DNA of 64,000 nucleotides from a virus. The notes beneath the pieces are model-generated. The model ran no database searches and was not told the DNA's origin. It saw only the letters and a program-made list of their open reading frames with translations. The stretch spans positions 106,949-170,948 of the IMG/VR virus record IMGVR_UViG_3300035670_000014; one strand, 5' to 3'. Position 1 is the first letter of the stretch; each line of letters begins with the position of its first letter. Below, piece by piece: positions 1-64,000 of the stretch. A program made the translations under genes and the position numbers.

Positions 1-795
1 AATAACATCAGGCTTGTTGTATTTAGTTTGTTGACTCTTAGGATTCCAAAGGAATGATTCTCCCTTTGGGTTCCATACTTCGTTGATCTTATGAAGCTGC
101 TCACTATGGGTGAGCATTATGACTTCACAAGCAAGTTGATCTTTGGCCTTCTGAGATAAAGTTGAATCAATAAGCTGGAAAAGCTTAATCCAGTCCTGCC
201 TGGCACCAGGATAAAGAATCACCGGACTAAAGTTCAAGTGAACTTCATAGCCGGCATCAACAAGTTGATTGATTGCATTTATTCTTGCTGATATTTGACT
301 AGTCCTGATGTCAACATATTGGGATATAGATTGAGGCATAAGGCTATACCTTATCCTTACCCTATCCCCAGGATCAAAAGCCAGTAGAGGGGCAATATTG
401 ACCGTTTTAGTAGCAAAGCTAACCTTAGCATTCTCGCTGTGCTTAACAGCTTCCATTATTTCCAGTGGAATGTTGGAAATCATAAGGTCAAGGCTTACAT
501 CATTGTTATTACCAATGTCATAAGTCCAATACTTGGAATCACACTGATTAGGTTCAAGCTTAGGACCCAAAGAGTTAGAATGAGAAATTATAGAATCTAT
601 AACATCATCTGTATTAACAAATATAGTAACAGGATTAGAACCACCCTTTCTACGAGCCGTATAACAGTTGTGAGTTAGAATATTTTCAGCAAAATAATTT
701 TCATAAACAGGAACATGGAAATTATAAACAGTCGTATTTTTTTCAATTTTCTTTATACTTTGAATTTTAGAAAACTTAGGAGTTTTAAGTTGCAT
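1..795 (-). CDS. C-terminal half of split-intein-interrupted SPL-family radical SAM protein (partial)
   Basis: This open frame enters from the window's left edge. If translation starts at ATG 795, the first 43 residues (795-667) form a C-intein with a typical ending: SIKKIEKNTTVYNF, then YFAENILTHN, i.e. a penultimate His and a terminal Asn. The next codon, Cys at 666-664, is the +1 extein residue. The C-extein (666 to 1) begins CYTARRKGGSNP and continues with stretches typical of the spore photoproduct lyase family: SFATKTVNIAPLL, RIRYSLMPQS, AGYEVHLNFSPVI and NPKGESFLW. Trans-splicing to the N-half at 1328-1918 would rebuild GCFSSCLYC-YTARRKGG, the CxxxCxxC motif that holds the 4Fe-4S cluster. 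The family cleaves thymine-dimer-type lesions using SAM; the substrate here is unknown. The frame differs from that of the N-half, so the halves are separate polypeptides. The stop lies outside the window. Confidence 0.87.
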   Translation of the reverse strand, partial: MQLKTPKFSKIQSIKKIEKNTTVYNFHVPVYENYFAENILTHNCYTARRKGGSNPVTIFVNTDDVIDSIISHSNSLGPKLEPNQCDSKYWTYDIGNNNDVSLDLMISNIPLEIMEAVKHSENAKVSFATKTVNIAPLLAFDPGDRVRIRYSLMPQSISQYVDIRTSQISARINAINQLVDAGYEVHLNFSPVILYPGARQDWIKLFQLIDSTLSQKAKDQLACEVIMLTHSEQLHKINEVWNPKGESFLWNPKSQQTKYNKPDVI

Positions 796-1626
796 AACTG
801 TTCTGTTTGTGGAAAGTTTACTAATAAAAAATGCTGTGAAGAAAAAGTATTCCTAGAGAAAGGTTTAGTATTTAACTATCACAGTGAAGCTGCAAGATAT
901 TTTAATGTAGATTCAAGATATGCAAAAAGAAAACTCTATAATGTAAACTATACTTTAAGTGAAATAAAAATAACAAAAAACAGCAAACTAGTTAATTGTA
1001 AAATTTGCAATCAATCATCAATAACTTCAAAATGTAGAGCTGGATATTGTAAAAATTGCTCTCGTAAAGGATTAGGTAAGAAAACTAGAGGAATAGAATT
1101 AAGAAATAAATACCTTGGAGAGAAAAATCCAAACTTTAAAGATGGTAAAGCAAGGCAGTCGATAAGAAACAGACATGAATGGAAAGAAATAAGAAAAGAA
1201 ATTCTTTCAGAAAGACAATGCTGTGAAGTAAGTGGACATAGTAAATACTTACATCTTCATCATATATTGCCAGTTTGCTTATTTCCACAATATTCATTAG
1301 AAAAATGGAACATTATTGTTCTTCAGGCTAATCTACACATAGAAGTTCATCGTCAAGATTTAGATATTGTGCTTCTACCCAACCTCTGTTCTTTGTATAA
1401 AGAGGATGTTCACCTGATACGCGAAGAGTTCGTCCGTCAACTGAAATTTCATAAATTTCACTTACTTGACGAGATGCCAAATGAAAAGCTTGAGCTACTA
1501 AAGGAGAACCAGAATTGGTATCGTAAGAAATTACATCTGATCCCGATAGAATTTGTTCTACAGGAATTTGGCCACTTGGAGTGGATATCAAAGTTCCTTC
1601 TTCCACGCAGTAGAGGCAAGAACTAA
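790..1626 (+). CDS. HNH homing endonuclease in the gap of the split intein
   Basis: This is an HNH nuclease on the strand opposite its host gene. The protein has Cys-rich zinc-ribbon-like stretches (CSVCGK..CC, then CKIC and CKNC), a GEKNPNFKDGK segment like those in phage homing enzymes, and an HNH core LHLHHILP followed by NIIVLQANLHIEVHR. The frame is open from ATG 715. I prefer the TTG at 790 because AGGAG lies 7 nt upstream, and this cuts the overlap with the C-intein to 6 nt. After the HNH core the ORF runs ~90 codons antisense to the whole N-intein and ends 17 nt beyond its first Cys. Homing endonucleases spread their host element by cutting uninterrupted alleles; that this one mobilises the intein is inferred from position. 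A free-standing endonuclease between split-intein halves matches the 'fractured gene' layout known from phage metagenomes. Confidence 0.85.
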   Translation: MHNCSVCGKFTNKKCCEEKVFLEKGLVFNYHSEAARYFNVDSRYAKRKLYNVNYTLSEIKITKNSKLVNCKICNQSSITSKCRAGYCKNCSRKGLGKKTRGIELRNKYLGEKNPNFKDGKARQSIRNRHEWKEIRKEILSERQCCEVSGHSKYLHLHHILPVCLFPQYSLEKWNIIVLQANLHIEVHRQDLDIVLLPNLCSLYKEDVHLIREEFVRQLKFHKFHLLDEMPNEKLELLKENQNWYRKKLHLIPIEFVLQEFGHLEWISKFLLPRSRGKN

Positions 1627-1918
1627 AACAGCCGTTTGCATGAGACGGCGGAATAAAATCAGTTGACCTTCCAGAATCAGTCATTGCCATATTAGACATA
1701 CGACCAATAACAAGAACATGTCTTTTATTTGCTATCCAATCTACAGGATCGGCCTTAGCTAAATCTGGAATAAGCCAGTGATTCTTAACATATTTAACTT
1801 CATAGTTAGAGCCAGAATCTGCAAGCTTTTGACAGATTGATGTGATTCTAGATATTTCCTTTTCACTATAATTACAATTCTGTATATAAAGAGTATTTAT
1901 ATCACTCAGTTTAATCAC
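1328..1918 (-). CDS. N-terminal half of SPL-family radical SAM protein fused to N-intein
   Basis: The N-extein ends in STDFIPPSHANGCFSSCLY. The next Cys (codon 1609-1607) is intein residue 1 and also stands where the third cluster cysteine of CxxxCxxC must be. The N-intein is ~93 residues (1609-1331): block A CVEEGTLISTPSGQIPVEQI, block B SGEHPLYTKNRGW, ending DDELLCVD before a TAG. It resembles short phage split N-inteins such as NrdJ-1. The C-half is encoded at 1-795 in another frame beyond an antisense HNH gene. Upstream the frame is open to a TTG at 1954, but that codon lies inside the previous gene's terminator hairpin. GTG 1918, with AAGGGGA 5-6 nt upstream, is the better start. The enzyme would be active only after trans-splicing restores the cysteine from the C-extein (+1 Cys). 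Confidence 0.87.
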   Translation of the reverse strand: MIKLSDINTLYIQNCNYSEKEISRITSICQKLADSGSNYEVKYVKNHWLIPDLAKADPVDWIANKRHVLVIGRMSNMAMTDSGRSTDFIPPSHANGCFSSCLYCVEEGTLISTPSGQIPVEQILSGSDVISYDTNSGSPLVAQAFHLASRQVSEIYEISVDGRTLRVSGEHPLYTKNRGWVEAQYLNLDDELLCVD

Positions 1919-1940
1919 TAGGTCCCCTTGGTTGGTATTA

Positions 1941-1960
1941 AGAAAAGGCCCCAAGGGGCC
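1941..1960 (-). terminator. Rho-independent terminator after the DUF262-like gene
   Basis: On the minus strand a GGCCCC-TTGG-GGCC hairpin is followed by TTTTCTT, just after the stop of the 1969-2517 gene and just before the SPL N-half. Confidence 0.75.
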
Positions 1961-1968
1961 AGATAGAG

Positions 1969-2517
1969 TTAAGACTGATACTCAGCAAGTAAATTCCTTA
2001 CACGCTGAATTTCTTCTAGTGTATGAGGAGTACCTGTAGCGTTGATTCGTAGGTATAACATTAGCCGATCTGCAGGACTTAGGTCAACATACATAATCTT
2101 AACTTCCGTCTTGCGATATAGCTGTCGAATGTCCTTATCATCAAACTCATGTACATAAATGTTCTCGCCGGTAGTCGGTTCGATTGCCGGGATGTTACCA
2201 AGCATCCAATGGTACAGCGAAAAGAGCCGATGTTGCCCATCAATGATCTCCATATGATCATCGTAGATGTTTCGATTGATCCAGCATGGAGGACAGAATC
2301 CTCCAGTAATCATACTTCCGACAAAAGCACTAGCTTGATATACAGTCCAAGTATGATTTCGTTGATAGTCAGGGACTACCCACTTTCGATTAGGATCATC
2401 TGGACTACCTGCAAATCCCTTTTGTATCTCAAACAAGTTAGCATGCGACTCAACAACAAAAGGCAATGGTTTAAAGATAGAATCAAATGATCTTTTGATT
2501 AGAGTTGAAGCTGTCAT
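1969..2517 (-). CDS. DUF262 / ParB-like-fold protein
   Basis: A 182-residue protein with the signatures of the DUF262 N-terminal (ParB/sulfiredoxin-like) fold: VPDYQRNHTWT near residue 48 and EIIDGQHRLFSLYHW near residue 92, plus a C-terminal FDDKDIRQLYRKTEVKIMYVD segment. In GmrSD-type type IV restriction enzymes this fold provides NTP binding/hydrolysis. Here it stands alone, without the C-terminal HNH domain (DUF1524), so restriction activity is not supported; DNA binding or NTP-dependent regulation is possible. It is followed by its own terminator and sits upstream of the split-intein gene on the same strand. The family call rests on the QR...W and DGQHR motifs; the function is unknown. 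Confidence 0.7.
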   Translation of the reverse strand: MTASTLIKRSFDSIFKPLPFVVESHANLFEIQKGFAGSPDDPNRKWVVPDYQRNHTWTVYQASAFVGSMITGGFCPPCWINRNIYDDHMEIIDGQHRLFSLYHWMLGNIPAIEPTTGENIYVHEFDDKDIRQLYRKTEVKIMYVDLSPADRLMLYLRINATGTPHTLEEIQRVRNLLAEYQS

Positions 2518-2527
2518 GTTTTAGATT

Positions 2528-2851
2528 TTAGCCTTTAATTTTAGTATTTAAAGCACTAATATTTGTTCTTTCAGGGATAGAAGTACTATACCAAGTACTA
2601 TATTCATCTAGAATATAAGATAGAGAATTAATAAATAAAGATATAGAAGGATCGAAACTATAAGTATTATCAAGAGTCATACTTAAGCCTAGATTTGAAA
2701 TTCTATATCTTGCATAAAGAACTCTATCAATAAAAATGCTTAACTCTCCGGTACCATAGTCTTCAAATAAGATTCCTGAATCTTGGTACTTGAAGAAGTA
2801 TGAAAAGAGTTTCTGAGTTACAGTTCTGCTTATAGGTAAAGTTTTACTCAT
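2528..2851 (-). CDS. Hypothetical protein
   Basis: A 107-residue protein I do not recognise. It is rich in Ser, Tyr and Ile, has no long hydrophobic helix, and ends in a lysine-containing tail (NTKIKG). The stop lies 10 nt before the ATG of the DUF262-like gene, which suggests co-transcription. Only A/T-rich sequence and the tRNA-Arg gene lie upstream. The start is the first ATG of the frame; no strong ribosome-binding site is visible. Confidence 0.6.
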   Translation of the reverse strand: MSKTLPISRTVTQKLFSYFFKYQDSGILFEDYGTGELSIFIDRVLYARYRISNLGLSMTLDNTYSFDPSISLFINSLSYILDEYSTWYSTSIPERTNISALNTKIKG

Positions 2852-2883
2852 TTTTACCTTAATATAGGTTAGATTTAGTTAAG

Positions 2884-2958
2884 TACGCCTGGAAGGATTC
2901 GAACCTCCGACCGATCGGGTAGAAACCGATTGCTGCTATCCAACTGAGCTACAGGCGC
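2884..2958 (-). tRNA. tRNA-Arg(TCT)
   Basis: A complete cloverleaf on the minus strand: acceptor GCGCCTG/CAGGCGT with one G-U pair, anticodon stem ATCGG/CCGAT around the loop TTTCTAC (anticodon TCT, reads AGA), and T-arm GGAGG-TTCGAAT-CCTTC. The D-stem is only three pairs. CCA is not encoded. AGA is a frequent arginine codon in the AT-rich virion genes at 40-64 kb, so this tRNA may supplement host supply. Confidence 0.9.
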
Positions 2959-2994
2959 ATGAATAATGGCACTTAATATAAATTAAGTTAAGAT

Positions 2995-3348
2995 TTAGTG
3001 GTCAGGATAGTAGAGCATATCCTCAAAGAGATAAGGATCATCAAACGGCTCTTCTTGGGTAATAGAGCCATCAGGGTGAACTTCAAAGTGATCATGAATT
3101 GACCAAATTGAAGAATCGTTTACCAGAGCTCTAAGGTGCTTAAGGATTTGAGCATCCGTAAGCTGATTGCATGCTACATCTTCAAGAAAGATAGAAAAGT
3201 CAATTGACTTATCGCCCTTAATTGACCTGATATAGGGTGCCCTGACGTAGATTACAATTTCAGCATCTAAATCTACAGCAAGTTTACGGGCATATTCAAA
3301 TGCCTCAGACTTAGTAGTAAAAGTATTACCATTAACTAAATACTTCAT
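2995..3348 (-). CDS. Hypothetical protein
   Basis: A 117-residue acidic protein, not recognised. The N-terminus (MKYLVNGNTFTTKSEAFEYA) looks like a small alpha/beta fold, with a repeat-like SEAFEYARKLA helix. The C-terminus is very acidic and aromatic (EEPFDDPYLFEDMLYYPDH). AGAGGT precedes the ATG by a few bases, which supports the start. It lies between tRNA-Arg(TCT) and another small ORF with the same orientation. Confidence 0.65.
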   Translation of the reverse strand: MKYLVNGNTFTTKSEAFEYARKLAVDLDAEIVIYVRAPYIRSIKGDKSIDFSIFLEDVACNQLTDAQILKHLRALVNDSSIWSIHDHFEVHPDGSITQEEPFDDPYLFEDMLYYPDH

Positions 3349-3366
3349 AAGGTAACCTCTAAGGGT

Positions 3367-3585
3367 TTAGTTGAAAGATGTAAGTATATCTTGCACGTCA
3401 AGGAGGCAATCAATAGTATCCTGATGGGTAGGATTACTCATTTTCATAAGTAAGTCTATTCTATCAAGAGCTTTAGTGATTGTAGACCTGATAGGGCTAC
3501 CATTTATTTTCATTTCAGTTACAGCTTTAATCAAAGCCGAAATATCTTCAGGAGATAAAGCAAACCTGTAGTCGGTTTCGGTCAT
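3367..3585 (-). CDS. Hypothetical small helical protein
   Basis: A 72-residue, mostly alpha-helical, charged protein that I do not recognise (SPEDISALIKAVTEMKING; ITKALDRIDLLMKM). AGGGG lies 5 nt before the ATG. It is separated from the following leftward gene by 18 nt, so the two probably share a transcript. A terminator of the upstream gene ends just before it. Confidence 0.6.
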   Translation of the reverse strand: MTETDYRFALSPEDISALIKAVTEMKINGSPIRSTITKALDRIDLLMKMSNPTHQDTIDCLLDVQDILTSFN

Positions 3586-3603
3586 AGTTCCCCTATTATT
3601 TTA

Positions 3604-3650
3604 GAAATAAAAGCCCAACTAAACCCAAGATTAAAAGGATCTAGTTGGGC
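3604..3650 (-). terminator. Terminator after the 3662 gene
   Basis: The inverted repeat GCCCAACTA...TAGTTGGGC (3613-3650) is followed on the minus strand by TTTTATTT, directly after the stop of the 3662-4063 gene. Confidence 0.75.
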
Positions 3651-3661
3651 AGTTATTTGAA

Positions 3662-4063
3662 TTATTCTGAGTCAGACTCAGAAGACTCCAGAGCACCTAG
3701 CATGGGGAGTGCAGAACGCACACTTTCCATGAGGGGCTCGGCTACATCACGTCCTACAGCCTCAGATACAAGACTTGCAGCCTGACGGGCTGTACGAGCA
3801 GTACGACCAGTAATTAGGTTTGTATCTGCTGCCATTGACAGAGCCATAGCACCAAGAAGCTTAACAGCAGCACGGCCGTAAGGATTCTCGAGAACTACAT
3901 CTGCACTTTCACCAAGTAGGCCACGGCCTACCTGAATAGCAACTTCTGATGCCTGATTGGCAACACCGACCTTGACTCCGTGACGGAGGCCAGAGGCGAT
4001 TGACTCAAGAGAATTTGAAACTGGTGAACTGCCAGGAGCAGTTCCGATAGTGATTGTAGCCAT
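3662..4063 (-). CDS. Hypothetical Ala/Ser-rich helical protein
   Basis: A 133-residue protein from ATG 4063 (MATITIGTAPGSSPVSNS...). The open frame extends to a TTG at 4129, but nothing supports that start. The body is a run of amphipathic, Ala/Gly-rich helices (GLRHGVKVGVANQASEVA; AAVKLLGAMALSMAA; ARTARQAASLVSEAVGRD) ending in an acidic SSESDSE tail. The pattern suggests a membrane-active or virion-associated helical protein, but no family is recognised. It has its own terminator. Confidence 0.6.
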   Translation of the reverse strand: MATITIGTAPGSSPVSNSLESIASGLRHGVKVGVANQASEVAIQVGRGLLGESADVVLENPYGRAAVKLLGAMALSMAADTNLITGRTARTARQAASLVSEAVGRDVAEPLMESVRSALPMLGALESSESDSE

Positions 4064-4219
4064 TTGTTTATTTTTCCATGGAGGTTGTTTTAGTATGAAT
4101 TTTATATAAGAATAGACTTGTCTGATCAAGTAAGATTTTAATACTTGTCTGTATTTAAATAATAAGACACGGGTTTACTTAATTAGACAATTTGAACTTT
4201 TAGTAAGATTAGTACCCGA

Positions 4220-4432
4220 CTAGTGCTTTGTTTTAGCTTTTCTATTATTTTTTGTTCTAGTCGTGGGTGAATCTATAGTCTTACTATTAGTTCTTTGATC
4301 TACGCTTGTTGCAAGAATCCGATTGATCAAATTGGATCCAAGCTCAATCAAATTAAAACGGACCGAAAAGGTGGCGGGGCCAACCTTTAGAGTTGTAATG
4401 TTACTAAGTCTGTTGTTTTTTAACATAAGCAT
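4220..4432 (-). CDS. Hypothetical small basic protein
   Basis: A 70-residue protein with a very basic C-terminal tail (TRTKNNRKAKTKH). The middle (ATFSVRFNLIELGSNLINRIL) could form a short beta/alpha unit. Nothing identifies a family. Two ATG codons lie at the start (MLML), with AGGA just upstream. A nucleic-acid-binding role is conceivable from charge alone. Confidence 0.45.
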   Translation of the reverse strand: MLMLKNNRLSNITTLKVGPATFSVRFNLIELGSNLINRILATSVDQRTNSKTIDSPTTRTKNNRKAKTKH

Positions 4433-4457
4433 ATCCTGGTAGGACTTACACTACAGA

Positions 4458-4472
4458 TTGCCGGAACGGCAA
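4458..4472 (-). repeat. TTGCCG-GAA-CGGCAA hairpin, copy 1
   Basis: A short palindrome between the 4506 and 4220 genes. The same hairpin core occurs at 12549-12565. This copy lacks a T-run on the minus strand, so termination is uncertain. Confidence 0.5.
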
Positions 4473-4505
4473 CAGGGCAGTTAAGCAAGTTTCCTTTAGG
4501 AAAAT

Positions 4506-4793
4506 CTACTTAGAAATTTCAATTTGGCCATTGAGAATGCAAACAATGGGATTGATAGATCTAGATAGTATGCCATTAAATGTCTCTTCGGTCATTGAAA
4601 CAAACTTCGCAGATTTAGGTAAGCAATCTGTAAGTTTAATTTCGTTAAGGTGAAAAGCATATATAGATTGTGTTCCATCTTGTGCTCTTAGAATCAGGTG
4701 GTAATTTTTAGCTGATAAGTTGGATAAAAATGAAATATCATTAGTTTTAGAATGGGAAAAGTAACTATTGGCAAGTTTTATCGAATGATGCAT
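4506..4793 (-). CDS. Hypothetical protein
   Basis: A 95-residue protein of mixed alpha/beta character, not recognised. Segments such as YHLILRAQDGTQSIYAFHL and NPIVCILNGQIEISK look like beta strands. It starts 11 nt after the stop of the HD-domain gene on the same strand, so it is probably in one operon with that gene and TilS. Confidence 0.55.
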   Translation of the reverse strand: MHHSIKLANSYFSHSKTNDISFLSNLSAKNYHLILRAQDGTQSIYAFHLNEIKLTDCLPKSAKFVSMTEETFNGILSRSINPIVCILNGQIEISK

Positions 4794-4803
4794 TTTTAAC
4801 CTA

Positions 4804-5592
4804 CTAACTTAAGATTAACACTCGTCTATTCCATCGAGATAAGAAAGGAGTAGCTTGTTGGTTTTCTTTGTATTCCGTAATAAAGGAATGGGACAAACCA
4901 TAGCAATCTTGAAGAAAGGACATTACTTCAACCTCCGAAGGAGGGTTGGCTTTTATATCAAGAATATTAGACTTAAATATAGGTCTTTTTATAAGATACT
5001 TATTAACTAAAGTGCCTGACTCAAAGTATGGTTCAAGACTGAATTTGATTGCATAAAATGTTGAACAGAAAGCCTGATAAATAATATCAACCTTTTCATC
5101 TTTAACTTCATTTTTTAGATCAAATCCTGGTAAAGGAATGACTAAATCTTCAAAATGAAAAGCTAAATTATCAACTTTATGTACTAAATCATTAGCTTTG
5201 ATTCCTAAGTGATTATAGAATGAAAGCCTAAGATTCTCAATTGCCAGGTGGGCATTGTCACTCAGATGCTTTTTAACAGGAGTAATAATGTCACCAGTAA
5301 CAGATTCTTCTACATCATGAAAGAGGCATTCATCTATAAAATCTTCATAGATTACTTGGCCCTTTCTGTTTAAGACAACATTCATTGCACTAAACATCTT
5401 AGTAGCAATGAGGTAGCAGAATATACAATGCTGAAGTACACTGTACTCAGCTCTTTGGCCAGCAAATCTGTTAATTCTACTTAAAGTTGCTTCAATAAGC
5501 TCAGGCTCAACTTCTTCAACAAATTTCCTGATTTGACTGTTATCAAATAAATCAAAGTGAGAATAGTTGAGACCATTTAGTATAAATGGCAT
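4804..5592 (-). CDS. HD-superfamily phosphohydrolase (YfbR-like)
   Basis: A 262-residue metal-dependent hydrolase of the HD superfamily. The core is visible as an early His in SVLQHCIFCYLIATKM (about residue 72), the HD pair in ECLFHDVEESVTGDIITP (about residues 110-127) with a following acidic EES, and a later Asp-containing helix KVDNLAFHFEDLV. 'LHD.EE..TGD...P.K' is typical of YfbR-type 5'-deoxynucleotidases and related HD nucleotidases. A role in salvage or turnover of host nucleotides would fit the nearby deaminase. The exact substrate is inferred. It lies in the TilS-containing leftward gene run; the C-terminal ~100 residues are not recognised. Confidence 0.72.
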   Translation of the reverse strand: MPFILNGLNYSHFDLFDNSQIRKFVEEVEPELIEATLSRINRFAGQRAEYSVLQHCIFCYLIATKMFSAMNVVLNRKGQVIYEDFIDECLFHDVEESVTGDIITPVKKHLSDNAHLAIENLRLSFYNHLGIKANDLVHKVDNLAFHFEDLVIPLPGFDLKNEVKDEKVDIIYQAFCSTFYAIKFSLEPYFESGTLVNKYLIKRPIFKSNILDIKANPPSEVEVMSFLQDCYGLSHSFITEYKENQQATPFLSRWNRRVLILS

Positions 5593-5621
5593 TATCCAGG
5601 TCTCCAGGATTGTAGAGTAAG

Positions 5622-6263
5622 TTAAGATTCTTCCATTGAAAGAAACTCTACATTATTCATTTTGTGTTTAATTGTAGACTTCAAGTTTGGAAAAACTTCA
5701 AGTACCTGATCAATAAGCTGCATTCTGACTTTAGACCTAAGACCAGATGAATCAAAGTTAGTAGGCTCCTCAAAGTAAGGAACGCCTTTTCTATCGCACC
5801 AAGAGATTAGTTCAATCTTTGGAGTTGAAAGAACAGGCCTGGAAATGCCCATAGAATGATTTACAGTGGGCATTAGCTTGGGATTGCCTCCAGAGAATGA
5901 AGACATAATCCAAGTTTCTACTTGATCATCCAGGTTGTGAGCAGTATGAACGTAAGCCATATCATACTGTCTCCTTAGAGCAGAGAAAGCAGAATACCTC
6001 TCATTTCTCCAGTATTCGTACCAAGATTCAGATGATTTCTTGGAAGATTGATTCTTGGAGCAATGAAGTGTGATCTTGCGATCATTACAATAAGATTCAA
6101 CTAAATCTTGTAGATAGTTACAAGAATCTGCACCATGATTATGGTGAAAAGCTATTACTTGTTTCTTTCGAGAAAGAAAATCAAGTAATGCCATTGAATC
6201 AGGACCGCCGCTGACAGCAACAAGAACACTATTATTTGGAGTTGGCCGAAGGAGTTTGATCAC
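5622..6263 (-). CDS. tilS: tRNA(Ile)-lysidine synthetase
   Basis: TilS converts C34 of tRNA-Ile2(CAU) to lysidine with ATP and lysine, switching the reading from AUG to AUA. The protein (213 residues) shows the PP-loop AVSGGPDSMALLDFL near the N-terminus, a YEYWRNERYSAF helix, AHNLDDQVETWIM, RPVLSTPKIELISWCDRKG, and the EEPTNFDSSGLRSKVR substrate loop. It is short: only the catalytic N-domain is present, as in minimal TilS forms. The start is a GTG that overlaps the stop of the upstream membrane ORF (GTGA). A CAT-anticodon tRNA lies at 12449-12523 and could be its substrate. Confidence 0.88.
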   Translation of the reverse strand: MIKLLRPTPNNSVLVAVSGGPDSMALLDFLSRKKQVIAFHHNHGADSCNYLQDLVESYCNDRKITLHCSKNQSSKKSSESWYEYWRNERYSAFSALRRQYDMAYVHTAHNLDDQVETWIMSSFSGGNPKLMPTVNHSMGISRPVLSTPKIELISWCDRKGVPYFEEPTNFDSSGLRSKVRMQLIDQVLEVFPNLKSTIKHKMNNVEFLSMEES

Positions 6264-6418
6264 ATCAACACTCTTAGGGTTATAAGATTTAAACTTAAAA
6301 TAAAGACCCCATAATAAAACATGGCTCTATAAGTTATATGTTTAGGAGTAAAAAAAATAACAACTAAAGCTGCAAATAACAATACAAAAACGTATAGATT
6401 AGTCACAAAGCTAAGCAT
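6260..6418 (-). CDS. Small two-helix membrane protein
   Basis: A 52-residue hydrophobic protein from ATG 6418, with AGGA about 9 nt upstream (MLSFVTNLYVFVLLFAALVV...). An in-frame ATG at 6442 would add eight residues but overlaps the deaminase end. Two membrane segments are separated by a short KHITYRA loop. The stop overlaps the GTG start of tilS, so the two are translationally coupled. The function is unknown. Confidence 0.6.
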   Translation of the reverse strand: MLSFVTNLYVFVLLFAALVVIFFTPKHITYRAMFYYGVFILSLNLITLRVLM

Positions 6419-6420
6419 GA

Positions 6421-6801
6421 TTAATTTCCTAGATACATACATGACCAGGTTTGATCATTATTAGAATAGAAGACTCTTCTTATTCCGACGTATCTAAGGG
6501 CATTTTCACACATAGAGCAGGGCTTACTGTTGGCAAGTTTATCATTGGAGACTAATCTTGCAACGTAAACATCTGCTCCCCTTGTAACTTTAATATCAAC
6601 GTTTAAGATTAAAGCAAGCTCAGCATGGCATGAAGCAAAGTATTTATTTTCTCTAAATCTAGCACCAAAGCTTGAAAAGCCAGGTTGATTAAAAGAAGTC
6701 TTATATACTTTACCGCCCTTATATAGAGCGGCACCATGGCGCATTCTAAAGTTAGAATCTAAAGCTGCCAGAGTGGCAGCGCGAATAGGTGCCTTTTTCA
6801 T
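6421..6801 (-). CDS. Zinc-dependent cytidine/deoxycytidylate deaminase-family protein
   Basis: A 126-residue protein with the deaminase zinc site: CHAELALIL (His plus catalytic Glu, about residue 58) and KPCSMCENALRYVGIRRVFY (PCxxC, about residue 93). The spacing and size match the cytidine/dCMP deaminase superfamily, which converts (deoxy)cytidine derivatives to uridine forms for dTTP supply. tRNA-editing deaminases share the motif, and the neighbouring tilS makes a tRNA substrate possible, so specificity is open. It is immediately upstream of a membrane ORF and tilS on the same strand. Confidence 0.75.
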   Translation of the reverse strand: MKKAPIRAATLAALDSNFRMRHGAALYKGGKVYKTSFNQPGFSSFGARFRENKYFASCHAELALILNVDIKVTRGADVYVARLVSNDKLANSKPCSMCENALRYVGIRRVFYSNNDQTWSCMYLGN

Positions 6802-6810
6802 AAGGGTAGT

Positions 6811-7659
6811 TTAATGCATAGAATCTGGTTCAGTATTTGGGCTTTTGACTGAAGTAGGAGAATTAATCTCCCAATTGTTAGTTAAGCGATCAGAATCCTG
6901 AAGCCAAAGTTCGTAGATGTACTCGTTGAGAGACGGGTAGTCAGCACCTTCAAGATTGAAAATCATACACTTGTAGTAGTAAAACGCATACCTAACAAAA
7001 GTCAAAGCAAAGGGAATGAAATCCAAATAATTCCAATACTCAAGCTCAAGCTCAATGCTTGGTTCATTGTTCTGGAGATTAGGATTATAGGTTCCACCTT
7101 CTCTACTATTCAGGATTTCTCTAGATTCTGTTTCTGCGAATTTAAAATACTGAGAAAGATAAGGAGTAACAATATCGGGAATGTTATAAATGGAAAAATA
7201 TGTATGGCCATTTCGACTATAGTCTCTTGCAAGGGAGTAAGACAAAGCCAGCAAGAAGCAAGCATGTCTAGTGTGCAAAACTGGCCTATTGAGATTGTCA
7301 ATATTACTGATGGTGATTGTATCTTCCTCTTCCTCGGCGTCGAAGAATGTAAAAGATTCAATTACGCCACTATGCTTGTAGTTGAAAACTACATCGCCCT
7401 TATTAAGATTAAGGGCTGCCTGATTTTGTCCCTTAATTCTTGAAGGAGTATCGTTGGTAGAGCAACGAGACAAAGAAACTAGCTTGCTATTTTCACTATG
7501 GGGAGCCATGCAGAAAGTGTAAACATGCTCACCCATGCTTACATATTCCTCAATAACACAAGAAGTGTATTCGTACTCAGGAAACAACCTATGCTTCGAT
7601 GCATAGCGATCAAGTGTACGGGACATTGACAAGAACTCATCATTATTTTTATGTGTCAT
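6811..7659 (-). CDS. Hypothetical protein
   Basis: A 282-residue protein, not recognised. The N-terminal half looks beta-rich (EEYVSMGEHVYTFCMAP; VVFNYKHSGVIESFTFFD); the C-terminal half contains aromatic helices (EYWNYLDFIPFALTFVRYAFYYY), possibly membrane-associated, and the tail is acidic. It is the third of three tightly packed unknown genes (8339-9499, 7662-8342, 6811-7659); the first two overlap and there are only 2 nt between the second and third, which suggests a functional unit. Confidence 0.65.
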   Translation of the reverse strand: MTHKNNDEFLSMSRTLDRYASKHRLFPEYEYTSCVIEEYVSMGEHVYTFCMAPHSENSKLVSLSRCSTNDTPSRIKGQNQAALNLNKGDVVFNYKHSGVIESFTFFDAEEEEDTITISNIDNLNRPVLHTRHACFLLALSYSLARDYSRNGHTYFSIYNIPDIVTPYLSQYFKFAETESREILNSREGGTYNPNLQNNEPSIELELEYWNYLDFIPFALTFVRYAFYYYKCMIFNLEGADYPSLNEYIYELWLQDSDRLTNNWEINSPTSVKSPNTEPDSMH

Positions 7660-7661
7660 TT

Positions 7662-8342
7662 TTACTTACAGGTTAAGAGTACAAAGAAACCAGGAGGAAC
7701 TTCATTTGGCAAGTAAATATAACTATGCTCATGAAGTATACCTAAAAATAAAAGTCCGCCAGAGTCTAGTGTATAAGAGCCCTGCATCTCGTCTTCTAAG
7801 AAGTATAAATCCACATCAACTAAAGATTTGCCATCTTGAGGAATCCATAGTAAATATGAATTATGCTGAATAGGCTTCTCATAGGGCTTATCTGGTTTTC
7901 TGTCGTGTGAAGCAGGCAAGCTCAGAGTTAGAGCCTTGCAAGATTCAATAACTGAGACTGAATAGCAAATATTTCTATTCCCCATCATTCCATCAATGAC
8001 ACCAATAAGTGCCATAAATGGGATTGGAATGGGGTCAAAGTAAGACTCAGAAGAGAGTGCCCACCAATTAGAAGAGTCAAAATAAAGTTCACTTCCAAAA
8101 AATAGGGAGTTAACTTCAAAGTAACTATTATCTGGCAAGGGCCAGTCAATAATACTATATTCTAATCTCTCCAAATAAGACTTAAGCCATGATTCCATTT
8201 CAAATGGAATGTGGCCTCTATAAAGGTCAAAGGCATACTTCTCAACTTCAATGCTTTCATTGTAATCAAAAAGTACATCTTGAAGAGAGAGTGATATTTC
8301 TCTATCAGAAAATCTACTTTCTGATTTGATTGGATCCCTCAT
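7662..8342 (-). CDS. Hypothetical protein
   Basis: A 226-residue acidic, aromatic-rich protein, not recognised. Mixed strands and helices (YLLWIPQDGKSLVDVDLYFL; YIYLPNEVPPGFFVLLT) suggest a globular alpha/beta fold. Its ATG overlaps the stop of the upstream possible nucleotidyltransferase gene (ATGA type), so translation is coupled and a joint function with that protein is plausible. Confidence 0.65.
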   Translation of the reverse strand: MRDPIKSESRFSDREISLSLQDVLFDYNESIEVEKYAFDLYRGHIPFEMESWLKSYLERLEYSIIDWPLPDNSYFEVNSLFFGSELYFDSSNWWALSSESYFDPIPIPFMALIGVIDGMMGNRNICYSVSVIESCKALTLSLPASHDRKPDKPYEKPIQHNSYLLWIPQDGKSLVDVDLYFLEDEMQGSYTLDSGGLLFLGILHEHSYIYLPNEVPPGFFVLLTCK

Positions 8343-9499
8343 AGTGTAAAGTACTCCATCTTTTTGTTTACTTTAAACGAGTCAAAGTTATCAATTATTG
8401 ACTTAACTTCTTCAGCAAACTTGGCTTTCCTGTAATAGCTTATTGGAATAATGGTACATCCAGCACAAGATTGAAAGTCACCTGATAGCAAGTTATACTG
8501 CTTCTCTAAGGTTTCCATAAGCAAGTTAGAGTCAATGAAGTATCCTCTATCAGAATACTTTTTGACTCTTACATGAAAGTTAAGAATATTAGAATGATAA
8601 GGATTTATAACTAAAGTTTTCGACTCATTGTCTTCATAGAATGAATCAACGCAATTGACTTCACCATTGTAATAGTAGGCACTTACACAAGTAAAGTCAT
8701 AGGTTTCAATCAAGTTATAAGGAGAAAGTATAAGTCTCCTAAGAGGATTTAACATGTAATAATGAGTAAAAACTTGCTGTGATGGAGTACGAACTTTAGA
8801 AAAGAAATATGAATAAAACACTGAAATTATGTATTCAAGCTTTTCCTCGGGGAATGGAAGATTGAAAGAATTAATTTTACTGCTAAGAGTAGTAAAAGAA
8901 AGATCTCCTATAGGAGTAATTAATGTATCGTCAGTATCTGGGGTCAAATTAGAAACAGTAAAGAAATAATCAATAGGTTTTTCTGGAGGAAAAATATTCA
9001 TCAGAGATTTAGAATTAAGTGCTATTACCTGAATGTGTACAGATTCAATTTCACTTAAAACAACCTCCAAAGAGATTAGTCCAGAATTTCTAAGTTCCTG
9101 ATTTCTATTTACACCAGCTGTATCTTCAAAAAAAGTAGAAACAATATAAGTATCTACTTTATCTTCAGATTTAGAGTTATTAGAATGAATCTTAAGCTTA
9201 GAGTTAGGATATTTCTCAGCAATAAATTCAATCAAGAGCTTAAAAATAAATCCTCTTCCATTAGGAGTATAAGAGAAGCTTAAGTCCATAATGTATAAGT
9301 CCCAGTCATTAACTGGAGTATCATTCCATACGGAAGTTAGACTGCCACCTGATAAAGCCAAAGCTGGGTAAGAAGATTCACCTAAAAAATCTTTAAATTT
9401 AGAATATTCAATAATAGGATTAACAACTTCAGCGAAGTGTTTATTTTTATTAAGTTTATCTAACAGAATTTTGTTGTTAGCTTGTTTCTCAAAATACAT
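8339..9499 (-). CDS. Possible pol-beta-fold nucleotidyltransferase
   Basis: A 386-residue protein. Near residues 47-70 it shows ALSGGSLTSVWNDTPVNDWD followed by LYIMD. This resembles the GG/GS...DxD signature of nucleotidyltransferases such as poly(A)/CCA-adding enzymes, where two acidic residues bind metal. A third acidic residue may lie in ISLEVVLSEIESVHIQVIAL. The rest is not recognised. If correct, its substrate could be tRNA 3' ends (the phage tRNAs lack encoded CCA) or another RNA or protein; this is inference. It is translationally coupled to the downstream unknown gene. Confidence 0.42.
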   Translation of the reverse strand: MYFEKQANNKILLDKLNKNKHFAEVVNPIIEYSKFKDFLGESSYPALALSGGSLTSVWNDTPVNDWDLYIMDLSFSYTPNGRGFIFKLLIEFIAEKYPNSKLKIHSNNSKSEDKVDTYIVSTFFEDTAGVNRNQELRNSGLISLEVVLSEIESVHIQVIALNSKSLMNIFPPEKPIDYFFTVSNLTPDTDDTLITPIGDLSFTTLSSKINSFNLPFPEEKLEYIISVFYSYFFSKVRTPSQQVFTHYYMLNPLRRLILSPYNLIETYDFTCVSAYYYNGEVNCVDSFYEDNESKTLVINPYHSNILNFHVRVKKYSDRGYFIDSNLLMETLEKQYNLLSGDFQSCAGCTIIPISYYRKAKFAEEVKSIIDNFDSFKVNKKMEYFTL

Positions 9500-9531
9500 T
9501 CAGTTAGTCCTACTATTGATATAGTTTAAAG

Positions 9532-9750
9532 TTAAAGTTTCTTATTTATTTCAAGGATGTTATCTTGGAGATCAGATATAGCTTGCCATAGCATTTTAAT
9601 TTCTTCATCAGAAGAGCTCCTATTGCTCATTAGCTGAGGAAACTCAGGAACAAATACCATTGACACTTCATTCTGGAAGATGCTTTGATAAATCCAGCCG
9701 TTGGGAACTTTAAAGCGAGCCAAATATTTGTCTACTTTTTCGTATTCCAT
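9532..9750 (-). CDS. Hypothetical small protein with C-terminal coiled coil
   Basis: A 72-residue protein. The first ~45 residues look like two short strands (FKVPNGWIYQSIF; VSMVFVPEFPQLM). The last 30 form a heptad-like helix (EEIKMLWQAISDLQDNILEI). No family is recognised. It is between tRNA-Lys and the possible nucleotidyltransferase operon. Confidence 0.55.
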   Translation of the reverse strand: MEYEKVDKYLARFKVPNGWIYQSIFQNEVSMVFVPEFPQLMSNRSSSDEEIKMLWQAISDLQDNILEINKKL

Positions 9751-9778
9751 TTACCCTCTTAGATTGCGATTGGAGCAA

Positions 9779-9851
9779 TGTATCTGTCGGGACTCGAACC
9801 CGAAATCAGTAAATTAAAAGTTTACTGCCTTACCAATTAGGCCACAGATAC
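9779..9851 (-). tRNA. tRNA-Lys(TTT)
   Basis: A cloverleaf on the minus strand: acceptor GTATCTG/CAGATAC fully paired, anticodon stem GTAAA/TTTAC around CTTTTAA (anticodon TTT), and a T-arm carrying GTTCGAG. CCA is not encoded. It is followed 13 nt away by tRNA-Leu(TAA), so the two are probably one transcript. Confidence 0.92.
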
Positions 9852-9864
9852 AAATAAAGAAAAA

Positions 9865-9947
9865 TGCCCAGAGCGGGACTCGAACCCGCAAGGCCCTAAG
9901 GCCGGGGGATTTTAAGTCCCCTGCGTCTACCATTTCGCCATCCCGGC
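9865..9947 (-). tRNA. tRNA-Leu(TAA), copy 1
   Basis: A class II tRNA with a long variable arm on the minus strand. The anticodon stem GGGGA/TCCCC surrounds CTTAAAA (anticodon TAA). The acceptor GCCGGGA/TCTGGGC has one mismatch at position 4. Its 3' half is almost identical to the second tRNA-Leu at 12362-12442, including a shared run of about 29 nt. The two copies bracket the dnaN segment in direct orientation. Confidence 0.9.
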
Positions 9948-9978
9948 ATTTACCCCAGTGAGCGGGGTGTTCTATCTA

Positions 9979-11083
9979 TCACAAGCGGATGGGCATGACA
10001 ACTGCCATCTTGTCACCTGATTCATCCTGAAACAGGATCGGTGAAAGGGAATTTTCCGCATACATCAAGACCTTATCATACCCCTTCAACGCATCCATCA
10101 TGTAGTTTACGTTGACGGCGAATTTAGCGGCCTTGTGTTCTGCAAGGTAACCGCCTTGAATTATGATTTCGTGATCCTGCGTAAATAGGGTGTCTTCGGA
10201 CACAACGCCGATAGAAATCTTCATTTCGTTATTTTCAGCAACGACACTCACGCATTTATACTTCTTATCCACTAGCCGCGAAAGGGTCTTGAACGCATCT
10301 AAGGCAACCTTTGCTGATCCCGCAAACACAGGAGATTTGTAATAGGGGATTACCTGATTATAGTTTGGGAACGACATGGTATCGTCCCCCTTAATACGGA
10401 TTTCGTACCCGTCAAATCCCGTGAATGAGTTATCGTCCCATATGATAGACGCACGGGTACCGTTTTTACGCACCGTGGGATCAAACCGATATTGCGCGTT
10501 TTCTATGCCGGAAAACAGATTCCACACGTCCCGTGGAATTAGGTAGGTATCCGCCGTGTCATCTTCTGATCTGGTAGATGCGTTGGAGGGTGTTATCACC
10601 GCGTCTTTTTTTAGGGACTTGAATTCGAGTCAATCGGTGTCCGTCCGTTGAAACGAGTGCCATCTTCCCGTTTTTCACTTCTGCCATAACATGCATAAGC
10701 GAGGGGAGGGATTCGTCCGCTGACACGTTAGACGCAACACTATCCGCATAATTGCGAAAGGCTTTACCCGTATTTATCAGTACGGCGTCCGGTTGATCCA
10801 CCGACGGAGGAATCTGGAAGTCCAAAGGCGGGATTTCATTCAACTGGTTGTCAACCGCAGGGGGAAGTAAATTGACTTGGGAAGTCAACGGGGATTTTTG
10901 ACTCCGAAGCCTAAATCCCGTTTCCGTAGCTTCAATACTGTCAAACCCATTAGCGCGTAGGGAGTCGTGCAAAATCACCCCTAGAAAATTGGCATTTTCT
11001 GGAGCTGGGAGGATGTAGAACGCGGAAAATAATCCCGCATTTACACGAATCACAGCCTTGCCCCTTCCGCCTTCACGAGGCAT
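9979..11083 (-). pseudogene. dnaN: DNA polymerase sliding clamp (beta subunit) with a frameshift
   Basis: Two overlapping frames together encode a clamp of about 367 residues, the usual DnaN length. The upstream frame (11083-10559) carries domain 2 (VKNGKMALVSTDGHRLTRIQ). The downstream frame (10599-9979) carries domain 3, ending in YAENSLSPILF and KMAVVMPIRL, the canonical DnaN C-terminus. The frames join at a run of seven A (rc ...CCT AAA AAA AGA): reading six A, or a +1 shift, gives VPKKDAVITP and restores one protein. The clamp would tether a replicative polymerase. The break may be a sequencing error, transcriptional slippage, programmed +1 frameshifting or true decay; both halves still look well kept. 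Domain 1 is poorly recognisable. Base composition is higher in GC than in the flanking leftward genes. Confidence 0.8.
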
Positions 11084-11162
11084 TTTGGGAAGGTGGATTT
11101 TTTCGGGATTAGGCTCAATAGGTGCTTTAATTGCATGATTTACCTGTGGGGTTATGGTTGAT

Positions 11163-11615
11163 TTACCAGAGGACGATCTTGTAAATCGTTTGATTAGTTT
11201 GGTAGTCGAATGACTCAGACATCTGAATCATGCCTTCAACACACATGTGTGTAAGGTATGTGTGTATTTCGCCTTCGCATTCCCTGAATGAGAGATTCCG
11301 ATCTGCCATTAATTCCCACGGGGTTAGCTTCTTCGCAAGCTCCTCTATTGTCCCTGACAAGCAGGCAACGCCCGAAATCATTTCCGCGTAATTTTTCGCA
11401 CGATCCATGATTAGGGTCATGACCTCATCTTCGCGGGGTATCTTGGGATCGTTAGAACCCGCATAAGGGGGATTAGGGGAGTCAATTAGCTTCACGCTCG
11501 CAGGGGATTCGCCGTAGATTTTTGCCAGTTCACGGTACGCCTGTTCGGGTGAAAGGGCAACCCGCGAGACCTGCCCAAATAGGTTAACTTCGATTACCAC
11601 TTGCAATATGTCCAT
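11163..11615 (-). CDS. Hypothetical protein
   Basis: A 150-residue protein upstream of the clamp on the same strand, not recognised. Helical stretches (LSPEQAYRELAKIYGE; EVMTLIMDRAKNYAEMISG) are followed by a region resembling a small winged-helix-like module (CEGEIHTYLTHMCVEGMIQM). It ends 80 nt before the clamp's first ATG. Codon use resembles the clamp rather than the AT-rich neighbours, so it probably belongs to the same acquired segment. Confidence 0.6.
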   Translation of the reverse strand: MDILQVVIEVNLFGQVSRVALSPEQAYRELAKIYGESPASVKLIDSPNPPYAGSNDPKIPREDEVMTLIMDRAKNYAEMISGVACLSGTIEELAKKLTPWELMADRNLSFRECEGEIHTYLTHMCVEGMIQMSESFDYQTNQTIYKIVLW

Positions 11616-11694
11616 GATGATTCTCGGTATTATTTCGGTAGGGTTATTTCGGTAGGATTCGGATAATCCCGTCGTTACTAACGAAGAGAAAGCC

Positions 11695-11952
11695 GTGGAA
11701 AATGCTACTTCGCCGTATCAGGAATTTCAAGGATATTGGTTACAGTATCTGTTGACCAAACACATCAAAGATAACGTGGTCGAAATTGCCTGCCTGTACG
11801 AACTCATGCAGGAGCTGATTTCTAAGCACAAGGGAAATCCGGAATTCGTCGATTTCCTTTATCAGATTCCGGGCTATCGGGATCACATGACGTATCTCTA
11901 CGACGAGCACGGGGATTCGTCCACATATCGGCAGTTTCTACCAATTCGGTAG
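11695..11952 (+). CDS. Hypothetical small protein (lone rightward gene)
   Basis: An 85-residue frame on the plus strand between leftward genes, starting at GTG 11695 with a GAAGAGAAAG stretch upstream. The protein is acidic and aromatic (FQGYWLQYLLTKHIKD; YELMQELISKHKG; YRDHMTYLYDEHGD) and predicted helical. No family is recognised. The opposite strand has no comparable frame, which favours a real gene, but the evidence is limited to ORF quality. Confidence 0.45.
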   Translation: MENATSPYQEFQGYWLQYLLTKHIKDNVVEIACLYELMQELISKHKGNPEFVDFLYQIPGYRDHMTYLYDEHGDSSTYRQFLPIR

Positions 11953-11960
11953 AATCGCCC

Positions 11961-12266
11961 CTACACGAATAGGGAACGTAGCGGGTGCTTCGAGTCTAGC
12001 AGTGAAGGCAGTCGATCTACCCCTCCTATCTGAATGGCGATTTCACGATTATACATCGCGAGTTCGTGATTTCGATTCTGAGGGTACATGAACCCCATCG
12101 CGACGTATGCGAAAACCGACGCGGCTTCTTCCGGAGTCAGATCCGCCGTATACTCAAAATTCCCGTCGTCGCCGTCGTTGTTGCTGTCGGCAAGGGGGTC
12201 CACAGGCTGCAAAGCCTCTGCGAGAGAAGCTGCGATTGCCGCTGCGAGGTCGTTCATGTTCATCAT
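11961..12266 (-). CDS. Hypothetical protein
   Basis: A 101-residue protein, N-terminally Ala-rich (LAAAIAASLAEAL), then acidic (DSNNDGDDGNFEYTADLTPE), then a helical domain (EEAASVFAYVAMGFM). Not recognised. It converges on the plus-strand gene at 11695-11952 (9-nt gap). It lies in the segment bracketed by the two tRNA-Leu copies. Confidence 0.55.
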   Translation of the reverse strand: MMNMNDLAAAIAASLAEALQPVDPLADSNNDGDDGNFEYTADLTPEEAASVFAYVAMGFMYPQNRNHELAMYNREIAIQIGGVDRLPSLLDSKHPLRSLFV

Positions 12267-12361
12267 CTTGTTTCCTAGATCAAAGGGCGGAAGTGCCTAT
12301 CAGATAGACACCGCTTGTGGAAGATCTTACAAGATCCTAATGCAATACCCTAATGCGAAGT

Positions 12362-12442
12362 ACCGAGAGCGGGACTCGAACCCGCAAGGCCCTAAAGCCA
12401 GGGGATTTTAAGTCCCCCTTCTTTACCAGTTTGAACACTCGG
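12362..12442 (-). tRNA. tRNA-Leu(TAA), copy 2
   Basis: A class II tRNA: anticodon stem GGGGA/TCCCC with CTTAAAA (TAA), long variable arm, T-arm GCGGG-TTCGAGT-CCCGC. The acceptor CCGAGTG/CTCTCGG has one mismatch and the D-arm is weak (TTC/GAA). The 3' half matches copy 1 (9865-9947) nearly base for base, while the 5' half differs. The weak 5' half suggests recombination or decay, so charging ability is uncertain. Confidence 0.75.
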
Positions 12443-12448
12443 GCGAAA

Positions 12449-12523
12449 TGCACTCAGCCGGATTTGAACCGGCAACCACCGAATTATGAGTACGGTGCTC
12501 TAACCAGATTGAGCTATGAGTGC
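12449..12523 (-). tRNA. tRNA with CAT anticodon (Met or Ile2)
   Basis: Acceptor GCACTCA/TGAGTGC is fully paired, D-stem GCTC/GAGC, anticodon loop CTCATAA, T-arm GCCGG-TTCAAAT-CCGGC, discriminator A. The CAT anticodon fits elongator Met or the lysidine-modified Ile2 that reads AUA. The variable loop TGGTT resembles E. coli tRNA-Ile2 while the D-loop length resembles tRNA-Met, so identity is open. A TilS gene in this window makes Ile2 plausible. Confidence 0.88.
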
Positions 12524-12544
12524 AAATTAGCTAAATAAAGCCTA

Positions 12545-12565
12545 AGAAATTGCCGGAACGGCAAT
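12545..12565 (-). terminator. Terminator-like hairpin, copy 2 of the TTGCCG palindrome
   Basis: ATTGCCG-GAA-CGGCAAT palindrome; on the minus strand it is followed by TTTCTT. It lies between the 12592 gene and the tRNA pair and may end the Gly-rich operon. Confidence 0.55.
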
Positions 12566-12591
12566 CGGATATTGACTTATATAGCCTCTTA

Positions 12592-12942
12592 TTAAAGATA
12601 CATTTCTTCTTCAAGATCTGTGTTACCGCTACCATTACCATTAGTAGAAAAATCCCCAGCACAACGACTAAAGCCACAACCTAGTCCAAATTTGACAAAG
12701 CTCCCATAGCCATGGCCTCTACCACTACCATCACCATGAAGATCTATAGATCCATGACTTGAGCTAATACCAGAACCAAAGCCAGTAAAGAGTGGCTGAC
12801 CATATTGGTCGCCATTACCATGACCAGTTAGGTAGCCAGATGCCACCCCATGAGCAACTCCTGGACTTGCACCGCATAGCTTATTAGTGCCAGCTGAATT
12901 GCTTAATCCAGCACCATAGCCTGTTTCTGTGTTTTTATACAC
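12592..12942 (-). CDS. Gly/Ser-rich repeat protein (GYG family)
   Basis: A 116-residue protein made almost entirely of imperfect GxGxG-type units (TGYGAGLSNSAG; TGHGNGDQYG; GDGSGRGHGYG). The start is a GTG with AAGGAG 7 nt upstream; it begins V/M-YKNTETGYGAG, which recalls the NNTQT starts of the GC-rich paralogues at 15-16.7 kb. It ends in an acidic EEEMYL. Low-complexity glycine repeats suggest an extended or polyglycine-helix fold, as in some phage adhesins. The function is unknown. It is the last gene of a run of nine such genes. Confidence 0.65.
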   Translation of the reverse strand: MYKNTETGYGAGLSNSAGTNKLCGASPGVAHGVASGYLTGHGNGDQYGQPLFTGFGSGISSSHGSIDLHGDGSGRGHGYGSFVKFGLGCGFSRCAGDFSTNGNGSGNTDLEEEMYL

Positions 12943-12968
12943 TATAAGCTCCTTAGGTTATTACTAAT

Positions 12969-13208
12969 TTAGTAATCTTGACTTGAACCAGTGCAGTCCC
13001 TGACTCCAGACCCATGAGCAATACCTCCTCCTATTCCTTTCATGTTTGAAGATCCAGGAGAAGAACCAAAACCAGCTCCGTAGCCTTTAGCGTTTTCTGT
13101 CAGATCATTAGATTGATTAGCACAACCGTAACCAGTACATTTATAATATCCATCACCATTTGAAATTCCGCCTCCATAATTAAATGTAATATTTTCAGTA
13201 TGAGTCAT
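12969..13208 (-). CDS. Gly-rich repeat protein (GYG family)
   Basis: About 79 residues from ATG 13208 (MTHTENITFNYGGGISNGDG...), with Gly/Ser units and scattered Cys (YKCTGYGCAN; RDCTG). The start overlaps the end of the upstream paralogue by 14 nt: one stretch is read as YDSY-stop in one frame and MTHTE in the other. This is the same nested start/stop arrangement seen at 15.7 and 16.07 kb. The function is unknown. Confidence 0.62.
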   Translation of the reverse strand: MTHTENITFNYGGGISNGDGYYKCTGYGCANQSNDLTENAKGYGAGFGSSPGSSNMKGIGGGIAHGSGVRDCTGSSQDY

Positions 13209-13494
13209 ATGTGCCACAAAGAGAGAAAGAGTAAACAGAAGACTTAGTCCTTTCTGCGTTAGTAGGAAATTGATTACCAAATCCCATTCCAGTTAAGTCT
13301 TTATTACCTGGGGATGTTGCCAGACCATCGCCTTCTCCAGTTAAATTAGTTTCACCAAATCCGTGAGCAATACCATCTCCCAAGCCTATAAATTGATTTA
13401 GACAATAATAGTTATCAAGGCTACTAAGTCCAATTCCCTTGCAGTTCTGTGAACCATATGAATTGGAATTTTGGAATTCAAAAGTTTCTGTCAT
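13195..13494 (-). CDS. Gly-rich repeat protein (GYG family)
   Basis: 99 residues from ATG 13494, which has AAGGA 6 nt upstream; the frame also has an ATG at 13521. Glycine-containing units (GLGDGIAHGFGETNLTGEGD) are interspersed with Asn/Thr/Ser. The final YSFSLCGTYDSY overlaps the next gene's start. The unit 'GDGIAHGFG' recurs in several paralogues. The function is unknown. Confidence 0.6.
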   Translation of the reverse strand: MTETFEFQNSNSYGSQNCKGIGLSSLDNYYCLNQFIGLGDGIAHGFGETNLTGEGDGLATSPGNKDLTGMGFGNQFPTNAERTKSSVYSFSLCGTYDSY

Positions 13495-13504
13495 GGTATG
13501 TCCT

Positions 13505-13966
13505 TCAAAAGATTCGGTCATTAGTTATAGCTGAGCCAGAAAGAGATAAATCTCCATGTGCCAGGTCGTCACCTCCACCAAAGCCCATAGGAAGTGAAGA
13601 TTCAAAGCCTGAAGCTTCACCAATACCGTCTCCATAACCATTGAGCATGCCATCGCCGGCGGCAAAAGCAATGCCCATACCATAACCTGATATATCAATA
13701 AATCCAAATGAAGAGCCATACCCCTTTCCATTTCCTGTGGAAAGGAAGTTTCCATGGCAATCACTTTCGCCATAAGCGTCACCTGAAGAGTCATCATAGC
13801 CATAGCAACCGCTATCGCCATTGCCAAAGCCTAAAGCCTCTTCATCACCTGAACTATTGTTGTAACCATTACCAAAGCCGGTAAGGAATTTATTTCCACA
13901 GCCAAAAGATGAACCGTATCCGAGGCCATAGCCAAATTCTTTGTTATTATCTAGAGAATCAACCAT
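13505..13966 (-). CDS. Gly-rich repeat protein (GYG family)
   Basis: 153 residues, the longest of the low-GC group. Tandem ~10-residue units are built on G-Y/F-G-x-G (FGYGLGYGSSFG; LTGFGNGYNNSSGD; GYGMGIAFAAGDG). It is acidic overall, with Cys at irregular positions. It starts at ATG 13966, 8 nt after the previous paralogue's stop. No enzymatic motif. Antisense frames in this region are by-products of the repeat composition. Confidence 0.63.
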   Translation of the reverse strand: MVDSLDNNKEFGYGLGYGSSFGCGNKFLTGFGNGYNNSSGDEEALGFGNGDSGCYGYDDSSGDAYGESDCHGNFLSTGNGKGYGSSFGFIDISGYGMGIAFAAGDGMLNGYGDGIGEASGFESSLPMGFGGGDDLAHGDLSLSGSAITNDRIF

Positions 13967-13974
13967 AAGTTACA

Positions 13975-14262
13975 TTATTCAGTTTCATAGTCATCAGCGC
14001 CTTCACCTTCACCATAGCAGCTACTGTGACCTTTAGCAGAGCTATAGCCACAACTAAAGCCATTGGCGTTTTTACTTCCAAAACCACAACTCATGCCACA
14101 GCCTGAGCCTTGATAGCCGAAGCCAGCAGCGCCACCTTCGCCTTGAGCAATTCCATTACAACTGCTATCACCAGATGCATCCGATTTACCATAACCCCAG
14201 CCATTATTTTCACAATAGCCGTATTTATAGTCAAGGGAAAGGGTAAATTCAGATTCAGTCAT
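13975..14262 (-). CDS. Gly/Ser/Cys-rich repeat protein (GYG family)
   Basis: 95 residues from ATG 14262 (MTESEFTLSLDYKYGYCENN...), then Gly/Ser/Cys units (GFGYQGSGCGMSCGFG), ending GEGEGADDYETE. The ribosome-binding site GGGAGGAAGT is contributed by the SPWEEV codons of the upstream gene, and its ATG overlaps that gene's stop (ATGA). This links the two small-gene families in one operon. Confidence 0.65.
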   Translation of the reverse strand: MTESEFTLSLDYKYGYCENNGWGYGKSDASGDSSCNGIAQGEGGAAGFGYQGSGCGMSCGFGSKNANGFSCGYSSAKGHSSCYGEGEGADDYETE

Positions 14263-14528
14263 ACTTCCTCCCAAGGTGATTCACTACCGCTTTCGATTAG
14301 ATAAGCGTGTGCTTCGCTTATATCATTGAACGCCTGAAAACCGTTTTTGATTAGATAGGCGTGAACTTCGTTTACGTCATTGAACACTTGAAGATCACTA
14401 CTTGTATCTAGGCGTACTACTGTTTCCTTTTCGTCGTCTGGGGTATCTACGTTGATGGGCATAGGTGGGTACAGGTATATTACCCCTGCCTCAGTGACTG
14501 ACCGCCAGCCTTTACGCAGCTTTAACAT
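14259..14528 (-). CDS. SPWEEV-family small protein
   Basis: 89 residues from ATG 14528 (MLKLRKGWRSVTEAGVIYLY...). The family pattern is an N-terminal M[LT]LK.R.GW, a YLYPP strand, an acidic EAHAYLIESGSE helix and a C-terminal SESPWEEV. In this copy the HAYLI helix is duplicated (EVHAYLIKNGF and EAHAYLIESG). The last codons form the next gene's Shine-Dalgarno. Related genes are at 14522, 17083, 17322 and 17561. The function is unknown. Confidence 0.65.
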   Translation of the reverse strand: MLKLRKGWRSVTEAGVIYLYPPMPINVDTPDDEKETVVRLDTSSDLQVFNDVNEVHAYLIKNGFQAFNDISEAHAYLIESGSESPWEEV

Positions 14529-14806
14529 ACTTCCTCCAAAGGGGATTCTACTTCCTCCCATGGTGATTTATTACCTGCCTTAATCAGTAATTCATGCGCT
14601 TCCAGAATACTGCTAAATATCAGAAACTCGCTATCACTAGCGCGTCGTAATGACTTTGGATATGCCACTACCTCTTTTTTACCGTCTGGCGCATCCAGAT
14701 AATAAACGTACCATTCGGAACCAGACGTATCTCTACCGGGCGGATACAGATAGGTTATTCCATCCTCAGTAACCAAATCCCATTCGTTACGTAATTTCAG
14801 TGTCAT
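14522..14806 (-). CDS. SPWEEV-family small protein
   Basis: 94 residues from ATG 14806 (MTLKLRNEWDLVTEDGITYLY...), with WYVYYLDAPDGKKEVVAYP strands and an EAHELLIKAG helix. The end reads KSPWEEVESPLEEVC, an in-frame duplication of the SPWEEV element, so the gene carries two copies of the GGAGGAAGT ribosome-binding sequence. Its end overlaps the next gene's start by 7 nt. The function is unknown. Confidence 0.65.
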   Translation of the reverse strand: MTLKLRNEWDLVTEDGITYLYPPGRDTSGSEWYVYYLDAPDGKKEVVAYPKSLRRASDSEFLIFSSILEAHELLIKAGNKSPWEEVESPLEEVC

Positions 14807-14978
14807 ACTTTCTCCCACGGCGACTCGCTGCCTCTAGGCGAGGGTGCGACGTACCTAACCACCTCGCGCCAAACCGGCGAAAAGCAATCTCAAGCATTTC
14901 TGCCTGAAGCTCGGCCTGTGATTTTGACCGCACTTCGTCAAGCAGTCGATCTATGAGCTGCTTCGTTTCGGTGCTCAT
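14787..14978 (-). CDS. Hypothetical small protein
   Basis: 63 residues from ATG 14978, which has GGGAGGCAGT upstream from the preceding microgene. The N-terminal half is helical (MSTETKQLIDRLLDEVRSKS); the C-terminal half is basic (RRFGARWLG; ASRRGRKYD). Near its end, another frame of the same DNA spells GSESPWEKV-stop, i.e. the family's C-terminal element has been left out of frame. This suggests cassette fusion with a frame change. Confidence 0.5.
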   Translation of the reverse strand: MSTETKQLIDRLLDEVRSKSQAELQAEMLEIAFRRFGARWLGTSHPRLEAASRRGRKYDTEIT

Positions 14979-15079
14979 ACTGCCTCCCATGGCGATTCGT
15001 CGCCGCAGCCGTTGCCGCTGCCGTCGCGGCCACTGCTGTAGCCGTAGCCGCATCCTGTCTGTGTATTATTCTGAGTCAT
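14975..15079 (-). CDS. 34-residue GYG/SPWEEV hybrid microprotein
   Basis: A short ORF, ATG 15079 to TGA 14975. It begins MTQNNTQTGCGYGY like the Gly/Tyr-rich paralogues and ends GDESPWEAV like the SPWEEV family, so it joins the head of one family to the tail of the other. It starts 2 nt after the ImmA-like gene's stop and overlaps the next gene's ATG (ATGA). The shared ends with longer relatives argue that it is a real, translated member. Confidence 0.6.
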   Translation of the reverse strand: MTQNNTQTGCGYGYSSGRDGSGNGCGDESPWEAV

Positions 15080-15081
15080 CG

Positions 15082-15591
15082 TCATCGCGAGTACCCGAGT
15101 TCCCGCAAGCGAATCAATATCATATACGCGGACACATCGAAGTCGCGCGCCAGCTGGTTACCGTCCACCATCCCACGCACCCGGATGGCTGCATGCATGT
15201 AGTCGGTCGGCATAAGGAAGCTGGTAGCAAACCGATTAGCCTGTCGTTCCTGGATGGGGTCACCGCTTCCCCGAAGTTCGGTGTCTCGAAATACCAGACC
15301 GATGGGGTGCAGGAGGATGTGCCCAAGTTCGTGCGCCATCGTGAACCGCTGGCGTTGGTGCGAATCGCCAGCCCGAACCCAAATCTGGCCATATCCAAGC
15401 ACGTCGGTCTTGGCAGCGCCGGCCACGTCCATCACCGAGCGATAGACTGCGATGCCCAAGGAGTTGCAGAGCGCCTCCACATTAACTGGCAGACCCTTGA
15501 CTTGAAGCTGATTCAAAACCAACTGCGCCGCAAGTTGTGGGGAGTTAGTAGCCCACGTTTCCACTATGTTTTTGAGTTCAGTCCAATGCAT
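15082..15591 (-). CDS. ImmA/IrrE-family metallopeptidase-like protein
   Basis: 169 residues from ATG 15591 (GAGGT upstream). The zinc motif FTMAHELGHILLHP (HExxH, about residues 94-107) is followed by QERQANRFATSFLMP, whose Glu/Asn pattern is typical of ImmA/IrrE peptidases. The N-terminal part (LAAQLVLNQLQVKGLPVNVE) matches the usual helical lead-in, and IAVYRSVMDVAGAAKTDVLGY the beta region. In integrative elements ImmA cleaves the ImmR repressor; no XRE-type repressor is visible nearby, so the target is unknown. It is embedded in the Gly/Tyr-rich gene array and overlaps the end of the upstream paralogue by 14 nt. Confidence 0.82.
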   Translation of the reverse strand: MHWTELKNIVETWATNSPQLAAQLVLNQLQVKGLPVNVEALCNSLGIAVYRSVMDVAGAAKTDVLGYGQIWVRAGDSHQRQRFTMAHELGHILLHPIGLVFRDTELRGSGDPIQERQANRFATSFLMPTDYMHAAIRVRGMVDGNQLARDFDVSAYMILIRLRELGYSR

Positions 15592-15748
15592 GCCGACCTC
15601 GCGAGCTAGGTGTTGACTCGCTGCAACCGTATCCGCTGCTATGAGCGCCGCCATAACCACTACCGCCGGTGTTGCCGGTGCCGTAGCCTTCACCGTATCC
15701 GTAGCCGCTGCCGGAGCCGACGCCTGTCTGTGTATTATTCTGAGTCAT
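15578..15748 (-). CDS. Gly/Tyr-rich repeat microprotein
   Basis: 56 residues, MTQNNTQTGVGSGSGYGYGE..., ending in a non-repetitive SESTPSSRGRHALD. It starts inside the last 14 nt of the upstream paralogue: the same DNA gives YDSE-stop and MTQNN in two frames. It ends inside the start region of the ImmA-like gene. It shares the MTQNNTQ head with three neighbours. The function is unknown. Confidence 0.6.
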   Translation of the reverse strand: MTQNNTQTGVGSGSGYGYGEGYGTGNTGGSGYGGAHSSGYGCSESTPSSRGRHALD

Positions 15749-16076
15749 AGTCATCATCGTCATCACTTGCGGTGCCATTGCCATAGCCTTCTCCCTCTCC
15801 AAAGCCGAAACCGTTACCGTAGCCATAGCTATCGCCGCTACCATAGCCATCACCGCCACCAGAGCCGGTGCCGTAACAATAGCCTAATCCGTTTCCAGAT
15901 CCGTAACCTTTGCCCCATCCGTAGCCATCGTCATCGCCATAACCATCGCCAGAGCCAGAGCCTTTTCCGCGGCCAGAGCATTTTCCGCGGCCAGATCCGT
16001 AACCTTTGCCCCATCCGCAGCCGAAACGGTATCCGTTGCCGGAGCCGCTGTCTATCTGTGTATTATTCTGGGTCAT
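15735..16076 (-). CDS. Gly/Tyr-rich repeat protein
   Basis: 113 residues from ATG 16076 (GGAG 6 nt upstream): MTQNNTQIDSGSGNGYRFG..., with dense GYGSG units (GDGYGDDDGYGWGKGYGSG) and an acidic DDDDDYDSE end. A few Arg/Lys residues punctuate the repeats. Start and stop are both nested in the neighbouring paralogues. GC content is far above that of the related genes at 12.6-14.3 kb, so the two groups may have had different origins. Confidence 0.63.
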   Translation of the reverse strand: MTQNNTQIDSGSGNGYRFGCGWGKGYGSGRGKCSGRGKGSGSGDGYGDDDGYGWGKGYGSGNGLGYCYGTGSGGGDGYGSGDSYGYGNGFGFGEGEGYGNGTASDDDDDYDSE

Positions 16077-16416
16077 TGTCATCTCCGCAGCCTTCGCCGT
16101 AGCCGTTGCCTCCGCCGTTGCCGTCGCCGCGACGGTAGCCGCTGCCGTAGCCGTCTCCGGCGCCATAGCCATAGCCGTAGCCATCACCGCATCCATGGCC
16201 GCGACCGGGGCCACAACCATCTCCGCTGCCGTAGCCTTCGCCGTTGCCATATCCATAGCCATATCCATATCCGCAGCCGTCGCCGTTGCCATGGCCATAG
16301 CTGTAGCCATAGCCGTAGCCATCACCGCATCCATGGCCTCGACCATCGGCGTATCCTTCTCCGCAGCCATCGCCGCGCCCTGATTCGGTCTGTGTATTAT
16401 TCTGTGCTATCGACAT
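16063..16416 (-). CDS. Gly/Tyr-rich repeat protein
   Basis: 117 residues from ATG 16416: MSIAQNNTQTESGRGDGCG..., then regular ~6-residue GYGYG/GDGCG units (HGCGDGYGYGYSYGHGNGDG), ending CGDDNDPE. The start overlaps the DVDSTE-stop of the previous gene in another frame; its own end overlaps the next MTQNN. The repeats carry Cys about every 20 residues, which could allow disulfide or metal cross-links. The function is unknown. Confidence 0.63.
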   Translation of the reverse strand: MSIAQNNTQTESGRGDGCGEGYADGRGHGCGDGYGYGYSYGHGNGDGCGYGYGYGYGNGEGYGSGDGCGPGRGHGCGDGYGYGYGAGDGYGSGYRRGDGNGGGNGYGEGCGDDNDPE

Positions 16417-16732
16417 CGCCACCTCCATCGCCGCGACCGCAATCGTAGCCACCACCGTAGCCGCAGCCATGGCCGTAGCCATCTCCTTCGCCGTAACCTT
16501 CGCCGTAGCCGTCGCCGTTGCCGTAGCCGACGCCGCCGCCGTAGCCGCTGCCGTATCCGCTACCGCTACCGTCGCCATTTCCTTTGACGTGACCTTCGCC
16601 GTTGCCGTAGCCGTGGCCGTCTCCGGTGCCCCAGCCGTAGGCGTAGCCGTAGCCGCCTCCCTCGCTGCCGTCGCGGCCACTTCCGTAGCCGTTGCCGTAG
16701 CCGTCGCCGCGCCCTGAAGTCACGGTGTCCAT
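16397..16732 (-). CDS. Gly/Tyr-rich repeat protein
   Basis: 111 residues from ATG 16732, nested in the final codons of the DUF6948-like gene (GTATGGACACCGTGA is read as VWTP-stop and as MDTV). GYG/GNG units fill the whole chain (SGRGDGYGNGYGSGRDG), with an acidic GGDVDSTE end. It lacks the QNNTQT head of its three followers. It is the first Gly/Tyr-rich gene of this operon. The function is unknown. Confidence 0.62.
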   Translation of the reverse strand: MDTVTSGRGDGYGNGYGSGRDGSEGGGYGYAYGWGTGDGHGYGNGEGHVKGNGDGSGSGYGSGYGGGVGYGNGDGYGEGYGEGDGYGHGCGYGGGYDCGRGDGGGDVDSTE

Positions 16733-17019
16733 ACGGGTGCCCCCATGACACTAGCTGCACCTGCTTCGGAGCAGAGCACAATCTCCACCACGTCACACGA
16801 AACAACCGCAGCAACGACCGGGGCAACCTTGCTCTCCGCGTGACTCAGGCCGTTCGCGGCAATCCCGTGACAGGACGCTGCCCCGCTCCAATACCAGACC
16901 TTGCGCGCATCACGCAACACGCATGACTTGCTGGCAAGGTCCAGAGACACCAATACTCCGACGTGGACACCCGCGCGGTGGTCCCGAACCAACACTGTCT
17001 TTCCAACAAACTGTACCAT
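16720..17019 (-). CDS. DUF6948-like phage protein, copy 1
   Basis: 99 residues: VGKTVLVRDHRAGVHVGVLV, then CVLRDARKVWYWSGAASCHG and DVVEIVLCSEAGAASVMG. The pattern (a small beta-barrel with AGVHVG, a W.W/A core and an EI.L.TE-like end) matches a widespread small phage family of unknown function. A close paralogue lies at 20011-20319. The ATG has AAGAGGAGAAGAG upstream. It leads the Gly/Tyr-rich operon. Confidence 0.7.
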   Translation of the reverse strand: MVQFVGKTVLVRDHRAGVHVGVLVSLDLASKSCVLRDARKVWYWSGAASCHGIAANGLSHAESKVAPVVAAVVSCDVVEIVLCSEAGAASVMGAPVWTP

Positions 17020-17082
17020 GATCTCTTCTCCTCTTGTTACGCCCGAAATTGGGCATTTTGCGAACCAAAATATGGAATGTAG

Positions 17083-17328
17083 TTAAAGCACTTCTTCCCA
17101 CGGCGATTCGCTACCGCTTTCAATTAGATAGGCGTGAGCCTCATTCATGTCATAAAATACCATATATTCTTCTTTCCCATTGGGGTATGCTGCTATTTCT
17201 TTTTCACCGTCTGCTATATCTAGATAATCGACGTACCAGCCGTTACCAGTGGTGACTTCCTCTAGAGGATATAAATAAGTTACTCCACGATCGGTAACTG
17301 ATTTCCACCCTTTCCTTAATTTCAACAT
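17083..17328 (-). CDS. SPWEEV-family small protein
   Basis: 81 residues from ATG 17328 (MLKLRKGWKSVTDRGVTYLY...). WYVDYLDIADGEKEIAAYP strands are followed by EAHAYLIESGSESPWEEVL. It is close to the copy at 14259-14528 and about as close to 14522-14806. The ribosome-binding site GGGAGGAAGT lies in the upstream gene's SPWEEV codons. The function is unknown; the conserved core could be a small beta-beta-alpha domain. Confidence 0.66.
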   Translation of the reverse strand: MLKLRKGWKSVTDRGVTYLYPLEEVTTGNGWYVDYLDIADGEKEIAAYPNGKEEYMVFYDMNEAHAYLIESGSESPWEEVL

Positions 17329-17564
17329 ACTTCCTCCCAAGGCGATTCGCTGCCAACGCTCAGAAGGTAAGCGTGGGCTTCTTCTATAGAGTCAAATTCA
17401 AAATCATTCATACCGCCGTTGGGATACACATAAATCCCTTTGCTTTCGATTAAAGCATAGGCGTGCCCCCAGCTCTCCCCTTCCCGGTAAATCCGTTCAT
17501 GGCCTTTTCGGTAAGGATTATACATTTTTTCAATTTTCCAACCCTCACGTACTTTCAGTGTCAT
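17322..17564 (-). CDS. SPWEEV-family small protein
   Basis: 80 residues from ATG 17564 (MTLKVREGWKIEKMYNPYRK...). It differs from its neighbours in the middle (GHERIYREGESWGHAYALIE) but keeps IYVYPNGG and EEAHAYLLSVGSESPWEEVC. Its ATG overlaps the upstream stop, and its own end supplies the next gene's ribosome-binding site. The function is unknown. Confidence 0.66.
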   Translation of the reverse strand: MTLKVREGWKIEKMYNPYRKGHERIYREGESWGHAYALIESKGIYVYPNGGMNDFEFDSIEEAHAYLLSVGSESPWEEVC

Positions 17565-17797
17565 ACTTCCTCCCAAGGCGATTTGCTACCAACGCTTAAC
17601 AGGTAAGCGTGTGCTTCTTCGGTGGATTTACATTTAAATGAATCATTCCCACCATTTGGATATGCATAAACAATTTTAGCATTTAAATCCATATAGACAT
17701 ACCAAAAAGGACCAAACTTAGGGCTAGTCCAGGGCGGGTAGAAATAAATGCTGCAATCTGTTTCCCAAGTCTTCCATCCTTCCCTTAATTTCAACAT
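17561..17797 (-). CDS. SPWEEV-family small protein (first of the series)
   Basis: 78 residues from ATG 17797 (AGAGGTGACT upstream): MLKLREGWKTWETDCSIYFY..., IVYAYPNGG, EEAHAYLLSVGSKSPWEEV. It opens the tandem series 17797 to 17083. Its ribosome-binding region differs from the others because no SPWEEV gene precedes it, which supports the idea that the element is passed from gene to gene. Confidence 0.65.
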   Translation of the reverse strand: MLKLREGWKTWETDCSIYFYPPWTSPKFGPFWYVYMDLNAKIVYAYPNGGNDSFKCKSTEEAHAYLLSVGSKSPWEEV

Positions 17798-17833
17798 AGT
17801 CACCTCTCTTGAAAGGATTAAGTGTTAAATGTT

Positions 17834-18124
17834 TTACTGAGCTACGTCAGAGTCTGCTTCCTCTTTAAGCATAAGTAATGCATAGCCAAGAATATCACCA
17901 TAGGGTGACTCTCCAAAGGCATCTTTCCTGTTAGCAATGCGCATAAGCTTATCAAAAATACGAGCAATAGTTAACATGTCTTTATACTGACTTACAGCAA
18001 TTCCATTTGGATAAAGAATTTCAAGAAACTGCTGGGATTTACTAAAGCTACTTCCATAAGCTTCATTCTTTTGAGAAACAAGATTAGCAATAAATATTGC
18101 AATATTTTGATATGAGTTATTCAT
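17834..18124 (-). CDS. DUF1599-like (nucleotide-modification-associated) protein
   Basis: 96 residues from ATG 18124. The pattern SQKNEAYGSSFSKS, then MLTIARIFDKLMRIANRKDA and GDILGYALLMLKEE, resembles the all-alpha DUF1599/Nmad family (K..YG...; R..DKl.Ri; D..gYAlL.l), which occurs in phages near nucleotide-metabolism or DNA-modification genes. The metal-binding Glu/Asp residues would be E and D of this scaffold. The assignment is by motif spacing only. It follows the 18141 gene with a small overlap. Confidence 0.5.
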   Translation of the reverse strand: MNNSYQNIAIFIANLVSQKNEAYGSSFSKSQQFLEILYPNGIAVSQYKDMLTIARIFDKLMRIANRKDAFGESPYGDILGYALLMLKEEADSDVAQ

Positions 18125-18140
18125 AGATTTTACTCTCTGA

Positions 18141-18464
18141 TTACAAGTTAAGGCCACAAGATTTTAATTCTTGCAAAGCAAGATATTCAATAAGACAATT
18201 ATTAACAGACTCGTGGTCTAGTTCTTCATTATCAATCTTAGCTTTATTTATCATAATAAAATCAGGGTCTTGAGTGTCTAAGGTTGCAGCAATGCACCAA
18301 GTATGAATACGTCTTGTATAAACAAAATCGGGGTCAAGAAGTGAAGTCCCTATGTACTCTATATTAATAAAGTCACCAGGATTCACAACATTCTTCTCTA
18401 GAAGAGTAGAGATCTTCTTACTAGAGTATTTAATCAAGTTCTTTATAACATATTCAGGCAGCAT
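18141..18464 (-). CDS. Hypothetical protein
   Basis: 107 residues, not recognised. A helical N-terminus (YVIKNLIKYSSKKISTLLEK) is followed by a beta-rich middle with a DPDFVYTRRIHTWCIAA stretch and an acidic C-terminal helix. It is the first gene of the leftward run that begins after the gene-free region 18.48-19.6 kb, so its promoter should lie just above 18464. Confidence 0.55.
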   Translation of the reverse strand: MLPEYVIKNLIKYSSKKISTLLEKNVVNPGDFINIEYIGTSLLDPDFVYTRRIHTWCIAATLDTQDPDFIMINKAKIDNEELDHESVNNCLIEYLALQELKSCGLNL

Positions 18465-18479
18465 TATAAGTCCTTTAGT

Positions 18480-19000
18480 TGGTTTAGCAAAATAAAATCT
18501 TCTATTTTATGAGTATACACCCATACCCATGGGTAAGCAGAGCTTACCAAGTCACAAAAGGCTAAATAAAACAACAAGTTCCTCGGCGGCGGAATATAAC
18601 AATGTCAATTTTCTACTTCTTCTAGACTAAAATCTACAAGTTAGAAAAACAATCCTTCTATTTTACCTAATAAAGCAACCTACCTAAAACAACCGAAGGT
18701 TGTTTCACCCAGTAACTATAAATCCTACTAACCCTAGATTCTACAAACCTAATTACTACTAACTAACTACACCTAACACATAACGCATAGACATATATGC
18801 AAGTAGCATAAGACAGGTAAAGCAGAGTGCGAAGTGAGTGCAAAGACAGGTCAAGCAAAGTACGAAGTCAGGTCAAGCAGAGTGCATAAGGTAAGCATAA
18901 GATAGTTACAAAGTAGGCATGAAGCAGTTAACCCTCCGCATAAATCCTACTTCCAGACTTCTTATTACTCTGTTTACTATGGTTATAGTGGGTTTAAGAT
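18480..19000. other. Gene-free AT-rich region with short direct repeats
   Basis: No convincing ORF on either strand. At 18.79-18.91 kb there are imperfect direct repeats around AGGTCAAGCAGAGTGCGAAG (AGGTAAAGCAGAGTGCGAAG, AGGTCAAGCAAAGTACGAAG, AGGTCAAGCAGAGTGCATAA), each about 20-30 nt. A CTTCTAGA palindrome-like motif lies near 18615. The region adjoins the 160-bp tandem repeats and could be a replication or regulatory locus; that is inference. Confidence 0.45.
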
Positions 19001-19009
19001 TAGTTGTAT

Positions 19010-19560
19010 TTGATTTGTCTATGGGGGAATAAACCTATTTTAATATTCTTATTATGGTACTTATAGGTGTATTGAATGATATCAAGTACTTAGCTTATTT
19101 AGTATCTAGAAGATAGATAAACTGTATCTATATTGCCGGCGATTTCCTGTGTGAAATAAAACCTCCTTTCGATTTCCCTATGGGGAAATAAACCTCTTTT
19201 GCTTCTTAAGAAGCCAAGGCTATATGTCTCTTGTGTAATATCAAGGACTTAGCGGAGTTGGGGTATAAGGCCCTCTTAGGAGGTTGGTACAAGTGGGTCA
19301 ATTTCACTATGTAAAAATGAACCACCTTTCGATTTCACTATGTAAAAACAAACCTCTTTTAGGGCCGGCGTAATACAGAATATACCTGATTGTAATAATA
19401 TCAAACACTTACAAACTTAGCCTGCTAGATACATCCTAGACCCATATACATATAGTGTCAATTTCATATAGGAGAAACAAACCACCTTTCCATTTCCCTG
19501 TGGGAAATAAAACCTCTTTAAGGATAAAGAGAGATGAAAGTGAGTCTAGTTGTAAAAGGG
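19010..19560. repeat. Diverged ~160-bp tandem repeat array (about 3.5 units)
   Basis: Each unit has a pair of boxes ~30 bp apart of the form ATTTC-CTATG-GGAAAT followed by AAACCTCTTT (pairs at 19142/19172, 19301/19332, 19461/19492; a single box at 19013) and, ~65 bp after the second box, ATATCAA-ACTTAG (19079, 19238, 19398). Boxes recur every 159-160 bp although the sequence between them differs. Several boxes are palindromic (ATTTCCC-TATG-GGGAAAT). No gene lies inside. Confidence 0.7.
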
Positions 19561-19599
19561 CAGGCCAAGGCTATATGTCTCTTATGCTGGTGTAGGCCG

Positions 19600-19626
19600 G
19601 AGTTTTAAGGCCCCTTTTCAGGGGCC
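19600..19626 (-). terminator. Terminator after the 19632 gene
   Basis: GGCCCC-TGAAAA-GGGGCC on the minus strand followed by TTAAAA, directly after the stop of the 72-residue gene. Confidence 0.65.
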
Positions 19627-19631
19627 TCGTT

Positions 19632-19850
19632 TCAGGGATCGTATTCCTCAAGGATCCCTTCGATCACTTCGATCCGGTCTCTGGCATCCGCGATGCTTGA
19701 GACGTGCCTGTCGATCTCTTCGTCGAAGAGAGTATGCTCACCTATACCCACTGGGTTTTCGATGATGGCTAGAAGGTTTGATTGTGCTGTAGCCTCTTTT
19801 GCCTTTTCACGCATAAGGGCCGCTTTAAGAAGTGCGATTCCTACTCTCAT
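19632..19850 (-). CDS. Hypothetical small helical protein
   Basis: 72 residues, strongly helical and charged (ALLKAALMREKAKEATAQS; FDEEIDRHVSSIADARDRIE), probably a coiled coil. Not recognised. It lies between tRNA-Arg(CCT) and the tandem-repeat region, and has its own terminator. Confidence 0.55.
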   Translation of the reverse strand: MRVGIALLKAALMREKAKEATAQSNLLAIIENPVGIGEHTLFDEEIDRHVSSIADARDRIEVIEGILEEYDP

Positions 19851-19880
19851 TGTATTCTCCGTTTTGTTGTTAGGGACCAG

Positions 19881-19954
19881 TGACCCCGACAGGAATTGAA
19901 CCTGTGGCCTACGGATTAGGAATCCGTCGCTCTATCCGACTGAGCTACGAGGTC
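19881..19954 (-). tRNA. tRNA-Arg(CCT)
   Basis: A cloverleaf on the minus strand: acceptor GACCTCG/CGGGGTC with one G-U, anticodon stem ACGGA/TCCGT around TTCCTAA (anticodon CCT, reads AGG), T-arm with GGTTCAATTCC. CCA is not encoded. With tRNA-Arg(TCT) it covers both AGR codons, which are abundant in the virion genes. Confidence 0.92.
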
Positions 19955-19956
19955 AG

Positions 19957-20003
19957 ATAAGAAAAGCCCACTAGGGATAATGACAAAGTCACTAGCTAGT
20001 GGG
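19957..20003 (-). terminator. Terminator after the DUF6948-like gene 2
   Basis: Inverted repeat CCCACTAG...CTAGTGGG (19967-20003), followed on the minus strand by CTTTTCTT. Confidence 0.75.
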
Positions 20004-20010
20004 TCAGATC

Positions 20011-20319
20011 TTACGCAGGCTCAGGTCCCCATTCTGGGCAGTCCATTACTGAACTTGCACCTTCTGGGGTACAGAGTACTACTTCTACCACATCTGTAGA
20101 AGCAACCATGGGCACCATGGGTGCGACCCTGCTACCCTTGTGGCACAAGCCTCTGGCTGCAATGCCATGACATGAGGCAGCGCCTTCCCAATACCATACC
20201 TTGCGCGCATTTGTCAAAGTGCACGTTTTTGATGGCAAGTCAAGTGACACCAGTGTACCTACATGTACACCTGCACGGTTGTCTCGAACGAGAACAACCT
20301 GATTGATCATTGTATCCAT
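20011..20319 (-). CDS. DUF6948-like phage protein, copy 2
   Basis: 102 residues: NQVVLVRDNRAGVHVGTLVS, TNARKVWYWEGAASCHGIAA, STDVVEVVLCTPEGASSVMD. It is clearly paralogous to 16720-17019, with most identity in the AGVHVG and ARKVWYW blocks. The function of the family is unknown. The leader contains the palindrome CTTCTAGAAG just before the coding region. It is the last gene of the run 22246-20011, before a terminator. Confidence 0.72.
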   Translation of the reverse strand: MDTMINQVVLVRDNRAGVHVGTLVSLDLPSKTCTLTNARKVWYWEGAASCHGIAARGLCHKGSRVAPMVPMVASTDVVEVVLCTPEGASSVMDCPEWGPEPA

Positions 20320-20348
20320 GAGAGCACCTTCTAGAAGAAGAAGTAAAC

Positions 20349-20759
20349 TTACGCTGTGTGCGTCAGGTTCTCAGTTGGATAGATTACCTGAGCAACGCGT
20401 TTCCGAACTGTTTGATTGATTGTTGCCTTGACTTCCGGCTTTACTTCCGTTGTCACAGGAACAGCATTGGGAGCAGAAGCCACTGTCTCGGTCTTTGCTG
20501 CCGACTGAGCGATAGTCACTTCAACTGGAGTTGCAGTGGTGCCGCTAGCAGGAGCAGGAGCTGTCCAGTCCCGAGACTGCCTGAAGAGTTTCTTGTTAAA
20601 CTCCCTGAAAGCTGGCAACATCTTCAGGCCGAAGGCCTGGTCGACAATAGCCAACGCAATCGTTACGCCAAATACTACAAAGATGTAGTAGCAGCCAACG
20701 AGGCAAAAGTAAGCGATAGAACCAAAGATAGCTGTCCAGATTGAACCTTCATCTTGCAT
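20349..20759 (-). CDS. Membrane protein with extended Ala/Thr/Val-rich tail
   Basis: 136 residues. A long hydrophobic segment near the N-terminus (IFGSIAYFCLVGCYYIFVVFGVTIALAIV, residues ~10-38) would form one long or two short membrane helices. A helix with basic residues (FREFNKKLFRQSRDW) and a low-complexity APASGTTATPVEVT...tail follow, ending in KRVAQVIYPTENLTHTA. No family is recognised. It follows a 56-residue membrane microprotein and an SSB-like gene on the same strand. Confidence 0.62.
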   Translation of the reverse strand: MQDEGSIWTAIFGSIAYFCLVGCYYIFVVFGVTIALAIVDQAFGLKMLPAFREFNKKLFRQSRDWTAPAPASGTTATPVEVTIAQSAAKTETVASAPNAVPVTTEVKPEVKATINQTVRKRVAQVIYPTENLTHTA

Positions 20760-20767
20760 GGCATTTC

Positions 20768-20938
20768 TCAGTAGTTAAGGGGGTGATCCCTGTATGGTTG
20801 ATGATACTCGTAACCAGAATGGGAAACTGCAGCAGGGCCACCTGCAAATACCCAAAGAATACTTGCAATGGGAATTAGTATTGCGAAAAGTAATGTGCTC
20901 AAAAGAATGACTGTCAGATTGAGGACAATACTCTGCAT
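20768..20938 (-). CDS. 56-residue membrane microprotein
   Basis: ATG 20938 to TGA 20768. Residues 1-32 are hydrophobic (MQSIVLNLTVILLSTLLFAI, LIPIASILWVFAGG), one transmembrane segment. The tail is polar and aromatic (HSGYEYHQPYRDHPLNY). It starts 7 nt after the stop of the SSB-like gene and ends 9 nt before the next membrane protein gene, so it fills the only gap in a compact operon. Confidence 0.6.
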   Translation of the reverse strand: MQSIVLNLTVILLSTLLFAILIPIASILWVFAGGPAAVSHSGYEYHQPYRDHPLNY

Positions 20939-20944
20939 TTTCTC

Positions 20945-21370
20945 TTACTTGCGGCGAGAGGATTTACGAGCACTCGGAGTTTCCTCCTTGATACTTTCGA
21001 TTGCTGCACTGAGTGCAGTATCTGGTTCCTCCTGTTGAAGGATCGTAACTCCTCCCTGGGTGGGGAGAATGAAGCACATCTGACTGAATGCAGGAGTACC
21101 CTCCTGATTCACGAAGTGCTCCAAGGTGCGGCGACGCAACTGAAGTGAGCCAGTAACACTGACTCGGGTCGAAACCTGAAGTTCCGAGACTGTCTCGGCA
21201 CTTGGTTCGTCGATGAGCACGTTGAACACGTTAGGTCCATTCAACTCACGAGTGTGAGCTGAAGTGGCCACCTGGATTTCGAGTACCTGCTTCCCCGCAC
21301 GGGTCGCCTTGAGGCGAGGAGCAGCCACGATGTTGCCCTCAATCTGAAACTGGTTGATGTCTCTTGCCAT
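20945..21370 (-). CDS. SSB-like OB-fold protein without acidic tip
   Basis: 141 residues. The N-terminal pattern NQFQIEGNIVAAPRLKATRAG, then KQVLEIQVATSAHT, matches the first strands of bacterial-type single-stranded DNA-binding proteins, and RVSVTGSLQLRRRTLEHFV the later strands. The C-terminus is basic (SARKSSRRK) and lacks the DDDIPF-like tip. A second SSB-like gene at 22411 has such a tip, so the two may divide ssDNA coating and partner recruitment. The leader holds a stem-AUUUC-stem hairpin and a UUCG hairpin. Confidence 0.68.
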   Translation of the reverse strand: MARDINQFQIEGNIVAAPRLKATRAGKQVLEIQVATSAHTRELNGPNVFNVLIDEPSAETVSELQVSTRVSVTGSLQLRRRTLEHFVNQEGTPAFSQMCFILPTQGGVTILQQEEPDTALSAAIESIKEETPSARKSSRRK

Positions 21371-21393
21371 ACAAATCTCCTAATGCTTGCCCC

Positions 21394-21412
21394 GTATCTG
21401 GAAATCAGATAC
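21394..21412 (-). promoter_or_regulatory. Leader hairpin (stem-AUUUC-stem)
   Basis: GTATCTG-ATTTC-CAGATAC on the minus strand, 24 nt upstream of the SSB-like ATG. The same architecture with different stem sequences recurs before other genes (23592, 23835, 24828). Confidence 0.6.
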
Positions 21413-21426
21413 TGATAAGAAAGGCA

Positions 21427-21448
21427 TAATAAAGGCCCCGAAGGGGCC
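21427..21448 (-). terminator. UUCG-loop hairpin with T-run
   Basis: GGCCCC-TTCG-GGGCC then TTTATTAT on the minus strand, after the stop of the 21468 gene and before the SSB-like leader. Confidence 0.75.
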
Positions 21449-21467
21449 TGGGTCACAACAGTGGGAT

Positions 21468-21713
21468 TCACCGCGTGTATAACAGATCAGTCGCGAGTTC
21501 AAACACTCGGTTAAAGTATTCGAGCTGAGACTGGTTGAGTCTACTATAATTTGCAATAGTAAACTCCAGAGGATGCGCATCCGGCGTATATTCAATTTCA
21601 ACATTGAACAACCCAGACTGCAAATCCAGCTTCTTACTCTTGGAAGATAGCATGACCCTACATAAGTTGATCACATCTCCCTCTTCAATGAGCTGTTGTA
21701 TTTTACTCATCAC
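21468..21713 (-). CDS. Hypothetical protein
   Basis: 81 residues, not recognised. A helical start (KIQQLIEEGDVINLCRVMLS) is followed by a strand (LFNVEIEYTPDAHPLEFTI) and a C-terminal helix (QSQLEYFNRVFELATDLLYT). The ATG overlaps the stop of the upstream 178-residue gene by 4 nt (translational coupling), so the two proteins probably act together. Confidence 0.58.
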   Translation of the reverse strand: MMSKIQQLIEEGDVINLCRVMLSSKSKKLDLQSGLFNVEIEYTPDAHPLEFTIANYSRLNQSQLEYFNRVFELATDLLYTR

Positions 21714-22246
21714 ATCCTCTTGAAAGAAACTTCAGCAACAATCTTGTGATTGTCGATGAGATCAGGGATTGAGCACAATTTGCCTAAGTCTAACCAAGTC
21801 TGAATGTTCCCATTAGGGTCACTTTCAAATCCCAGAATCTCACTAGGACCACCCCAAGGAGGAATGGTCCAGGAAGTTACAATGTAACTGTTTCCCTTCT
21901 TCCAAAGAAACTGAGATCCCTTGGCATCGGGATTGACCGGCCCAAGAAGTTTCAACTCACTGAACTTCTCGTTCTGAGTCTTGATCTTGATGATGAACGT
22001 CATCTCATTCAAAACATAGTTTTTGAACTTCTGGAAGAACACACACTGTTCAAACATGTCACTGAATTTGCCATTGATTGCATCAATGACCTCGTACTCG
22101 TCCTGAGCGATGAAGACATGAATCTTCTCATACTCAGTGTGGATTGAGATGCAGTACTCTTTACTTTGAGTACTGTTCCCGAAGCTGTAAGTAGCACCAC
22201 TCTCAGCTAAAACCTTAGCCGTACAAAAGAAAACATCGTTACTCAT
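21710..22246 (-). CDS. Hypothetical protein
   Basis: 178 residues, not recognised. Alternating beta-like segments (EYCISIHTEYEKIHVFIAQDE; NEMTFIIKIKTQNEKFSEL; NSYIVTSWTIPPWGGP) suggest a beta-sandwich-type fold. It is coupled to the 81-residue gene downstream. A UUCG hairpin (22286-22300) lies in its leader. Confidence 0.6.
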   Translation of the reverse strand: MSNDVFFCTAKVLAESGATYSFGNSTQSKEYCISIHTEYEKIHVFIAQDEYEVIDAINGKFSDMFEQCVFFQKFKNYVLNEMTFIIKIKTQNEKFSELKLLGPVNPDAKGSQFLWKKGNSYIVTSWTIPPWGGPSEILGFESDPNGNIQTWLDLGKLCSIPDLIDNHKIVAEVSFKRM

Positions 22247-22279
22247 CTAACCCTCCTAATCTAAAGTAAAAGGAACCAA

Positions 22280-22300
22280 GATAAAGGCCCCGAAGGGGCC
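22280..22300 (-). promoter_or_regulatory. UUCG hairpin in the leader of the 22246 operon
   Basis: GGCCCC-TTCG-GGGCC followed by TTTATCTT on the minus strand. Immediately upstream is a candidate promoter element CCGACATTAGAGAC (22314-22327) that also occurs upstream of the hairpin at 24172. It may act as an insulator, 5' stabiliser or weak terminator. Confidence 0.5.
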
Positions 22301-22410
22301 AAGGTCATTTGTCTCTAATGTCGGAGAGACCCGTGATCAAAAAGCCCCTGAACACAGATAACACCAGTATGGTGCACCTGTGCCCAAGGGCATCACGTCC
22401 CGAGTGGGAC

Positions 22411-22953
22411 TTAGAACGGCAGGGCCTCGTCTTCCGACGAAGTGGCCACCGGCTCCGAAGGAGCCGTGGCCTTGCGGCCCGGTCCCCGACGGGCCGGCTG
22501 GGCTGCCTCGGTGCCTTGCTTCGCGATCAGCGAAGCAAGGTGGCTGAGTTGCTCCGGGGTGAAGTTCATTGCTGAACCACCACCTGAACCCGAGCCGCCA
22601 GTCGAACCCGACCCACCGCGAGCACGCTCTGCACCGCGGGGATCCAGCGTGAGCTGGGTCACCTGCATCTTGAGCGCAACGCCGTCCGTCCCGTCCTTAC
22701 GCTTGAAGGACACGGGCTCCAGCGAAGTAGAGTCCACGGTCAAGAAGTCGCCCTTGTGGACGTAGCGCTTCACTACGTCTGCGAGCGAGTCGCTGTTGAC
22801 GTAACAGTCGTGCTGTGTAGCACGAGTCACTTCCACTCCGTTGGCGTCCTTCCACCGCTTATTGTGGATAAGGCGGAACACCACGGAACCGGAGTCAAGG
22901 ATCTGAGGGTCTGCTGCAACGTTTCCGGTGACGGAATAATTCTGTCGTGACAT
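22411..22953 (-). CDS. Single-stranded DNA-binding protein (SSB-like, acidic tip)
   Basis: 180 residues from ATG 22953 (AGGAGGTG upstream). The OB-fold is suggested by NYSVTGNVAADPQ, VVFRLIHNKRWKDANG and VHKGDFLTVDSTSLEP. A Gly/Ser-rich linker (GGSGSTGGSGSGGGS) is followed by a helix and a tail ending SSEDEALPF, which corresponds to the acidic, Phe-terminated tip through which SSBs bind replication partners. It coats ssDNA during replication or recombination. GC content is high compared with its neighbours. The leader carries an inverted repeat GAGCAGG...CCTGCTC and a UUCG hairpin at 23014. Confidence 0.78.
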   Translation of the reverse strand: MSRQNYSVTGNVAADPQILDSGSVVFRLIHNKRWKDANGVEVTRATQHDCYVNSDSLADVVKRYVHKGDFLTVDSTSLEPVSFKRKDGTDGVALKMQVTQLTLDPRGAERARGGSGSTGGSGSGGGSAMNFTPEQLSHLASLIAKQGTEAAQPARRGPGRKATAPSEPVATSSEDEALPF

Positions 22954-23007
22954 GGTGGCACCTCCTGGTGTGTTTGGTAAATGAGCAGGACATGTCAACC
23001 TGCTCAC

Positions 23008-23028
23008 CATAAAGGACCCGAAGGGGCC
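23008..23028 (-). promoter_or_regulatory. UUCG hairpin in the ssb leader
   Basis: GGCCCC-TTCG-GGGTCC (one mismatch), then TTTATGGTGAG, on the minus strand between the terminator at 23142 and the ssb gene. Confidence 0.5.
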
Positions 23029-23141
23029 TTGCGCTAGAAGCCTCGGAATGAAGGCGAAAGGTAGTTGTGTGCACGGCGCTGGGTAATGGACACGGAGCGA
23101 GCGAAGCGAGCGGAGTTCGCCGGCTTACAAGAAAGAACTGA

Positions 23142-23163
23142 GAAAAAAGCCCCAACTGGGGCT
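23142..23163 (-). terminator. Terminator after the 23170 microgene
   Basis: AGCCCC-AGTT-GGGGCT followed by TTTTTCT on the minus strand, directly after the 51-residue ORF's stop. Confidence 0.8.
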
Positions 23164-23169
23164 GAGCAC

Positions 23170-23325
23170 CTACTCACGAAGCATTTGCTTGTAGTGAGTA
23201 AGTTCTAGCTGGTGGGCGATCTTTATCCGGCGTATCTTGGTTTCCAGCTTGTCTATGTAGATAGCCAGGCCGGCGTTGCAACCACAGGCAAATACTAAGA
23301 TGATGTCATACATGAACTGGGGCAT
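23170..23325 (-). CDS. 51-residue membrane microprotein (paralogue 3)
   Basis: ATG 23325 to TAG 23170: MPQFMYDIILVFACGCNAGL, then AIYIDKLETKIRRIKIAHQL and a short coiled coil. The hydrophobic N-terminal helix plus 'Y/I-x-x-KxE-x-K-x-R' boundary matches the two upstream genes (23325-23573, 23617-23817). Its ATG overlaps the upstream stop (TGATG), so the pair is translationally coupled. Confidence 0.62.
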   Translation of the reverse strand: MPQFMYDIILVFACGCNAGLAIYIDKLETKIRRIKIAHQLELTHYKQMLRE

Positions 23326-23573
23326 CATGACTTCACCAGAGCCATGTCCAGGAGCCGCTGGACCTTCTGACGATAGACCTGGCGGTCGTAGTCCTCAACT
23401 GGAATAGACTGCTGAAGATGAGGCGTGTTGGTCAACTCAAAGACCTGAGCCTCCAGGTGATTGATTCGCTCAACAAACCTCATCTTCATTTCCCAGATGT
23501 ACATCCACATGATGATCAACAGGGCAGTCTCAGCAGCGGAAAGGAACATGAGAAAATTTAAACCAGTATCCAT
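23325..23573 (-). CDS. Small membrane protein with coiled coil (paralogue 2)
   Basis: 82 residues. Helix ETALLIIMWMYIWEMKMRFV spans the membrane, followed by a coiled-coil NHLEAQVFEL and a basic/acidic tail. The arrangement (short N-terminus, one TM helix, then ELKMR..R..NLEAQ) is shared with 23617-23817. It resembles phage spanin- or holin-like small proteins only in general layout; no function can be assigned. The ATG has CAGGAGG about 6 nt upstream. Confidence 0.65.
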   Translation of the reverse strand: MDTGLNFLMFLSAAETALLIIMWMYIWEMKMRFVERINHLEAQVFELTNTPHLQQSIPVEDYDRQVYRQKVQRLLDMALVKS

Positions 23574-23591
23574 GGCAATCCTCCTGTTTTA

Positions 23592-23610
23592 GTCCGGCGA
23601 AATGCCAGAC
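23592..23610 (-). promoter_or_regulatory. Leader hairpin (stem-AUUUC-stem)
   Basis: GTCTGGC-ATTTC-GCCGGAC on the minus strand, about 20 nt before the 23573 ATG and just 5' of AAAACAGGAGG. One G-U pair in the stem. Confidence 0.6.
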
Positions 23611-23616
23611 TTGTCA

Positions 23617-23639
23617 TTATAAAGATCCCGAAGGGATCT
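23617..23639 (-). terminator. UUCG-loop terminator overlapping the gene end
   Basis: AGATCCC-TTCG-GGATCT then TTATAATG on the minus strand; it includes the last codons of the 23617-23817 gene. Confidence 0.65.
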
Positions 23640-23817
23640 TGTGCCCTGTAGCTTCTTCATTGATCAGACTCGGCCAAGAAGTACGAGCCAGCTGAGCTTC
23701 AAGGTTGGCAACTCGGTCAGAGTTGCGCATCTTGAGTTCATAGATGTAAAGCCAGAGGATCACAACCATTCCGGTCATGAAGGCAGAGAGTGTCATGTAA
23801 AAGTAAGTAAAGTCCAT
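23617..23817 (-). CDS. Small membrane protein with coiled coil (paralogue 1)
   Basis: 66 residues: MDFTYFYMTLSAFMTGMVVI, LWLYIYELKMRNSDRVANLE, AQLARTS... One TM helix followed by a short coiled coil, paralogous to 23325-23573. The last codons read through a UUCG hairpin (KIPSGSL-stop): the stem-loop GATCCC-TTCG-GGATC is translated as IPSGS and the stop lies in the T-rich tail. The leader has a stem-AUUUC-stem hairpin. Confidence 0.63.
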   Translation of the reverse strand: MDFTYFYMTLSAFMTGMVVILWLYIYELKMRNSDRVANLEAQLARTSWPSLINEEATGHKIPSGSL

Positions 23818-23834
23818 GAGAATCCTCCTGTTTA

Positions 23835-23853
23835 GTTCAGCGAAATGCTGAAC
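23835..23853 (-). promoter_or_regulatory. Leader hairpin (stem-AUUUC-stem)
   Basis: GTTCAGC-ATTTC-GCTGAAC, perfect 7-bp stem on the minus strand, followed by TAAACAGGAGG and the ATG at 23817. Confidence 0.65.
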
Positions 23854-23856
23854 GTG

Positions 23857-24114
23857 TCAGGCCAAAGACCCCGAAGGGGTCTGAGTCCCGCAGTAGTTCA
23901 AATCATGGTTATTAAGAGTAGAGATCAGAGCCACATAAGACACCTGGATGTCAAGCCGGGCTCCGTATCCAAATCTTTGCTCGACGTCACGAATGATTCG
24001 ATGCTCAGCATCACTGCTTGAGCAGCAAACTCTTCCTCTGGCAAGAAAATACTCACTCTCTCCAAGTATTGGAGTCTTGAATACTTTAGCTTCGTAGTAC
24101 CATGGCATTCTCAT
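23857..24114 (-). CDS. Hypothetical protein
   Basis: 85 residues: WYYEAKVFKTPILGESEYFLARGRV looks like beta strands, then CCSSSDAEHRIIRDVEQRFG and a strand-rich end. The pattern (a strand pair, helix 'A..I..D...RFG', strand) resembles small ferredoxin-like folds, but no family is recognised. The C-terminal QTPSGSLA is encoded by the UUCG hairpin itself. AGGAGG lies upstream of the ATG. Confidence 0.58.
   Translation of the reverse strand: MRMPWYYEAKVFKTPILGESEYFLARGRVCCSSSDAEHRIIRDVEQRFGYGARLDIQVSYVALISTLNNHDLNYCGTQTPSGSLA
23866..23882 (-). terminator. UUCG-loop hairpin at gene end
   Basis: AGACCCC-TTCG-GGGTCT then TTGGCC; a weak T-run. It is inside the final codons of the 23857 gene and before the leader of 23817. 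Confidence 0.55.
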
Positions 24115-24171
24115 AAGTCCTCCTGTATTTTGGTTTTACTTGGGGTATCCCAAGTGCAAGATGCAAGTAAA

Positions 24172-24188
24172 AGATCCCGAAGGGATCT
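24172..24188 (-). promoter_or_regulatory. UUCG hairpin in the leader of the 24114 gene
   Basis: AGATCCC-TTCG-GGGATCT followed by TTTACTTGC; ~40 nt upstream is CCGACATTAGAGACC (24223-24237), shared with the 22300 leader. Confidence 0.5.
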
Positions 24189-24349
24189 TTGTGCCTTGGA
24201 GCTGTTTACTTTTGAGGATAAAGGTCTCTAATGTCGGAGTGCAAGTTTGAAAAGACGGGGCGTTACGAAAGCCCCTGAACAACGACACTGTTCAATGCGT
24301 GCGCCCGCGCTGGTTTTCAGGCCGGCGTACAAAAGTTTAGTCTTCTTCT

Positions 24350-24473
24350 AGAAAAAAGAAACCCCATAGTGACCAGCTATGGGGGAATTCACTAAGGATA
24401 CACTAATGTATCAACTCGTGAACTCGGCAGGGAGGGTGTCTGCCTTCTCACCACATAGTCCCCGAAGGGGACT
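24350..24473 (-). ncRNA. Candidate small structured RNA (R0)
   Basis: A hairpin-bounded unit with no usable ORF (the only ATG is followed by TGG TGA). From 5': UUCG hairpin AGTCCCC-TTCG-GGGGACT (24457-24473), GGCAG...CTGCC, then a long stem GAGTTCAC / GTGAATTC enclosing GATACA-TTAG-TGTATC, then terminator CCCCATAG...CTATGGGG with TTTCTTTTTT (24361-24386, T-run to 24350). Upstream lies TAGACAGATAATCTC, a possible promoter -10 region. The structure and T-run support a ~110-nt transcript; its function is unknown. Confidence 0.5.
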
Positions 24474-24523
24474 TGTTCCCTTAGCCAGAGATTATCTGTC
24501 TAGTATAAGGGAAATAACTGAAA

Positions 24524-24545
24524 ATGAAAAGCCCCACTAGGGGGC
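24524..24545 (-). terminator. Terminator after the 24569 gene
   Basis: GCCCCC-TAG-TGGGGC then TTTTCATTTT on the minus strand. Confidence 0.75.
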
Positions 24546-24568
24546 AGAGCGAGATAGATGATGTTCTT

Positions 24569-24808
24569 CTATTCTGTGATTGAAACAGAATCTTCTGACA
24601 CCACCGGCTTGATACCCGAGCGACCTTCTACGATCGCCATAAAGCGACCGAGGAACTGCTCGCTAACACCAAGAGCAGAGATGTACTCTGCTTCAGTGTA
24701 TTCGACGGTAGCCTCTATCTCCAACTTTAAGGACTTATCCAGAATCCCAGCGCCAGGGTTAACGAAGGAAGCCGGAACAAGGGCATTGATTCTGAAAGAA
24801 GACTTCAC
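24569..24808 (-). CDS. Hypothetical protein
   Basis: 79 residues from GTG 24808, with AAAGGTG upstream. SSFRINALVPASFVNPG, then ILDKSLKLEIEATVEYTEAE and a helix SALGVSEQFLGRFMAIVEG. It could be a small alpha/beta domain; no family recognised. It is a single-gene cassette with its own leader hairpin (24828-24846) and terminator. Confidence 0.6.
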   Translation of the reverse strand: MKSSFRINALVPASFVNPGAGILDKSLKLEIEATVEYTEAEYISALGVSEQFLGRFMAIVEGRSGIKPVVSEDSVSITE

Positions 24809-24827
24809 TGTTTCACCTTTTAATTGA

Positions 24828-24846
24828 CTGGGGCGAAATTGCCCAG
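24828..24846 (-). promoter_or_regulatory. Leader hairpin (stem-AAUUUC-stem)
   Basis: CTGGGC-AATTTC-GCCCCAG on the minus strand, about 20 nt before the GTG at 24808. Confidence 0.55.
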
Positions 24847-24941
24847 ATGGTTTAATACCCTCGTTGCCATGAGGGCGGAGCCCGATGGTCTGCCTGAGCG
24901 AAGCGAACTACGCCGGCGCCAGTTGAAACTCAACTTCCTGC

Positions 24942-25160
24942 TCAATGATAGTATGAGAAGTAACTCTCATGGAGCAGTGTGCTGAGGCAGACCAGGGACA
25001 ATATGGTCGGTGCCCAGAAGAAACCAATCATCATAAAGTGGTCGAAGTTGTTGATGCTTGAGAAGCCTCGCTTGGCCCCATCAACCTGCTCGTTGGTAAA
25101 GCGAACTGTACACATGATTGACAACCACAAGCTAGCAGCAAATGCAAATACCTGGAACAT
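24942..25160 (-). CDS. Two-helix membrane protein
   Basis: 72 residues. Helix 1 VFAFAASLWLSIMCTVRF and helix 2 MMIGFFWAPTILSLVCLSTL flank a charged loop NEQVDGAKRGFSSINNFDH. GAGGTG lies 5 nt before the ATG. It is a single-gene cassette between UUCG hairpins. The size and two-helix layout resemble holin-like proteins, but nothing specific supports lysis. Confidence 0.6.
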   Translation of the reverse strand: MFQVFAFAASLWLSIMCTVRFTNEQVDGAKRGFSSINNFDHFMMIGFFWAPTILSLVCLSTLLHESYFSYYH

Positions 25161-25229
25161 AATTCACCTCTAATTTATCAGTAGGAAGAAATAGCCGAAA
25201 TGGCCGGAGAAAATGCTCGGTCACACTAT

Positions 25230-25246
25230 GGGCCCCGAAGGGGCCC
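25230..25246 (-). promoter_or_regulatory. 5' UUCG hairpin of the 25160 cassette
   Basis: GGGCCCC-TTCG-GGGGCCC then ATAGTGTGACC; preceded by AAGACACATAGGCTCCA, a candidate promoter element. An upstream terminator (25283-25307) already ends the previous unit, so a role at the 5' end of the transcript is more likely than termination. Confidence 0.5.
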
Positions 25247-25282
25247 TGGAGCCTATGTGTCTTGGATGCAGGATAAGAGCTG

Positions 25283-25307
25283 AAAATGAGAAGCCCCACG
25301 AAGGGGC
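25283..25307 (-). terminator. Terminator after the 25329 gene
   Basis: GCCCC-TTCGT-GGGGC then TTCTCATTTT on the minus strand. Confidence 0.7.
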
Positions 25308-25328
25308 AAGAAAATACCATGGACACAG

Positions 25329-25505
25329 CTAAGCGGGTGTTACGACCACTGGCTGCATCTGATAGTACCCATAGCCGACTACACCAAGAAGGTAAGCCTC
25401 GGCTGACTGCTGTGCCTCCTCCAAAGAGGAGGCTTCAATTGCCCACGTCAAGACGAACGGATCGTCCCACGCGGGGCTAAGGTTAAAGTTGGCTCTGAAA
25501 AGCAT
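25329..25505 (-). CDS. Hypothetical small protein
   Basis: 58 residues from ATG 25505 (ACAGGAG upstream): MLFRANFNLSPAWDDPFVLT, WAIEASSLEEAQQSAEAYLL, then GVVGYGYYQMQPVVVTPA. It looks like a strand-helix-strand microdomain of the kind seen in small phage proteins with 'A.s.eeA...a' helices. No function known. It is a single-gene cassette. Confidence 0.58.
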   Translation of the reverse strand: MLFRANFNLSPAWDDPFVLTWAIEASSLEEAQQSAEAYLLGVVGYGYYQMQPVVVTPA

Positions 25506-25569
25506 GGCAACTCCTGTGGTGCTTTGCACCCGTGTTTGATCCAGGGAATCCCAGATCTAGTCGACTTAT

Positions 25570-25586
25570 GGGCCCCGAAGGGGCCC
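25570..25586 (-). promoter_or_regulatory. 5' UUCG hairpin of the 25505 cassette
   Basis: GGGCCCC-TTCG-GGGGCCC then ATAAGTCGAC; preceded by TTAGACATATAGGCTCCA (candidate promoter). The hairpin and preceding CTCCA are identical to those at 25230. Confidence 0.5.
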
Positions 25587-25623
25587 TGGAGCCTATATGT
25601 CTAAGACTTAGGGTAAAGCTGGA

Positions 25624-25647
25624 AATGAAAAGCCCCCAGAAGGGGGC
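25624..25647 (-). terminator. Terminator after the MYG1-like gene
   Basis: GCCCCC-TTCT-GGGGGC then TTTTCATTT on the minus strand. Confidence 0.8.
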
Positions 25648-25671
25648 AGGCGGTAGAGTTACCGCAACAGC

Positions 25672-26673
25672 TTAGCGGCCGGTGGCTAGCTTCGCCATTG
25701 CAAGCACACCCTCTCGGGTGGCCGCGCCGGCGATGAAGCGTCCAGGGTGACAGAAGATGGCATCTGCCACTCCAGTCAGAGCCTGAAGCTCCGAGTCACG
25801 CTTCGCTGCCCACTCCTCGGGCAGAGGAAGTCGCTTGTCAAACGACCCCTCCGAGGGAGGAACGCACTGAAGCATCCACTGACCTCTGGGGTCGGGATAG
25901 ACAACGAAGTCTATCCCTGTGGAGGAGTCAGCGTTAGCAGCGATAACTGGTCCTTGCCAGGAGCCGCCACGCTCCAGCACCAGCACGGTTTCGCCCTCAG
26001 CGAGGGCTTCCTGTGCCAGTTCCAGGATGCGGGCACGATCCAGCTCCGCCTTCATAGCGGAGCGAATCTCGGCAGCCAGCAGCGTGCCGGCCAACTCGAC
26101 TGCCCGCTCGAAAGCGGAGTCGAAGTCACCACCGTCCTCGGTGGGGTTCATCGCGCTGATAGCGCGACTCACCGACCAAACGTTGAGGCCCCGAGGAGCT
26201 GCTCCGACGTCTGCAGCGTCCACTGGCTGCACGACCTGTCGGTCGATCAGCTCCCAGACTGCCTCGGTGGCCGGGTCCGTGGTGTGCCCGCAAACCATGG
26301 CGATTGCGGTCCTGCCGAACGCGGCCCATGCCAGCCCGAAGGCTGCATAGGGAGCACCCTCGGGGGTGCCACCTCGACGGCCAGCAGCGTCCGTAGGCCT
26401 CCACTGGTGGTGGTCGAGGTAGTGGAGCGGGCCGGACTGTGCATGGTTGCGCTGCGTTTCATGACGTCCTCCGACGTCAATGACCGCAATCATGCAGCTG
26501 TCCAGGATCTCGGGCTGGCGAGTCCTGACAACAGCCAGACCCTCGCCGCAGTCAAATGCCAGCGCCGCCACGGCGCAGGCAAACGTCTCGTCTGCGTGGA
26601 ACACACCATCGTGTGTTCCGATGTGAGCGGGAGCAATTTTGGCTGCAGTTGTGTCGATGGTATGAATCAGCAT
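25672..26673 (-). CDS. MYG1-family (UPF0160) protein
   Basis: 333 residues. Metal-site-like motifs run in family order: HIGTHDGVFHADETFACAVA (N-terminus), VVRTRQPEILDSC, MIAVIDVGGRHETQ, LHYLDHHQW, then YAAFGLAWAAFG and a C-terminal WMLQCVPPSEGSFDKR and GVADAIFCHPGRFIAGA. This is the DHH-like MYG1/GAMM1 family; eukaryotic MYG1 is a 3'-5' RNA exonuclease and most bacterial members are uncharacterised. In a phage it could act in RNA or nucleotide degradation. It is a single-gene cassette, GC-rich, with its own leader hairpin and terminator; ACAGGAG precedes the ATG. Confidence 0.85.
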   Translation of the reverse strand: MLIHTIDTTAAKIAPAHIGTHDGVFHADETFACAVAALAFDCGEGLAVVRTRQPEILDSCMIAVIDVGGRHETQRNHAQSGPLHYLDHHQWRPTDAAGRRGGTPEGAPYAAFGLAWAAFGRTAIAMVCGHTTDPATEAVWELIDRQVVQPVDAADVGAAPRGLNVWSVSRAISAMNPTEDGGDFDSAFERAVELAGTLLAAEIRSAMKAELDRARILELAQEALAEGETVLVLERGGSWQGPVIAANADSSTGIDFVVYPDPRGQWMLQCVPPSEGSFDKRLPLPEEWAAKRDSELQALTGVADAIFCHPGRFIAGAATREGVLAMAKLATGR

Positions 26674-26737
26674 GACTTCTCCTGTGGCCCAGAGGGCCGG
26701 TTTTGACTCGGGGGAGTCCCGAGTCTGGTCGCCTTAT

Positions 26738-26754
26738 GGCACCCGAAGGGTGCC
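26738..26754 (-). promoter_or_regulatory. 5' UUCG hairpin of the MYG1-like cassette
   Basis: GGCACCC-TTCG-GGGTGCC then ATAAGGCGACC; preceded by GAGACTTATAAGTCCA (candidate promoter). A second leader hairpin ACTCGGG...CCCGAGT follows. Confidence 0.5.
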
Positions 26755-26789
26755 TGGACTTATAAGTCTCAGATCTAGGCAAGACCTGA

Positions 26790-26813
26790 GAAAGAAAAAG
26801 CCCCTTTCGGGGC
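26790..26813 (-). terminator. Terminator after the 26820 gene
   Basis: GCCCC-GAAA-GGGGC then TTTTTCTTT on the minus strand, 7 nt after the stop. Confidence 0.8.
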
Positions 26814-26819
26814 GGGGGC

Positions 26820-27038
26820 TCAGGAGCTGGGAAGCCCCGGGAGGTTAATTAAGTGGGGACGCTCCGTCAACAACCGGAGCGCGGGCTCATCGCCCATACC
26901 CGGGCGCAGCACTGCCGCGTAGAGGTCCCTCAGCTTTTCGTAGTGTTTCCAGGTGTCCATATCGCGGGTTGTCGACGCGATCCACTTTGCATCATGGTAG
27001 TTGTTATAGCAAATGCTATGGGCCTCGGCTGCTGTCAT
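26820..27038 (-). CDS. Hypothetical small helical protein
   Basis: 72 residues from ATG 27038 (CGGAGGAG upstream): MTAAEAHSICYNNYHDAKWI, then MDTWKHYEKLRDLYAAVLRP and a Pro/Leu-rich end LINLPGLPSS. Mainly helical, not recognised. It is a single-gene cassette with a leader hairpin GACTCAGG...CCTGAGTC. Confidence 0.58.
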   Translation of the reverse strand: MTAAEAHSICYNNYHDAKWIASTTRDMDTWKHYEKLRDLYAAVLRPGMGDEPALRLLTERPHLINLPGLPSS

Positions 27039-27103
27039 AACTCCTCCGGTGGCGCCATGCGCCGGTTTTTGACTCAGGGAAATCCTGAGTCTGGTCACAC
27101 TAT

Positions 27104-27120
27104 GGCACCCGAAGGGTGCC
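27104..27120 (-). promoter_or_regulatory. 5' UUCG hairpin of the 27038 cassette
   Basis: GGCACCC-TTCG-GGGTGCC then ATAGTGTGACCAG, same layout as the other cassettes. Confidence 0.5.
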
Positions 27121-27157
27121 TGCAGCCAAAGTCCGTGATATAAGGCAAAAGTTGAGA

Positions 27158-27397
27158 AATAAAAAACCCCTTTCGGGGTAGTTTACGCTTATTGCAACTC
27201 ACTTCCGGTTTCATCACCGGCTGGACCCTTCACCTTTACTACCAGCCCTATGATAGGGTATAGTTGCGACCGAAAGGTCGCAGCTGGTCGCTTCCGCGCG
27301 AATAGCGCCGCAGTCAACTATCCACCGGTTTGCACCCCGATGGTAGTCCTGCTAATATGAGTCTAGGTGACTCACAATAAGGGACCCGAAGGGTCCC
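27158..27397 (-). ncRNA. Candidate structured RNA (R1)
   Basis: About 235 nt between a 5' UUCG hairpin GGGACCC-TTCG-GGGTCCC (27381-27397) and a terminator ACCCC-GAAA-GGGGT with TTTTTTATTT (27158-27179); no ORF with a start signal. Visible helices: GAGTC/GACTC (leader), long-range ACTACCA/TGGTAGT, a three-way junction closed by CCAGC/GCTGG holding GCGACC-TTTC-GGTCGC and CCCTAT/ATAGGG, and CCGGT-GATGAA-ACCGG. An alternative ATAGTTG/CAACTAT pairing suggests a switch or pseudoknot. No known class recognised. Confidence 0.55.
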
Positions 27398-27414
27398 TGC
27401 AGCTAAAACAACGT

Positions 27415-27591
27415 AAGAAAAAAGCCCAATCTTGCGACTGAGCTTAATCCCCACCTTCGGTGTATGTTTCGTGGTCTCATCACTCCAACCGCCACTTTCA
27501 GCGGGCCTTGGCAGGCGACGTGTTTCGGTTGTTCCTTGCCTAAGGGAAGCCTAGGTCATAATCTTGACCAATAGAAAAACCCCGAAGGGGT
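27415..27591 (-). ncRNA. Candidate structured RNA (R2)
   Basis: About 170 nt from the hairpin ACCCC-TTCG-GGGGT (27579-27591, followed by TTTTTCTATT, itself terminator-like) to a terminator AGCTCAGTC-GCAA-GATTGGGCT with TTTTTTCTT (27415-27445). Inside: GGTCA/TGACC leader hairpin, CCGC/GTGG arm and CACC-GAA-GGTG. No ORF with a ribosome-binding site. The function is unknown. Confidence 0.5.
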
Positions 27592-27603
27592 GCATGTCTT
27601 TAT

Positions 27604-27867
27604 AAGAAAAATACCCAACCTGCAGATTGAGTAAATTTCCGAAGAGTGGCCACTCTTCTACCCGAATACCAGAGCCTCTGGTGTTCCCCTCGGGTCAGGG
27701 GGGCTTTGACATGCCAAAATTATTCTCCCCAAGTTGTCAGCTTGGGGACCCAGTTGTCGCTGGGATGGGGACTTCGCTCCCTGGGGTGACAGCCTCCCCT
27801 TGGGTTCGTATGCACGGTATCAGCGTGCTTAGATACGAAGAACATACCATGGTACCCGAAGGGTACC
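27604..27867 (-). ncRNA. Candidate structured RNA (R3)
   Basis: About 260 nt from the 5' hairpin GGTACCC-TTCG-GGGTACC (27851-27867) to a terminator ACTCAATC-TGCA-GGTTGGGT with ATTTTTC (27604-27632). Very dense helices: TTCGTAT/ATACGAA enclosing GCACG/CGTGC, GGGGAGGCTGTCACCCC, GGGA/TCCC, CCCAG/CTGGG, CCCCAAG/CTTGGGG, CCCCT/AGGGG, ACCAGAGGCTCTGGT and GAAGAGTGGCCACTCTTC. Overlapping frames on both strands lack start signals. It is the best structured-RNA candidate of the series. Confidence 0.6.
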
Positions 27868-27901
27868 TGCAGTAAAAGCGGCGTATACAAATCTTTTCTT
27901 C

Positions 27902-28098
27902 TAGAAAAAAATACCCGCCTAGCGGAGTTCCAATAGTCAAACTATAAGTCTAACTACAAAGGAAAAGAGAACCCCTGCTCGCACCGCCACCTCCAATGGG
28001 AGATGACAGACACGACAGGGGGAGGTTCGCTGCGCTAGACTAGGCAGGCCTCATGTGGCGGGGGGACCACACTCACAAGAAGGCACCCGAAGGGTGCC
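27902..28098 (-). ncRNA. Candidate structured RNA (R4)
   Basis: About 195 nt from the 5' hairpin GGCACCC-TTCG-GGGTGCC (28082-28098) to a terminator ACTCCGC-TAG-GCGGGT with ATTTTTTT (27902-27928). Helices: TGTGG/CCACA leader hairpin, long-range CCCCTG/CAGGGG, and CTCC-CATT-GGAG. No ORF with a ribosome-binding site. The sequence just after the T-run (CTAGAAGAAAAG, TTTGTATACGCCG) resembles the one after R0. Confidence 0.5.
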
Positions 28099-28150
28099 TG
28101 CAAGTGTGTCCGAATGTCCGGCCGGCAGGGTGTCCGGCAGGGTGTGCGGA

Positions 28151-28165
28151 GCCCGCGAAGCGGGC
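28151..28165 (-). terminator. Hairpin after the giant gene
   Basis: GCCCGC-TTC-GCGGGC 12 nt after the stop of the 28178 gene; no T-run, so termination is uncertain. Confidence 0.4.
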
Positions 28166-28177
28166 AAGCTAGCGGAG

Positions 28178-31100
28178 TTATTCCTTGAAGAACTTCTCCA
28201 CGTACTTCTTGGCCGCAAGCTTGACTTTTGGCAGATTTGCAACCTTACACAGAAGCTGGCCAAGGTGATTCTCACCTTTACCCTTACACTTACCCCAGAA
28301 GGTATCACCCCAGTGGTTATTTTCCACAGGAGTAACTTTGCCGCCCGAAGTTGCAGCGTAAAGGCGAAAAGCCAAATACATTCCTTCTGGAGTATCTGCT
28401 TGGTCAGCAAACTTAGACTCCAGGATGCAGTACATGACATCTAACCTTAAAGCCTCCCAGGTTGCCATTGCATCAGGTGAAGAAGGCTTAAAGTCCTTAG
28501 CCTTCTTCTTTGCCGTGTACCCGTTGTCAGTAGGAAGAATAGTGTTTTCTTCTTGATTGAGAATATTACACTTAATCCACTGATACAAGGTCTCACTTGA
28601 GGCAAAGACAACACCATCTGCCACTACGGAGCACGGATACATGTTAGACATAAACTCAAAGTCCTTAGACTTAAAGTTATCAGTCTCACTGATTACCAGT
28701 TGTCCATAGTGGCTCTTTCGAGCTGAAGGCTCGTGCTCGGTCGACTTATTTGCCAGCTTCAACAAGATGTCACCGTGACACTTCTTGGGTGCACACCAGC
28801 ACACTAAGTCCTTGCCTTTCAATTCATGCAAAGATTTCATGAGTTCTGGTTGTTGTACTACCCAGTCAGCGTACTTCTCCACAGCTTCGTCTCGCGTCTG
28901 ACACTTCCACTTGGCTGATGTTTCAGCCTGGTGGCTAAATGGATTACCCCACTTAGTAGGGCGTCCAATGTAGACTGCGGTTTCGGGAGCCGTGTTGGCA
29001 TGCTTGTTGTGCACCACTGGCAAGCCAGGAGGAGTCGGAGGCGTGTCATTAACAACACCAACCAAAGACACATGACGAGCATTCTTCTTGCCCAAGGCAA
29101 GATACTTGTCATAGGTGTCCTTAACACCTCCAATTGGTCCGTTCTCCCCAAAGGTAAAGGCAATCAAGAAGTCCGAATCTTCCGCAATCAGAGTATTGCG
29201 ATCAAACAGGCCCTTGATCTCTCCACTCTGGAAAGTTACCTGGTGCCGCTCATCCCGAGGATCATTCCAGTAGGTATTAACCATTGCCTGGATGTCCTCA
29301 AGAGACCAGGACTGGCTTTCGCCGTCAGTCATGGCAAGGCTAAACTGCCGGTGATACTTATTCATGGCATCACCTGCGTCGTTTGCCTCTTTGACAGTAA
29401 AGGCATTATTCTCAAACTCAGCACCAAGGTGCAAAGTAAGAGCTTCAACCTCTGCGCCCATGAGGAGGGATATTGCAACATGGTCAGACCAAGCCGCACC
29501 TCCACTGACAAGACGAATCGCCTCGGCACCAGTTGCAGCCTTAATTGCTGCAACAGCCTTCTTGGTGCGCTCAACCATGAACAAGAAATGTTCTTTGGTC
29601 AAGTTCTCACCGCGGCCAGCGGTGCCAATAACACCCAGAGTCACCGTCTTCTCAGGCAAACGGTAGTAGCCGTCGATGTCCTCGGTGCGATTATCGCCAT
29701 CGCCGTCAAAAGTGACGACATAACGACTCTCATCGTTCCCAAGGAAGCTGATACCAGAGTAACCAGCTGCCTTCACTCGTGTGAAGAAGGCGTTGCTGTT
29801 GTCCCCTGGATTCAGCAGGTCGAACGGCTTACCAGTCTCCCGGTAGTGCTCAGACCGCAGCTGCTCGTAGGCCGCCCTTCCATCCTTGGACAGTCTAACC
29901 AAGAAGTTGGTAAGGTCAACCTTACGGGAGTCAATCTGACTTCCATAGGTCTTTGCCTCCTCCTTGTCCTCGGTCCAGTACTGGAATTCACGTCCATCGC
30001 TCCTACCATGAAGACCCTGATAGACAGTGACCTCAGCAGCAACTTCTGGTTCGACTTCTACTTCTGCTGGCCCTGGCTCAGGATCAGAGCCACTACAGAA
30101 GTCAAGAGACAGCTGATAGCGGTAGGAGTGACAGCCACTTCCATCTTCATCTCCGTAGAACCAGAACAAAAGAGGCTCTGAGAAATGGTGCAGGAAGTGC
30201 TCCATGAAAGCTTCATCCATGTCCCCTTGTTCCTCGAAGTACCCTACCTCAATGTAGAGGCCAGTATAGCCTCTCTTCTTGAGGTACAGGAAGAATTCAC
30301 CATCAGACTTCAGGTCCTCAATGAAGTCTTCACGAGTCTGCAGTGACTTAACATCAAGGCAGTACTCGATGTGGATCTTGAGGAGCTGACGAAGGCTGCT
30401 GGGCGACTCAATGACCAGCATAGCCGACCTATCAAAGACTCTATAGTCTCCGACGCCTGCCATGGAAGCTTGACTAGCAAGCCAGGTCGAGAAGTCCTCT
30501 TCCTCTTCCTCATCCCCCTCGTAGTACTTAGACGCAAGGATAAGGTTTGGATCAGGATCTGTAAATGGATGCCTATAAGTAGGCACTTCCACTTCAGGTT
30601 CCGCCTTCACCTCAGTCTTGATCTCGACTACCTCAGACTCGACAACCTCAGGCTTAGCCTCGACAACTTCAGCCTCGATCACCTCACTGTAAGTGAAGTC
30701 CTCGACTGCCACATCTTCGAGACCATCGAAGTCGTAGTTGTCGAAGTCCACATCAGTGTGATAGCCGATGGGGCCTGAGGTGTAGTCCACCTGCTCAACC
30801 GAAGGAGCGAACTCCGACAGGTCCAGCTTGCCGAGAGGAGAAACCTCGCCCTCAAATGCAACCGTGACCTTAAAGGTCGGGTGCAGAACCTGCACCGCTG
30901 GGTTGCTTGCCTTGGTATTCCCGGTCACATCAGTTTCGATGCTGATGACACGGTACTTGTCAAGGCCCTTGTGGGAGATAAACTCCTCAAGCAGCTCGGG
31001 GGTGACGACCTTCGTGTCTTTGAAGAAATCCCTGAAGGCCGTGTTGATCAAGGTTGTAGCACCCCTCTCAACCCTCAGCTTGCCAAGGAAATTCTCACCC

Positions 31101-34100
31101 TTGGTCTTGAGGATTCCACCACGCAGAACGTCACTCAGAAGCTGACCAACAACCTCAGAGTTGATCTGAGAAGCAACCTCAGAATCAAGCACGAAGGCAT
31201 CGCCAAACTCTGACTTCCGCTTGACCATCGGGGTCTTGATGTCAAGTCCCAACTCAGCCACGTCAGGCCCCTTGCCATTGATGAAGGCAAAGTAGGCCTT
31301 CCCGAAGTCCTTATACTCGTCGTTAAACGAGAAACCAAGGACAACGGTGCTCTGAGGAGCGGAAGCGCCCAGGACATTCAGGGCCTTGAGCGAGTAGACC
31401 CAAGGACCCTCAGGCAGGCCGTCAGCAGACATGACCGGCGTCCCGTCCTCATTCAGGTAGTTGCCCACATACAGAGTGTGGATGGGCAGCTTGTCAACCT
31501 GAATTGAACCGAAGCTCCGGCGGCCGCTCTTGATGAACTGCTCGCAGGAAAGCGCCCGCTCAGGATTGGCCTGGTCAGTCTTGAACGCGTTCGCACGCTT
31601 GACCAGCTGGAGGAAGGTCCAGAGGGCAAAGCGCAGCTTGCCAGACTCATTCCAGGCATGCCACTCCTTGAGCCAGGCCTGCTCGACAGCTGCCCTTGCA
31701 CGGATTCGGCTCTTCTTGTCAAGAGGAAGAGCTTCAACCTGGGCAATCTTGTCGAATCGACCCCTGTTCAAGCGAGAGCAGAAGTCTGCAAAACCTGCAA
31801 TCTCTGCCTCGTGGGTGCCAAGGGCAGCCTCAAGCTGAAGCCAGGGTGACTCCTCAAGAGTCTGCTCGACCTGCTCGAAGGCGATCCGCAACACGGAATC
31901 CTTGTACTTCTCGAACAAGTCAAAGACCCATGAAGTAGCACGCTCAACCTTCACGTTCTTGAACGCAAAGTGCAGTGCCTTGATGCCCTGACCGGTCGCA
32001 GCATCACCCTCCTGAAGGAGCTGACTCTGCCCAGCAAAAGGAGCCGCAAAGGCCGCAATGCCACGCTTCATCAGCCAGCCAGGGAAGTAGAACTTCATCT
32101 GGCTTGCAGGCAGCATGTGCATGCTGTACGAGACGGTAGTTTCACCCTCGTACTTTTCGACCTTCTTGCTCGGGTCGCCGAACAGAGCAAGGCCCATGTA
32201 CATGGAAACAGACCAGATCATCTGCATGACCTTTACTGCCTCCGGCACATTCTGACCCTGAGTGTCGGCGTCGATGACGTTCGACAGCATCTCTGACATG
32301 GTCAGCAAGATGAGGTCGAGGTAGGTCAAGGACTTCCACTCACCGTTCGGGTCAAGGCCATCAGACTCAATTACTGACCTGACGTTTGCCCTGAGGTTAA
32401 ACTTGTCACCAAAGTGAACAAGCCCCTGCATGATGGCACCCATCAGCATCTGCACGTTAGCTGCAGTACCAGTGGTGCCCTTCATGTTCTCCAGTGCAAA
32501 GATTGCACTGTCGACCCTCTCCAGAGGAGAGCTGAACACCCGGAGGTTGCCGCTCGTGTCAAGTGCACCCTCGGTGAAGTACCTCTCGGCAAACTGCAGC
32601 TTCGCCATGTTCATGATGAACGCAGTCAAGCCGACTGGGATAGTCGAAGGGGGAAGCTTGGCATTCGTTTTACCTTCTGCCTGCTTCCTATTCCTCCGCT
32701 CCTCAGCCTTCAGGTGAGCGTTGTTCAGCTCCTTGAGGACGAAGTCGTTGGCTGCCCTGTCTCCAACAAGGTCACGAACCAAAGCCTCGTCGTCTCCGCC
32801 AAAGCCAAAGGAGTACCAGCCTTTGAAGTCAAAGCGGGTATCCAGTGCCATGTGCCGGAACTGACCGACCTGAGAGTTCAGGAAGTCAAGAGCCACCTTC
32901 CTCTTCTCCTCGCCGGGAGTCATGGCAATAATGGCCTGCTTCTTGCGCTCCTGGAAGCGGATGCAAGACTTGGCCAAGTCGCCGTGAATCTCCGCCATCC
33001 GGTCGTCAAGGTCTGCACCGTCCTGTGCCTTGAAGAAGATTTCAAAGGCCTCAGGAGTTGGCATGACCCAGCGGCACCCGACTGGCACCGAGTCCATTGG
33101 GACAAGGATACCCCATGCTCCCGACTTGAAAGTCGAAGGGTTCCGGTAATAGAACACCAACGGGGAGCCATGCAGACCCATGATCCGGTTGTAATCTGCA
33201 GTGTTGCAGAAAATAACCCGGTTGTAATCATAGGTCAAGCCAAGTGGCTTGAGGTGATTCTCGACCAGAGACTTAATCTGCTCCTCAGATACTGCATTCT
33301 TATATGCAGACCAAAGAGCCTTCGTCTCGTCCTTGACGTTGAGCTTCATCACCTCAGCTACGGCCTCAAACATCAGGCCAGGGTGCACCTGCGGATACAC
33401 CGACTCAGCGATCTTGGTATACACCATCTCGCCGTTGGCGTTTGGCATCTTCAATGCCAAGGGCAGTCGGGTCCTTGCAGGGTCCATTGCCTGATTGGTG
33501 AGCTGGTTCATGATTGGCGCTACCAGCTGAGGCAGAGGAATGCCGTTCCCAATCACCTTAGCAGTCCCACCGAGGACCTCCTTGAGGCGGCTCGCAGCGA
33601 GGAGTGCGTCAGCAACGCCTTCAGGCTCTGACTCATCCCCATCCATGAGGTCGGTGAAGATCTCAGAGTCAAGCTCTGACATTTCGTTCTTCACTCTCAG
33701 GTTGGAGAGAATCTCCTCAAGGCGGGTCGTTGCATCCTCTTCAATCTTCTTGAAGATGTCAATGACCGCCGGATCCCTCAGGTCAAACCCGTTGATCAGG
33801 CTCTGAGTGTCAGTGCAGACACCCTTACGAGCCTTCGGGACACCCGAGTTCAGGATGATCGTAGCTCGATCATCTGACCAGGTGGGGCAGATTTCACCCT
33901 TTGACCCGTAGGCAATCATGTCCTTCCCAGTAGCCTTCATGAACTCTGGAGACATGATGTGGAAGCCACCCTTCACCATGAAGTTGGTGAAGTAGGCTCG
34001 GCCAATGAGGATCTTCCCATCGAGCTTGCCTGCCTTGAGGTCAGCCAGATAGTCCTGAGGCAGCACGAGAGCCATGAGGCGGCGAGAGACAAACACCACG

Positions 34101-35188
34101 CCGTCATAGATCTCATCGGCAAGCATTGCTGCCTTAGCCTTCTCGAACAGGCTGTCACCGTTAACTGGCTTGACGACCAGGACAGAGTCCTTAAGAGCAT
34201 TAAGCTTGAAGGTCTGCCCTTCCAGCTTGTAGCTCTTATTGAACTCAACGACCTTGCCACGGAGCAAGTTCGGCGCAAAGTACTGAGAAATGTACTTCTG
34301 CGCCTTCGCTGCAGCCTGCACCTGCTTCGCCGGTGAGCCGTCCTCTTTGACCTTCACTCCATAGACGCAAGAAGCAAGCTTCATTGCTTCGTCGTCAGTT
34401 GCCTTAGACAAGGCATCATTGGTCAAGTTGAGGAACAAGCAGGTGGGGTTGACATCGGGAGTCTTATCAATTCCCTTGTCGCTCTCCTCCCAGGTCTCCC
34501 CAGCGGCCTCAGCTGCCTTCCGCTTCAACTCCCTGAGCTGCTTCTTCTCAGCCTTCTTGGAGGCCTCGATTCGTCGCTCATAGAGTGAGTCCATCGAGTC
34601 TTTGCTGAGAGCATTGACCAGAGAGGTCCTGGCAGCAACCTCGACCTGCTCGGACCCATAGTTGGTCTGAATCAGGTTGAGTGTTGCCCATGCCTGAGCA
34701 AGCTCGCCCGCAGTCAGGTGGCGCAGGTCGCCGTGCTTCTTCAGACAGTCAAGCGCTCGCTTGACCGTGAAGTAGAAGTCAATGCTTGCGCCTGAGCTTG
34801 GAGCCCGGTGCAGGTGATGCAAAGACTTCTGCCAGACATTGACGTCGCCAGGCTTCACGTTAAACGGCTTAAAGCCGTAAAACTTCTCAAAAGCGGCCAT
34901 GATTTCTGCCGTCTTCTGAGCATACGGTGCCATGGAGTCAACGTGGACCTTGTAGGCCACCTTGGCATCTTTCTCGTCAAATCCTGGCCAGTTGAAAAGC
35001 TCAGGAGACGTCAGGTTGAGTCCAACCTTATGCCCAAGCAGAACACGGATCATTGCCACTGCCGCAGGCAATACGAGGGACTTGTAGTCTTCCTCGTTGC
35101 AGCGGATAGCCTCGATGTTCTCAGACTTCAGCGTCTTGAAGAGTTCGAGTGCCTGGTCATTGGCTACTTCTACTTTCACTTCGCTCAT
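28178..35188 (-). CDS. Giant multidomain protein with ART-like, SLOG-like, DUF4326 and NADAR domains
   Basis: 2,336 residues from ATG 35188 (CAGGAGGGTCTC upstream); an in-frame ATG lies 29 codons earlier. The C-terminal third has four recognisable modules. ~1720-1835: VTVYQGLHGRS, FQYWTEDKEEAKTYGSQ, then VKAAGYSGISFLG, like an ADP-ribosyltransferase fold. ~1845-2055: LGVIGTAGRGE, RLVSGGAAWSDHVAISL, FDRNTLIAEDSDFLIAFTFG, a SLOG-type nucleotide-binding domain. ~2070-2160: YIGRPTKWGNPF, DEAVEKYADW, LVCWCAPKKCHGD (DUF4326). ~2165-2336: FEFMSNMYPCSVVADGVVFA, SSETLYQWIKCN, NHWGDTFWGKCKGKGENHLG (NADAR, YbiA-like). SLOG, DUF4326 and NADAR are linked in the literature to NAD/ADP-ribose metabolism. The N-terminal ~1,480 residues are mostly unassigned; a DGADLDDRM motif near 725 may be RNA-polymerase-like (see findings). 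Acidic VEAKPEVVESEVVE linkers join the parts. Confidence 0.75.
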   Translation of the reverse strand: MSEVKVEVANDQALELFKTLKSENIEAIRCNEEDYKSLVLPAAVAMIRVLLGHKVGLNLTSPELFNWPGFDEKDAKVAYKVHVDSMAPYAQKTAEIMAAFEKFYGFKPFNVKPGDVNVWQKSLHHLHRAPSSGASIDFYFTVKRALDCLKKHGDLRHLTAGELAQAWATLNLIQTNYGSEQVEVAARTSLVNALSKDSMDSLYERRIEASKKAEKKQLRELKRKAAEAAGETWEESDKGIDKTPDVNPTCLFLNLTNDALSKATDDEAMKLASCVYGVKVKEDGSPAKQVQAAAKAQKYISQYFAPNLLRGKVVEFNKSYKLEGQTFKLNALKDSVLVVKPVNGDSLFEKAKAAMLADEIYDGVVFVSRRLMALVLPQDYLADLKAGKLDGKILIGRAYFTNFMVKGGFHIMSPEFMKATGKDMIAYGSKGEICPTWSDDRATIILNSGVPKARKGVCTDTQSLINGFDLRDPAVIDIFKKIEEDATTRLEEILSNLRVKNEMSELDSEIFTDLMDGDESEPEGVADALLAASRLKEVLGGTAKVIGNGIPLPQLVAPIMNQLTNQAMDPARTRLPLALKMPNANGEMVYTKIAESVYPQVHPGLMFEAVAEVMKLNVKDETKALWSAYKNAVSEEQIKSLVENHLKPLGLTYDYNRVIFCNTADYNRIMGLHGSPLVFYYRNPSTFKSGAWGILVPMDSVPVGCRWVMPTPEAFEIFFKAQDGADLDDRMAEIHGDLAKSCIRFQERKKQAIIAMTPGEEKRKVALDFLNSQVGQFRHMALDTRFDFKGWYSFGFGGDDEALVRDLVGDRAANDFVLKELNNAHLKAEERRNRKQAEGKTNAKLPPSTIPVGLTAFIMNMAKLQFAERYFTEGALDTSGNLRVFSSPLERVDSAIFALENMKGTTGTAANVQMLMGAIMQGLVHFGDKFNLRANVRSVIESDGLDPNGEWKSLTYLDLILLTMSEMLSNVIDADTQGQNVPEAVKVMQMIWSVSMYMGLALFGDPSKKVEKYEGETTVSYSMHMLPASQMKFYFPGWLMKRGIAAFAAPFAGQSQLLQEGDAATGQGIKALHFAFKNVKVERATSWVFDLFEKYKDSVLRIAFEQVEQTLEESPWLQLEAALGTHEAEIAGFADFCSRLNRGRFDKIAQVEALPLDKKSRIRARAAVEQAWLKEWHAWNESGKLRFALWTFLQLVKRANAFKTDQANPERALSCEQFIKSGRRSFGSIQVDKLPIHTLYVGNYLNEDGTPVMSADGLPEGPWVYSLKALNVLGASAPQSTVVLGFSFNDEYKDFGKAYFAFINGKGPDVAELGLDIKTPMVKRKSEFGDAFVLDSEVASQINSEVVGQLLSDVLRGGILKTKGENFLGKLRVERGATTLINTAFRDFFKDTKVVTPELLEEFISHKGLDKYRVISIETDVTGNTKASNPAVQVLHPTFKVTVAFEGEVSPLGKLDLSEFAPSVEQVDYTSGPIGYHTDVDFDNYDFDGLEDVAVEDFTYSEVIEAEVVEAKPEVVESEVVEIKTEVKAEPEVEVPTYRHPFTDPDPNLILASKYYEGDEEEEEDFSTWLASQASMAGVGDYRVFDRSAMLVIESPSSLRQLLKIHIEYCLDVKSLQTREDFIEDLKSDGEFFLYLKKRGYTGLYIEVGYFEEQGDMDEAFMEHFLHHFSEPLLFWFYGDEDGSGCHSYRYQLSLDFCSGSDPEPGPAEVEVEPEVAAEVTVYQGLHGRSDGREFQYWTEDKEEAKTYGSQIDSRKVDLTNFLVRLSKDGRAAYEQLRSEHYRETGKPFDLLNPGDNSNAFFTRVKAAGYSGISFLGNDESRYVVTFDGDGDNRTEDIDGYYRLPEKTVTLGVIGTAGRGENLTKEHFLFMVERTKKAVAAIKAATGAEAIRLVSGGAAWSDHVAISLLMGAEVEALTLHLGAEFENNAFTVKEANDAGDAMNKYHRQFSLAMTDGESQSWSLEDIQAMVNTYWNDPRDERHQVTFQSGEIKGLFDRNTLIAEDSDFLIAFTFGENGPIGGVKDTYDKYLALGKKNARHVSLVGVVNDTPPTPPGLPVVHNKHANTAPETAVYIGRPTKWGNPFSHQAETSAKWKCQTRDEAVEKYADWVVQQPELMKSLHELKGKDLVCWCAPKKCHGDILLKLANKSTEHEPSARKSHYGQLVISETDNFKSKDFEFMSNMYPCSVVADGVVFASSETLYQWIKCNILNQEENTILPTDNGYTAKKKAKDFKPSSPDAMATWEALRLDVMYCILESKFADQADTPEGMYLAFRLYAATSGGKVTPVENNHWGDTFWGKCKGKGENHLGQLLCKVANLPKVKLAAKKYVEKFFKE

Positions 35189-35271
35189 GAGACCCTCCTG
35201 GTCTACGTGGGGTTGGTTCCCCTGGTCATTTGCATCCGGCAGACTATCTGCCTTTTGCACAGTAATAATTG

Positions 35272-35967
35272 TCATGACTTGGCCTTAGGCTCGGCTAAGC
35301 AGGGTGACTGCAAACCCTCCGAAGGAGGGTCGGGCCATGCTTGCTCTGTATCCAGAGCAAGGTAAGCAGCCTCGGCAGCTGCCTGCTCCTCAAGCTGGCA
35401 GTCGTGCATCCACTGGTCGAACATTGCCTGAGACCAAGCAAGCTCGTCATCATCAGTGAAGTGCCTAGACCTGTCCGCTGCAGCAGGTACTTGCTCGACC
35501 CACTTCTCCAAAGCTCGTTCCAGTTCCCATCGCTGGAATTCCAGGTTTGGCCAGTCATTGCCAAGGAACAGGGAACAGCCCATGGCCGAGGGCAAGCTGG
35601 CCATAGAGAAGACCTCAGCCTCCTCCTCAACATGCCACTGATCGTAGCTGTTAATGGCTTGAGCCCAGCGGATTCGGACCCCGCAGCTCAGAACCTGCCC
35701 TTTTTCCTGAGCCTGAGCCCACTCGATCTGCTCTCGCAGCTCCGAGTAGTACTCATCCCAGTCGTGCATGGTAGCGTAAGATACGCCACCCACTGCAACC
35801 TCAGTGTTGAGGCTGTAGAAGTGCGAATCCTGACGCAACATCTCTGCCGCGACCTCGGCTGCTTCCTCAGTAGTTTCCCACTGAGCAAGGAGATCAGGGC
35901 ACTCGTCCGCCTTACTGGCCTTGAACTTACCCACAATCATAGAGATCATAAGCTTAAAGTATTTCAT
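35272..35967 (-). CDS. Hypothetical acidic protein
   Basis: 231 residues from ATG 35967 (CGAGGG upstream; the open frame extends 13 codons further). The N-terminus KYFKLMISMIVGKF is hydrophobic, and the rest is helical, Trp- and Glu-rich (DEYYSELREQIEWAQAQEKG; RWELERALEKWVEQVPAA; AWSQAMFDQWMHDCQLEEQA). Not recognised. It lies directly upstream of the giant gene on the same strand (83-nt gap) and probably shares its transcript. Confidence 0.6.
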   Translation of the reverse strand: MKYFKLMISMIVGKFKASKADECPDLLAQWETTEEAAEVAAEMLRQDSHFYSLNTEVAVGGVSYATMHDWDEYYSELREQIEWAQAQEKGQVLSCGVRIRWAQAINSYDQWHVEEEAEVFSMASLPSAMGCSLFLGNDWPNLEFQRWELERALEKWVEQVPAAADRSRHFTDDDELAWSQAMFDQWMHDCQLEEQAAAEAAYLALDTEQAWPDPPSEGLQSPCLAEPKAKS

Positions 35968-36017
35968 TTTATTACCCTCGTGTTGTTTGGTTTGCTGGTT
36001 GAGCAAAGACTGGCTGC

Positions 36018-37094
36018 TTATGCAGCCTTCTTTGCGTAGCGGGCCAGGACATCCGCAAACTTAAAGTTTGCGCTGCCTCCGACCTTGCTGGCTGCTGCCC
36101 AGTCTTCAGTGAGCGTAAGGTCCATGAAGACCTCCGACTCCTGGCTGGCCAGCCAAGCCTGGCGCTTTGCTTCGCGCTCAAGCTCCTTGATGGTGCGGCG
36201 GTGAGCCGCAGCCTTCTGGTTCATGACCAGTCGGTAGCCACGGAAGCTCAGAACCCGCAGGTTCTTTGGCCCGGTGATGCTGTCCGTCGTCATTGCCCAG
36301 ACGAGCCTTTCGATCTGCTCGTTGATGCAGGCAATGTCGCTTCGCAGCGATTCGGTCGCCAGGAAAGCTGCCTTCTTGGGAAGGCGGGTGAAGGCCTGCG
36401 TGACCTTCTCCTGCACTTCTGCGCGGCTAGCCAACAGGCTTCCAATCTTGGCCATCACGACGGCCACAATCGACCGGCGGCGAGCAGCGAGGGCCTTAGC
36501 GGCCTTGATCTGTGCCTCGGTCTGGACCTGACGCCAGGCCGGGGCAGCTGCTGCTGCCTTTGCGGCCGCCTTGCCCTTGCGGGTCATGGCAGCGCGCTGA
36601 GCCGGAGTGGTCTCCGGTGCAGTAACAACGTGTGCCCAGCGAGCGCGGGCAGGAGCCTTCGGAGCAGTTGCCACTGCCTTGGGTGCCAGCACGTCGCTGG
36701 CGATGAGGCGAGCACGACTAGCCGTGCTGACCTTCTTAGCCATGGTGGCCCGCTCTGCAAGAGAGCAGGCTTCCCAGAAGCCAAGAAAACTGAAGATGGC
36801 CTTGACGAAGGCCTTCTCAGCTGCACGCTGAGTGCGTGCAGCAAGCTTTGCCTCAGCGCGGGCTTGCGCCTTTGCTGCAGCGGGGCTGACGGTAGCCTGG
36901 GAGTCCAGGTCGCCGGTCGAGGTGCTGTGGTCAGCGTGCTTCGATCGGTCCATGATGACCAAAGGAAGCACACGAAGGGGTGCCGGGGCCGCCGGTACGG
37001 TGGCCTTCCGGCCGTAGATGTTTTCGCGGACCGCAATCCGGTCCGCATTGGCAAGCACCTTAAGTGCCGCCAATGAAGGAATAAGGTTTGCCAC
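36018..37094 (-). CDS. Ala/Lys/Arg-rich basic protein
   Basis: About 358 residues from GTG 37094, which has AAGGAGG 5 nt upstream. Long Ala/Lys/Arg helices (KAQARAEAKLAARTQRAAEK; MTRKGKAAAKAAAAAPAWRQ) resemble histone-H1/nucleoid-type tails; the C-terminal part is more globular (RSDIACINEQIERLVWAMTT; KFADVLARYAKKAA). DNA or RNA binding is inferred from charge. The frame is open to a second well-placed GTG at 37478 (GGAGG 6 nt upstream) that would add a signal-peptide-like start (MNTCEIILAVAATLGCAPAQ) and a Cys-rich segment. Such a head does not fit a basic cytoplasmic protein, so I keep the internal start. Confidence 0.55.
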   Translation of the reverse strand: MANLIPSLAALKVLANADRIAVRENIYGRKATVPAAPAPLRVLPLVIMDRSKHADHSTSTGDLDSQATVSPAAAKAQARAEAKLAARTQRAAEKAFVKAIFSFLGFWEACSLAERATMAKKVSTASRARLIASDVLAPKAVATAPKAPARARWAHVVTAPETTPAQRAAMTRKGKAAAKAAAAAPAWRQVQTEAQIKAAKALAARRRSIVAVVMAKIGSLLASRAEVQEKVTQAFTRLPKKAAFLATESLRSDIACINEQIERLVWAMTTDSITGPKNLRVLSFRGYRLVMNQKAAAHRRTIKELEREAKRQAWLASQESEVFMDLTLTEDWAAASKVGGSANFKFADVLARYAKKAA

Positions 37095-37109
37095 GGTAAC
37101 CTCCTTGCT

Positions 37110-37500
37110 CATAGAGCATTTGATGCCAACTAAACGCCCAACAACGGGCTGATTAGCTTTCTCTGTGGCAGAGAAATGACCACTATGGTCAAGGCAATAG
37201 TCGACTGGGATTTGAACCCCATTAACTCCACAGTTGGAGCTATCAACTTTGGGCCAAGTGCAAGGCCCAATGGTATCTGTCTGGCACTTCAAACAATTGC
37301 CGCTCGTTGCCAAAGTGGCATCCTGTGAGCGGGTTGAGCAGAAGCCCATGCTGGTCAGGCACTGGAGGAGAAAGACCGAGGCTTGACCAGAGCCTCGGTT
37401 TGCCCAGTTGCCCTGGGCGGGGGCGCAGCCAAGGGTGGCTGCCACCGCGAGAATGATCTCGCAGGTGTTCATGATCACTTATTACCTCCAAGGGTAAATG
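37110..37500 (-). other. Open leader region with tRNA-like T-arm and Cys-rich reading frame
   Basis: The frame of the 36018 gene stays open to GTG 37478 with a good ribosome-binding site (TTGGAGG), encoding a signal-like N-terminus and ~10 Cys. The same DNA is rich in hairpins (GGGCC...GGCCC, GACCATAGTGGTC, GCCCGTTGTTGGGC) and holds a 51-nt tRNA-like element at 37198-37248. It may be an extended leader, a separate secreted microprotein start, or both. Confidence 0.35.
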
Positions 37501-37704
37501 AAGTTTAGGAGTAGCAGCAGGATTGCTACTATCCAGGGCTAGGATCACGGCCCAAGACCAAAGTGTCATGTCTTTGACACTATGGGTCTCATATTAAATG
37601 AAAAAAGAATGGAATACATCTTCTAGAAGAAGAATGAACTCCAATTCCCCGCGAAGATAAATGCCAATGGCAAATGTCTCCTGTGAGATTATAAGTCTCA
37701 TATT

Positions 37705-37736
37705 AAATAAAAAAGGAATGGAAATTAATCCATTCC
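37705..37736 (-). terminator. Terminator after the 37760 gene
   Basis: GGAATGG-ATTAATTT-CCATTCC then TTTTTTATTT on the minus strand. Just downstream is ATGAGACTTATAATCTCAC, a -10-like TATAAT inside an inverted repeat. Confidence 0.8.
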
Positions 37737-37759
37737 TTCCCCCTGACCTCACCTAAGCG

Positions 37760-37906
37760 TTATTCAACGCAAAGGCGGGTCAGTTCATCAGGCGGGCAGT
37801 GGTGGTTGTACTCCTGCGCGTTCCACACATGCAGCGCGATAGCTGCAGCGAGAACCACCAGGAAAAATACCACCGTTACCAACCGATCGACAAACACCTT
37901 GTCCAT
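37760..37906 (-). CDS. 48-residue single-span membrane microprotein
   Basis: ATG 37906 with CGGAGGAG upstream: MDKVFVDRLVTVVFFLVVLA, AAIALHVWNAQEYNHHCPPD and ELTRLCVE. One TM helix, then a short Cys-containing outside or inside tail. A cassette with its own terminator. The function is unknown. Confidence 0.6.
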   Translation of the reverse strand: MDKVFVDRLVTVVFFLVVLAAAIALHVWNAQEYNHHCPPDELTRLCVE

Positions 37907-37955
37907 AACTCCTCCGATGGTTAACCTATACACCATAAGGTAAGGGATTAACAGA

Positions 37956-38022
37956 GAATGAGACGACATGTCTCATTCCCCATGAAAAAAGAATGCAACC
38001 AGGCCGAAGCCTGGCTGCATTC
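37956..38022 (-). repeat. Terminator/leader module, copy 1
   Basis: Minus strand: GAATGCAGCCAGGC-TTCG-GCCTGGTTGCATTC with TTTTTTCATG (terminator, 37985-38022), then a GAGAC...GTCTC hairpin (37956-37978). Near-identical copies follow at 38518, 38829 and 39258. Confidence 0.8.
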
Positions 38023-38030
38023 TTCAAACT

Positions 38031-38468
38031 TTATGCCCAGTTTCTACTCTTGGCCTTGAGGGGCCTGTGGTACCTGGGCTCCGGTGGTGGGAGCTTTGCC
38101 GGCTCCCACTCCTGGGCCCAGGCCAGTCGCTCTTCCGCCTCCCGCTCCAAGCGGGCCCGGAGGCGGCGGTCGGCCTCCGCCTCTTCCCGGGCGGCCTTGG
38201 CCGCCTGGGCCTCCCGCACCAGGCGGGCGTCTTTCGACGCCCACTCATTTTCCCAGGCCGAGCACCTGGGTACGTAGTCGGGCATTGGGGCCTGCGCCCA
38301 GAGTGGGCGCTGGTCCTTGGGTGCGGGGGCCGGGGCAGGTGCGGCGGCGGTAGTGCTGGTGGTTGCGGTGGGGGTGGTGGCGGTGATGGCAGCCATGGCC
38401 CGAGCTTCTGCTCGGGCAACGATGACTATGACTACGACGACAATAACAACGATGATGTCAAGCAACAT
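38031..38468 (-). CDS. Membrane-anchored Ala/Glu/Arg-rich coiled-coil protein
   Basis: 145 residues. The N-terminal helix MLLDIIVVIVVVVIVIVARA anchors it in the membrane, an Ala/Thr/Pro linker (TTPTATTSTTAAAPAPAPAP) follows, then a charged coiled coil (REEAEADRRLRARLEREAEE) and a Pro-rich end. The plan is similar to Rz-type spanins or membrane-tethered scaffolds, but there is no lysis context. It is a GC-rich cassette gene with a terminator module immediately after. Confidence 0.6.
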   Translation of the reverse strand: MLLDIIVVIVVVVIVIVARAEARAMAAITATTPTATTSTTAAAPAPAPAPKDQRPLWAQAPMPDYVPRCSAWENEWASKDARLVREAQAAKAAREEAEADRRLRARLEREAEERLAWAQEWEPAKLPPPEPRYHRPLKAKSRNWA

Positions 38469-38517
38469 GAGCGAAACTCCCGACTAGTACCTACTAGCCT
38501 TAATGGGATGGATAGGA

Positions 38518-38583
38518 AATGAGACAGAATGTCTCATTCCCCATGAAAAAAGAATGCAACCAGGCCGAAGCCTGGCTGCATTC
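38518..38583 (-). repeat. Terminator/leader module, copy 2
   Basis: The same sequence as copy 1: GAATGCAGCCAGGC-TTCG-GCCTGGTTGCATTC, TTTTTTCATGGGG, then AATGAGACA-TTC-TGTCTCATT. It separates the 38595 and 38031 genes. Confidence 0.85.
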
Positions 38584-38594
38584 TTCAATCTTCC

Positions 38595-38780
38595 TTACTT
38601 AGCCCGAGTCCTCCAGGCATGAAGGAACTTAACTGGATGCATTACTGCATCCAAAAAGTCAAGGAAAGTGACCGGGTCTGCGCCCAGGTGGGCCCATGCC
38701 CACTCCGCGACGACGTAGATCAGGAAGGCCACCGATGCCAGAACGAGGATAGAAACAGCCACCAAGAACAATGTGAACAT
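38595..38780 (-). CDS. 61-residue membrane protein
   Basis: MFTLFLVAVSILVLASVAFL, IYVVAEWAWAHLGADPVTFL, then DFLDAVMHPVKFLHAWRTRA. One TM helix and an amphipathic C-terminal helix with basic end. A cassette between modules 2 and 3. The function is unknown. Confidence 0.6.
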   Translation of the reverse strand: MFTLFLVAVSILVLASVAFLIYVVAEWAWAHLGADPVTFLDFLDAVMHPVKFLHAWRTRAK

Positions 38781-38828
38781 GGCGAACTCCCGGCTAGCGA
38801 CACGCTAGCCTTATTGGGATCAATAGGA

Positions 38829-38894
38829 AATGAGACAGAATGTCTCATTCCCCATGAAAAAAGAATGCAACCAGGCCGAAGCCTGGCTGCATTC
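38829..38894 (-). repeat. Terminator/leader module, copy 3
   Basis: The same module as copies 1 and 2, between the 38906 and 38595 genes. The leader following it (GGCTAGCGTGTCGCTAGCC) also recurs at 39210-39235. Confidence 0.85.
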
Positions 38895-38905
38895 TTTAAT
38901 CTTAC

Positions 38906-39208
38906 TTACCAGCTATCGACAAAAGCGTCGACAAGCTGACCCCAGGTCACCCAGTCCTGGCACGCCAACCCAAGCTCGTCGTGCCAGCCCAGGTCGGGGT
39001 CCATGCCCCCGAGCTCGCTGAGGATCACGACTGTGTCCCACATTGCGCCAGATGGAGTTCCCTTGAAGAGGAACTCGGCCGTCAGGCGGTCGATCCCATG
39101 GGGGCCGACGTAACCCACTGTAAAATCTCCGCTGTAGCTGAGGATGTTGGGGCAGTAGCCCAGCAGGATGCGGGTGGCGGTGATGGTGGTGGTAGTGGTG
39201 TTCTGCAT
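38906..39208 (-). CDS. Hypothetical protein
   Basis: 100 residues from ATG 39208: MQNTTTTTITATRILLGYCP, then a beta-rich middle (SGDFTVGYVGPHGIDRLTAE) and an acidic/aromatic end (DPDLGWHDELGLACQDWVTW). Soluble by composition. Not recognised. It lies between modules 3 and 4. Confidence 0.58.
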   Translation of the reverse strand: MQNTTTTTITATRILLGYCPNILSYSGDFTVGYVGPHGIDRLTAEFLFKGTPSGAMWDTVVILSELGGMDPDLGWHDELGLACQDWVTWGQLVDAFVDSW

Positions 39209-39257
39209 GGCGAAACTCCCGGCTAGCGACACGCTAGCCATGATGGGATGGATAGGA

Positions 39258-39320
39258 AATGAGACAGAATGTCTCATTCCCCATGAAAAAAGAATGCAAC
39301 CAGGCCGAAGCCTGGTTGCA
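39258..39320 (-). repeat. Terminator/leader module, copy 4 (variant)
   Basis: TGCAACCAGGC-TTCG-GCCTGGTTGCA with TTCTTTTTTC, then AATGAGACA-TTC-TGTCTCATT. The outer stem differs slightly from copies 1-3, but pairing is kept. Confidence 0.8.
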
Positions 39321-39336
39321 CCTTTAATCTTAGACC

Positions 39337-39678
39337 TTACTTCCTAGCAAGGCAGGCACTCATTGCCTGCCAGTGTTGGTCGAGAGTGGGGCGAGCAAAG
39401 CCAACCTCCACTTCGTTGTAGGACATCATTGAAACTGGGGATCCGTCCTCCCTACAGGAAAGGACGGCCAAAACGCCGTCCTTTCGGTGAAGTGATTTTA
39501 CCCATCCCGCTCCGGGCACTGCCCAAAGAACAATTCCCTGGTTGATGCGGTGAGCATCAAACCAGATGGTGTTGGCGAGGGGGCTGCAGATCTCGCTGTT
39601 AGCGACGGCGTGGTCGGCCTCGGTGATGATCTGTGCGGCGTTGGGAACAATGAGAGCGATGATGGTAGCGTTCAACAT
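39337..39678 (-). CDS. Hypothetical protein
   Basis: 113 residues: MLNATIIALIVPNAAQIITE is a hydrophobic N-terminus (signal-like), then INQGIVLWAVPGAGWVKSLH, KDGVLAVLSCREDGSPVSMM and a helical end with LDQHWQAMSACLARK. The first leftward gene beside the divergent region. The leader holds a GCCAGTG...TAACTGGC hairpin and AGGAG before the ATG. Not recognised. Confidence 0.58.
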   Translation of the reverse strand: MLNATIIALIVPNAAQIITEADHAVANSEICSPLANTIWFDAHRINQGIVLWAVPGAGWVKSLHRKDGVLAVLSCREDGSPVSMMSYNEVEVGFARPTLDQHWQAMSACLARK

Positions 39679-39783
39679 GAGAGACTCCTATGCCAGTTAA
39701 CCTAATACACTGGCAGGTCGAAAGTTTCCAGGGGGTGGGCTCGGAATTAAGCCTATATCCCTGGTGCCATAATCGGCATAGTA

Positions 39784-39970
39784 CCCTCTCATCCACATTT
39801 TTTACCTTTTCCATAAGGCCCTATAAGGTCCACCCAAGACCCTCTCATCCACATTTTTCACTACTTCTATAAGCTCCCTATGGCCCAGTCTCAAGCTACC
39901 TCGAACCCACCTATCTACATTTTTTAACGCCCCCTAAGGCCCCATAAGGCCCACCTGAACTATCCTAGGG
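39784..39970. repeat. Three direct repeats in the divergent intergenic region
   Basis: Units starting at 39784, 39840 and 39906 share CCCTCTCATCCACATTTTTT (third unit CCCACCTATCTACATTTTTT) followed by a C/T-rich part with ATAAGGCCC-type endings; spacing is 56 and 66 bp. They sit between the leftward early-type genes and the rightward virion operon, where regulatory or replication sites would be expected. The rest, to 40140, shows a TATATAATAC stretch at 39983 but no gene. Confidence 0.6.
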
Positions 39971-40142
39971 CCCACTTGTCCATATATAATACTGTGTCAA
40001 TATTTAGGAGGGGGTGGGGTGTGAGAAAATAAATAAGGAAATTTGCTATGGAGATTTTTAGATTTTTTTTAGTAAGATTTCGCCCATATGTAATAGGAGT
40101 TTTTATTCTTCTAGAACCATATTGATTTGTTGAAGCGAGTTT

Positions 40143-40400
40143 ATGAATACACAGATTGAAAGAAATGATTTACTCAGACTCAGCCTTAAGGCTTACAGTT
40201 TATCAGCTATGCTTAGTAATGGGGCTATGGGCATAGTAGCAGGTAATTTTCTTAAGAAGCGTTACTTCTGTCCTATGGTTATCTCTGGAATGAAAGATCT
40301 ACAGGACATGGTAGAGATTGGTAAGGTGAAGAAGGAATTACTTGAGCTTGTAGATTTAATTGATAAACTTGAAGGTAGAGAGATTAGCAATGACGAATAG
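40143..40400 (+). CDS. Hypothetical protein, first gene of the virion operon
   Basis: 85 residues, helical (RNDLLRLSLKAYSLSAMLSN; KVKKELLELVDLIDKLEGRE). Its end overlaps the next gene's ATG (40390). Not recognised; position just ahead of the packaging genes would fit a small regulator or packaging accessory protein. Confidence 0.6.
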   Translation: MNTQIERNDLLRLSLKAYSLSAMLSNGAMGIVAGNFLKKRYFCPMVISGMKDLQDMVEIGKVKKELLELVDLIDKLEGREISNDE

Positions 40401-41472
40401 AGGAACTGAGAAAGCTAAAGCCAGAGGAGAGACTTCGTCTCTCAGTCCAGAAGAAAGGAAAGCAGAAAGGCACAGGAAAGCCATGGCAAAGTACATGGCA
40501 AAGAGAAGGCAAAAGGAGAAGGAAGCCAGACAGATTCTGGCCAGGGAAGAGAAGGCAAAGCAAGCGGCCGAAAAGGAGGAAATTGCAAAAAATCTGGAGG
40601 AACAAATTGCAAGTGTTCCCCCTGGGAAGCATTTTGCAACAGAGTTGCAAAAGAAGAACTCCTTAAATGAATTAGATTTTGGCCGCGTTTTAAATGATGC
40701 TTTAACTGTAATTGAACCTTCTCAGGTAAATGTAGAAGAGTTCTTCAGTTTTCTGGAGTTGAACAAATATAATGAGACCCTTTATAAGGGCATAACCATG
40801 ACCAGGGCCATGGCAGAGGGAATTAAGAATCACCTCATGGCAATGAAGCATGGTACTTACAGTGCTGTTCCTTTACTCTGTAAAGGTGGTCTTAAGTGTC
40901 CCATGGTCAGTCAGTGTTGGTTTGCTCACAGGGATGATGATGGTCAAATAGATCATGAGAAATCTACATACCCTTTATTTAAACCTTGTCCTGTAGAGTC
41001 TGGAATTATTGAGTTAAAGATTAGACAATATATTAGTGAACACCTGGGGAATAACATGAACATTACTCCCAGTGTTATGAATCTTATTTCCCGGCTTGCT
41101 GAGTTGGATATATATGAAATAAGAGCTGACATATTACTTAGTACCGGTTCTGCTCTTAGCTCGGATGGGCAGAATCTCCTTATTACCGTGGTTGATGCAA
41201 TAAATCAAAAAAGCGGGGAGGCATTCTTCACCGTAAAAGAGCATCCTGCCTTGGTAATCAAAGAGAAGCTACAGAATCAAAAAGATCGACTTATGAAAAG
41301 TCTGCTTAGTACACCTGAAGCTAAGCTTGCTATGGCAGCTAAGCTTAAAGGTACAAGTGAAAAATCTGATCAGACAAACATATTAACTCAGATTGCAACT
41401 ACCCTGAAAAAGAATGCATCAAAAGTAGATTCTTATTGGGACGTTGATTTAATTGATCCAGAGGATCTATGA
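40390..41472 (+). CDS. Packaging-region protein with four-Cys motif (possible small terminase)
   Basis: 360 residues from ATG 40390. A long, highly charged helical N-terminus (SPEERKAERHRKAMAKYMAK; EKEARQILAREEKAKQAAEK) is followed by a region with PLLCKGGLKCPMVSQCW and LFKPCPVESGIIELKIRQYI, i.e. C-x5-C-x5-C...C, which could bind z inc or an FeS cluster. Large phages commonly carry a protein with such a Cys pattern near the terminase. DNA recognition for packaging is an inference from position. ATG overlaps are found on both sides. Confidence 0.45.
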   Translation: MTNRGTEKAKARGETSSLSPEERKAERHRKAMAKYMAKRRQKEKEARQILAREEKAKQAAEKEEIAKNLEEQIASVPPGKHFATELQKKNSLNELDFGRVLNDALTVIEPSQVNVEEFFSFLELNKYNETLYKGITMTRAMAEGIKNHLMAMKHGTYSAVPLLCKGGLKCPMVSQCWFAHRDDDGQIDHEKSTYPLFKPCPVESGIIELKIRQYISEHLGNNMNITPSVMNLISRLAELDIYEIRADILLSTGSALSSDGQNLLITVVDAINQKSGEAFFTVKEHPALVIKEKLQNQKDRLMKSLLSTPEAKLAMAAKLKGTSEKSDQTNILTQIATTLKKNASKVDSYWDVDLIDPEDL

Positions 41473-44400
41473 TAGATAAGGACTTACTCGATAAGCTTGG
41501 AAGCGTCACCAGCGTTGCAAAAATGCGCATTCTGATGCAGGGAATACAAGATAAGGATACAGACATAGGTACGATAAGAACCATGTCTAAAGAGGCATTT
41601 GAGGCCATTAAATTCGATCTTGCAACCGGGCACTTAAAGGCGATGAGACACCTTACTCTCGGAGTAAGTCCTGAGATTAGAAATGCTTTACTTCTAGATA
41701 TTGAAGGTGGAGGTATTGACAGATTTGCTCCTGTTCTTCAGATTGCTGTTGGTACAGTTGGTCTTGATTCTACTGAGACTAAATATAGCTTTGTAGATAA
41801 AGCTGGACAAATAACTGAAGATTCTAGTAAGGCTATACAGGAACTTGAACTGTTGCCTGTTTCTCACATTAAAGATGTAGAAGAGGTTATTGATCAAAAT
41901 AGGTCGGGTTATAAAACAGCGACCTATAAAGGTCGCAGGGAGATGTATTTATCTCAGCAAGCCTATACTCAGAATGTAATGAATTCTGGATGGGTGTTTA
42001 ATGCTTCAGAAAAGTCTGATGCGTTAAAGACAAGAGCCCTTTATGAGTACCTAGAAACCTTACCTGAAAATGAAAAACTTGCTAAGTTAAAGGAAGGCTT
42101 TGAAAAAGGTAGCTTTGAATTTACAGATAGAGCTGGAAAGGTTCAAAGGTTATATACTCCGAGAGAAGCTGCAATTCGAGTTCTAGAAAGTCTCCTTGAC
42201 ATGAGGAATAAGAATGGCGCAGTAATTGGCGCTAATATTCAGTTCGACTCCGAAAGACTCATGACCCTTATAGGGTCCTACATCAAAGAAGAAGATGGAT
42301 CTATTAATGCTCATAGATTCTCCAGTGAAACTACACTGGTAGATGAAGCGGGCAGGCGAATTGATGTTATTGAACAGGCAATTAATAACGATCCCCGTAT
42401 AACTAAATTCTTTGGAGGGCAAGCCATAAAGGGCTTTGAAGACATCAGAGCAATGATGTCTTCAACCTACAAAAACCCCGGCAAGACTAACATACTTGAC
42501 CCGACCCAGACAAGATATAGAAGTAAAGTTGCTAGACTAAACCAGCTAGGTGCTGGTTATATGTCTTCTCTGTATCTCAAGTTATTTGAATCTGAACTAA
42601 GAGATAAAGGCTTAAGCTCAATAGACCAGCAAGATGTAACAGCAAGGGCAATCTATAGTGCTGCATCTATGTTGACCAGAGACAAGGCACTTGAACAAGC
42701 GCAACTTAAAGATCAAGCAATAAGAATAGCAGATCAAAATAGAGCTTCAAAGATATATGGCCTGAATATTCCAGACTCTGAGTCGATGCTTCCCCGAGGT
42801 GGAATACTGGATACCACGGATCCAGTAGAAGGTCAAGTTAGAAGGCTTGGTGTAGGAAGTAGAAATGTAAAAGCATTATTAGATGATACCTTTTCACTAA
42901 CAAGTGTTCAGTATAACCTCAGTGTTCTTTTTCCTGAAGCAGCAAAACAAGCTCACACTGCTGGACAGGACCTAGTAGATCAGTTAAAAATTCTTAATAA
43001 AGTAAATCCAGTAGCTAGATTCCTTGCAACAAATGCAGGGCTATATCAAGCTGGTGGTTTTGTAAATTCAACACTAGCATTTTTAAGAGAAACTGCTGCT
43101 GTTCTAAATACAGAAACTAGAGAAGAAATAGAAAGTGTATGGAAGCTTTTTACAACAAAAGCTGTTGATGTAAGTTACTATGATTTTATTTCTAAAAAAA
43201 ATATAACAGGACCACTAGCTCAGGTCAAAAAGTATAGAAGCTTGCAAAGAGCAATGTTCCAACTTCAAGAGTCCATGGAGATATGGACTGCTAGTTTAGA
43301 TGAGATAGAAAGAGGTGAAGTAAAGTCTACTTTATTAGCTAGAGATGCAACTGGAAAAGTAATTATTAATGAAGTAGATGGCAAAAGAGTACCAAAGATG
43401 GAGGAAGGATTTACTTTAACACAAGTAAAGACAACATCAAAGCAAATGGTAAGAGCAGATGGTCTTACCATTACTGAGTTAAGAAATGTAGGTAGAGATT
43501 ACACAGTAGAAAATAGAGCTAGGCTTTACTATGATTTTAAATTTTCCGAACTTGGACAGGATCCTAGTGGTCTAGACTACCAGACAAAAAGAGCAGAAGC
43601 TTTAAAATTCGCAACATCAGAAATTAGAAAAGAATATGCTGCCTTGCCAAATGTAAAACAAAGTGGATTTACTATTGAAGATTTGGAAAGAATGTCTTCT
43701 GAAATCCAGGCAAGGTATGCTGATACAGGTGGCCCTGAGGAACTAAGAAGCCAGTTAGTTCAAGGAGGCAAGTCAACTAATGTAGAAACAAATCAAAGCT
43801 TAATTAAGCTTGGTGCAACTGAATATAAAGGAGAAATAAATATTGAAAGAGCACTAACAGATCAAGCTATAAAAGCAGAAGGTGCAAGCAGGACGCTTGG
43901 AGGTCAAGCTTCAATGCTTCTAGACAGTTATACTTCTAATTATATTAGAAGACATGCAGGAAAGATTGCTGGTGGAGCCATAGGCTTAGGTGCAGTTGGT
44001 GTTATGAGTGCTGATGCAGCATATGAGTTTATTACTAAAGATAATTATGATCCAAGTAGAGTATCAACTTTAGATATTATTGGAAGGAGAGATGAAATAG
44101 ATCCATTCCTAAGTCAATTTACAGAAGCAAATGATAACTCTTCAGATTACGAACCAAGTAGATTCCAGCAGCCATTTTATATGGCCTCAAAAGCTCTTAG
44201 AGCAATAAGTAATCTTGGTAATAGTTTTATGCCTCAAATGGAAGCTGATATAGGTCAATATTTAACTGGACCAAGTCAAGTAAATAACATGTCTTCTTCT
44301 TATTCAGGTATGGGAGTTGATCTTAATAAGTTTGATTTGTCCGTTGAAGACGCAGATACAGTTAAGCTTATAAGTAAGTCAAATGCAAATGCAGAATTTC

Positions 44401-45776
44401 AAGTTCGTTTCTCTGGTGTCGATACTCCAGAAACAAGGCACACTGGTGGTGGTAGTGGCCTAATTATAGGTGAAGGTAACGTTGGTCAGCCAATGGCCAA
44501 CGAAGCTGCAAACTATACTAAAAACTTACTTCTATCAACAAAGAACTTGAGCCTTAGCCTTGGTGAGAAGGATGCATACGGTCGATATGTAGGTGTCTTT
44601 TCCTCAGGGAGAGGCAAGAACATTAATATGCAAATGGTTCAAGCTGGTGTAGGTCAAGCTTTGCCATGGGGTCCACAGAAGGTAGATACCATTAATCAGA
44701 AGGATTTCCTTTATGCAGAAAAACTTGCACAGCAAACTGAATCAGGAATACATGGGTTAAGCTACTATAAGAAATATTATGAATCTCTCGAAGGTCGCTT
44801 CTCTAAGAGAACTTTTAATACCATTTCTCAAATTTCACCCAACAGAGACAGTAGAAATAACCCTGCTCTTTTTGCTGTAATGAATGCAGGCACCAGAGAA
44901 CAAGCAAGAAGATTTAAGCAAGTAAGAGAGATGGATGAAAGGCTTAACAGAGAAGTCTTCTCTGAGTTATTTGGCACAGGTGGTGACTCAAGGCAACTTG
45001 AAGCACTAGGTCACCAGGGTATTGCCTGGCAGATAAGGCAACAGATGACAGATTTCGGATCAGGCTATCGAGGACTTGACGGTTCACTTTTTAAGAGAAT
45101 TACTAATATTTTTGATAAAGGATTTGAGCAATCTCCTGGTCATAGAATTTGGTATCAGAAAGATCACCTTGCAATAGTTCAAAGAATATCGGATGACTTA
45201 CTAAAGACAAAAGGCGGGGATAAATTTGTATCAGATCACCTTGTCTGGATGCACGACCTGCCTAAAGCCTTAAATATGGATAAAGACCATAGTGTTTCTT
45301 TTAGCTTACTAAAAGAGGCATATGGCAGTAAGGTAGCAAGTCAAATAACAAGGAACCTGGAGGAAGTAGACAACATCAAAGAGATGAGTCCACTGGAGTT
45401 AATGAAGCTTTCTGCTGATGTAAAGAATGTATCTACTGCAGATGCCATGTCTCACTACTCTACAGGAGAAGGCGGGTTCTTACAAATCTTCATGAATGAA
45501 AAAGGTCATTCACTTAAACTAGAAGATGTAATGGAATCCAATATTAAAAAGCTGGCCAAAGACCAAAAGAAAATACAGTATCAAGAATATAACCTTGATG
45601 ATGTTTCATTTGAATATGGGAAAAATAATAGGATTACTGTAGAAGGAACTGTTCCCAGTTTAGTTACATCAAAATACATGGGTAACAGAGATGAGATCTT
45701 AAAAGATAATACTTACCTTACTTTGGCTGGAACCATGCAAAGAAATCCAGGTAGGTCAAGAACCAGAAGATCTTAA
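41469..45776 (+). CDS. Large virion-region protein with SNase-like and HD domains
   Basis: 1,435 residues. Most of the first 830 are unassigned, helical and charged. A glycine-rich hydrophobic helix (GGAIGLGAVGVMSADAAYEF) lies at ~837-856. A staphylococcal-nuclease-like domain follows at ~950-1100: VEDADTVKLISK, VRFSGVDTPETRH, GEKDAYGRYVGVF, NMQMVQAGVGQA, with the Asp/Arg/Glu positions of the family. At ~1225-1330 an HD-type pattern appears: KDHLAIVQRI, VWMHDLPKALN, MDKDHSVSFS, VSTADAMSH. It sits upstream of the terminase in the virion operon, so it may be packaged and injected to attack host DNA or nucleotides; this is inference. The start overlaps the previous stop (ATGA). Confidence 0.65.
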   Translation: MIDKDLLDKLGSVTSVAKMRILMQGIQDKDTDIGTIRTMSKEAFEAIKFDLATGHLKAMRHLTLGVSPEIRNALLLDIEGGGIDRFAPVLQIAVGTVGLDSTETKYSFVDKAGQITEDSSKAIQELELLPVSHIKDVEEVIDQNRSGYKTATYKGRREMYLSQQAYTQNVMNSGWVFNASEKSDALKTRALYEYLETLPENEKLAKLKEGFEKGSFEFTDRAGKVQRLYTPREAAIRVLESLLDMRNKNGAVIGANIQFDSERLMTLIGSYIKEEDGSINAHRFSSETTLVDEAGRRIDVIEQAINNDPRITKFFGGQAIKGFEDIRAMMSSTYKNPGKTNILDPTQTRYRSKVARLNQLGAGYMSSLYLKLFESELRDKGLSSIDQQDVTARAIYSAASMLTRDKALEQAQLKDQAIRIADQNRASKIYGLNIPDSESMLPRGGILDTTDPVEGQVRRLGVGSRNVKALLDDTFSLTSVQYNLSVLFPEAAKQAHTAGQDLVDQLKILNKVNPVARFLATNAGLYQAGGFVNSTLAFLRETAAVLNTETREEIESVWKLFTTKAVDVSYYDFISKKNITGPLAQVKKYRSLQRAMFQLQESMEIWTASLDEIERGEVKSTLLARDATGKVIINEVDGKRVPKMEEGFTLTQVKTTSKQMVRADGLTITELRNVGRDYTVENRARLYYDFKFSELGQDPSGLDYQTKRAEALKFATSEIRKEYAALPNVKQSGFTIEDLERMSSEIQARYADTGGPEELRSQLVQGGKSTNVETNQSLIKLGATEYKGEINIERALTDQAIKAEGASRTLGGQASMLLDSYTSNYIRRHAGKIAGGAIGLGAVGVMSADAAYEFITKDNYDPSRVSTLDIIGRRDEIDPFLSQFTEANDNSSDYEPSRFQQPFYMASKALRAISNLGNSFMPQMEADIGQYLTGPSQVNNMSSSYSGMGVDLNKFDLSVEDADTVKLISKSNANAEFQVRFSGVDTPETRHTGGGSGLIIGEGNVGQPMANEAANYTKNLLLSTKNLSLSLGEKDAYGRYVGVFSSGRGKNINMQMVQAGVGQALPWGPQKVDTINQKDFLYAEKLAQQTESGIHGLSYYKKYYESLEGRFSKRTFNTISQISPNRDSRNNPALFAVMNAGTREQARRFKQVREMDERLNREVFSELFGTGGDSRQLEALGHQGIAWQIRQQMTDFGSGYRGLDGSLFKRITNIFDKGFEQSPGHRIWYQKDHLAIVQRISDDLLKTKGGDKFVSDHLVWMHDLPKALNMDKDHSVSFSLLKEAYGSKVASQITRNLEEVDNIKEMSPLELMKLSADVKNVSTADAMSHYSTGEGGFLQIFMNEKGHSLKLEDVMESNIKKLAKDQKKIQYQEYNLDDVSFEYGKNNRITVEGTVPSLVTSKYMGNRDEILKDNTYLTLAGTMQRNPGRSRTRRS

Positions 45777-45802
45777 GTTTAAGTAATAATTGGAGATATT
45801 AG

Positions 45803-47059
45803 ATGAGTTTATCTAGAATAATATCAGAAATGGGCCAAAACTTAGCGGAGAATAGTCCGCAGGGAGCGGGCCTGGTTACCTATGGTGTAAATAGAGCTAC
45901 TAGGGGAGAAAGTGGATTTGGTGCCTACTCCACTCCACTAAAGTTACTTGGTGCAGCTGGCGTCCTATCACTAGGCGCAGGAGCGTACAAAGGAGCAACA
46001 AACAGAGACGATAAAGACAACGCACTAATAGGTGGAATAAAAGGAATGCTGGGTGCTACCTCAAATTTCAGTCAAAATGTACTAATGCCAACTTCAATTG
46101 GAGTCGGAGCTTTAGCAGCTACTGGATTCACAAGAAAGTTTGAAACCGGATATATGTTGACAAAAAGGATTTCAAACAGCAGAGATCTTGCTACGAAATA
46201 CAAAAAAACTGGAAAAGAAAAAGATTACAGAGCTGCTGTTTCTGCATTATTTCCAGGAGGCAAGCCTCCTAAGAATTCAGCAAATTATTTTGGGTCTATT
46301 GATGAAAGAAATGCCGTAGATAGAGTTACTAATTTGATTGAGAATCAAAAGGGAACTGTTAACTCTAGAAATTTCTCTACTGATATTATTTCAGAAATAA
46401 TAGAAAGAGATACCAAGGGTCAAGGAAGTGCATTAAATAATGTATTCCAGGGAGCCAGTTCACTTGGCTATGCAGCAGGTGGCCTTATGGCTGAAGTAGA
46501 CATTGCAATCGGCAAGGGAACAAAAGCTCTATTAGGCGGTAAGTATTACGGAAAAACTAAAAGTGAAATTAAACAAATGAAGGAAGCAGAGAAAGTAGCA
46601 TATGCTCAAGCTCAACAAAGAAGAAGAGATCCTGAAGCTACAAATTTTTGGGCTGATGAATTTTCTACACTTGCAAAAGGTGGAGCAATTGCCTCCATGG
46701 TTGGAATGGGTATTTTTGCTGGGGCTGCAGCTGCAGACACTGGATATTTTGGTGGATCTCCCATCAATGCAGTAGGTAAAGGTCTTTCACTTAGACAAAA
46801 TGATGCAGATTATATCTATTCAATGGAACAACAAAAAATGGGACAATATGAAATGGTTGCTGCATATAACCCATCACAAGTCGGCATGAGAGATACAGAT
46901 GATGCATATTCTTATGCAAGGTCTGTAAATCCATCTAGTGTAAATCCGATGAATGCAGCTCTTGCAGAAACAGCAGGAAGACAAAGAAGTATATCTCCTG
47001 GTCAATTTGGAGATACTGGCAGCCTTGTCTTTGCAATGAATACATTAAGAAGAGGTTAA
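45803..47059 (+). CDS. Predicted virion membrane-active protein
   Basis: 418 residues. Gly/Ala-rich hydrophobic helices near the N-terminus (LKLLGAAGVLSLGAGAYKGA; NVLMPTSIGVGALAATGF) and at ~290-315 (KGGAIASMVGMGIFAGAAAA). Between them lies a charged soluble part. The C-terminus is Asn/Ser/Met-rich. The layout fits an internal head or ejection protein; no family is recognised. AGGAG-type signals are weak: GGAGATATTAG precedes the ATG. Confidence 0.55.
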   Translation: MSLSRIISEMGQNLAENSPQGAGLVTYGVNRATRGESGFGAYSTPLKLLGAAGVLSLGAGAYKGATNRDDKDNALIGGIKGMLGATSNFSQNVLMPTSIGVGALAATGFTRKFETGYMLTKRISNSRDLATKYKKTGKEKDYRAAVSALFPGGKPPKNSANYFGSIDERNAVDRVTNLIENQKGTVNSRNFSTDIISEIIERDTKGQGSALNNVFQGASSLGYAAGGLMAEVDIAIGKGTKALLGGKYYGKTKSEIKQMKEAEKVAYAQAQQRRRDPEATNFWADEFSTLAKGGAIASMVGMGIFAGAAAADTGYFGGSPINAVGKGLSLRQNDADYIYSMEQQKMGQYEMVAAYNPSQVGMRDTDDAYSYARSVNPSSVNPMNAALAETAGRQRSISPGQFGDTGSLVFAMNTLRRG

Positions 47060-47060
47060 A

Positions 47061-47900
47061 ATGGCAAGTTTTTTAGGTGCCTTATGGGAGCGTGAATTAG
47101 CAAACTCAGCCATGGACAAAGGCCTGGCAAGACAAATAAGCTCTATTGCTCCTGACTTTGGTTTTCAGAGATATACCGTAGAAGGAGTAAGTAAGCCAGT
47201 CGATACCTTTTTAGGTAAGGCTATAGGGTCCTCATCGGCAAGAGGTAGTTTCATAGCAGGAGAGGGGGGCGCCATGTTTGGCAGCTCTACCAGTTACCGT
47301 GCTTATAACACAGCAGCAGAAGCATCACTATATGATGATTCAATTACTTCAAGAATTGCGAGAAAAGCCTTAGGTGGAACTGAAATAACTGGTAAAAAAG
47401 CGGCAATTAGAGGTGCAATATTTAGATTTGCAAACTCAAGAAATCCTGCAATGCTATTCACTGGTGGCTTTGCTGCTTATTCTGGACTTTCCGCCCTAGG
47501 TAGAGGTGAAGGAGTTGGAGCGGCTGCTTTTGCTTTTGGGAAGGAATTTGCAGTTGCTTCAATCTATGCCAAAGGTTTAGGTTTATTAGCAACGCCAGCT
47601 GGAATGGCAACAGCAGCAGTAGCCGGTGCCGCAGGGCTTGGTGCGTATGGAGTATATTCAACAAGAGAATATGGAAACATGTACCTGAGGTCATATCCCA
47701 GGAGTTCTTTTAATACTCCAAGTCTTAGTGACTCCGTTATGGCTTCGACAATGAGACAAAGAGCTGTCATGTCAATGCAGCAATCAAAAATGAATGCCTT
47801 TAGAAATCTATCTAACGAAGCGACTTTCGCACATCAACCTAGATCAAGATACGGTAATAGCTACCAAGGCTTGACTCCTACTCCAGTTATGGGCTACTAA
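47061..47900 (+). CDS. Predicted virion membrane-active protein
   Basis: 279 residues, starting 1 nt after the previous stop and ending 0 nt before the terminase ATG. Ala/Gly-rich helices (MLFTGGFAAYSGLSALGRGE; GMATAAVAGAAGLGAYGVYS) and a Met/Gln/Ser tail like that of its neighbour suggest the two are related and act together, for instance as ejected or internal proteins. The function is inferred from position only. Confidence 0.55.
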   Translation: MASFLGALWERELANSAMDKGLARQISSIAPDFGFQRYTVEGVSKPVDTFLGKAIGSSSARGSFIAGEGGAMFGSSTSYRAYNTAAEASLYDDSITSRIARKALGGTEITGKKAAIRGAIFRFANSRNPAMLFTGGFAAYSGLSALGRGEGVGAAAFAFGKEFAVASIYAKGLGLLATPAGMATAAVAGAAGLGAYGVYSTREYGNMYLRSYPRSSFNTPSLSDSVMASTMRQRAVMSMQQSKMNAFRNLSNEATFAHQPRSRYGNSYQGLTPTPVMGY

Positions 47901-50048
47901 ATGGAATTTGCAAAATCAATAGCTGAACTTTATATTCAGCCTGATGAAGAGCATGAAAGTGTAAGCTATATAAATTATTGGACAAAAATAGATAAAAGGC
48001 TAAAAGATGAGTATAGGGATAAGTACAAAATAAAGTCCGATAACATAGCAGAAGAATGTGTTACTTGTCAAATAACTCACATTGATAAGTATAAATCACT
48101 ATACCCAAATACTCCTAGGGAGTCCATAGTTCAATACAGGGCAAGTGGAGGTAAGGCAGCATTAAGCCATGCATGGCAAATTAGCTGTCCCTATATTCCG
48201 GTTGATTATTTGGCTGGTGTTAATAAAACTGTACTTGCTTCAATGAGTTCAGAAGAAAGAGAAATTATTAAAGCTACACTTGACCCTGTTGCATTTGGTA
48301 GAAGAAACTTTGCCTGGCAAGCTAGAAAACATCAAGAAATTATGATGAGGTGCCAGGCTAAGAAGAAGGTTTTAAGGTGCGGGAGACGTACTGGTAAATC
48401 TGAAGCAATGGCAATGGAGCTTTTATTTCATGCCTTAACAAGAGAAAAAGTTACTATAAATCCAGATACAGGAGATGAAGTAACCTCACCAATAAAAGTG
48501 CTTATCATTGCCCCTTACCTGGCTCAGGTTAAGGAAATTTTCCTAAAGATAAAAGGCTTCCTAGAGAAAAACAAAGAACTAAAAGATACAGTCATTAGAG
48601 ATGTTCAGACTCCTAATTATGAGCTTAAGTTTACTAATGGCTCTACAATAGTAGGATTTACTACAGGTTCTAAAAACACCGGTGATGCTTCTACTATCCG
48701 TGGTCAGGGTGCTGATGTTATCTATATAGATGAAGCTGATTACCTAGGAGCTGGGGATTTTAAAGCTTTAATTCCAGTCTTTGCTGATAATCCAGACATA
48801 GTAGTAAGAGCTTCCAGTACACCTTCTGGAAAAGATTTAAGATTTAAAGAATGGTGTAATGACTCTCCTGGGTGGAAAGAGTTTTACTTTCCAACTCCAG
48901 TTCTTGAAAAAACCTCAGGAATAAACTGGAAGAGAATGAGAAGAGAGCAACGCTCTGAGTTTTCATTTGATGAGTGGCAGCAAGAAATGATGGCATTATT
49001 TATTGCCGGCTCTAACTCAGTATATCAGTCAAGGTTTGTAAGTGAAGCTATGGAAGATTATACATATGAAGATATGTCAGAACTTCAAGCTCAAGGCAGA
49101 CTTATTGGTTGGGACTTTTCTGTTGGCGTTGACTGGAACAAAGATGTCGGTACAGAAATATGCGTAATAGGCTATACCAGGTCATCTGGCAGGCACATGT
49201 TTAAAGTCTTTGATTATTACAATGTGCCGAAGCAAGACTTCACTCAACATGCAGGCTTGAGTGAAGTTATAAGGATATGCAGAAAGTGGCAGGCTAAGTA
49301 TGTATATATTGACCGTGGATATGGAGCCGTGCAGTGGGAAATGATAAGGCTATGGTCCTTACAGCAAAGATCCGGTACTTATGAAAGAAGTCTTGAAAGA
49401 CGAGTTAAATCATTTGAGTTTGGCGGCAATATAGAAATAAGAGACCCAGCAACAGGCAAGAAAGTAACCCACCCAGGAAAGGCTTACATGGTTGAGGCTT
49501 CCGTGAGGAAGTTTGAAGACGGCGTTATAAAATTCTCTAAAGATGATGAGAAGTTAAGAAAGCAATTACTTAACTACATCATAAAAGGAAGAGATAGAAG
49601 TAATAGGCCTTTATATGGAGTTGAATCTCCCAAAATAGGAGATCACTATTTAGATGCTTTTAATCTTGCTCTTGTAGCTTTTGTCATAGAAGAAGGAGTG
49701 TTAAGTAAAGGTTACTATAATGGGTCTGCTACAGTAGGCATAGCTGGAACTGAAATGCAACAAGAAGCAGCAGTAAATGCAGTTAAAAAGAATCCATCAG
49801 TGGCGTTTTTCCCAACAATAGAAGAGGAAGTAAAAGGGCCAAATGGAATTCGCCTAATGGCAGAAGCTAGAGCTAGTAATGTAGCTTCTAGAAATAATAA
49901 CCTTGAAGGTAATAGTAAAAATGAAATGTTCCCTGTATATGATAAAGGTTACAAAACAGGAAGTGAAGGAAAATATAGTAGTAAAACTTCTGCTGTAAGT
50001 AGAGGGTCTGGTAAAGGCAGTATTTTTGGAAGAAATTCTAGACTATAG
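47901..50048 (+). CDS. terL: Terminase large subunit
   Basis: 715 residues, the ATP-driven DNA packaging motor with nuclease. The ATPase shows Walker A RCGRRTGKSEA (~158), Walker B DVIYIDEADYLGAGD (~271) and coupling motif RASSTPSGKD (~307). The RNase H-like nuclease shows GWDFSVGVDWNKD (~402), KYVYIDRGYGAVQWE (~466) and KIGDHYLDAFNLA (~577). An N-terminal extension holds a CVTCQITH pair. It binds the portal and cuts the concatemer. It follows two virion membrane-type genes without any gap. The last ~100 residues are Ser/Gly-rich. Confidence 0.93.
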   Translation: MEFAKSIAELYIQPDEEHESVSYINYWTKIDKRLKDEYRDKYKIKSDNIAEECVTCQITHIDKYKSLYPNTPRESIVQYRASGGKAALSHAWQISCPYIPVDYLAGVNKTVLASMSSEEREIIKATLDPVAFGRRNFAWQARKHQEIMMRCQAKKKVLRCGRRTGKSEAMAMELLFHALTREKVTINPDTGDEVTSPIKVLIIAPYLAQVKEIFLKIKGFLEKNKELKDTVIRDVQTPNYELKFTNGSTIVGFTTGSKNTGDASTIRGQGADVIYIDEADYLGAGDFKALIPVFADNPDIVVRASSTPSGKDLRFKEWCNDSPGWKEFYFPTPVLEKTSGINWKRMRREQRSEFSFDEWQQEMMALFIAGSNSVYQSRFVSEAMEDYTYEDMSELQAQGRLIGWDFSVGVDWNKDVGTEICVIGYTRSSGRHMFKVFDYYNVPKQDFTQHAGLSEVIRICRKWQAKYVYIDRGYGAVQWEMIRLWSLQQRSGTYERSLERRVKSFEFGGNIEIRDPATGKKVTHPGKAYMVEASVRKFEDGVIKFSKDDEKLRKQLLNYIIKGRDRSNRPLYGVESPKIGDHYLDAFNLALVAFVIEEGVLSKGYYNGSATVGIAGTEMQQEAAVNAVKKNPSVAFFPTIEEEVKGPNGIRLMAEARASNVASRNNNLEGNSKNEMFPVYDKGYKTGSEGKYSSKTSAVSRGSGKGSIFGRNSRL

Positions 50049-50057
50049 AGTTGTAAA

Positions 50058-51422
50058 ATGGCAAAGAAAAATTCTCCATCCTTTAAGTACTCAGATGATG
50101 AGTTATCAAATCTTATAAATGAAGCAGATGCTGCAAAAGCTAGGCAGCCTGTTTCTGTTGCTACAAATTATGATAGTGGCAGTCCTCTTTCATCTAGAGT
50201 ATTTAATGATTCTGATGGAATGCTGCCTAAATTTGATACTGAAATTAAAGCTCCTAATAGTCGTAAAATTAATAAAAAAGAAACAAGAAAACTAAAAGAA
50301 ATTTCTAATACTTATGATGCCTCTTCAGATATCGTAAAGGGTGGACCAACAGAGTCTCAATATGGAGAATTAAGAGCTTCACAAAAAAGCAGTTCAGTGA
50401 CTGGTAATAGTCAAAAGTTTTATACTGCTGATGAGTTTACAAATCCACGCCGAACTGGTCCTGACTTTAGTTTTGTAGATAATGCAAATGAAGCTGCAAA
50501 TGCAAATAGTGCAACTTCAGATTATAACATTCTTGATAAAGACTCAAGTGGTGTAGATAATCGTAAGCCAGTGTCAAATGCAGCTAAAAGAGAAGCAGCA
50601 AAAACTAGTGTTCCATTTTCTAATTCTTATGATAGTGCAGCTGACTTCACTGCATCTGGAGTTAGTGAGTCTGAGTATGGAAAGGTAAGAATTGGAGAAA
50701 AGGGTAGTCTTATAGGTGGAGCAGGAGGCTCAGACGCAGGCAGGGCACCTTATTATCAAGCTGGACAGGTGAGTCCAGTAGGTGGACAGAGTAGATCTCC
50801 CCTGTCTTTTTCTCCCGCAATGGGAGGAGAAATTAAAAGTTATACTGGTGAGGGAAGTGTTTTATCTGATGACATAAATTCAATGAACTCAATGCCAGAT
50901 GAAAAAATGGCTCAAAGAGCTCAAGCACGAGCTGCTAGTGCACAATATAAAGCTCCCCAGCAAGTACTAAGTGGCACAGGACCTTTATTTGCCCCAGCTG
51001 GTGGTAGTAAAGTTGGACTTAGCGGGATGCTTTCAAGTGGTAAAGTTGGAAGAAATGCAATAGCAGGTGCAGTTGTCGGTGCCGTAGCAGGAGGGTTAAA
51101 TCCAGCTGGAGACGATGGTCTTTTTAGAGGCGCGGCAGGAGGAGCAGCTGTAGGTGCAGTAATGGGCGGGCTAGCTGGTGCAGTTAATGCTCAGATGAAT
51201 CCCAAGGGAAGTGAAACAGTCTCAAAAGGGGGAAGGCTGTTCCCTGGTCCGATGAAAGATGGAGCGCCGCCTAAAATTGGTAGAGCTGGAATGTTAATGT
51301 CAGTAGGTGGAGTAGTTGGTGGCCTGATGGGAGGCCTCCTAGGTGGATCAGGAAGAGGGAAAAGGCATAATACTATAGATAGCAACGGCTGGTCTAAGGG
51401 AACTCACCCGGCCTATTTCTAA
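50058..51422 (+). CDS. Low-complexity virion-region protein with glycine-zipper tail
   Basis: 454 residues. The N-terminal 280 are polar, disordered-looking with recurring SYDSAADFTASGVSESEYGK/TYDASSDIVKGGPTESQYGE units, i.e. a duplicated ~45-residue motif. The C-terminus has long Gly/Ala zippers (NAIAGAVVGAVAGGLNPAGD; RGAAGGAAVGAVMGGLAGAV; GGVVGGLMGGLLGGSGRGKR), able to insert into membranes. Role unknown; an ejection or tail-tube-related function is conceivable. Confidence 0.55.
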   Translation: MAKKNSPSFKYSDDELSNLINEADAAKARQPVSVATNYDSGSPLSSRVFNDSDGMLPKFDTEIKAPNSRKINKKETRKLKEISNTYDASSDIVKGGPTESQYGELRASQKSSSVTGNSQKFYTADEFTNPRRTGPDFSFVDNANEAANANSATSDYNILDKDSSGVDNRKPVSNAAKREAAKTSVPFSNSYDSAADFTASGVSESEYGKVRIGEKGSLIGGAGGSDAGRAPYYQAGQVSPVGGQSRSPLSFSPAMGGEIKSYTGEGSVLSDDINSMNSMPDEKMAQRAQARAASAQYKAPQQVLSGTGPLFAPAGGSKVGLSGMLSSGKVGRNAIAGAVVGAVAGGLNPAGDDGLFRGAAGGAAVGAVMGGLAGAVNAQMNPKGSETVSKGGRLFPGPMKDGAPPKIGRAGMLMSVGGVVGGLMGGLLGGSGRGKRHNTIDSNGWSKGTHPAYF

Positions 51423-51430
51423 GGTTAATA

Positions 51431-51823
51431 ATGTTAAACATATACAAGAGTCAAGAATCTTCCTCTATGATTGGGGAAGAAAATCTTTTACTGACAGTTC
51501 ATAATGGAAGAATCGGTAGCTGGAATATAATTAAGTGCTTCTTAAGAAATGATAACCCAAGCACAAAATATAATAATATAATACTGTCAGTTATTAACAC
51601 CTCAAGCTCAGGTGCAACATTCCAGCTTTACCCTGGAGATTTTGAACCTACTGCACTTGAGTGGAATTTTGTTGGATTTAATAACTCTATTACAATGCAA
51701 GACATAGAAGGAACTGAAGTTTATCTTCCATTCTGGCTGAGAGTTTTCTATCCAGGCGAAACTGCAGCCAATCTATATCAGGAAGCAAGTATTAAAATCC
51801 TTGCTACAGAAGAGGCTATTTAA
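51431..51823 (+). CDS. Hypothetical virion-region beta protein
   Basis: 130 residues, predicted beta-sandwich: ENLLLTVHNGRIGSWNIIKC, YNNIILSVINTSSSGATFQL, EVYLPFWLRVFYPGETAANL. It overlaps the next ATG by one base (TAATG). Position between terminase and portal genes suggests a structural role. Not recognised. Confidence 0.55.
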   Translation: MLNIYKSQESSSMIGEENLLLTVHNGRIGSWNIIKCFLRNDNPSTKYNNIILSVINTSSSGATFQLYPGDFEPTALEWNFVGFNNSITMQDIEGTEVYLPFWLRVFYPGETAANLYQEASIKILATEEAI

Positions 51824-54225
51824 TGACCTTTAAGAAAATTAAGTCTCCGAAAATTCCAATCTATACAAATCTTGGAGTTTCGTATGAAGATGAAATAGAA
51901 TTTAGAAGTAGTTCACCTCCAGTAGAAAAAGAAGAAAAAAGCATAGCTGATTTGGTAAATGATCTTCTTTCCAAAATAGAAGAAAAAGGTACATATAATA
52001 ATGTCAGTGACACTGTAAATAAGCCGGACTCTGGAGATACATATAATCCAGAAGAGATGCTTGCTCTTAGGTTGCAGAATAGAGAAAATGCAAAAAGAAT
52101 AAGAGCAGAAATAGATGGGTTAAAAGCAAGATATATAGAAAGCGTAACTTTAAATAGTTATGAAATAAAGTATAAAGTTAATCAAAATTCTAAGATTAAT
52201 CAGTTTATAAATGAATACTTAGATCGTCCTGCTGATAGTCCCCAGGTTGTAAAGTCCTCTCAGTATTTAGATTTAAAAGAAACTGAAAGGAGAATGATAA
52301 AGCAAGAATCAAGGGGAGTATTTGCGGAAGCAGAAGTTAATGCATCTGATTATGTTTCTTTTCCTAATCTTAATAGCCGGGACAGGATAGCAACAAGGTA
52401 TGGAATAGATGTCGTTAGTGCTAGTGTAAATCTAATTGAGGATAGTGATTTTTCTAGAATTCCTGATGGAATTCCAGTAGGCTATGGACTGCTTCCTGTT
52501 TTTGAATCTGTAATGGATGTAGAAGAACAAATAGCAGGAGTAGAAGAAATTCTAGCAAGAACAGATGAAGATACTTCCTATATAGAAAATTTATTTGGGA
52601 GAGATCTTGATGAGCCTATTGACGCTAGCGCACTAGGAAGACCAGCAAATTATTCATTTAAAGAAATAATGAAGAATTGCTTTGATTGCTTTATTGGTGC
52701 ATGGAATGGTCCTGTAGACTTCAAGTTTCACTTGCAAGTTGAACTTAGTATAAAGGAACTTCTTGCTCAGTTGGATTTTCTAATTGGAAGGATAAAGTTT
52801 GCCTTAGATATAGAAGGAATAATTAAGAGTAATGCTTGTTCATTATTTAACCTGGGAGTGCTATGTCCCATTGAAATAATGTTTCTAATTGCTTCGCTGT
52901 TTGGATTATTAAAATATTGTGCTCTAGAGATAGTATTAAATTTTAGAGGTTTCTTGATGGGGCTTATAGCTTCTATCCTAGGGCCTCTATTGCAAATGCT
53001 ACAGCTTGCTGCCAGTTTTGGCATTGGTCCTCTTAATATATATATGGGTTGTGTGTTTAAGACTTTGCTTACTGCACCTCAGATAAGATGGACAGGCAGG
53101 ATGACTCTGGCGCAATTAGCAGGCGTCCATAGTGTAATCTCTGGAAATGGAGATCAAGAGTTTGTAAACAAAAGAACCGGAACAAGAGAAGAAAGAAGAG
53201 CTGAAAATCAAAGAGAAAGAGAACTAAGACAACAAGAAAGAGAAACTAGGCAGCAGGAAAGAACTGAAACGAGAGAAGCAAACGAACAAGAAAGAAACTT
53301 AAGAAGACAAGACAGGGAATTTGCCAGACAAGCTGAAGATGATCCTAGAATTGGAGCAATACCTGCTGCAATTGAACAGAGTCCAGCTCTTGCTGCAATA
53401 TTGTCTCCAACTCAGAATACTGAAGTTGAAGCTCCAGAGATAACAACAAATGGCGATCAAGAAGTACAGAGAAATACAGTAGGAGCGGCTATAGCTAGTA
53501 TAGCCACAGGTGAAAGTGAGAATTCGATAAGCTTAAGTGTAAGTCCACTTAATATAGTTTCAGTAATACCTAGACCTCAGTTCCTTGAGGCACAGAATAG
53601 ATTAGAAAGTAATCCTAAGTTAAATGCAGTAATAGAAAGAATCAAGTCTTTAGCTATGGGTAATCAATCCACTATTGATCTTGAAGAAATAGGTGTTGAC
53701 TTTTTAAATCTAATGGATGAATCTCTTGTAGCTGGAGATGGATCACTTACCAGTGCAATAGCTGGCTTAGAGTTTGTTGAAAAAATGGTAAATCACTACA
53801 AGTGGATAATGAATGCACTTGCAGCTTTGAGAAATTGGGCAGCTCAACAGAGTGCTGGAAGAATTGAATTAAGCGCCAAAATAGCAGGGATAAGTATTCT
53901 CGTGGGAGTATTAGGTGCAATACTTAGATTAATTACTGATAAGAACTTATCAGAGTATTGTAATGTTAAGACAAATCCAGATGGGACTGTAGAAATAACT
54001 CCAACTGCTTCTCCTGATGTGCTATTTAATCTCATAAATCAAAATCCTTCACTTGTATTAGTTAATGATCCGCAGGAACCTGGTAGTGATGGTGGTGATA
54101 ATATAAACAATCCAGTAATATTAAATACAATAACAGGTACTAGGTTTCCTTTAATTAACTGTACTAAAGCTCAGCCAGTTGTTCTTACAGATAGAGAAAT
54201 TGCAGAATTACTATCGAATGTTTAA
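51823..54225 (+). CDS. Large virion-region protein with hydrophobic core
   Basis: 800 residues. The N-terminal half is charged. A hydrophobic block (VLCPIEIMFLIASLFGLLKY, CALEIVLNF, FLMGLIASILGPLLQMLQLA) spans ~345-400. It is followed by an extreme Arg/Glu/Gln helix (ERELRQQERETRQQERTETR) of ~70 residues and a further hydrophobic stretch (AKIAGISILVGVLGAILRLI). A head-internal or ejection protein is plausible. No family is recognised. The portal gene starts 9 nt later. Confidence 0.55.
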   Translation: MTFKKIKSPKIPIYTNLGVSYEDEIEFRSSSPPVEKEEKSIADLVNDLLSKIEEKGTYNNVSDTVNKPDSGDTYNPEEMLALRLQNRENAKRIRAEIDGLKARYIESVTLNSYEIKYKVNQNSKINQFINEYLDRPADSPQVVKSSQYLDLKETERRMIKQESRGVFAEAEVNASDYVSFPNLNSRDRIATRYGIDVVSASVNLIEDSDFSRIPDGIPVGYGLLPVFESVMDVEEQIAGVEEILARTDEDTSYIENLFGRDLDEPIDASALGRPANYSFKEIMKNCFDCFIGAWNGPVDFKFHLQVELSIKELLAQLDFLIGRIKFALDIEGIIKSNACSLFNLGVLCPIEIMFLIASLFGLLKYCALEIVLNFRGFLMGLIASILGPLLQMLQLAASFGIGPLNIYMGCVFKTLLTAPQIRWTGRMTLAQLAGVHSVISGNGDQEFVNKRTGTREERRAENQRERELRQQERETRQQERTETREANEQERNLRRQDREFARQAEDDPRIGAIPAAIEQSPALAAILSPTQNTEVEAPEITTNGDQEVQRNTVGAAIASIATGESENSISLSVSPLNIVSVIPRPQFLEAQNRLESNPKLNAVIERIKSLAMGNQSTIDLEEIGVDFLNLMDESLVAGDGSLTSAIAGLEFVEKMVNHYKWIMNALAALRNWAAQQSAGRIELSAKIAGISILVGVLGAILRLITDKNLSEYCNVKTNPDGTVEITPTASPDVLFNLINQNPSLVLVNDPQEPGSDGGDNINNPVILNTITGTRFPLINCTKAQPVVLTDREIAELLSNV

Positions 54226-54234
54226 GAGAGTCAA

Positions 54235-56451
54235 ATGAATAAACTATCAAATCAAATGAAACCGGCAAAACCGGAGATCAAAGATGAACTCTCTATTAAG
54301 TCAACCATAGGACTAAAAGGTGTAAGGAACCCAGTTCTTACTTACAAGCAAAGTAGAAGTGGTAACGACATATGGACAAAGCCTGAATATGACTTTTCGG
54401 ATATAGAAAGAATAGCAGATATAGAGTCATATCTTGCAAGATCTTTTGATAAGAAAAGAAACCTATTCTTTAAGGGTGGTTATGACTTTGTATCAAGAAA
54501 TCCAGATACAAGTTCTTATATCAAGCGGCGCCTTAATCAAATATGTAAGCAAAGTAATACAAATGTAGATTCATTGCTTTCAGATATTGAAAAAGATCTG
54601 ATCATGTTTTCTAATTGCTATTTGTATGTAGTAAGAAACAATGAAGCTTCTGGTGGCTATCCCTATACTGATAGACTTAATGGCCGAAGAATCCAACCCA
54701 TAGCTGGTTTGTTTATTATTCCTGCAGCAAGTGTCGAGTATAGATTAGATGATAAAGAAGAAAACATAATTAAATATCGTCAGTACATTCCTGGAAGACT
54801 CCACGAATATCGAGAGTTTAATCCAAAAGACATCATACACTTCACACGCAATAAGAAGCCAGGATTTTATGCTGGCACTCCCTCTTGTCTTCCTGTACTT
54901 GATGACATTAAGGCCCTAAGGCGCATAGAAGAAAACGTAGAGATTCTTATTGTTCAATCTATCTTCCCGATTGTTCACTACAAGGTAGGAACTGAGGAGT
55001 CTCCAGCAAGGGAGACTCTAGATGGCAGCGGTAATGAAGTAGAAGATGTAGCAAGAAGAATACAGTCAATGCCACCGGAAGGTATCTATGTAACCTCAGA
55101 AAGGCATGACATACAAATCAAAGGAACAGAAGGTAGGGCTCTCAGAGTTGAGAGCTATCTTGACTACTTTAAGAAGAGAGTATTTGCTGGCATAAGTATG
55201 TCAGGCATAGACTTTGGCGAAGGAGATACAGCTAACAGGGCAACGGCACTGGCAATAAGCCAGTCGCTACTTGATGAGGTTAAAGCAAACCAGAAGCTAT
55301 TTGCTTCAAGCTTTAAGAACTTCATTATAGATCAACTGCTTCTTGAGACTGGTACTGCTTTAAATTTAGATGATGAAGATAACCATGTCTATGTATCGTT
55401 TGGTGAAATAGATCACTTCTCTGAGATTGCAGAAGAAAACAACGTAATCCAAAAGTGGATTAACAATGTAATTACGCTAAAAGAAGCAAGAAGAGAACTT
55501 GGACTAAATGAACTCTCAGATGAAGAAAGAGAAGACTTATTCGTTCATCGGGTTACAATTCCTGCAACATTAGTCTCTGGTACTACAGATGGTAGTAATG
55601 CAGTTTCTCTTGCAGCAGCAGAGAATCCAAACACACCTATAAGGCCTGAAAACGTAAGACAGGCAACGCAGGAAGTTAATAGAAGGTCTAACCAGGCTAG
55701 AGCTAATGCTAGCCCCGAAGGCTCTGCAAGAAGGGCAGGCAGGCCTAATCAGGCCCCTCAATCAAATGGTGGAGCTTCAACTGCAGTATCCCGGCCATCT
55801 AATCAGTTTGGAACCTCAACAAGCCCAAGGCCAAGCTCCAGAGACCAGCTGGAAAAATATCTGGCTGATAACAATCTAAAAGATTTTGTTGGAGCTATAA
55901 CTCAATACTCTAAAGTTGGAGTCCTGGACTCAAGTGATAAGAGTATGTTTATGGCTTCCTTGAGCTTGTTTAAAGATAAGGAAAGAGTTTCCGTTGCAAG
56001 GGTTAGTGGAGCTGCTTTTGATAGCGGGATAAAGTATACATTCTCTGAGTTTGGAACTTCCATAGTTGGCGACGAAGTCTACATAGAAGCTGCCAGGTGT
56101 AAGCGTCTAGCAGAAAGCTATATAGACAAAGCATTTGATGAAGTACAGAAGGTAATAACTAAAAAGAAAGAAGTAACAAAGGACGATGTTATTGCTTCTG
56201 TTAATTCAATTGCCTATAGATTAGACTTTATCAGAAGAACAGAAAAAGTTAGAAGTTATAATTGGGGAGTAATCTCAGGATTACGAATAGTTGGAGAACA
56301 GTACTATTCGATTGAGCTAAATGAAGATAGTGAAGAAAGTGAAGTAGCATTGTTAAATAAGAAGTTCCCACTTAATAGTGCTGATTTAAACAATATACCT
56401 CCATGGCATCCTAATAGTTCAATTACAGTTAAAAGAGTGAATAATGAATAA
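54235..56451 (+). CDS. Portal protein
   Basis: 738 residues. Central portal features: DIESYLARSFDKKRNLFFKG, RLNQICKQSNTNVDSLLSDI, LIMFSNCYLYVVRNNEASGG, FNPKDIIHFTRNKKPGFYAG, ALRRIEENVEILIVQSIFPI, and VFAGISMSGIDFGEGDTANR, the order of wing, stem and crown seen in myo/siphophage portals. The C-terminal 200 residues include an Asn/Gln/Ser/Pro-rich linker and a helical tail with KRLAESYIDKAFDEVQKVI. It forms the dodecameric DNA gate of the head. It overlaps the next gene by 8 nt. Confidence 0.85.
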   Translation: MNKLSNQMKPAKPEIKDELSIKSTIGLKGVRNPVLTYKQSRSGNDIWTKPEYDFSDIERIADIESYLARSFDKKRNLFFKGGYDFVSRNPDTSSYIKRRLNQICKQSNTNVDSLLSDIEKDLIMFSNCYLYVVRNNEASGGYPYTDRLNGRRIQPIAGLFIIPAASVEYRLDDKEENIIKYRQYIPGRLHEYREFNPKDIIHFTRNKKPGFYAGTPSCLPVLDDIKALRRIEENVEILIVQSIFPIVHYKVGTEESPARETLDGSGNEVEDVARRIQSMPPEGIYVTSERHDIQIKGTEGRALRVESYLDYFKKRVFAGISMSGIDFGEGDTANRATALAISQSLLDEVKANQKLFASSFKNFIIDQLLLETGTALNLDDEDNHVYVSFGEIDHFSEIAEENNVIQKWINNVITLKEARRELGLNELSDEEREDLFVHRVTIPATLVSGTTDGSNAVSLAAAENPNTPIRPENVRQATQEVNRRSNQARANASPEGSARRAGRPNQAPQSNGGASTAVSRPSNQFGTSTSPRPSSRDQLEKYLADNNLKDFVGAITQYSKVGVLDSSDKSMFMASLSLFKDKERVSVARVSGAAFDSGIKYTFSEFGTSIVGDEVYIEAARCKRLAESYIDKAFDEVQKVITKKKEVTKDDVIASVNSIAYRLDFIRRTEKVRSYNWGVISGLRIVGEQYYSIELNEDSEESEVALLNKKFPLNSADLNNIPPWHPNSSITVKRVNNE

Positions 56452-58780
56452 TCAAATAATTCTTGATGAAAAGTTTACGGAAGATCAAATATTAAAATGT
56501 CTTCCTGTTAATCTAAAAGAAGAAGTCTGGAATCCTAAGTCCCCTAACTTCTTGAACTTTGAACACTTCAGGGATTCTGAAGAATATTCAGGTGGGCTAA
56601 CTGCGGTTAATAAAGTCACTCATGGCTTTAAGATGAATCGCAATAAAAGAATATACGGCCCTCGTGAGCTTAAGCTTGCAGCTGATAGCATACTCACTCC
56701 TTATCCTGCCCCTATTAAGAATGGCCACTCAGCTGGTGGTGATGATGGCCCTGTAATAGGAAGAGCAGTAAGAGCAAAGTATGTACCCAAGAAGTCTGAT
56801 GATGTTATTGATGTTAATCTTGTCAATAAGCTAAAAGCTACCGATAAGATGTTCCATCAGGCAATACAGAATGCAGCAAAGAAAGGTTTCTTTGGTAAAG
56901 ATAATGGTGGTGCTGGTTATCTGGAAGGCGTAAGTAAGATTACCGATAAAGATGCCATTGAGAAGATATTGGATGGTAGACTGATGACTGTCTCCGTAGA
57001 GATGATGACTTCCAAGTGGCTAGACCCAGGGTCTGGAGAGGCTTGGGATTATGATCTCCTTTCAAAGTTTCAGCCGGGAAGATTTGATGAAGACAAAGTC
57101 TTCCATGCACTCTTGGCAACTGACCTTCAAATAGAAGGCTGGGCATATGTGACTCATCCGGCCGATAGAGAAGCTGTACTCCTAAGCTCCATGAAGGATT
57201 CCATAGTTCAAGAATTTAAAGAAATGGCCAAGACGCCAACCTTCTACTTTGGTAACATTAACTATAAGAACATAAATGATTCTGTTCTTTCCAATCTAGA
57301 TTCTTCTATATGTGAAGACCATGCTATAGATGGTGGAGTTTTTGCAGATGAAAATACAGGCTTACAAGAAGAAAAAGAAGAAGTAATGCCCCTGGCAACA
57401 GATGCAGAAAAGTATAGCAATATAAGCTTTAGTCCGCCTCAGAGTGTTAGGGCTGCTGCTAAGCGTGGACTAGAGGTTAGGGCGTCTAAGCCTCCCTCTG
57501 AAAGAGGAGGCACTGCCATTGGCGTTGCAAGGGCCAGGGATCTAAGCAACGGCAAAGACGTAAGCCCTGACACTGCCAGGAGAATGAAAGCCTATTTTGA
57601 CCGTCATGAGATTGACAAAAAAGGTAGTACCTGGAGTGAACAAGGCAAAGGCTGGCAAGCATGGCACCTCTGGGGAGGTGACCCAGGACAAGCTTGGTCG
57701 GCTAAGTTAGTAAGACAAATGAATTCAGCTGACGAAGGCTCAGATGCCAATGCTGCAAGTGAAATTACCAATGATAATAACAATGCAAACGGAGATTACT
57801 CGATGCTAATTAATAAGTATAAAGAAGGCCTTGATACTGGGACTGAGACAGTAAAAGTCGAAGAAGTAGTATCTGAACTTTACGGCAAAGATTGTAAGGT
57901 TCAAGTTGTTAATGCCCTAATGTACAAGGGTATTCCAATTGCAAGCAATGATGCTTTTGCTTCTGTGCTCGAAGTATTTGGAGAAACCCCTGAACTTGAA
58001 AGACTATCTATAGTTCTCGATGCTCTACTTGATGGCAGAGATTCACTAGTAGAAGTAGTTGATTCAAAGGAAGATTCAGCCATAGATGATAACAATAAAA
58101 CAGAACAGTCAATCGCTGACGAAGAGGTATCAGTAGAAATGAACTTAGAATCTGTTATAGGTTTCATCCGTGATAATAAGGAAGCTGTAATTTCAGAGCT
58201 TAATCTTGTTGACTCACAAAAGTTTGAATCTCTTCAACTGGAGCTTGACTCCATTCGCTCACAAAAAGAAGAACTACAAAAGAAGCTTGACTTGTCTGCT
58301 TCTGATTCAGTTAAGCTTGGTGTGCTTCGAGATGAACTAAGAAGCATGAGTCAAGAAATTACTACAAGTCAAGTAATGTTTAATCAAGTAACTAGTGACT
58401 CAACTGCAATGCTTGCCAAGGTGGCTAAGGTTCTAAGTGCAGTTGGTTGCGAAGTTTCACTTGAAGATGATTTTATCTTTGCAACTAATCTAGATAGGTT
58501 TAATAAGGCAATTGATAGCCTTGACCTTGAACTTATTAGGTCTAAGGTAAATGCACTCGGAAAGGATCCGGTTACTGAATTAGTAGCTGCTGATCATGTA
58601 TCTGAGGAAGAAGTAAAAGTAGAGTACAATAAAGCAGAAATTAGAGCAGCTAGAAACTATGAATCACTAGTAGAAGATTCAGGTATTATTGCTGCAAATA
58701 ATTATTGGTCAAAACAAATCAAGCAAGGTTTTGTTAGACCAGATCTCAAAGCAAAACAAGTCCTAGATTCAATTAAGTAA
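56444..58780 (+). CDS. Prohead protease/scaffold fusion-like protein
   Basis: 778 residues. The N-terminal ~280 resemble phage prohead maturation proteases: RELKLAADSILTPYPAPIKN, GHSAGGDDGPVIGRAVRAKY, RLMTVSVEMMTSKWLDPGSG (candidate His of NGH and Ser of SVE). A middle domain (~345-430: ARDLSNGKDVSPDTARRMKA, YFDRHEIDKKG, AWHLWGGDPGQAWSAKLV) is common in phage head genes. The C-terminal ~250 are acidic coiled coil (SLQLELDSIRSQKEELQKKL), as in scaffolds. Position between portal and capsid supports this. Catalytic residues are not verified by alignment. Confidence 0.65.
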   Translation: MNNQIILDEKFTEDQILKCLPVNLKEEVWNPKSPNFLNFEHFRDSEEYSGGLTAVNKVTHGFKMNRNKRIYGPRELKLAADSILTPYPAPIKNGHSAGGDDGPVIGRAVRAKYVPKKSDDVIDVNLVNKLKATDKMFHQAIQNAAKKGFFGKDNGGAGYLEGVSKITDKDAIEKILDGRLMTVSVEMMTSKWLDPGSGEAWDYDLLSKFQPGRFDEDKVFHALLATDLQIEGWAYVTHPADREAVLLSSMKDSIVQEFKEMAKTPTFYFGNINYKNINDSVLSNLDSSICEDHAIDGGVFADENTGLQEEKEEVMPLATDAEKYSNISFSPPQSVRAAAKRGLEVRASKPPSERGGTAIGVARARDLSNGKDVSPDTARRMKAYFDRHEIDKKGSTWSEQGKGWQAWHLWGGDPGQAWSAKLVRQMNSADEGSDANAASEITNDNNNANGDYSMLINKYKEGLDTGTETVKVEEVVSELYGKDCKVQVVNALMYKGIPIASNDAFASVLEVFGETPELERLSIVLDALLDGRDSLVEVVDSKEDSAIDDNNKTEQSIADEEVSVEMNLESVIGFIRDNKEAVISELNLVDSQKFESLQLELDSIRSQKEELQKKLDLSASDSVKLGVLRDELRSMSQEITTSQVMFNQVTSDSTAMLAKVAKVLSAVGCEVSLEDDFIFATNLDRFNKAIDSLDLELIRSKVNALGKDPVTELVAADHVSEEEVKVEYNKAEIRAARNYESLVEDSGIIAANNYWSKQIKQGFVRPDLKAKQVLDSIK

Positions 58781-58793
58781 TAGGAGGATAGTA

Positions 58794-60218
58794 ATGGCTT
58801 ATATACCGAATTTCAGAAAGCCAGTTGTTCCTTTCGGGAATATCATTCCTGAAGTACACTCATCAAGTTCCGAGCGTCCCTGGCTAGATTCACAAGTAGC
58901 AAACTGGCTACCCCTTGGCGATACAACTACAAATCGTACCATGGGTTTCATTGTTTATGAAGAGCCTGTTAAGAAGGACTTCTTCGTAATTACCCCCGGT
59001 AAGCTTGTAGGTATTACCCGCGAGCGAATTTCACTTACAGGCTTTAATGGCCCCGTTGGCCGCCTTGTTCCTGCTGGCATTAAGCTTGCTTGGGAAGAAG
59101 CTGCCGGTGATGACGTAGTCCTTCAGTATAAAAACGTTGACGTAGAAAGGCGAACTGAGGATCTTGCTACTGGTACTTTTGTTGCAGGAGAAGTAGAGTA
59201 TACAAAGGATGAGCTCACCGCTGCCCTGCAGTCACGAGGCCTTCTTAAAACAACTGAAACCCTCTCTGACTTTGTCTCTGAGCCGGTAGGCATTGTTCCT
59301 CAGGCACAGTGGGAATCACCTGGTGGTGATGGTACCCAGCCGAGCGGCTTCAAGTTCCATAACTATAACAGGGGCAATCGCTCACAGATTCTCTGTGACT
59401 ATGTTCTTACCTATCCTCTTACTCCGTCGGGAGTTGCTACAACTACAGTTCCAGTGATAGGTACAGTAGTCGATGCACTCTCAGACCTAAGTGCACTAGA
59501 GCCTTCATCTAGCGGATCAGGCTTCTGGATACTACCTGCTGTAGTAGAGTCACTACTAGGTGCAAGGTATGGTGCCATTACTAATGAGAACTTTATTGGT
59601 CTGTCACTTGGTCGTCGCCGTCTAGAAGTCGCTCCACATCTTACGTTTAAGATTACAAGAGGTGCGACCGACAGGACTGATCTAGTTCTAGTAAGAAAGA
59701 AGAACCATATTAATGAGCTGACAAAAGAAGGTGACTATTTCGTTGACCTTGAGCTTGGTATTATTTTCTTCTATGAAGCAGGTGGTGATGGAATTCCTGT
59801 GAACCTTGCAGCTGCTGACGTAGTTTCAGGTCAGTACCTTCTAGCTTTCTCAACCTGGACTTCTCACTTGGCTCACATTCGAGGTGATATTTATCCTGGT
59901 CAGCTATTGACCTATGATAAGTACAGCAACTTTGCTCCTTTTGTTCCGCGTCCGGCTGAGACAGATGTAGATGGCACACCAGGTTCTGTTGATCTAGTTG
60001 ACCCGAGCACCTACACTCGCCCGGAGCGAATCGTAGGTCAGGCTCTAACTTTCTCCTCATATCCCCGTGACGGAATGGACAAGGTACACACCTGGTACTC
60101 AAACCTTCCCACTGGTGTGCTAGATAAGATGCCCGGTTCTGCAACTGGCGGCTTTACTGATCAACAAACCTATACCGGCTCAGGTCAGTACATGGTTCTA
60201 GTCAACTTACTTAAGTAA
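58794..60218 (+). CDS. Virion structural protein
   Basis: 474 residues, preceded by AGGAGG and with codon use shifted to GC-richer, optimised codons, as in the capsid gene next door: signs of a highly expressed structural protein. Beta-rich (FFVITPGKLVGITRERISLT; GRRRLEVAPHLTFKITRG; VVSGQYLLAFSTWTSHLAHI). It may be a second capsid, vertex or decoration protein. No family is recognised. Confidence 0.65.
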   Translation: MAYIPNFRKPVVPFGNIIPEVHSSSSERPWLDSQVANWLPLGDTTTNRTMGFIVYEEPVKKDFFVITPGKLVGITRERISLTGFNGPVGRLVPAGIKLAWEEAAGDDVVLQYKNVDVERRTEDLATGTFVAGEVEYTKDELTAALQSRGLLKTTETLSDFVSEPVGIVPQAQWESPGGDGTQPSGFKFHNYNRGNRSQILCDYVLTYPLTPSGVATTTVPVIGTVVDALSDLSALEPSSSGSGFWILPAVVESLLGARYGAITNENFIGLSLGRRRLEVAPHLTFKITRGATDRTDLVLVRKKNHINELTKEGDYFVDLELGIIFFYEAGGDGIPVNLAAADVVSGQYLLAFSTWTSHLAHIRGDIYPGQLLTYDKYSNFAPFVPRPAETDVDGTPGSVDLVDPSTYTRPERIVGQALTFSSYPRDGMDKVHTWYSNLPTGVLDKMPGSATGGFTDQQTYTGSGQYMVLVNLLK

Positions 60219-60232
60219 TTAGGAGGCTTTAA

Positions 60233-61495
60233 ATGAGCAGCTTTGGAAAGAAATATACTATTGAATCAGCCAGCGAATTGGCTGCTGTCATTGCAAATGA
60301 TGGCTACCACCCGCAGGCTACAGGGTCAGATGACCCGCGTCTAACAATACGCGATGCAGTTATGTCAAATGACCTAAGTGCATTGTTCCCTCACGCAGTA
60401 ACAGAGATCATGGTTGAGGCTACTGAGCCCATCCTTACTCTTACTCCCCTCCTTGATGTAATCAACGCAGAAGGTGCAGCTACTCATGAATGGCGTATGC
60501 CTGCCATTGGTACCTTTACCATTGAGCGTGTTGCTGAAGGTCAAGCTTATCCTCAGCGCAGACTACAGATGGGTGGTTCAACTGTAACCTGTACCATTGA
60601 TAAGTACGGTGTTGCTCTTGGCTTCTCACCTGATGCAATCGAAGCCTCACGCTGGGACCTACTTGGTATGCACCTTCGTGAAGCTGGCCGAGCATTTGCT
60701 CGCAAGAAGGAAACAGTTGTAGCTGACCACATCCGTGGCCTTGGCGAAGCTGTATTTGACAACCTCAATCCTTCTCTATCACGTCGTGGTATTACTACTG
60801 GCCGTGATATTGCAATGGCTCCCAATGGTACTCTTACTGTAGATGACCTATTTGAAGCTTATCATGACCTACTTCATAAGGGCTACATGGCTGATCTATT
60901 GATCATGCACCCGGCTACTTACATGATGTTCATCAAGGATCCGCTTCTTCGTGCATTCGTTATGCAGAATGGCGGCGGCGTAGTCTTTCAGAACTACACT
61001 GGTCAGGCTCGCAATGGCTTCCCCCGTCCTGCTGGCACCCAGATGACTATTGCATCTGGTAGCCGAAATGCTGGTCTTGGTCAGTTTAATACTGGTGCTC
61101 CTTCTAAGAACTCGGATTTCAATCCTGCTCTTACAAGCGCCCCGGTACTTCCGAGCTACTTGCCGTTCCCGCTTAGGATTATTGTAAGCCCCTTCATGCC
61201 TTATGATACAGTTAATCGTCTAACTGACATCATCATGTGTGATTCTTCTTCACTTGGCGCTGTTGTTGTAAAGCACGGCCTACGTCAGGTAAACTGGAGC
61301 GATCCTGAGCACGACCTACAGTATATGAGATTTGATGAAGCTTATGCTCCTCTTATGTATGAAGAAGGTATGGGTTCACTAGTGTTCCGTAACGTCAAGT
61401 GTGACCAGAACTGGTTCCCGGGTATGCCTGGAAGTGCAGATTTTGATATTACTTCAATTTCTGTAATTGATAGGACTACTGGTTCACCGCTCTAA
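60233..61495 (+). CDS. Major capsid protein (HK97-like)
   Basis: 420 residues, AGGAGG upstream, optimised codons. The N-terminal ~60 resemble a delta/N-arm (DAVMSNDLSALFPHAVTEIM), followed by WRMPAIGTFTIERVAEGQAY (E-loop-like), CTIDKYGVALGFSPDAIEAS and a spine helix WDLLGMHLREAGRAFARKKE, VDDLFEAYHDLLHKGYMADL, and IMHPATYMMFIKDPLLRAFV. This order is typical for HK97-fold capsid proteins of large tailed phages. A strong terminator follows, as expected after the main head gene. Confidence 0.85.
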   Translation: MSSFGKKYTIESASELAAVIANDGYHPQATGSDDPRLTIRDAVMSNDLSALFPHAVTEIMVEATEPILTLTPLLDVINAEGAATHEWRMPAIGTFTIERVAEGQAYPQRRLQMGGSTVTCTIDKYGVALGFSPDAIEASRWDLLGMHLREAGRAFARKKETVVADHIRGLGEAVFDNLNPSLSRRGITTGRDIAMAPNGTLTVDDLFEAYHDLLHKGYMADLLIMHPATYMMFIKDPLLRAFVMQNGGGVVFQNYTGQARNGFPRPAGTQMTIASGSRNAGLGQFNTGAPSKNSDFNPALTSAPVLPSYLPFPLRIIVSPFMPYDTVNRLTDIIMCDSSSLGAVVVKHGLRQVNWSDPEHDLQYMRFDEAYAPLMYEEGMGSLVFRNVKCDQNWFPGMPGSADFDITSISVIDRTTGSPL

Positions 61496-61523
61496 TTACT
61501 AGTTTACTTAGTAAGTAGTATCG

Positions 61524-61556
61524 AAGCCCCCTGGAAACAGGGGGCTTTTTTGTTTG
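61524..61556 (+). terminator. Strong rho-independent terminator after the capsid gene
   Basis: AGCCCCCTG-GAAA-CAGGGGGCT followed by TTTTTGTTTG on the plus strand; a GAAA tetraloop hairpin. Confidence 0.92.
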
Positions 61557-61592
61557 TAGTAAAATGTAGGTGTCTTTAACCTGGTGTTACCA

Positions 61593-61823
61593 ATGAACAA
61601 CAACATAGTAGATATTAAAAACTATAATTTAGATTTAACAGGAATTAATTTAAAAGAAGATTATGAAAGATTTTTAGAAGATGACTGGATTAGGGATAAT
61701 ACTGAAATGGTTAATGTTAGAGTAATATACTCAAATGAAGGCCTTGTAAGCCTTGAATTTACTGAGGAGAAGGGTTACCTTACAGTAAGTATTGATCCAG
61801 AGCTGAAGAAGATTATAGAGTAG
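61593..61823 (+). CDS. Hypothetical small protein
   Basis: 76 residues from ATG 61593: MNNNIVDIKNYNLDLTGINL, then DDWIRDNTEMVNVRVIYSNE, GLVSLEFTEEKGYLTVSIDP. Acidic, small alpha/beta. A single gene between the capsid terminator and the next virion gene. Not recognised. Confidence 0.55.
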   Translation: MNNNIVDIKNYNLDLTGINLKEDYERFLEDDWIRDNTEMVNVRVIYSNEGLVSLEFTEEKGYLTVSIDPELKKIIE

Positions 61824-61919
61824 TTTATAGCTCTCTCAGGGCTATAGATTAGTCAAGTTATTTTAGACTATAGTAGGTACAATTATCTTGAGCACTTTTA
61901 ACCGAGCTTAAGAGGTTGT

Positions 61920-62960
61920 ATGTCTATTCAATTAACTTTCAGTCCTAGTGCGGGGAGCACTTTGGTTGGAGTAAATCAGCCTATTGAAATTATAAGCAAT
62001 AGGACTTTGGATTTATCTAACCTAGAAGGATGTATACATGTTTATGGGCCAGATTTTACTGTAGCCCAAAACACTACAATGGCCAATAGTGTTGCTTATG
62101 ATAAGCAGCATTTAAGTAAGATACTTAGAAGCGGTGGGTTTCAAGGGGAAGTCGAAATACAAATCCTTGTAGAAGGATCTACAATTCTGCCAGAAAGTCC
62201 AGATACAGAAACTGGAACCAGGATAATGGTTTACCCTAAGGGGTCATGGGCAGAGCATACAGATTACACTGTTTTTATTTCTGGCGGTGATAACACAGAA
62301 AAAGAAAGTACACTTAGAAGTATTAGCATTTATGAGCCTTCTGCCTTACAAGTTTCAAGAGGCCAGTTAATATTTGAAGGGACCTATACAGAAGATAAAA
62401 GCGATGTACTTGTCATACAGGTAACTTCAGGCGGACGTGCAAATGAAGTTGAATTTACATGGAGTTTTCTAGATGGAGAATCTGGGCAGGTAGAATCAAC
62501 AGCAAAGCTAAAAGATGAAGTTGTACACTACCTTGATAATGGCATAAGTATAAGGATTCTTACTGCAGAAGATCAGCTTATAGTTGATGGTGATTTTACA
62601 TCAGCATACTTGCAGAAGCCTGAGTTACTAGAAAGTACATTGAAGTATCAGTTTTCTACTGCAAAGAAAGAAATGATAGAAGTTGAAGCTGAAAGTTCAA
62701 CTTCCCCACTTATGACAACTTTATCTGTAAATGGATTTGAGTTGATTAACTCATCTCCTAAAGATGAAGCTTCTAATATTCCTCTAGATAAAACCAATAT
62801 AGTTCTACAATTTAATAAGGATGTAAATCCACAATCAGTAAATGCAAAGACAATTAGAATAAAAGCAACTGCAGCAGACGGGACAACTGAAACAGTAGAA
62901 GTGCCTGCTTCTTTTCTCGTAGAAGGTAGTCGTGTATTTATCAAGCTGGAGGTTGAGTAA
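61920..62960 (+). CDS. Virion protein with bacterial Ig-like (Big_5) domain
   Basis: 346 residues. The C-terminal ~85 (about 262-346) read SSPKDEASNIPLDKTNIVLQ, FNKDVNPQSVNAKTIRIK and VEGSRVFIKLEVE, the pattern of SbsA-type Ig-like domains (Big_5). The N-terminal part also starts like such a domain (QLTFSPSAGSTLVGVNQPIE). Ig-like domains decorate phage heads and tails and can bind cell-surface sugars. AGAGG lies a few bases before the ATG. The stop overlaps the next ATG (TAATG). Confidence 0.7.
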   Translation: MSIQLTFSPSAGSTLVGVNQPIEIISNRTLDLSNLEGCIHVYGPDFTVAQNTTMANSVAYDKQHLSKILRSGGFQGEVEIQILVEGSTILPESPDTETGTRIMVYPKGSWAEHTDYTVFISGGDNTEKESTLRSISIYEPSALQVSRGQLIFEGTYTEDKSDVLVIQVTSGGRANEVEFTWSFLDGESGQVESTAKLKDEVVHYLDNGISIRILTAEDQLIVDGDFTSAYLQKPELLESTLKYQFSTAKKEMIEVEAESSTSPLMTTLSVNGFELINSSPKDEASNIPLDKTNIVLQFNKDVNPQSVNAKTIRIKATAADGTTETVEVPASFLVEGSRVFIKLEVE

Positions 62961-63985
62961 TGACAACACTACAGGGACAAGCAATAAAACTGGAAGCGCA
63001 ATTCACAAGTGGAATTGGCAAGAATATAGATCCTGCAGAATTAACTGTTTATATATTTGATCAAGGATCAAATCCAGATGAAAAAACAGTAAAAATAGAA
63101 GATGCAGTTGCTGTACTTAGCCCAGTAAGAGTGAAGAAAGGATCATATGAAGTTCAATATGATGTACCGCCTGACGGTGAAGTAGGAGAATGGTATGCTC
63201 TTTGGTTTGGTAGTAACAATACAACCTTCTTTAGAAAGGTTACCAAGTTTCAAGTAGTACATAACTATGAAATAAATGGAACACCGCAGCCTAAGAAAGT
63301 GTTCTACTTTACTGAGAATACGCTTTATACCATAGAAATAGATGGCGTAGAGTCAGTAGATGAAGAAGTCATTTCTGATGAAATGATATGGTTTACTAGC
63401 AAGTATACCCCAATGTATACAAGCTTCCAAAACATACTTGCTCTAATGAGAGAGTGGGTACTCAAGCTTAAAGAAGATGCAGTCAATTACTCTATATGGA
63501 AATATAGTGAAGAGGCTGACATCATTACTATGCCCAGAGTCGCGCCAGATGAAAAGTACCTGAGGCTTGCAAAGAGAAAGTTTGTAGAGTTCTCTACTGT
63601 ATTAAATCTTCTAGAAAACTTCAGTGGCTCTTCTTCTACTCTAAAGTCTAAGTCACTAGGTGACCTTAAGGTTATCTATGCAGACAATCAAATAGGCTTA
63701 GGCGATGCAATAAGAAAGACAAAGAAAGAATTAGAAGAATGGGAGAGGGTGCTTAACTCCGGTGGAACCAGAGTTAAGGGTCAAAGCATAGGGCTAGTGC
63801 CTACCATAGTAGGCATAAACTCAGGAGACAGGCCTTGGCTTGGTAGAGATATTTATGAAAATAAATATGGAGAAAGGGCAGCTAATAGCAGAATAAGAAA
63901 AGAAAAAGGCATAAGAACAGAGCCTGCATATGTAACACCAGTGACGCCTAGTCACATTGACAGGATAGGGAGAGATGTCTGGTAA
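62960..63985 (+). CDS. Hypothetical virion protein
   Basis: 341 residues. A beta-rich N-terminal domain (AIKLEAQFTSGIGKNIDPAE; KKGSYEVQYDVPPDGEVGEW; YALWFGSNNTTFFRKVTKFQ) looks like an Ig-type or bacterial 'YtkA-like' sandwich, followed by a helical C-terminal half (ILALMREWVLKLKEDAVNYS; DAIRKTKKELEEWERVLNSG). Probably a neck or tail completion protein by position; not recognised. Confidence 0.6.
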   Translation: MTTLQGQAIKLEAQFTSGIGKNIDPAELTVYIFDQGSNPDEKTVKIEDAVAVLSPVRVKKGSYEVQYDVPPDGEVGEWYALWFGSNNTTFFRKVTKFQVVHNYEINGTPQPKKVFYFTENTLYTIEIDGVESVDEEVISDEMIWFTSKYTPMYTSFQNILALMREWVLKLKEDAVNYSIWKYSEEADIITMPRVAPDEKYLRLAKRKFVEFSTVLNLLENFSGSSSTLKSKSLGDLKVIYADNQIGLGDAIRKTKKELEEWERVLNSGGTRVKGQSIGLVPTIVGINSGDRPWLGRDIYENKYGERAANSRIRKEKGIRTEPAYVTPVTPSHIDRIGRDVW

Positions 63986-64000
63986 CTCAATAGTATTTAA
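63975..64000 (+). CDS. Start of the next virion gene (partial)
   Basis: ATG 63975 with GGGAGAG upstream, overlapping the end of the previous gene by 11 nt; only eight codons (MSGNSIVF) lie in the window. Confidence 0.4.

What the first reader, a model, noticed from the sequence alone, without database searches (positions are those of the whole stretch)
1..1918. Naturally split intein inserted exactly at a radical-SAM cluster cysteine
Seen: the N-half ends ...GCFSSCLY then Cys1 of an N-intein; the C-half gives ...NILTHN then Cys+1 YTARRKGG. The halves are in different frames, separated by ~530 bp. Known: short phage split inteins (NrdJ-1, gp41-1 types) have similar sizes and the same block motifs; SPL-family radical SAM enzymes need CxxxCxxC for the 4Fe-4S cluster. 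Inference: without trans-splicing the cluster cannot form, so splicing is an absolute on-switch for the enzyme, and intein Cys chemistry could make it redox- or metal-responsive.
Basis: partly seen in the sequence, partly recalled or inferred. Interest (0 to 1): 0.9.

Follow-up and report, generated by a model that had tools for sequence, protein, structure and literature searches.

The report
Split intein overlapping an antisense endonuclease
A phage radical-SAM gene is broken exactly at an iron-sulphur cysteine by a mobile element in which one DNA strand encodes a split intein that should reseal the protein, while the opposite strand, running back across the same letters, encodes the DNA-cutting enzyme that probably spreads the element; nine related viral contigs share the layout.

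Summary
On the minus strand an SPL-family radical-SAM gene is fractured between CxxxCLY and the third cluster Cys by a NrdJ-1-type split intein (IN 93 aa, IC 43 aa). Removing it restores a 368-aa protein that aligns without a gap at the junction. The plus strand carries an HNH endonuclease ORF (TTG 790..1626) that also reads antisense across the whole N-intein.

I found nine further IMG/VR contigs (L199-L207) with the same layout at the same site in SPL-family genes. Among them both overlapping frames are constrained: in the overlap the intein's third codon positions are the least variable, and permutation tests support selection on each frame. 79 of 80 related viral genes are uninterrupted at that junction. 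In all 21 pairs compared the elements are more alike than the exteins beside them, which indicates lateral movement. About 80 other viral split-intein loci have their intervening ORF on the sense strand only.

Best reading: a selfish homing element that repairs its host protein by trans-splicing. A regulatory 'on-switch' is unsupported, and inteins at this cysteine are already known in actinobacteria. Splicing and cleavage are untested.

The parts
1610..1918 (-). N-extein of the SPL-family radical-SAM protein (GTG start), ends ...GCFSSCLY
   Evidence: AAGGGGA Shine-Dalgarno-like upstream of GTG 1918
1328..1609 (-). N-intein (IN), 93 aa plus stop; Cys1 codon 1609-1607; block B SGEH
667..795 (-). 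C-intein (IC), 43 aa, ATG start, ends ...ILTHN
1..666 (-). C-extein, begins with Cys+1 (third cluster cysteine); continues 96 nt outside the window to record position 106853
790..1626 (+). HNH homing-endonuclease ORF on the opposite strand (278 aa from TTG; an upstream in-frame ATG lies at 715)
   Evidence: TTG 790 aligns next to the ATG (M[SN]CxxCGK) of relatives
778..782 (+). AGGAG Shine-Dalgarno, 7 nt before TTG 790, inside the antisense of the C-intein
1328..1626 (.). Antiparallel overlap: HNH C-terminal tail (+) over the N-intein (-) and the last 17 nt of the N-extein
667..1609 (.). Whole mobile element, 943 bp (C1 codon to last IC codon)

Best explanation
This is a mobile 'fractured-gene' split-intein element with an antiparallel overlapping homing endonuclease. 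The minus strand makes two precursors, N-extein-IN and IC-C-extein. These associate, splice in trans and join Tyr to the third cluster Cys, giving an uninterrupted SPL-family radical-SAM enzyme. The plus strand makes an HNH endonuclease whose start lies at the C-half's start codon and whose C-terminal tail is written in the antisense of IN. The endonuclease is inferred to cut intein-less alleles at the CxxxCxY|C codons, so that repair copies in the whole ~0.95-kb element. Shown by sequence: the anatomy, catalytic residues, empty sites, conservation of the layout in ten loci, and selection on both frames among the relatives. Inferred: splicing, DNA cleavage, homing, and expression of the antisense gene in this particular phage.
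For: Intein and extein profiles, gapless rejoining. HNH match in the window and, weakly, in relatives. Nine contigs L199-L207 with the same site, the same antisense frame and homologous HNH and intein (host family). Overlap selection: sense positions 1/2/3 have 26/34/21 variable columns, against 12/6/24 (IC), 148/114/222 (C-extein) and 75/58/142 (HNH-only). Permutations: antisense frame 6 of 5000 by similarity and 0 of 5000 jointly with no stops; sense frame 0 of 5000. Antisense frame open in only 0.03-0.7% of synonymous recodings in each of ten loci. Empty sites in 79 of 80 relatives, L201 vs L316 90% nt identity across the junction. Elements more alike than C-exteins in 21 of 21 pairs.
Against: No splicing, cleavage or transcription data. 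The window's element is distant from the others (HNH 34-35%, IN 42-47% aa identity), and there the codon-position signal is flat rather than inverted. The C-half ATG 795 has no Shine-Dalgarno. Block B has Ser where relatives mostly have Thr. The nine relatives are closely related and the pairwise counts are not independent. HNH profile scores of the relatives are weak.
Confidence: 0.87

Rival explanations
1. The antisense extension over the N-intein is a chance open frame; the real endonuclease ends near the gap and the element is an ordinary fractured gene apart from its orientation.
For: Antisense ORFs can open by chance. In the same phase, 97 stop-free codons occur in 38 of 10,826 windows of this phage's other genes, and the HNH profile match ends at ORF residue 217, early in the overlap.
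Against: The frame is open in all ten loci while the other two antisense frames hold 4-7 stops each, P(open) 0.0003-0.007 per locus. Wobble signature inverted in the overlap. The tail is conserved and the last HNH histidines lie inside the overlap.
Confidence: 0.07
2. One reading: the split intein is kept as a regulatory on-switch (redox or metal responsive) for the radical-SAM enzyme.
For: The insertion splits the cluster motif, so activity needs splicing. Disulphides involving active-site Cys residues make some inteins sensitive to the cellular oxidation state (PMC4031507).
Against: Nearly all related phage genes lack the intein; the element moves laterally and carries an endonuclease. IN has only Cys1 and Cys91 and IC none. 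No data on conditional splicing.
Confidence: 0.06
3. Assembly error or decayed gene: a continuous intein with frameshifts, or a dead radical-SAM gene.
For: Only one assembly of this locus was found.
Against: 31 stops in the three minus frames of the gap against an open HNH frame on the plus strand; nine separate contigs with the same split; exteins of relatives show normal purifying selection; all splice residues present.
Confidence: 0.02
4. The halves work as a two-piece enzyme held together without splicing.
For: Genes-in-pieces ribonucleotide reductase with an inserted homing endonuclease is known (Friedrich 2007, cited in PMC10448857).
Against: Complete and conserved splicing residues (Cys1, block B His, His-Asn, Cys+1) in the loci found. 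Two cluster Cys lie on one half and one on the other, so an unspliced enzyme is unlikely to hold the cluster.
Confidence: 0.03

Closest known systems
NrdJ-1 split intein and other phage 'fractured genes' (Dassa et al. 2009, NAR, gkp095; paper not held, known from memory and citations)
   Same: Split point, fragment sizes, block motifs (8ubs, E 8e-12); endonuclease gene between the halves; phage host.
   Different: In every NrdJ-1-type or other non-SPL locus surveyed with an intervening ORF, that ORF is on the sense strand (56, 24); here it is antisense and overlaps IN.
UvsW fractured by a split intein in Salmonella phage S16 and Proteus phage PM2
   Same: Split intein inside an active-site motif with an ORF between the halves; IC 51% identical to PM2's over 41 residues.
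   Different: Same-strand intervening ORF of another type that overlaps the halves by only about 10 and 38-65 nt.
Pseudomonas phage MIJ3 PolB split intein with HNH endonuclease (PMC6892783)
   Different: All three genes on the same strand; host gene polB.
Inteins of Rv2578c-family radical-SAM proteins (NCBIfam NF038136)
   Same: Inserted at the same position, GCxxxCxY|C, of the radical-SAM motif.
   Different: Continuous cis-splicing inteins in actinobacterial genomes; different radical-SAM family; antisense genes were not looked for there.

Membership tests
Class 1 intein (HINT splicing domain) | Cys/Ser1, block B T/SxxH, C-terminal His-Asn, Cys/Ser/Thr+1 | tested here: met
   C1, SGEH, THN, C+1; block B has Ser where relatives mostly have Thr
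Class 1 intein (HINT splicing domain) | Profile match of the whole splicing domain | tested here: met
   PF14890 47.9 bits against cut-off 35.8 for the joined halves; the single halves are below cut-off; TIGR01445 23.8 against 24.5, just below
Class 1 intein (HINT splicing domain) | Protein splicing activity | not testable with these tools
   needs expression and mass spectrometry
Fractured-gene split intein | Host enzyme coded in two ORFs, each fused to an intein half, with an endonuclease gene between | tested here: met
Fractured-gene split intein | Intervening endonuclease on the host gene's strand (rule in all surveyed non-SPL loci; not part of the published definition as I recall it) | tested here: not met
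   plus-strand ORF here and in L199-L207; sense strand in about 80 others
HNH homing endonuclease | HNH profile match and catalytic H...N...H | tested here: met
   phrog_12434 1.5e-8, phrog_144 4e-8; HH, N and H aligned across the loci
HNH homing endonuclease | Cuts the empty allele and drives homing | not testable with these tools
   indirect only: empty sites and lateral spread
SPL-family radical SAM (TIGR03886 / PF20903) | Full-length profile score | tested here: inconclusive
   PF20903 97.6 bits against 27; TIGR03886 392.7 bits against its equivalog cut-off 437.55, so a close relative below the curated line
Genuine spore photoproduct lyase (TIGR04070) | Equivalog score and the H-donor cysteine (C140 of the solved enzyme, from memory) | tested here: not met
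   94.9 bits against 400; no Cys aligned with that position

The most novel reading that the evidence does not exclude
Overprinting the endonuclease tail on the N-intein locks the two genes together. The endonuclease cannot be trimmed or decay freely without breaking the intein that the host enzyme needs, and the other way round, so this lineage escapes the usual decay phase of the homing cycle. The two strands would then be expressed at different times or interfere by antisense RNA.
Probability: 0.3. Interest if true: 0.85.

Novelty: new variant of a known kind. Interest (0 to 1): 0.75.

Why it matters
Split inteins with a resident endonuclease are known in phages, but I found no description of one whose endonuclease is written antisense across the intein itself, with both frames under selection. 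It offers a clear natural case of antiparallel overlapping genes, with occupied and empty alleles to compare. It also makes testable whether gene overlap can protect a homing endonuclease from decay, and it adds a natural split intein with a native Tyr|Cys-Tyr junction for protein engineering.

Tried and rejected
P0002, the spliced protein and P0003 as single queries found no close relatives in viral contigs. Cultured phages hold no close SPL-family homologue, only weak intein matches and two weak 24-26% hits. Portal-protein relatives (L107-L109) do not cover the locus. AlphaFold of the HNH ORF alone was uninformative (pLDDT 31). A tree put the window's enzyme near other viral SPL-family genes and a cyanobacterial one, but on a long branch; one viral clade is not rejected (p 0.58). 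Promoter scan at background level. Considered and rejected: assembly error, chance antisense ORF, regulatory switch (see rivals). Dassa et al. 2009 is not in the library, so I could not check whether it reported an antisense case.

Full report
Setting. The window is positions 106949-170948 of a 170,948-nt IMG/VR virus record. The finding lies on the minus strand at its left edge.

Observation. The N-half (GTG 1918 to stop 1328) ends in GCFSSCLY followed by an intein start CVEEGTLISTPSG...GEHPLYTKNRGWVEAQYLNLDDELLCVD. The C-half (ATG 795) begins MQLKTPKFSKIQSIKK...NYFAENILTHN followed by CYTARRKGG; it ends 96 nt outside the window. Joined, the intein passes the Pfam Intein_splicing cut-off and its closest solved structure is NrdJ-1. 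The joined extein (368 aa) is 41-46% identical to bacterial SPL-family proteins and aligns without a gap at the junction. It scores 392.7 bits against TIGR03886, below that model's 437.55 cut-off, and 97.6 bits against PF20903, above its 27. It is not a genuine spore photoproduct lyase by score.

The gap 796-1327 is one open frame on the plus strand, and full of stops in all other frames. The ORF matches HNH endonuclease families, has an AGGAG seven bases before TTG 790, and continues antisense through the whole N-intein to 1626. The antisense frame would stay open that far in about 0.2% of synonymous recodings of the N-half, and equally long stop-free stretches in the same phase are seen in 38 of 10,826 windows of other genes in this phage.

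Relatives. A profile of split inteins with the window's sequence first found nine viral contigs (L199-L207) with up to 69% identity to the window's N-intein. Each has an SPL-like radical-SAM gene split at the same Y|C position (two were checked against TIGR03886; eight contigs contain both halves), and each has an HNH-like ORF on the opposite strand in the same antisense phase. L199 is cut off by its contig end. Of four of these ORFs scanned, two match phrog_144 and three match phrog_8048, all weakly.

Selection in the overlap. Among the relatives, normal coding regions vary most at third positions: IC 12/6/24, C-extein 148/114/222, HNH-only region 75/58/142 variable columns at positions 1/2/3. 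In the overlap the intein frame shows 26/34/21, that is, its third positions are the least variable; bootstrap P(pos3>pos2) is 0.005. Read in the HNH frame the same DNA shows the normal order, 24/18/31. Permuting synonymous codon columns reaches the observed antisense similarity in 6 of 5000 trials, and in none together with the absence of stops. The reverse test, holding the HNH protein and scoring the intein frame, gives 0 of 5000. Both frames are therefore constrained. Between the window and these relatives divergence is too high for the inverted signal; it is flat, 0.40/0.41/0.45.

Mobility. Of 80 best viral relatives of the L202-type gene, 79 are uninterrupted at the exact junction (the other is L202's own contig), and L201 and the empty allele L316 share 90% of bases over 120 nt on each side. 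In 21 of 21 pairs the element is more similar than the C-extein beside it, for example 96% against 76%. This is what homing predicts.

How unusual. Two surveys of viral split inteins gave 56 and 24 loci outside the SPL group with an intervening ORF, all on the sense strand; ten examples sampled matched endonuclease or resolvase-like, HNH or GIY-YIG families. Many of these loci are near copies of one another, so the number of independent cases is smaller, roughly ten in the first survey by my own grouping. Known phage examples (S16, PM2, MIJ3) are also same-strand (PMC6892783). No held paper describes an antisense case, but Dassa et al. 2009 could not be read.

Insertion site. An intein before the third cluster cysteine is not new: actinobacterial Rv2578c-family radical-SAM proteins carry inteins at the same point, GCSHACTY|C, with intein-free alleles (profile matches 1-76 and 335-573). 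Inteins commonly occupy active-site motifs (PMC7765530). The 'absolute on-switch' is thus a general consequence of intein position and not evidence of regulation.

Mechanism. Most likely the two precursors splice in trans, aided by opposite charge (IN -9, IC +3), restoring the enzyme; the HNH protein cuts empty alleles and the element is copied in. Splicing, cleavage and expression remain inferred.

Noticed in passing
window 1921-1960, - strand: A terminator-like hairpin just upstream of the N-half can refold into a 10-bp stem with one bulge that covers the AAGGGGA ribosome site of GTG 1918 (-19.6 kcal/mol, z -1.9); possibly an attenuator.
   Followed up: partly
L121, L149, L208, L209, L214, L219, L222: Viral split inteins with only 18-66 nt between the matched halves and no endonuclease ORF, as if the endonuclease had been lost while the split remained; simple frameshifts of cis inteins are not excluded.
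   Followed up: no
   Followed up: partly
L024:5896-7020: An SPL-family gene in a 146-kb viral contig looks frameshifted into several ORFs; decay or sequencing error.
   Followed up: no
window 5622-6263 (-), 1969-2517 (-), 9979-10599 (-): PP-loop ATPase (family PF01171), GmrSD N-terminal-like protein beside the element, and a weak match to the sliding-clamp C-terminal domain.
   Followed up: no
window 28178-37478: GC-rich genes with unusually many long antisense ORFs, in a different antisense phase from the one studied here.
   Followed up: no
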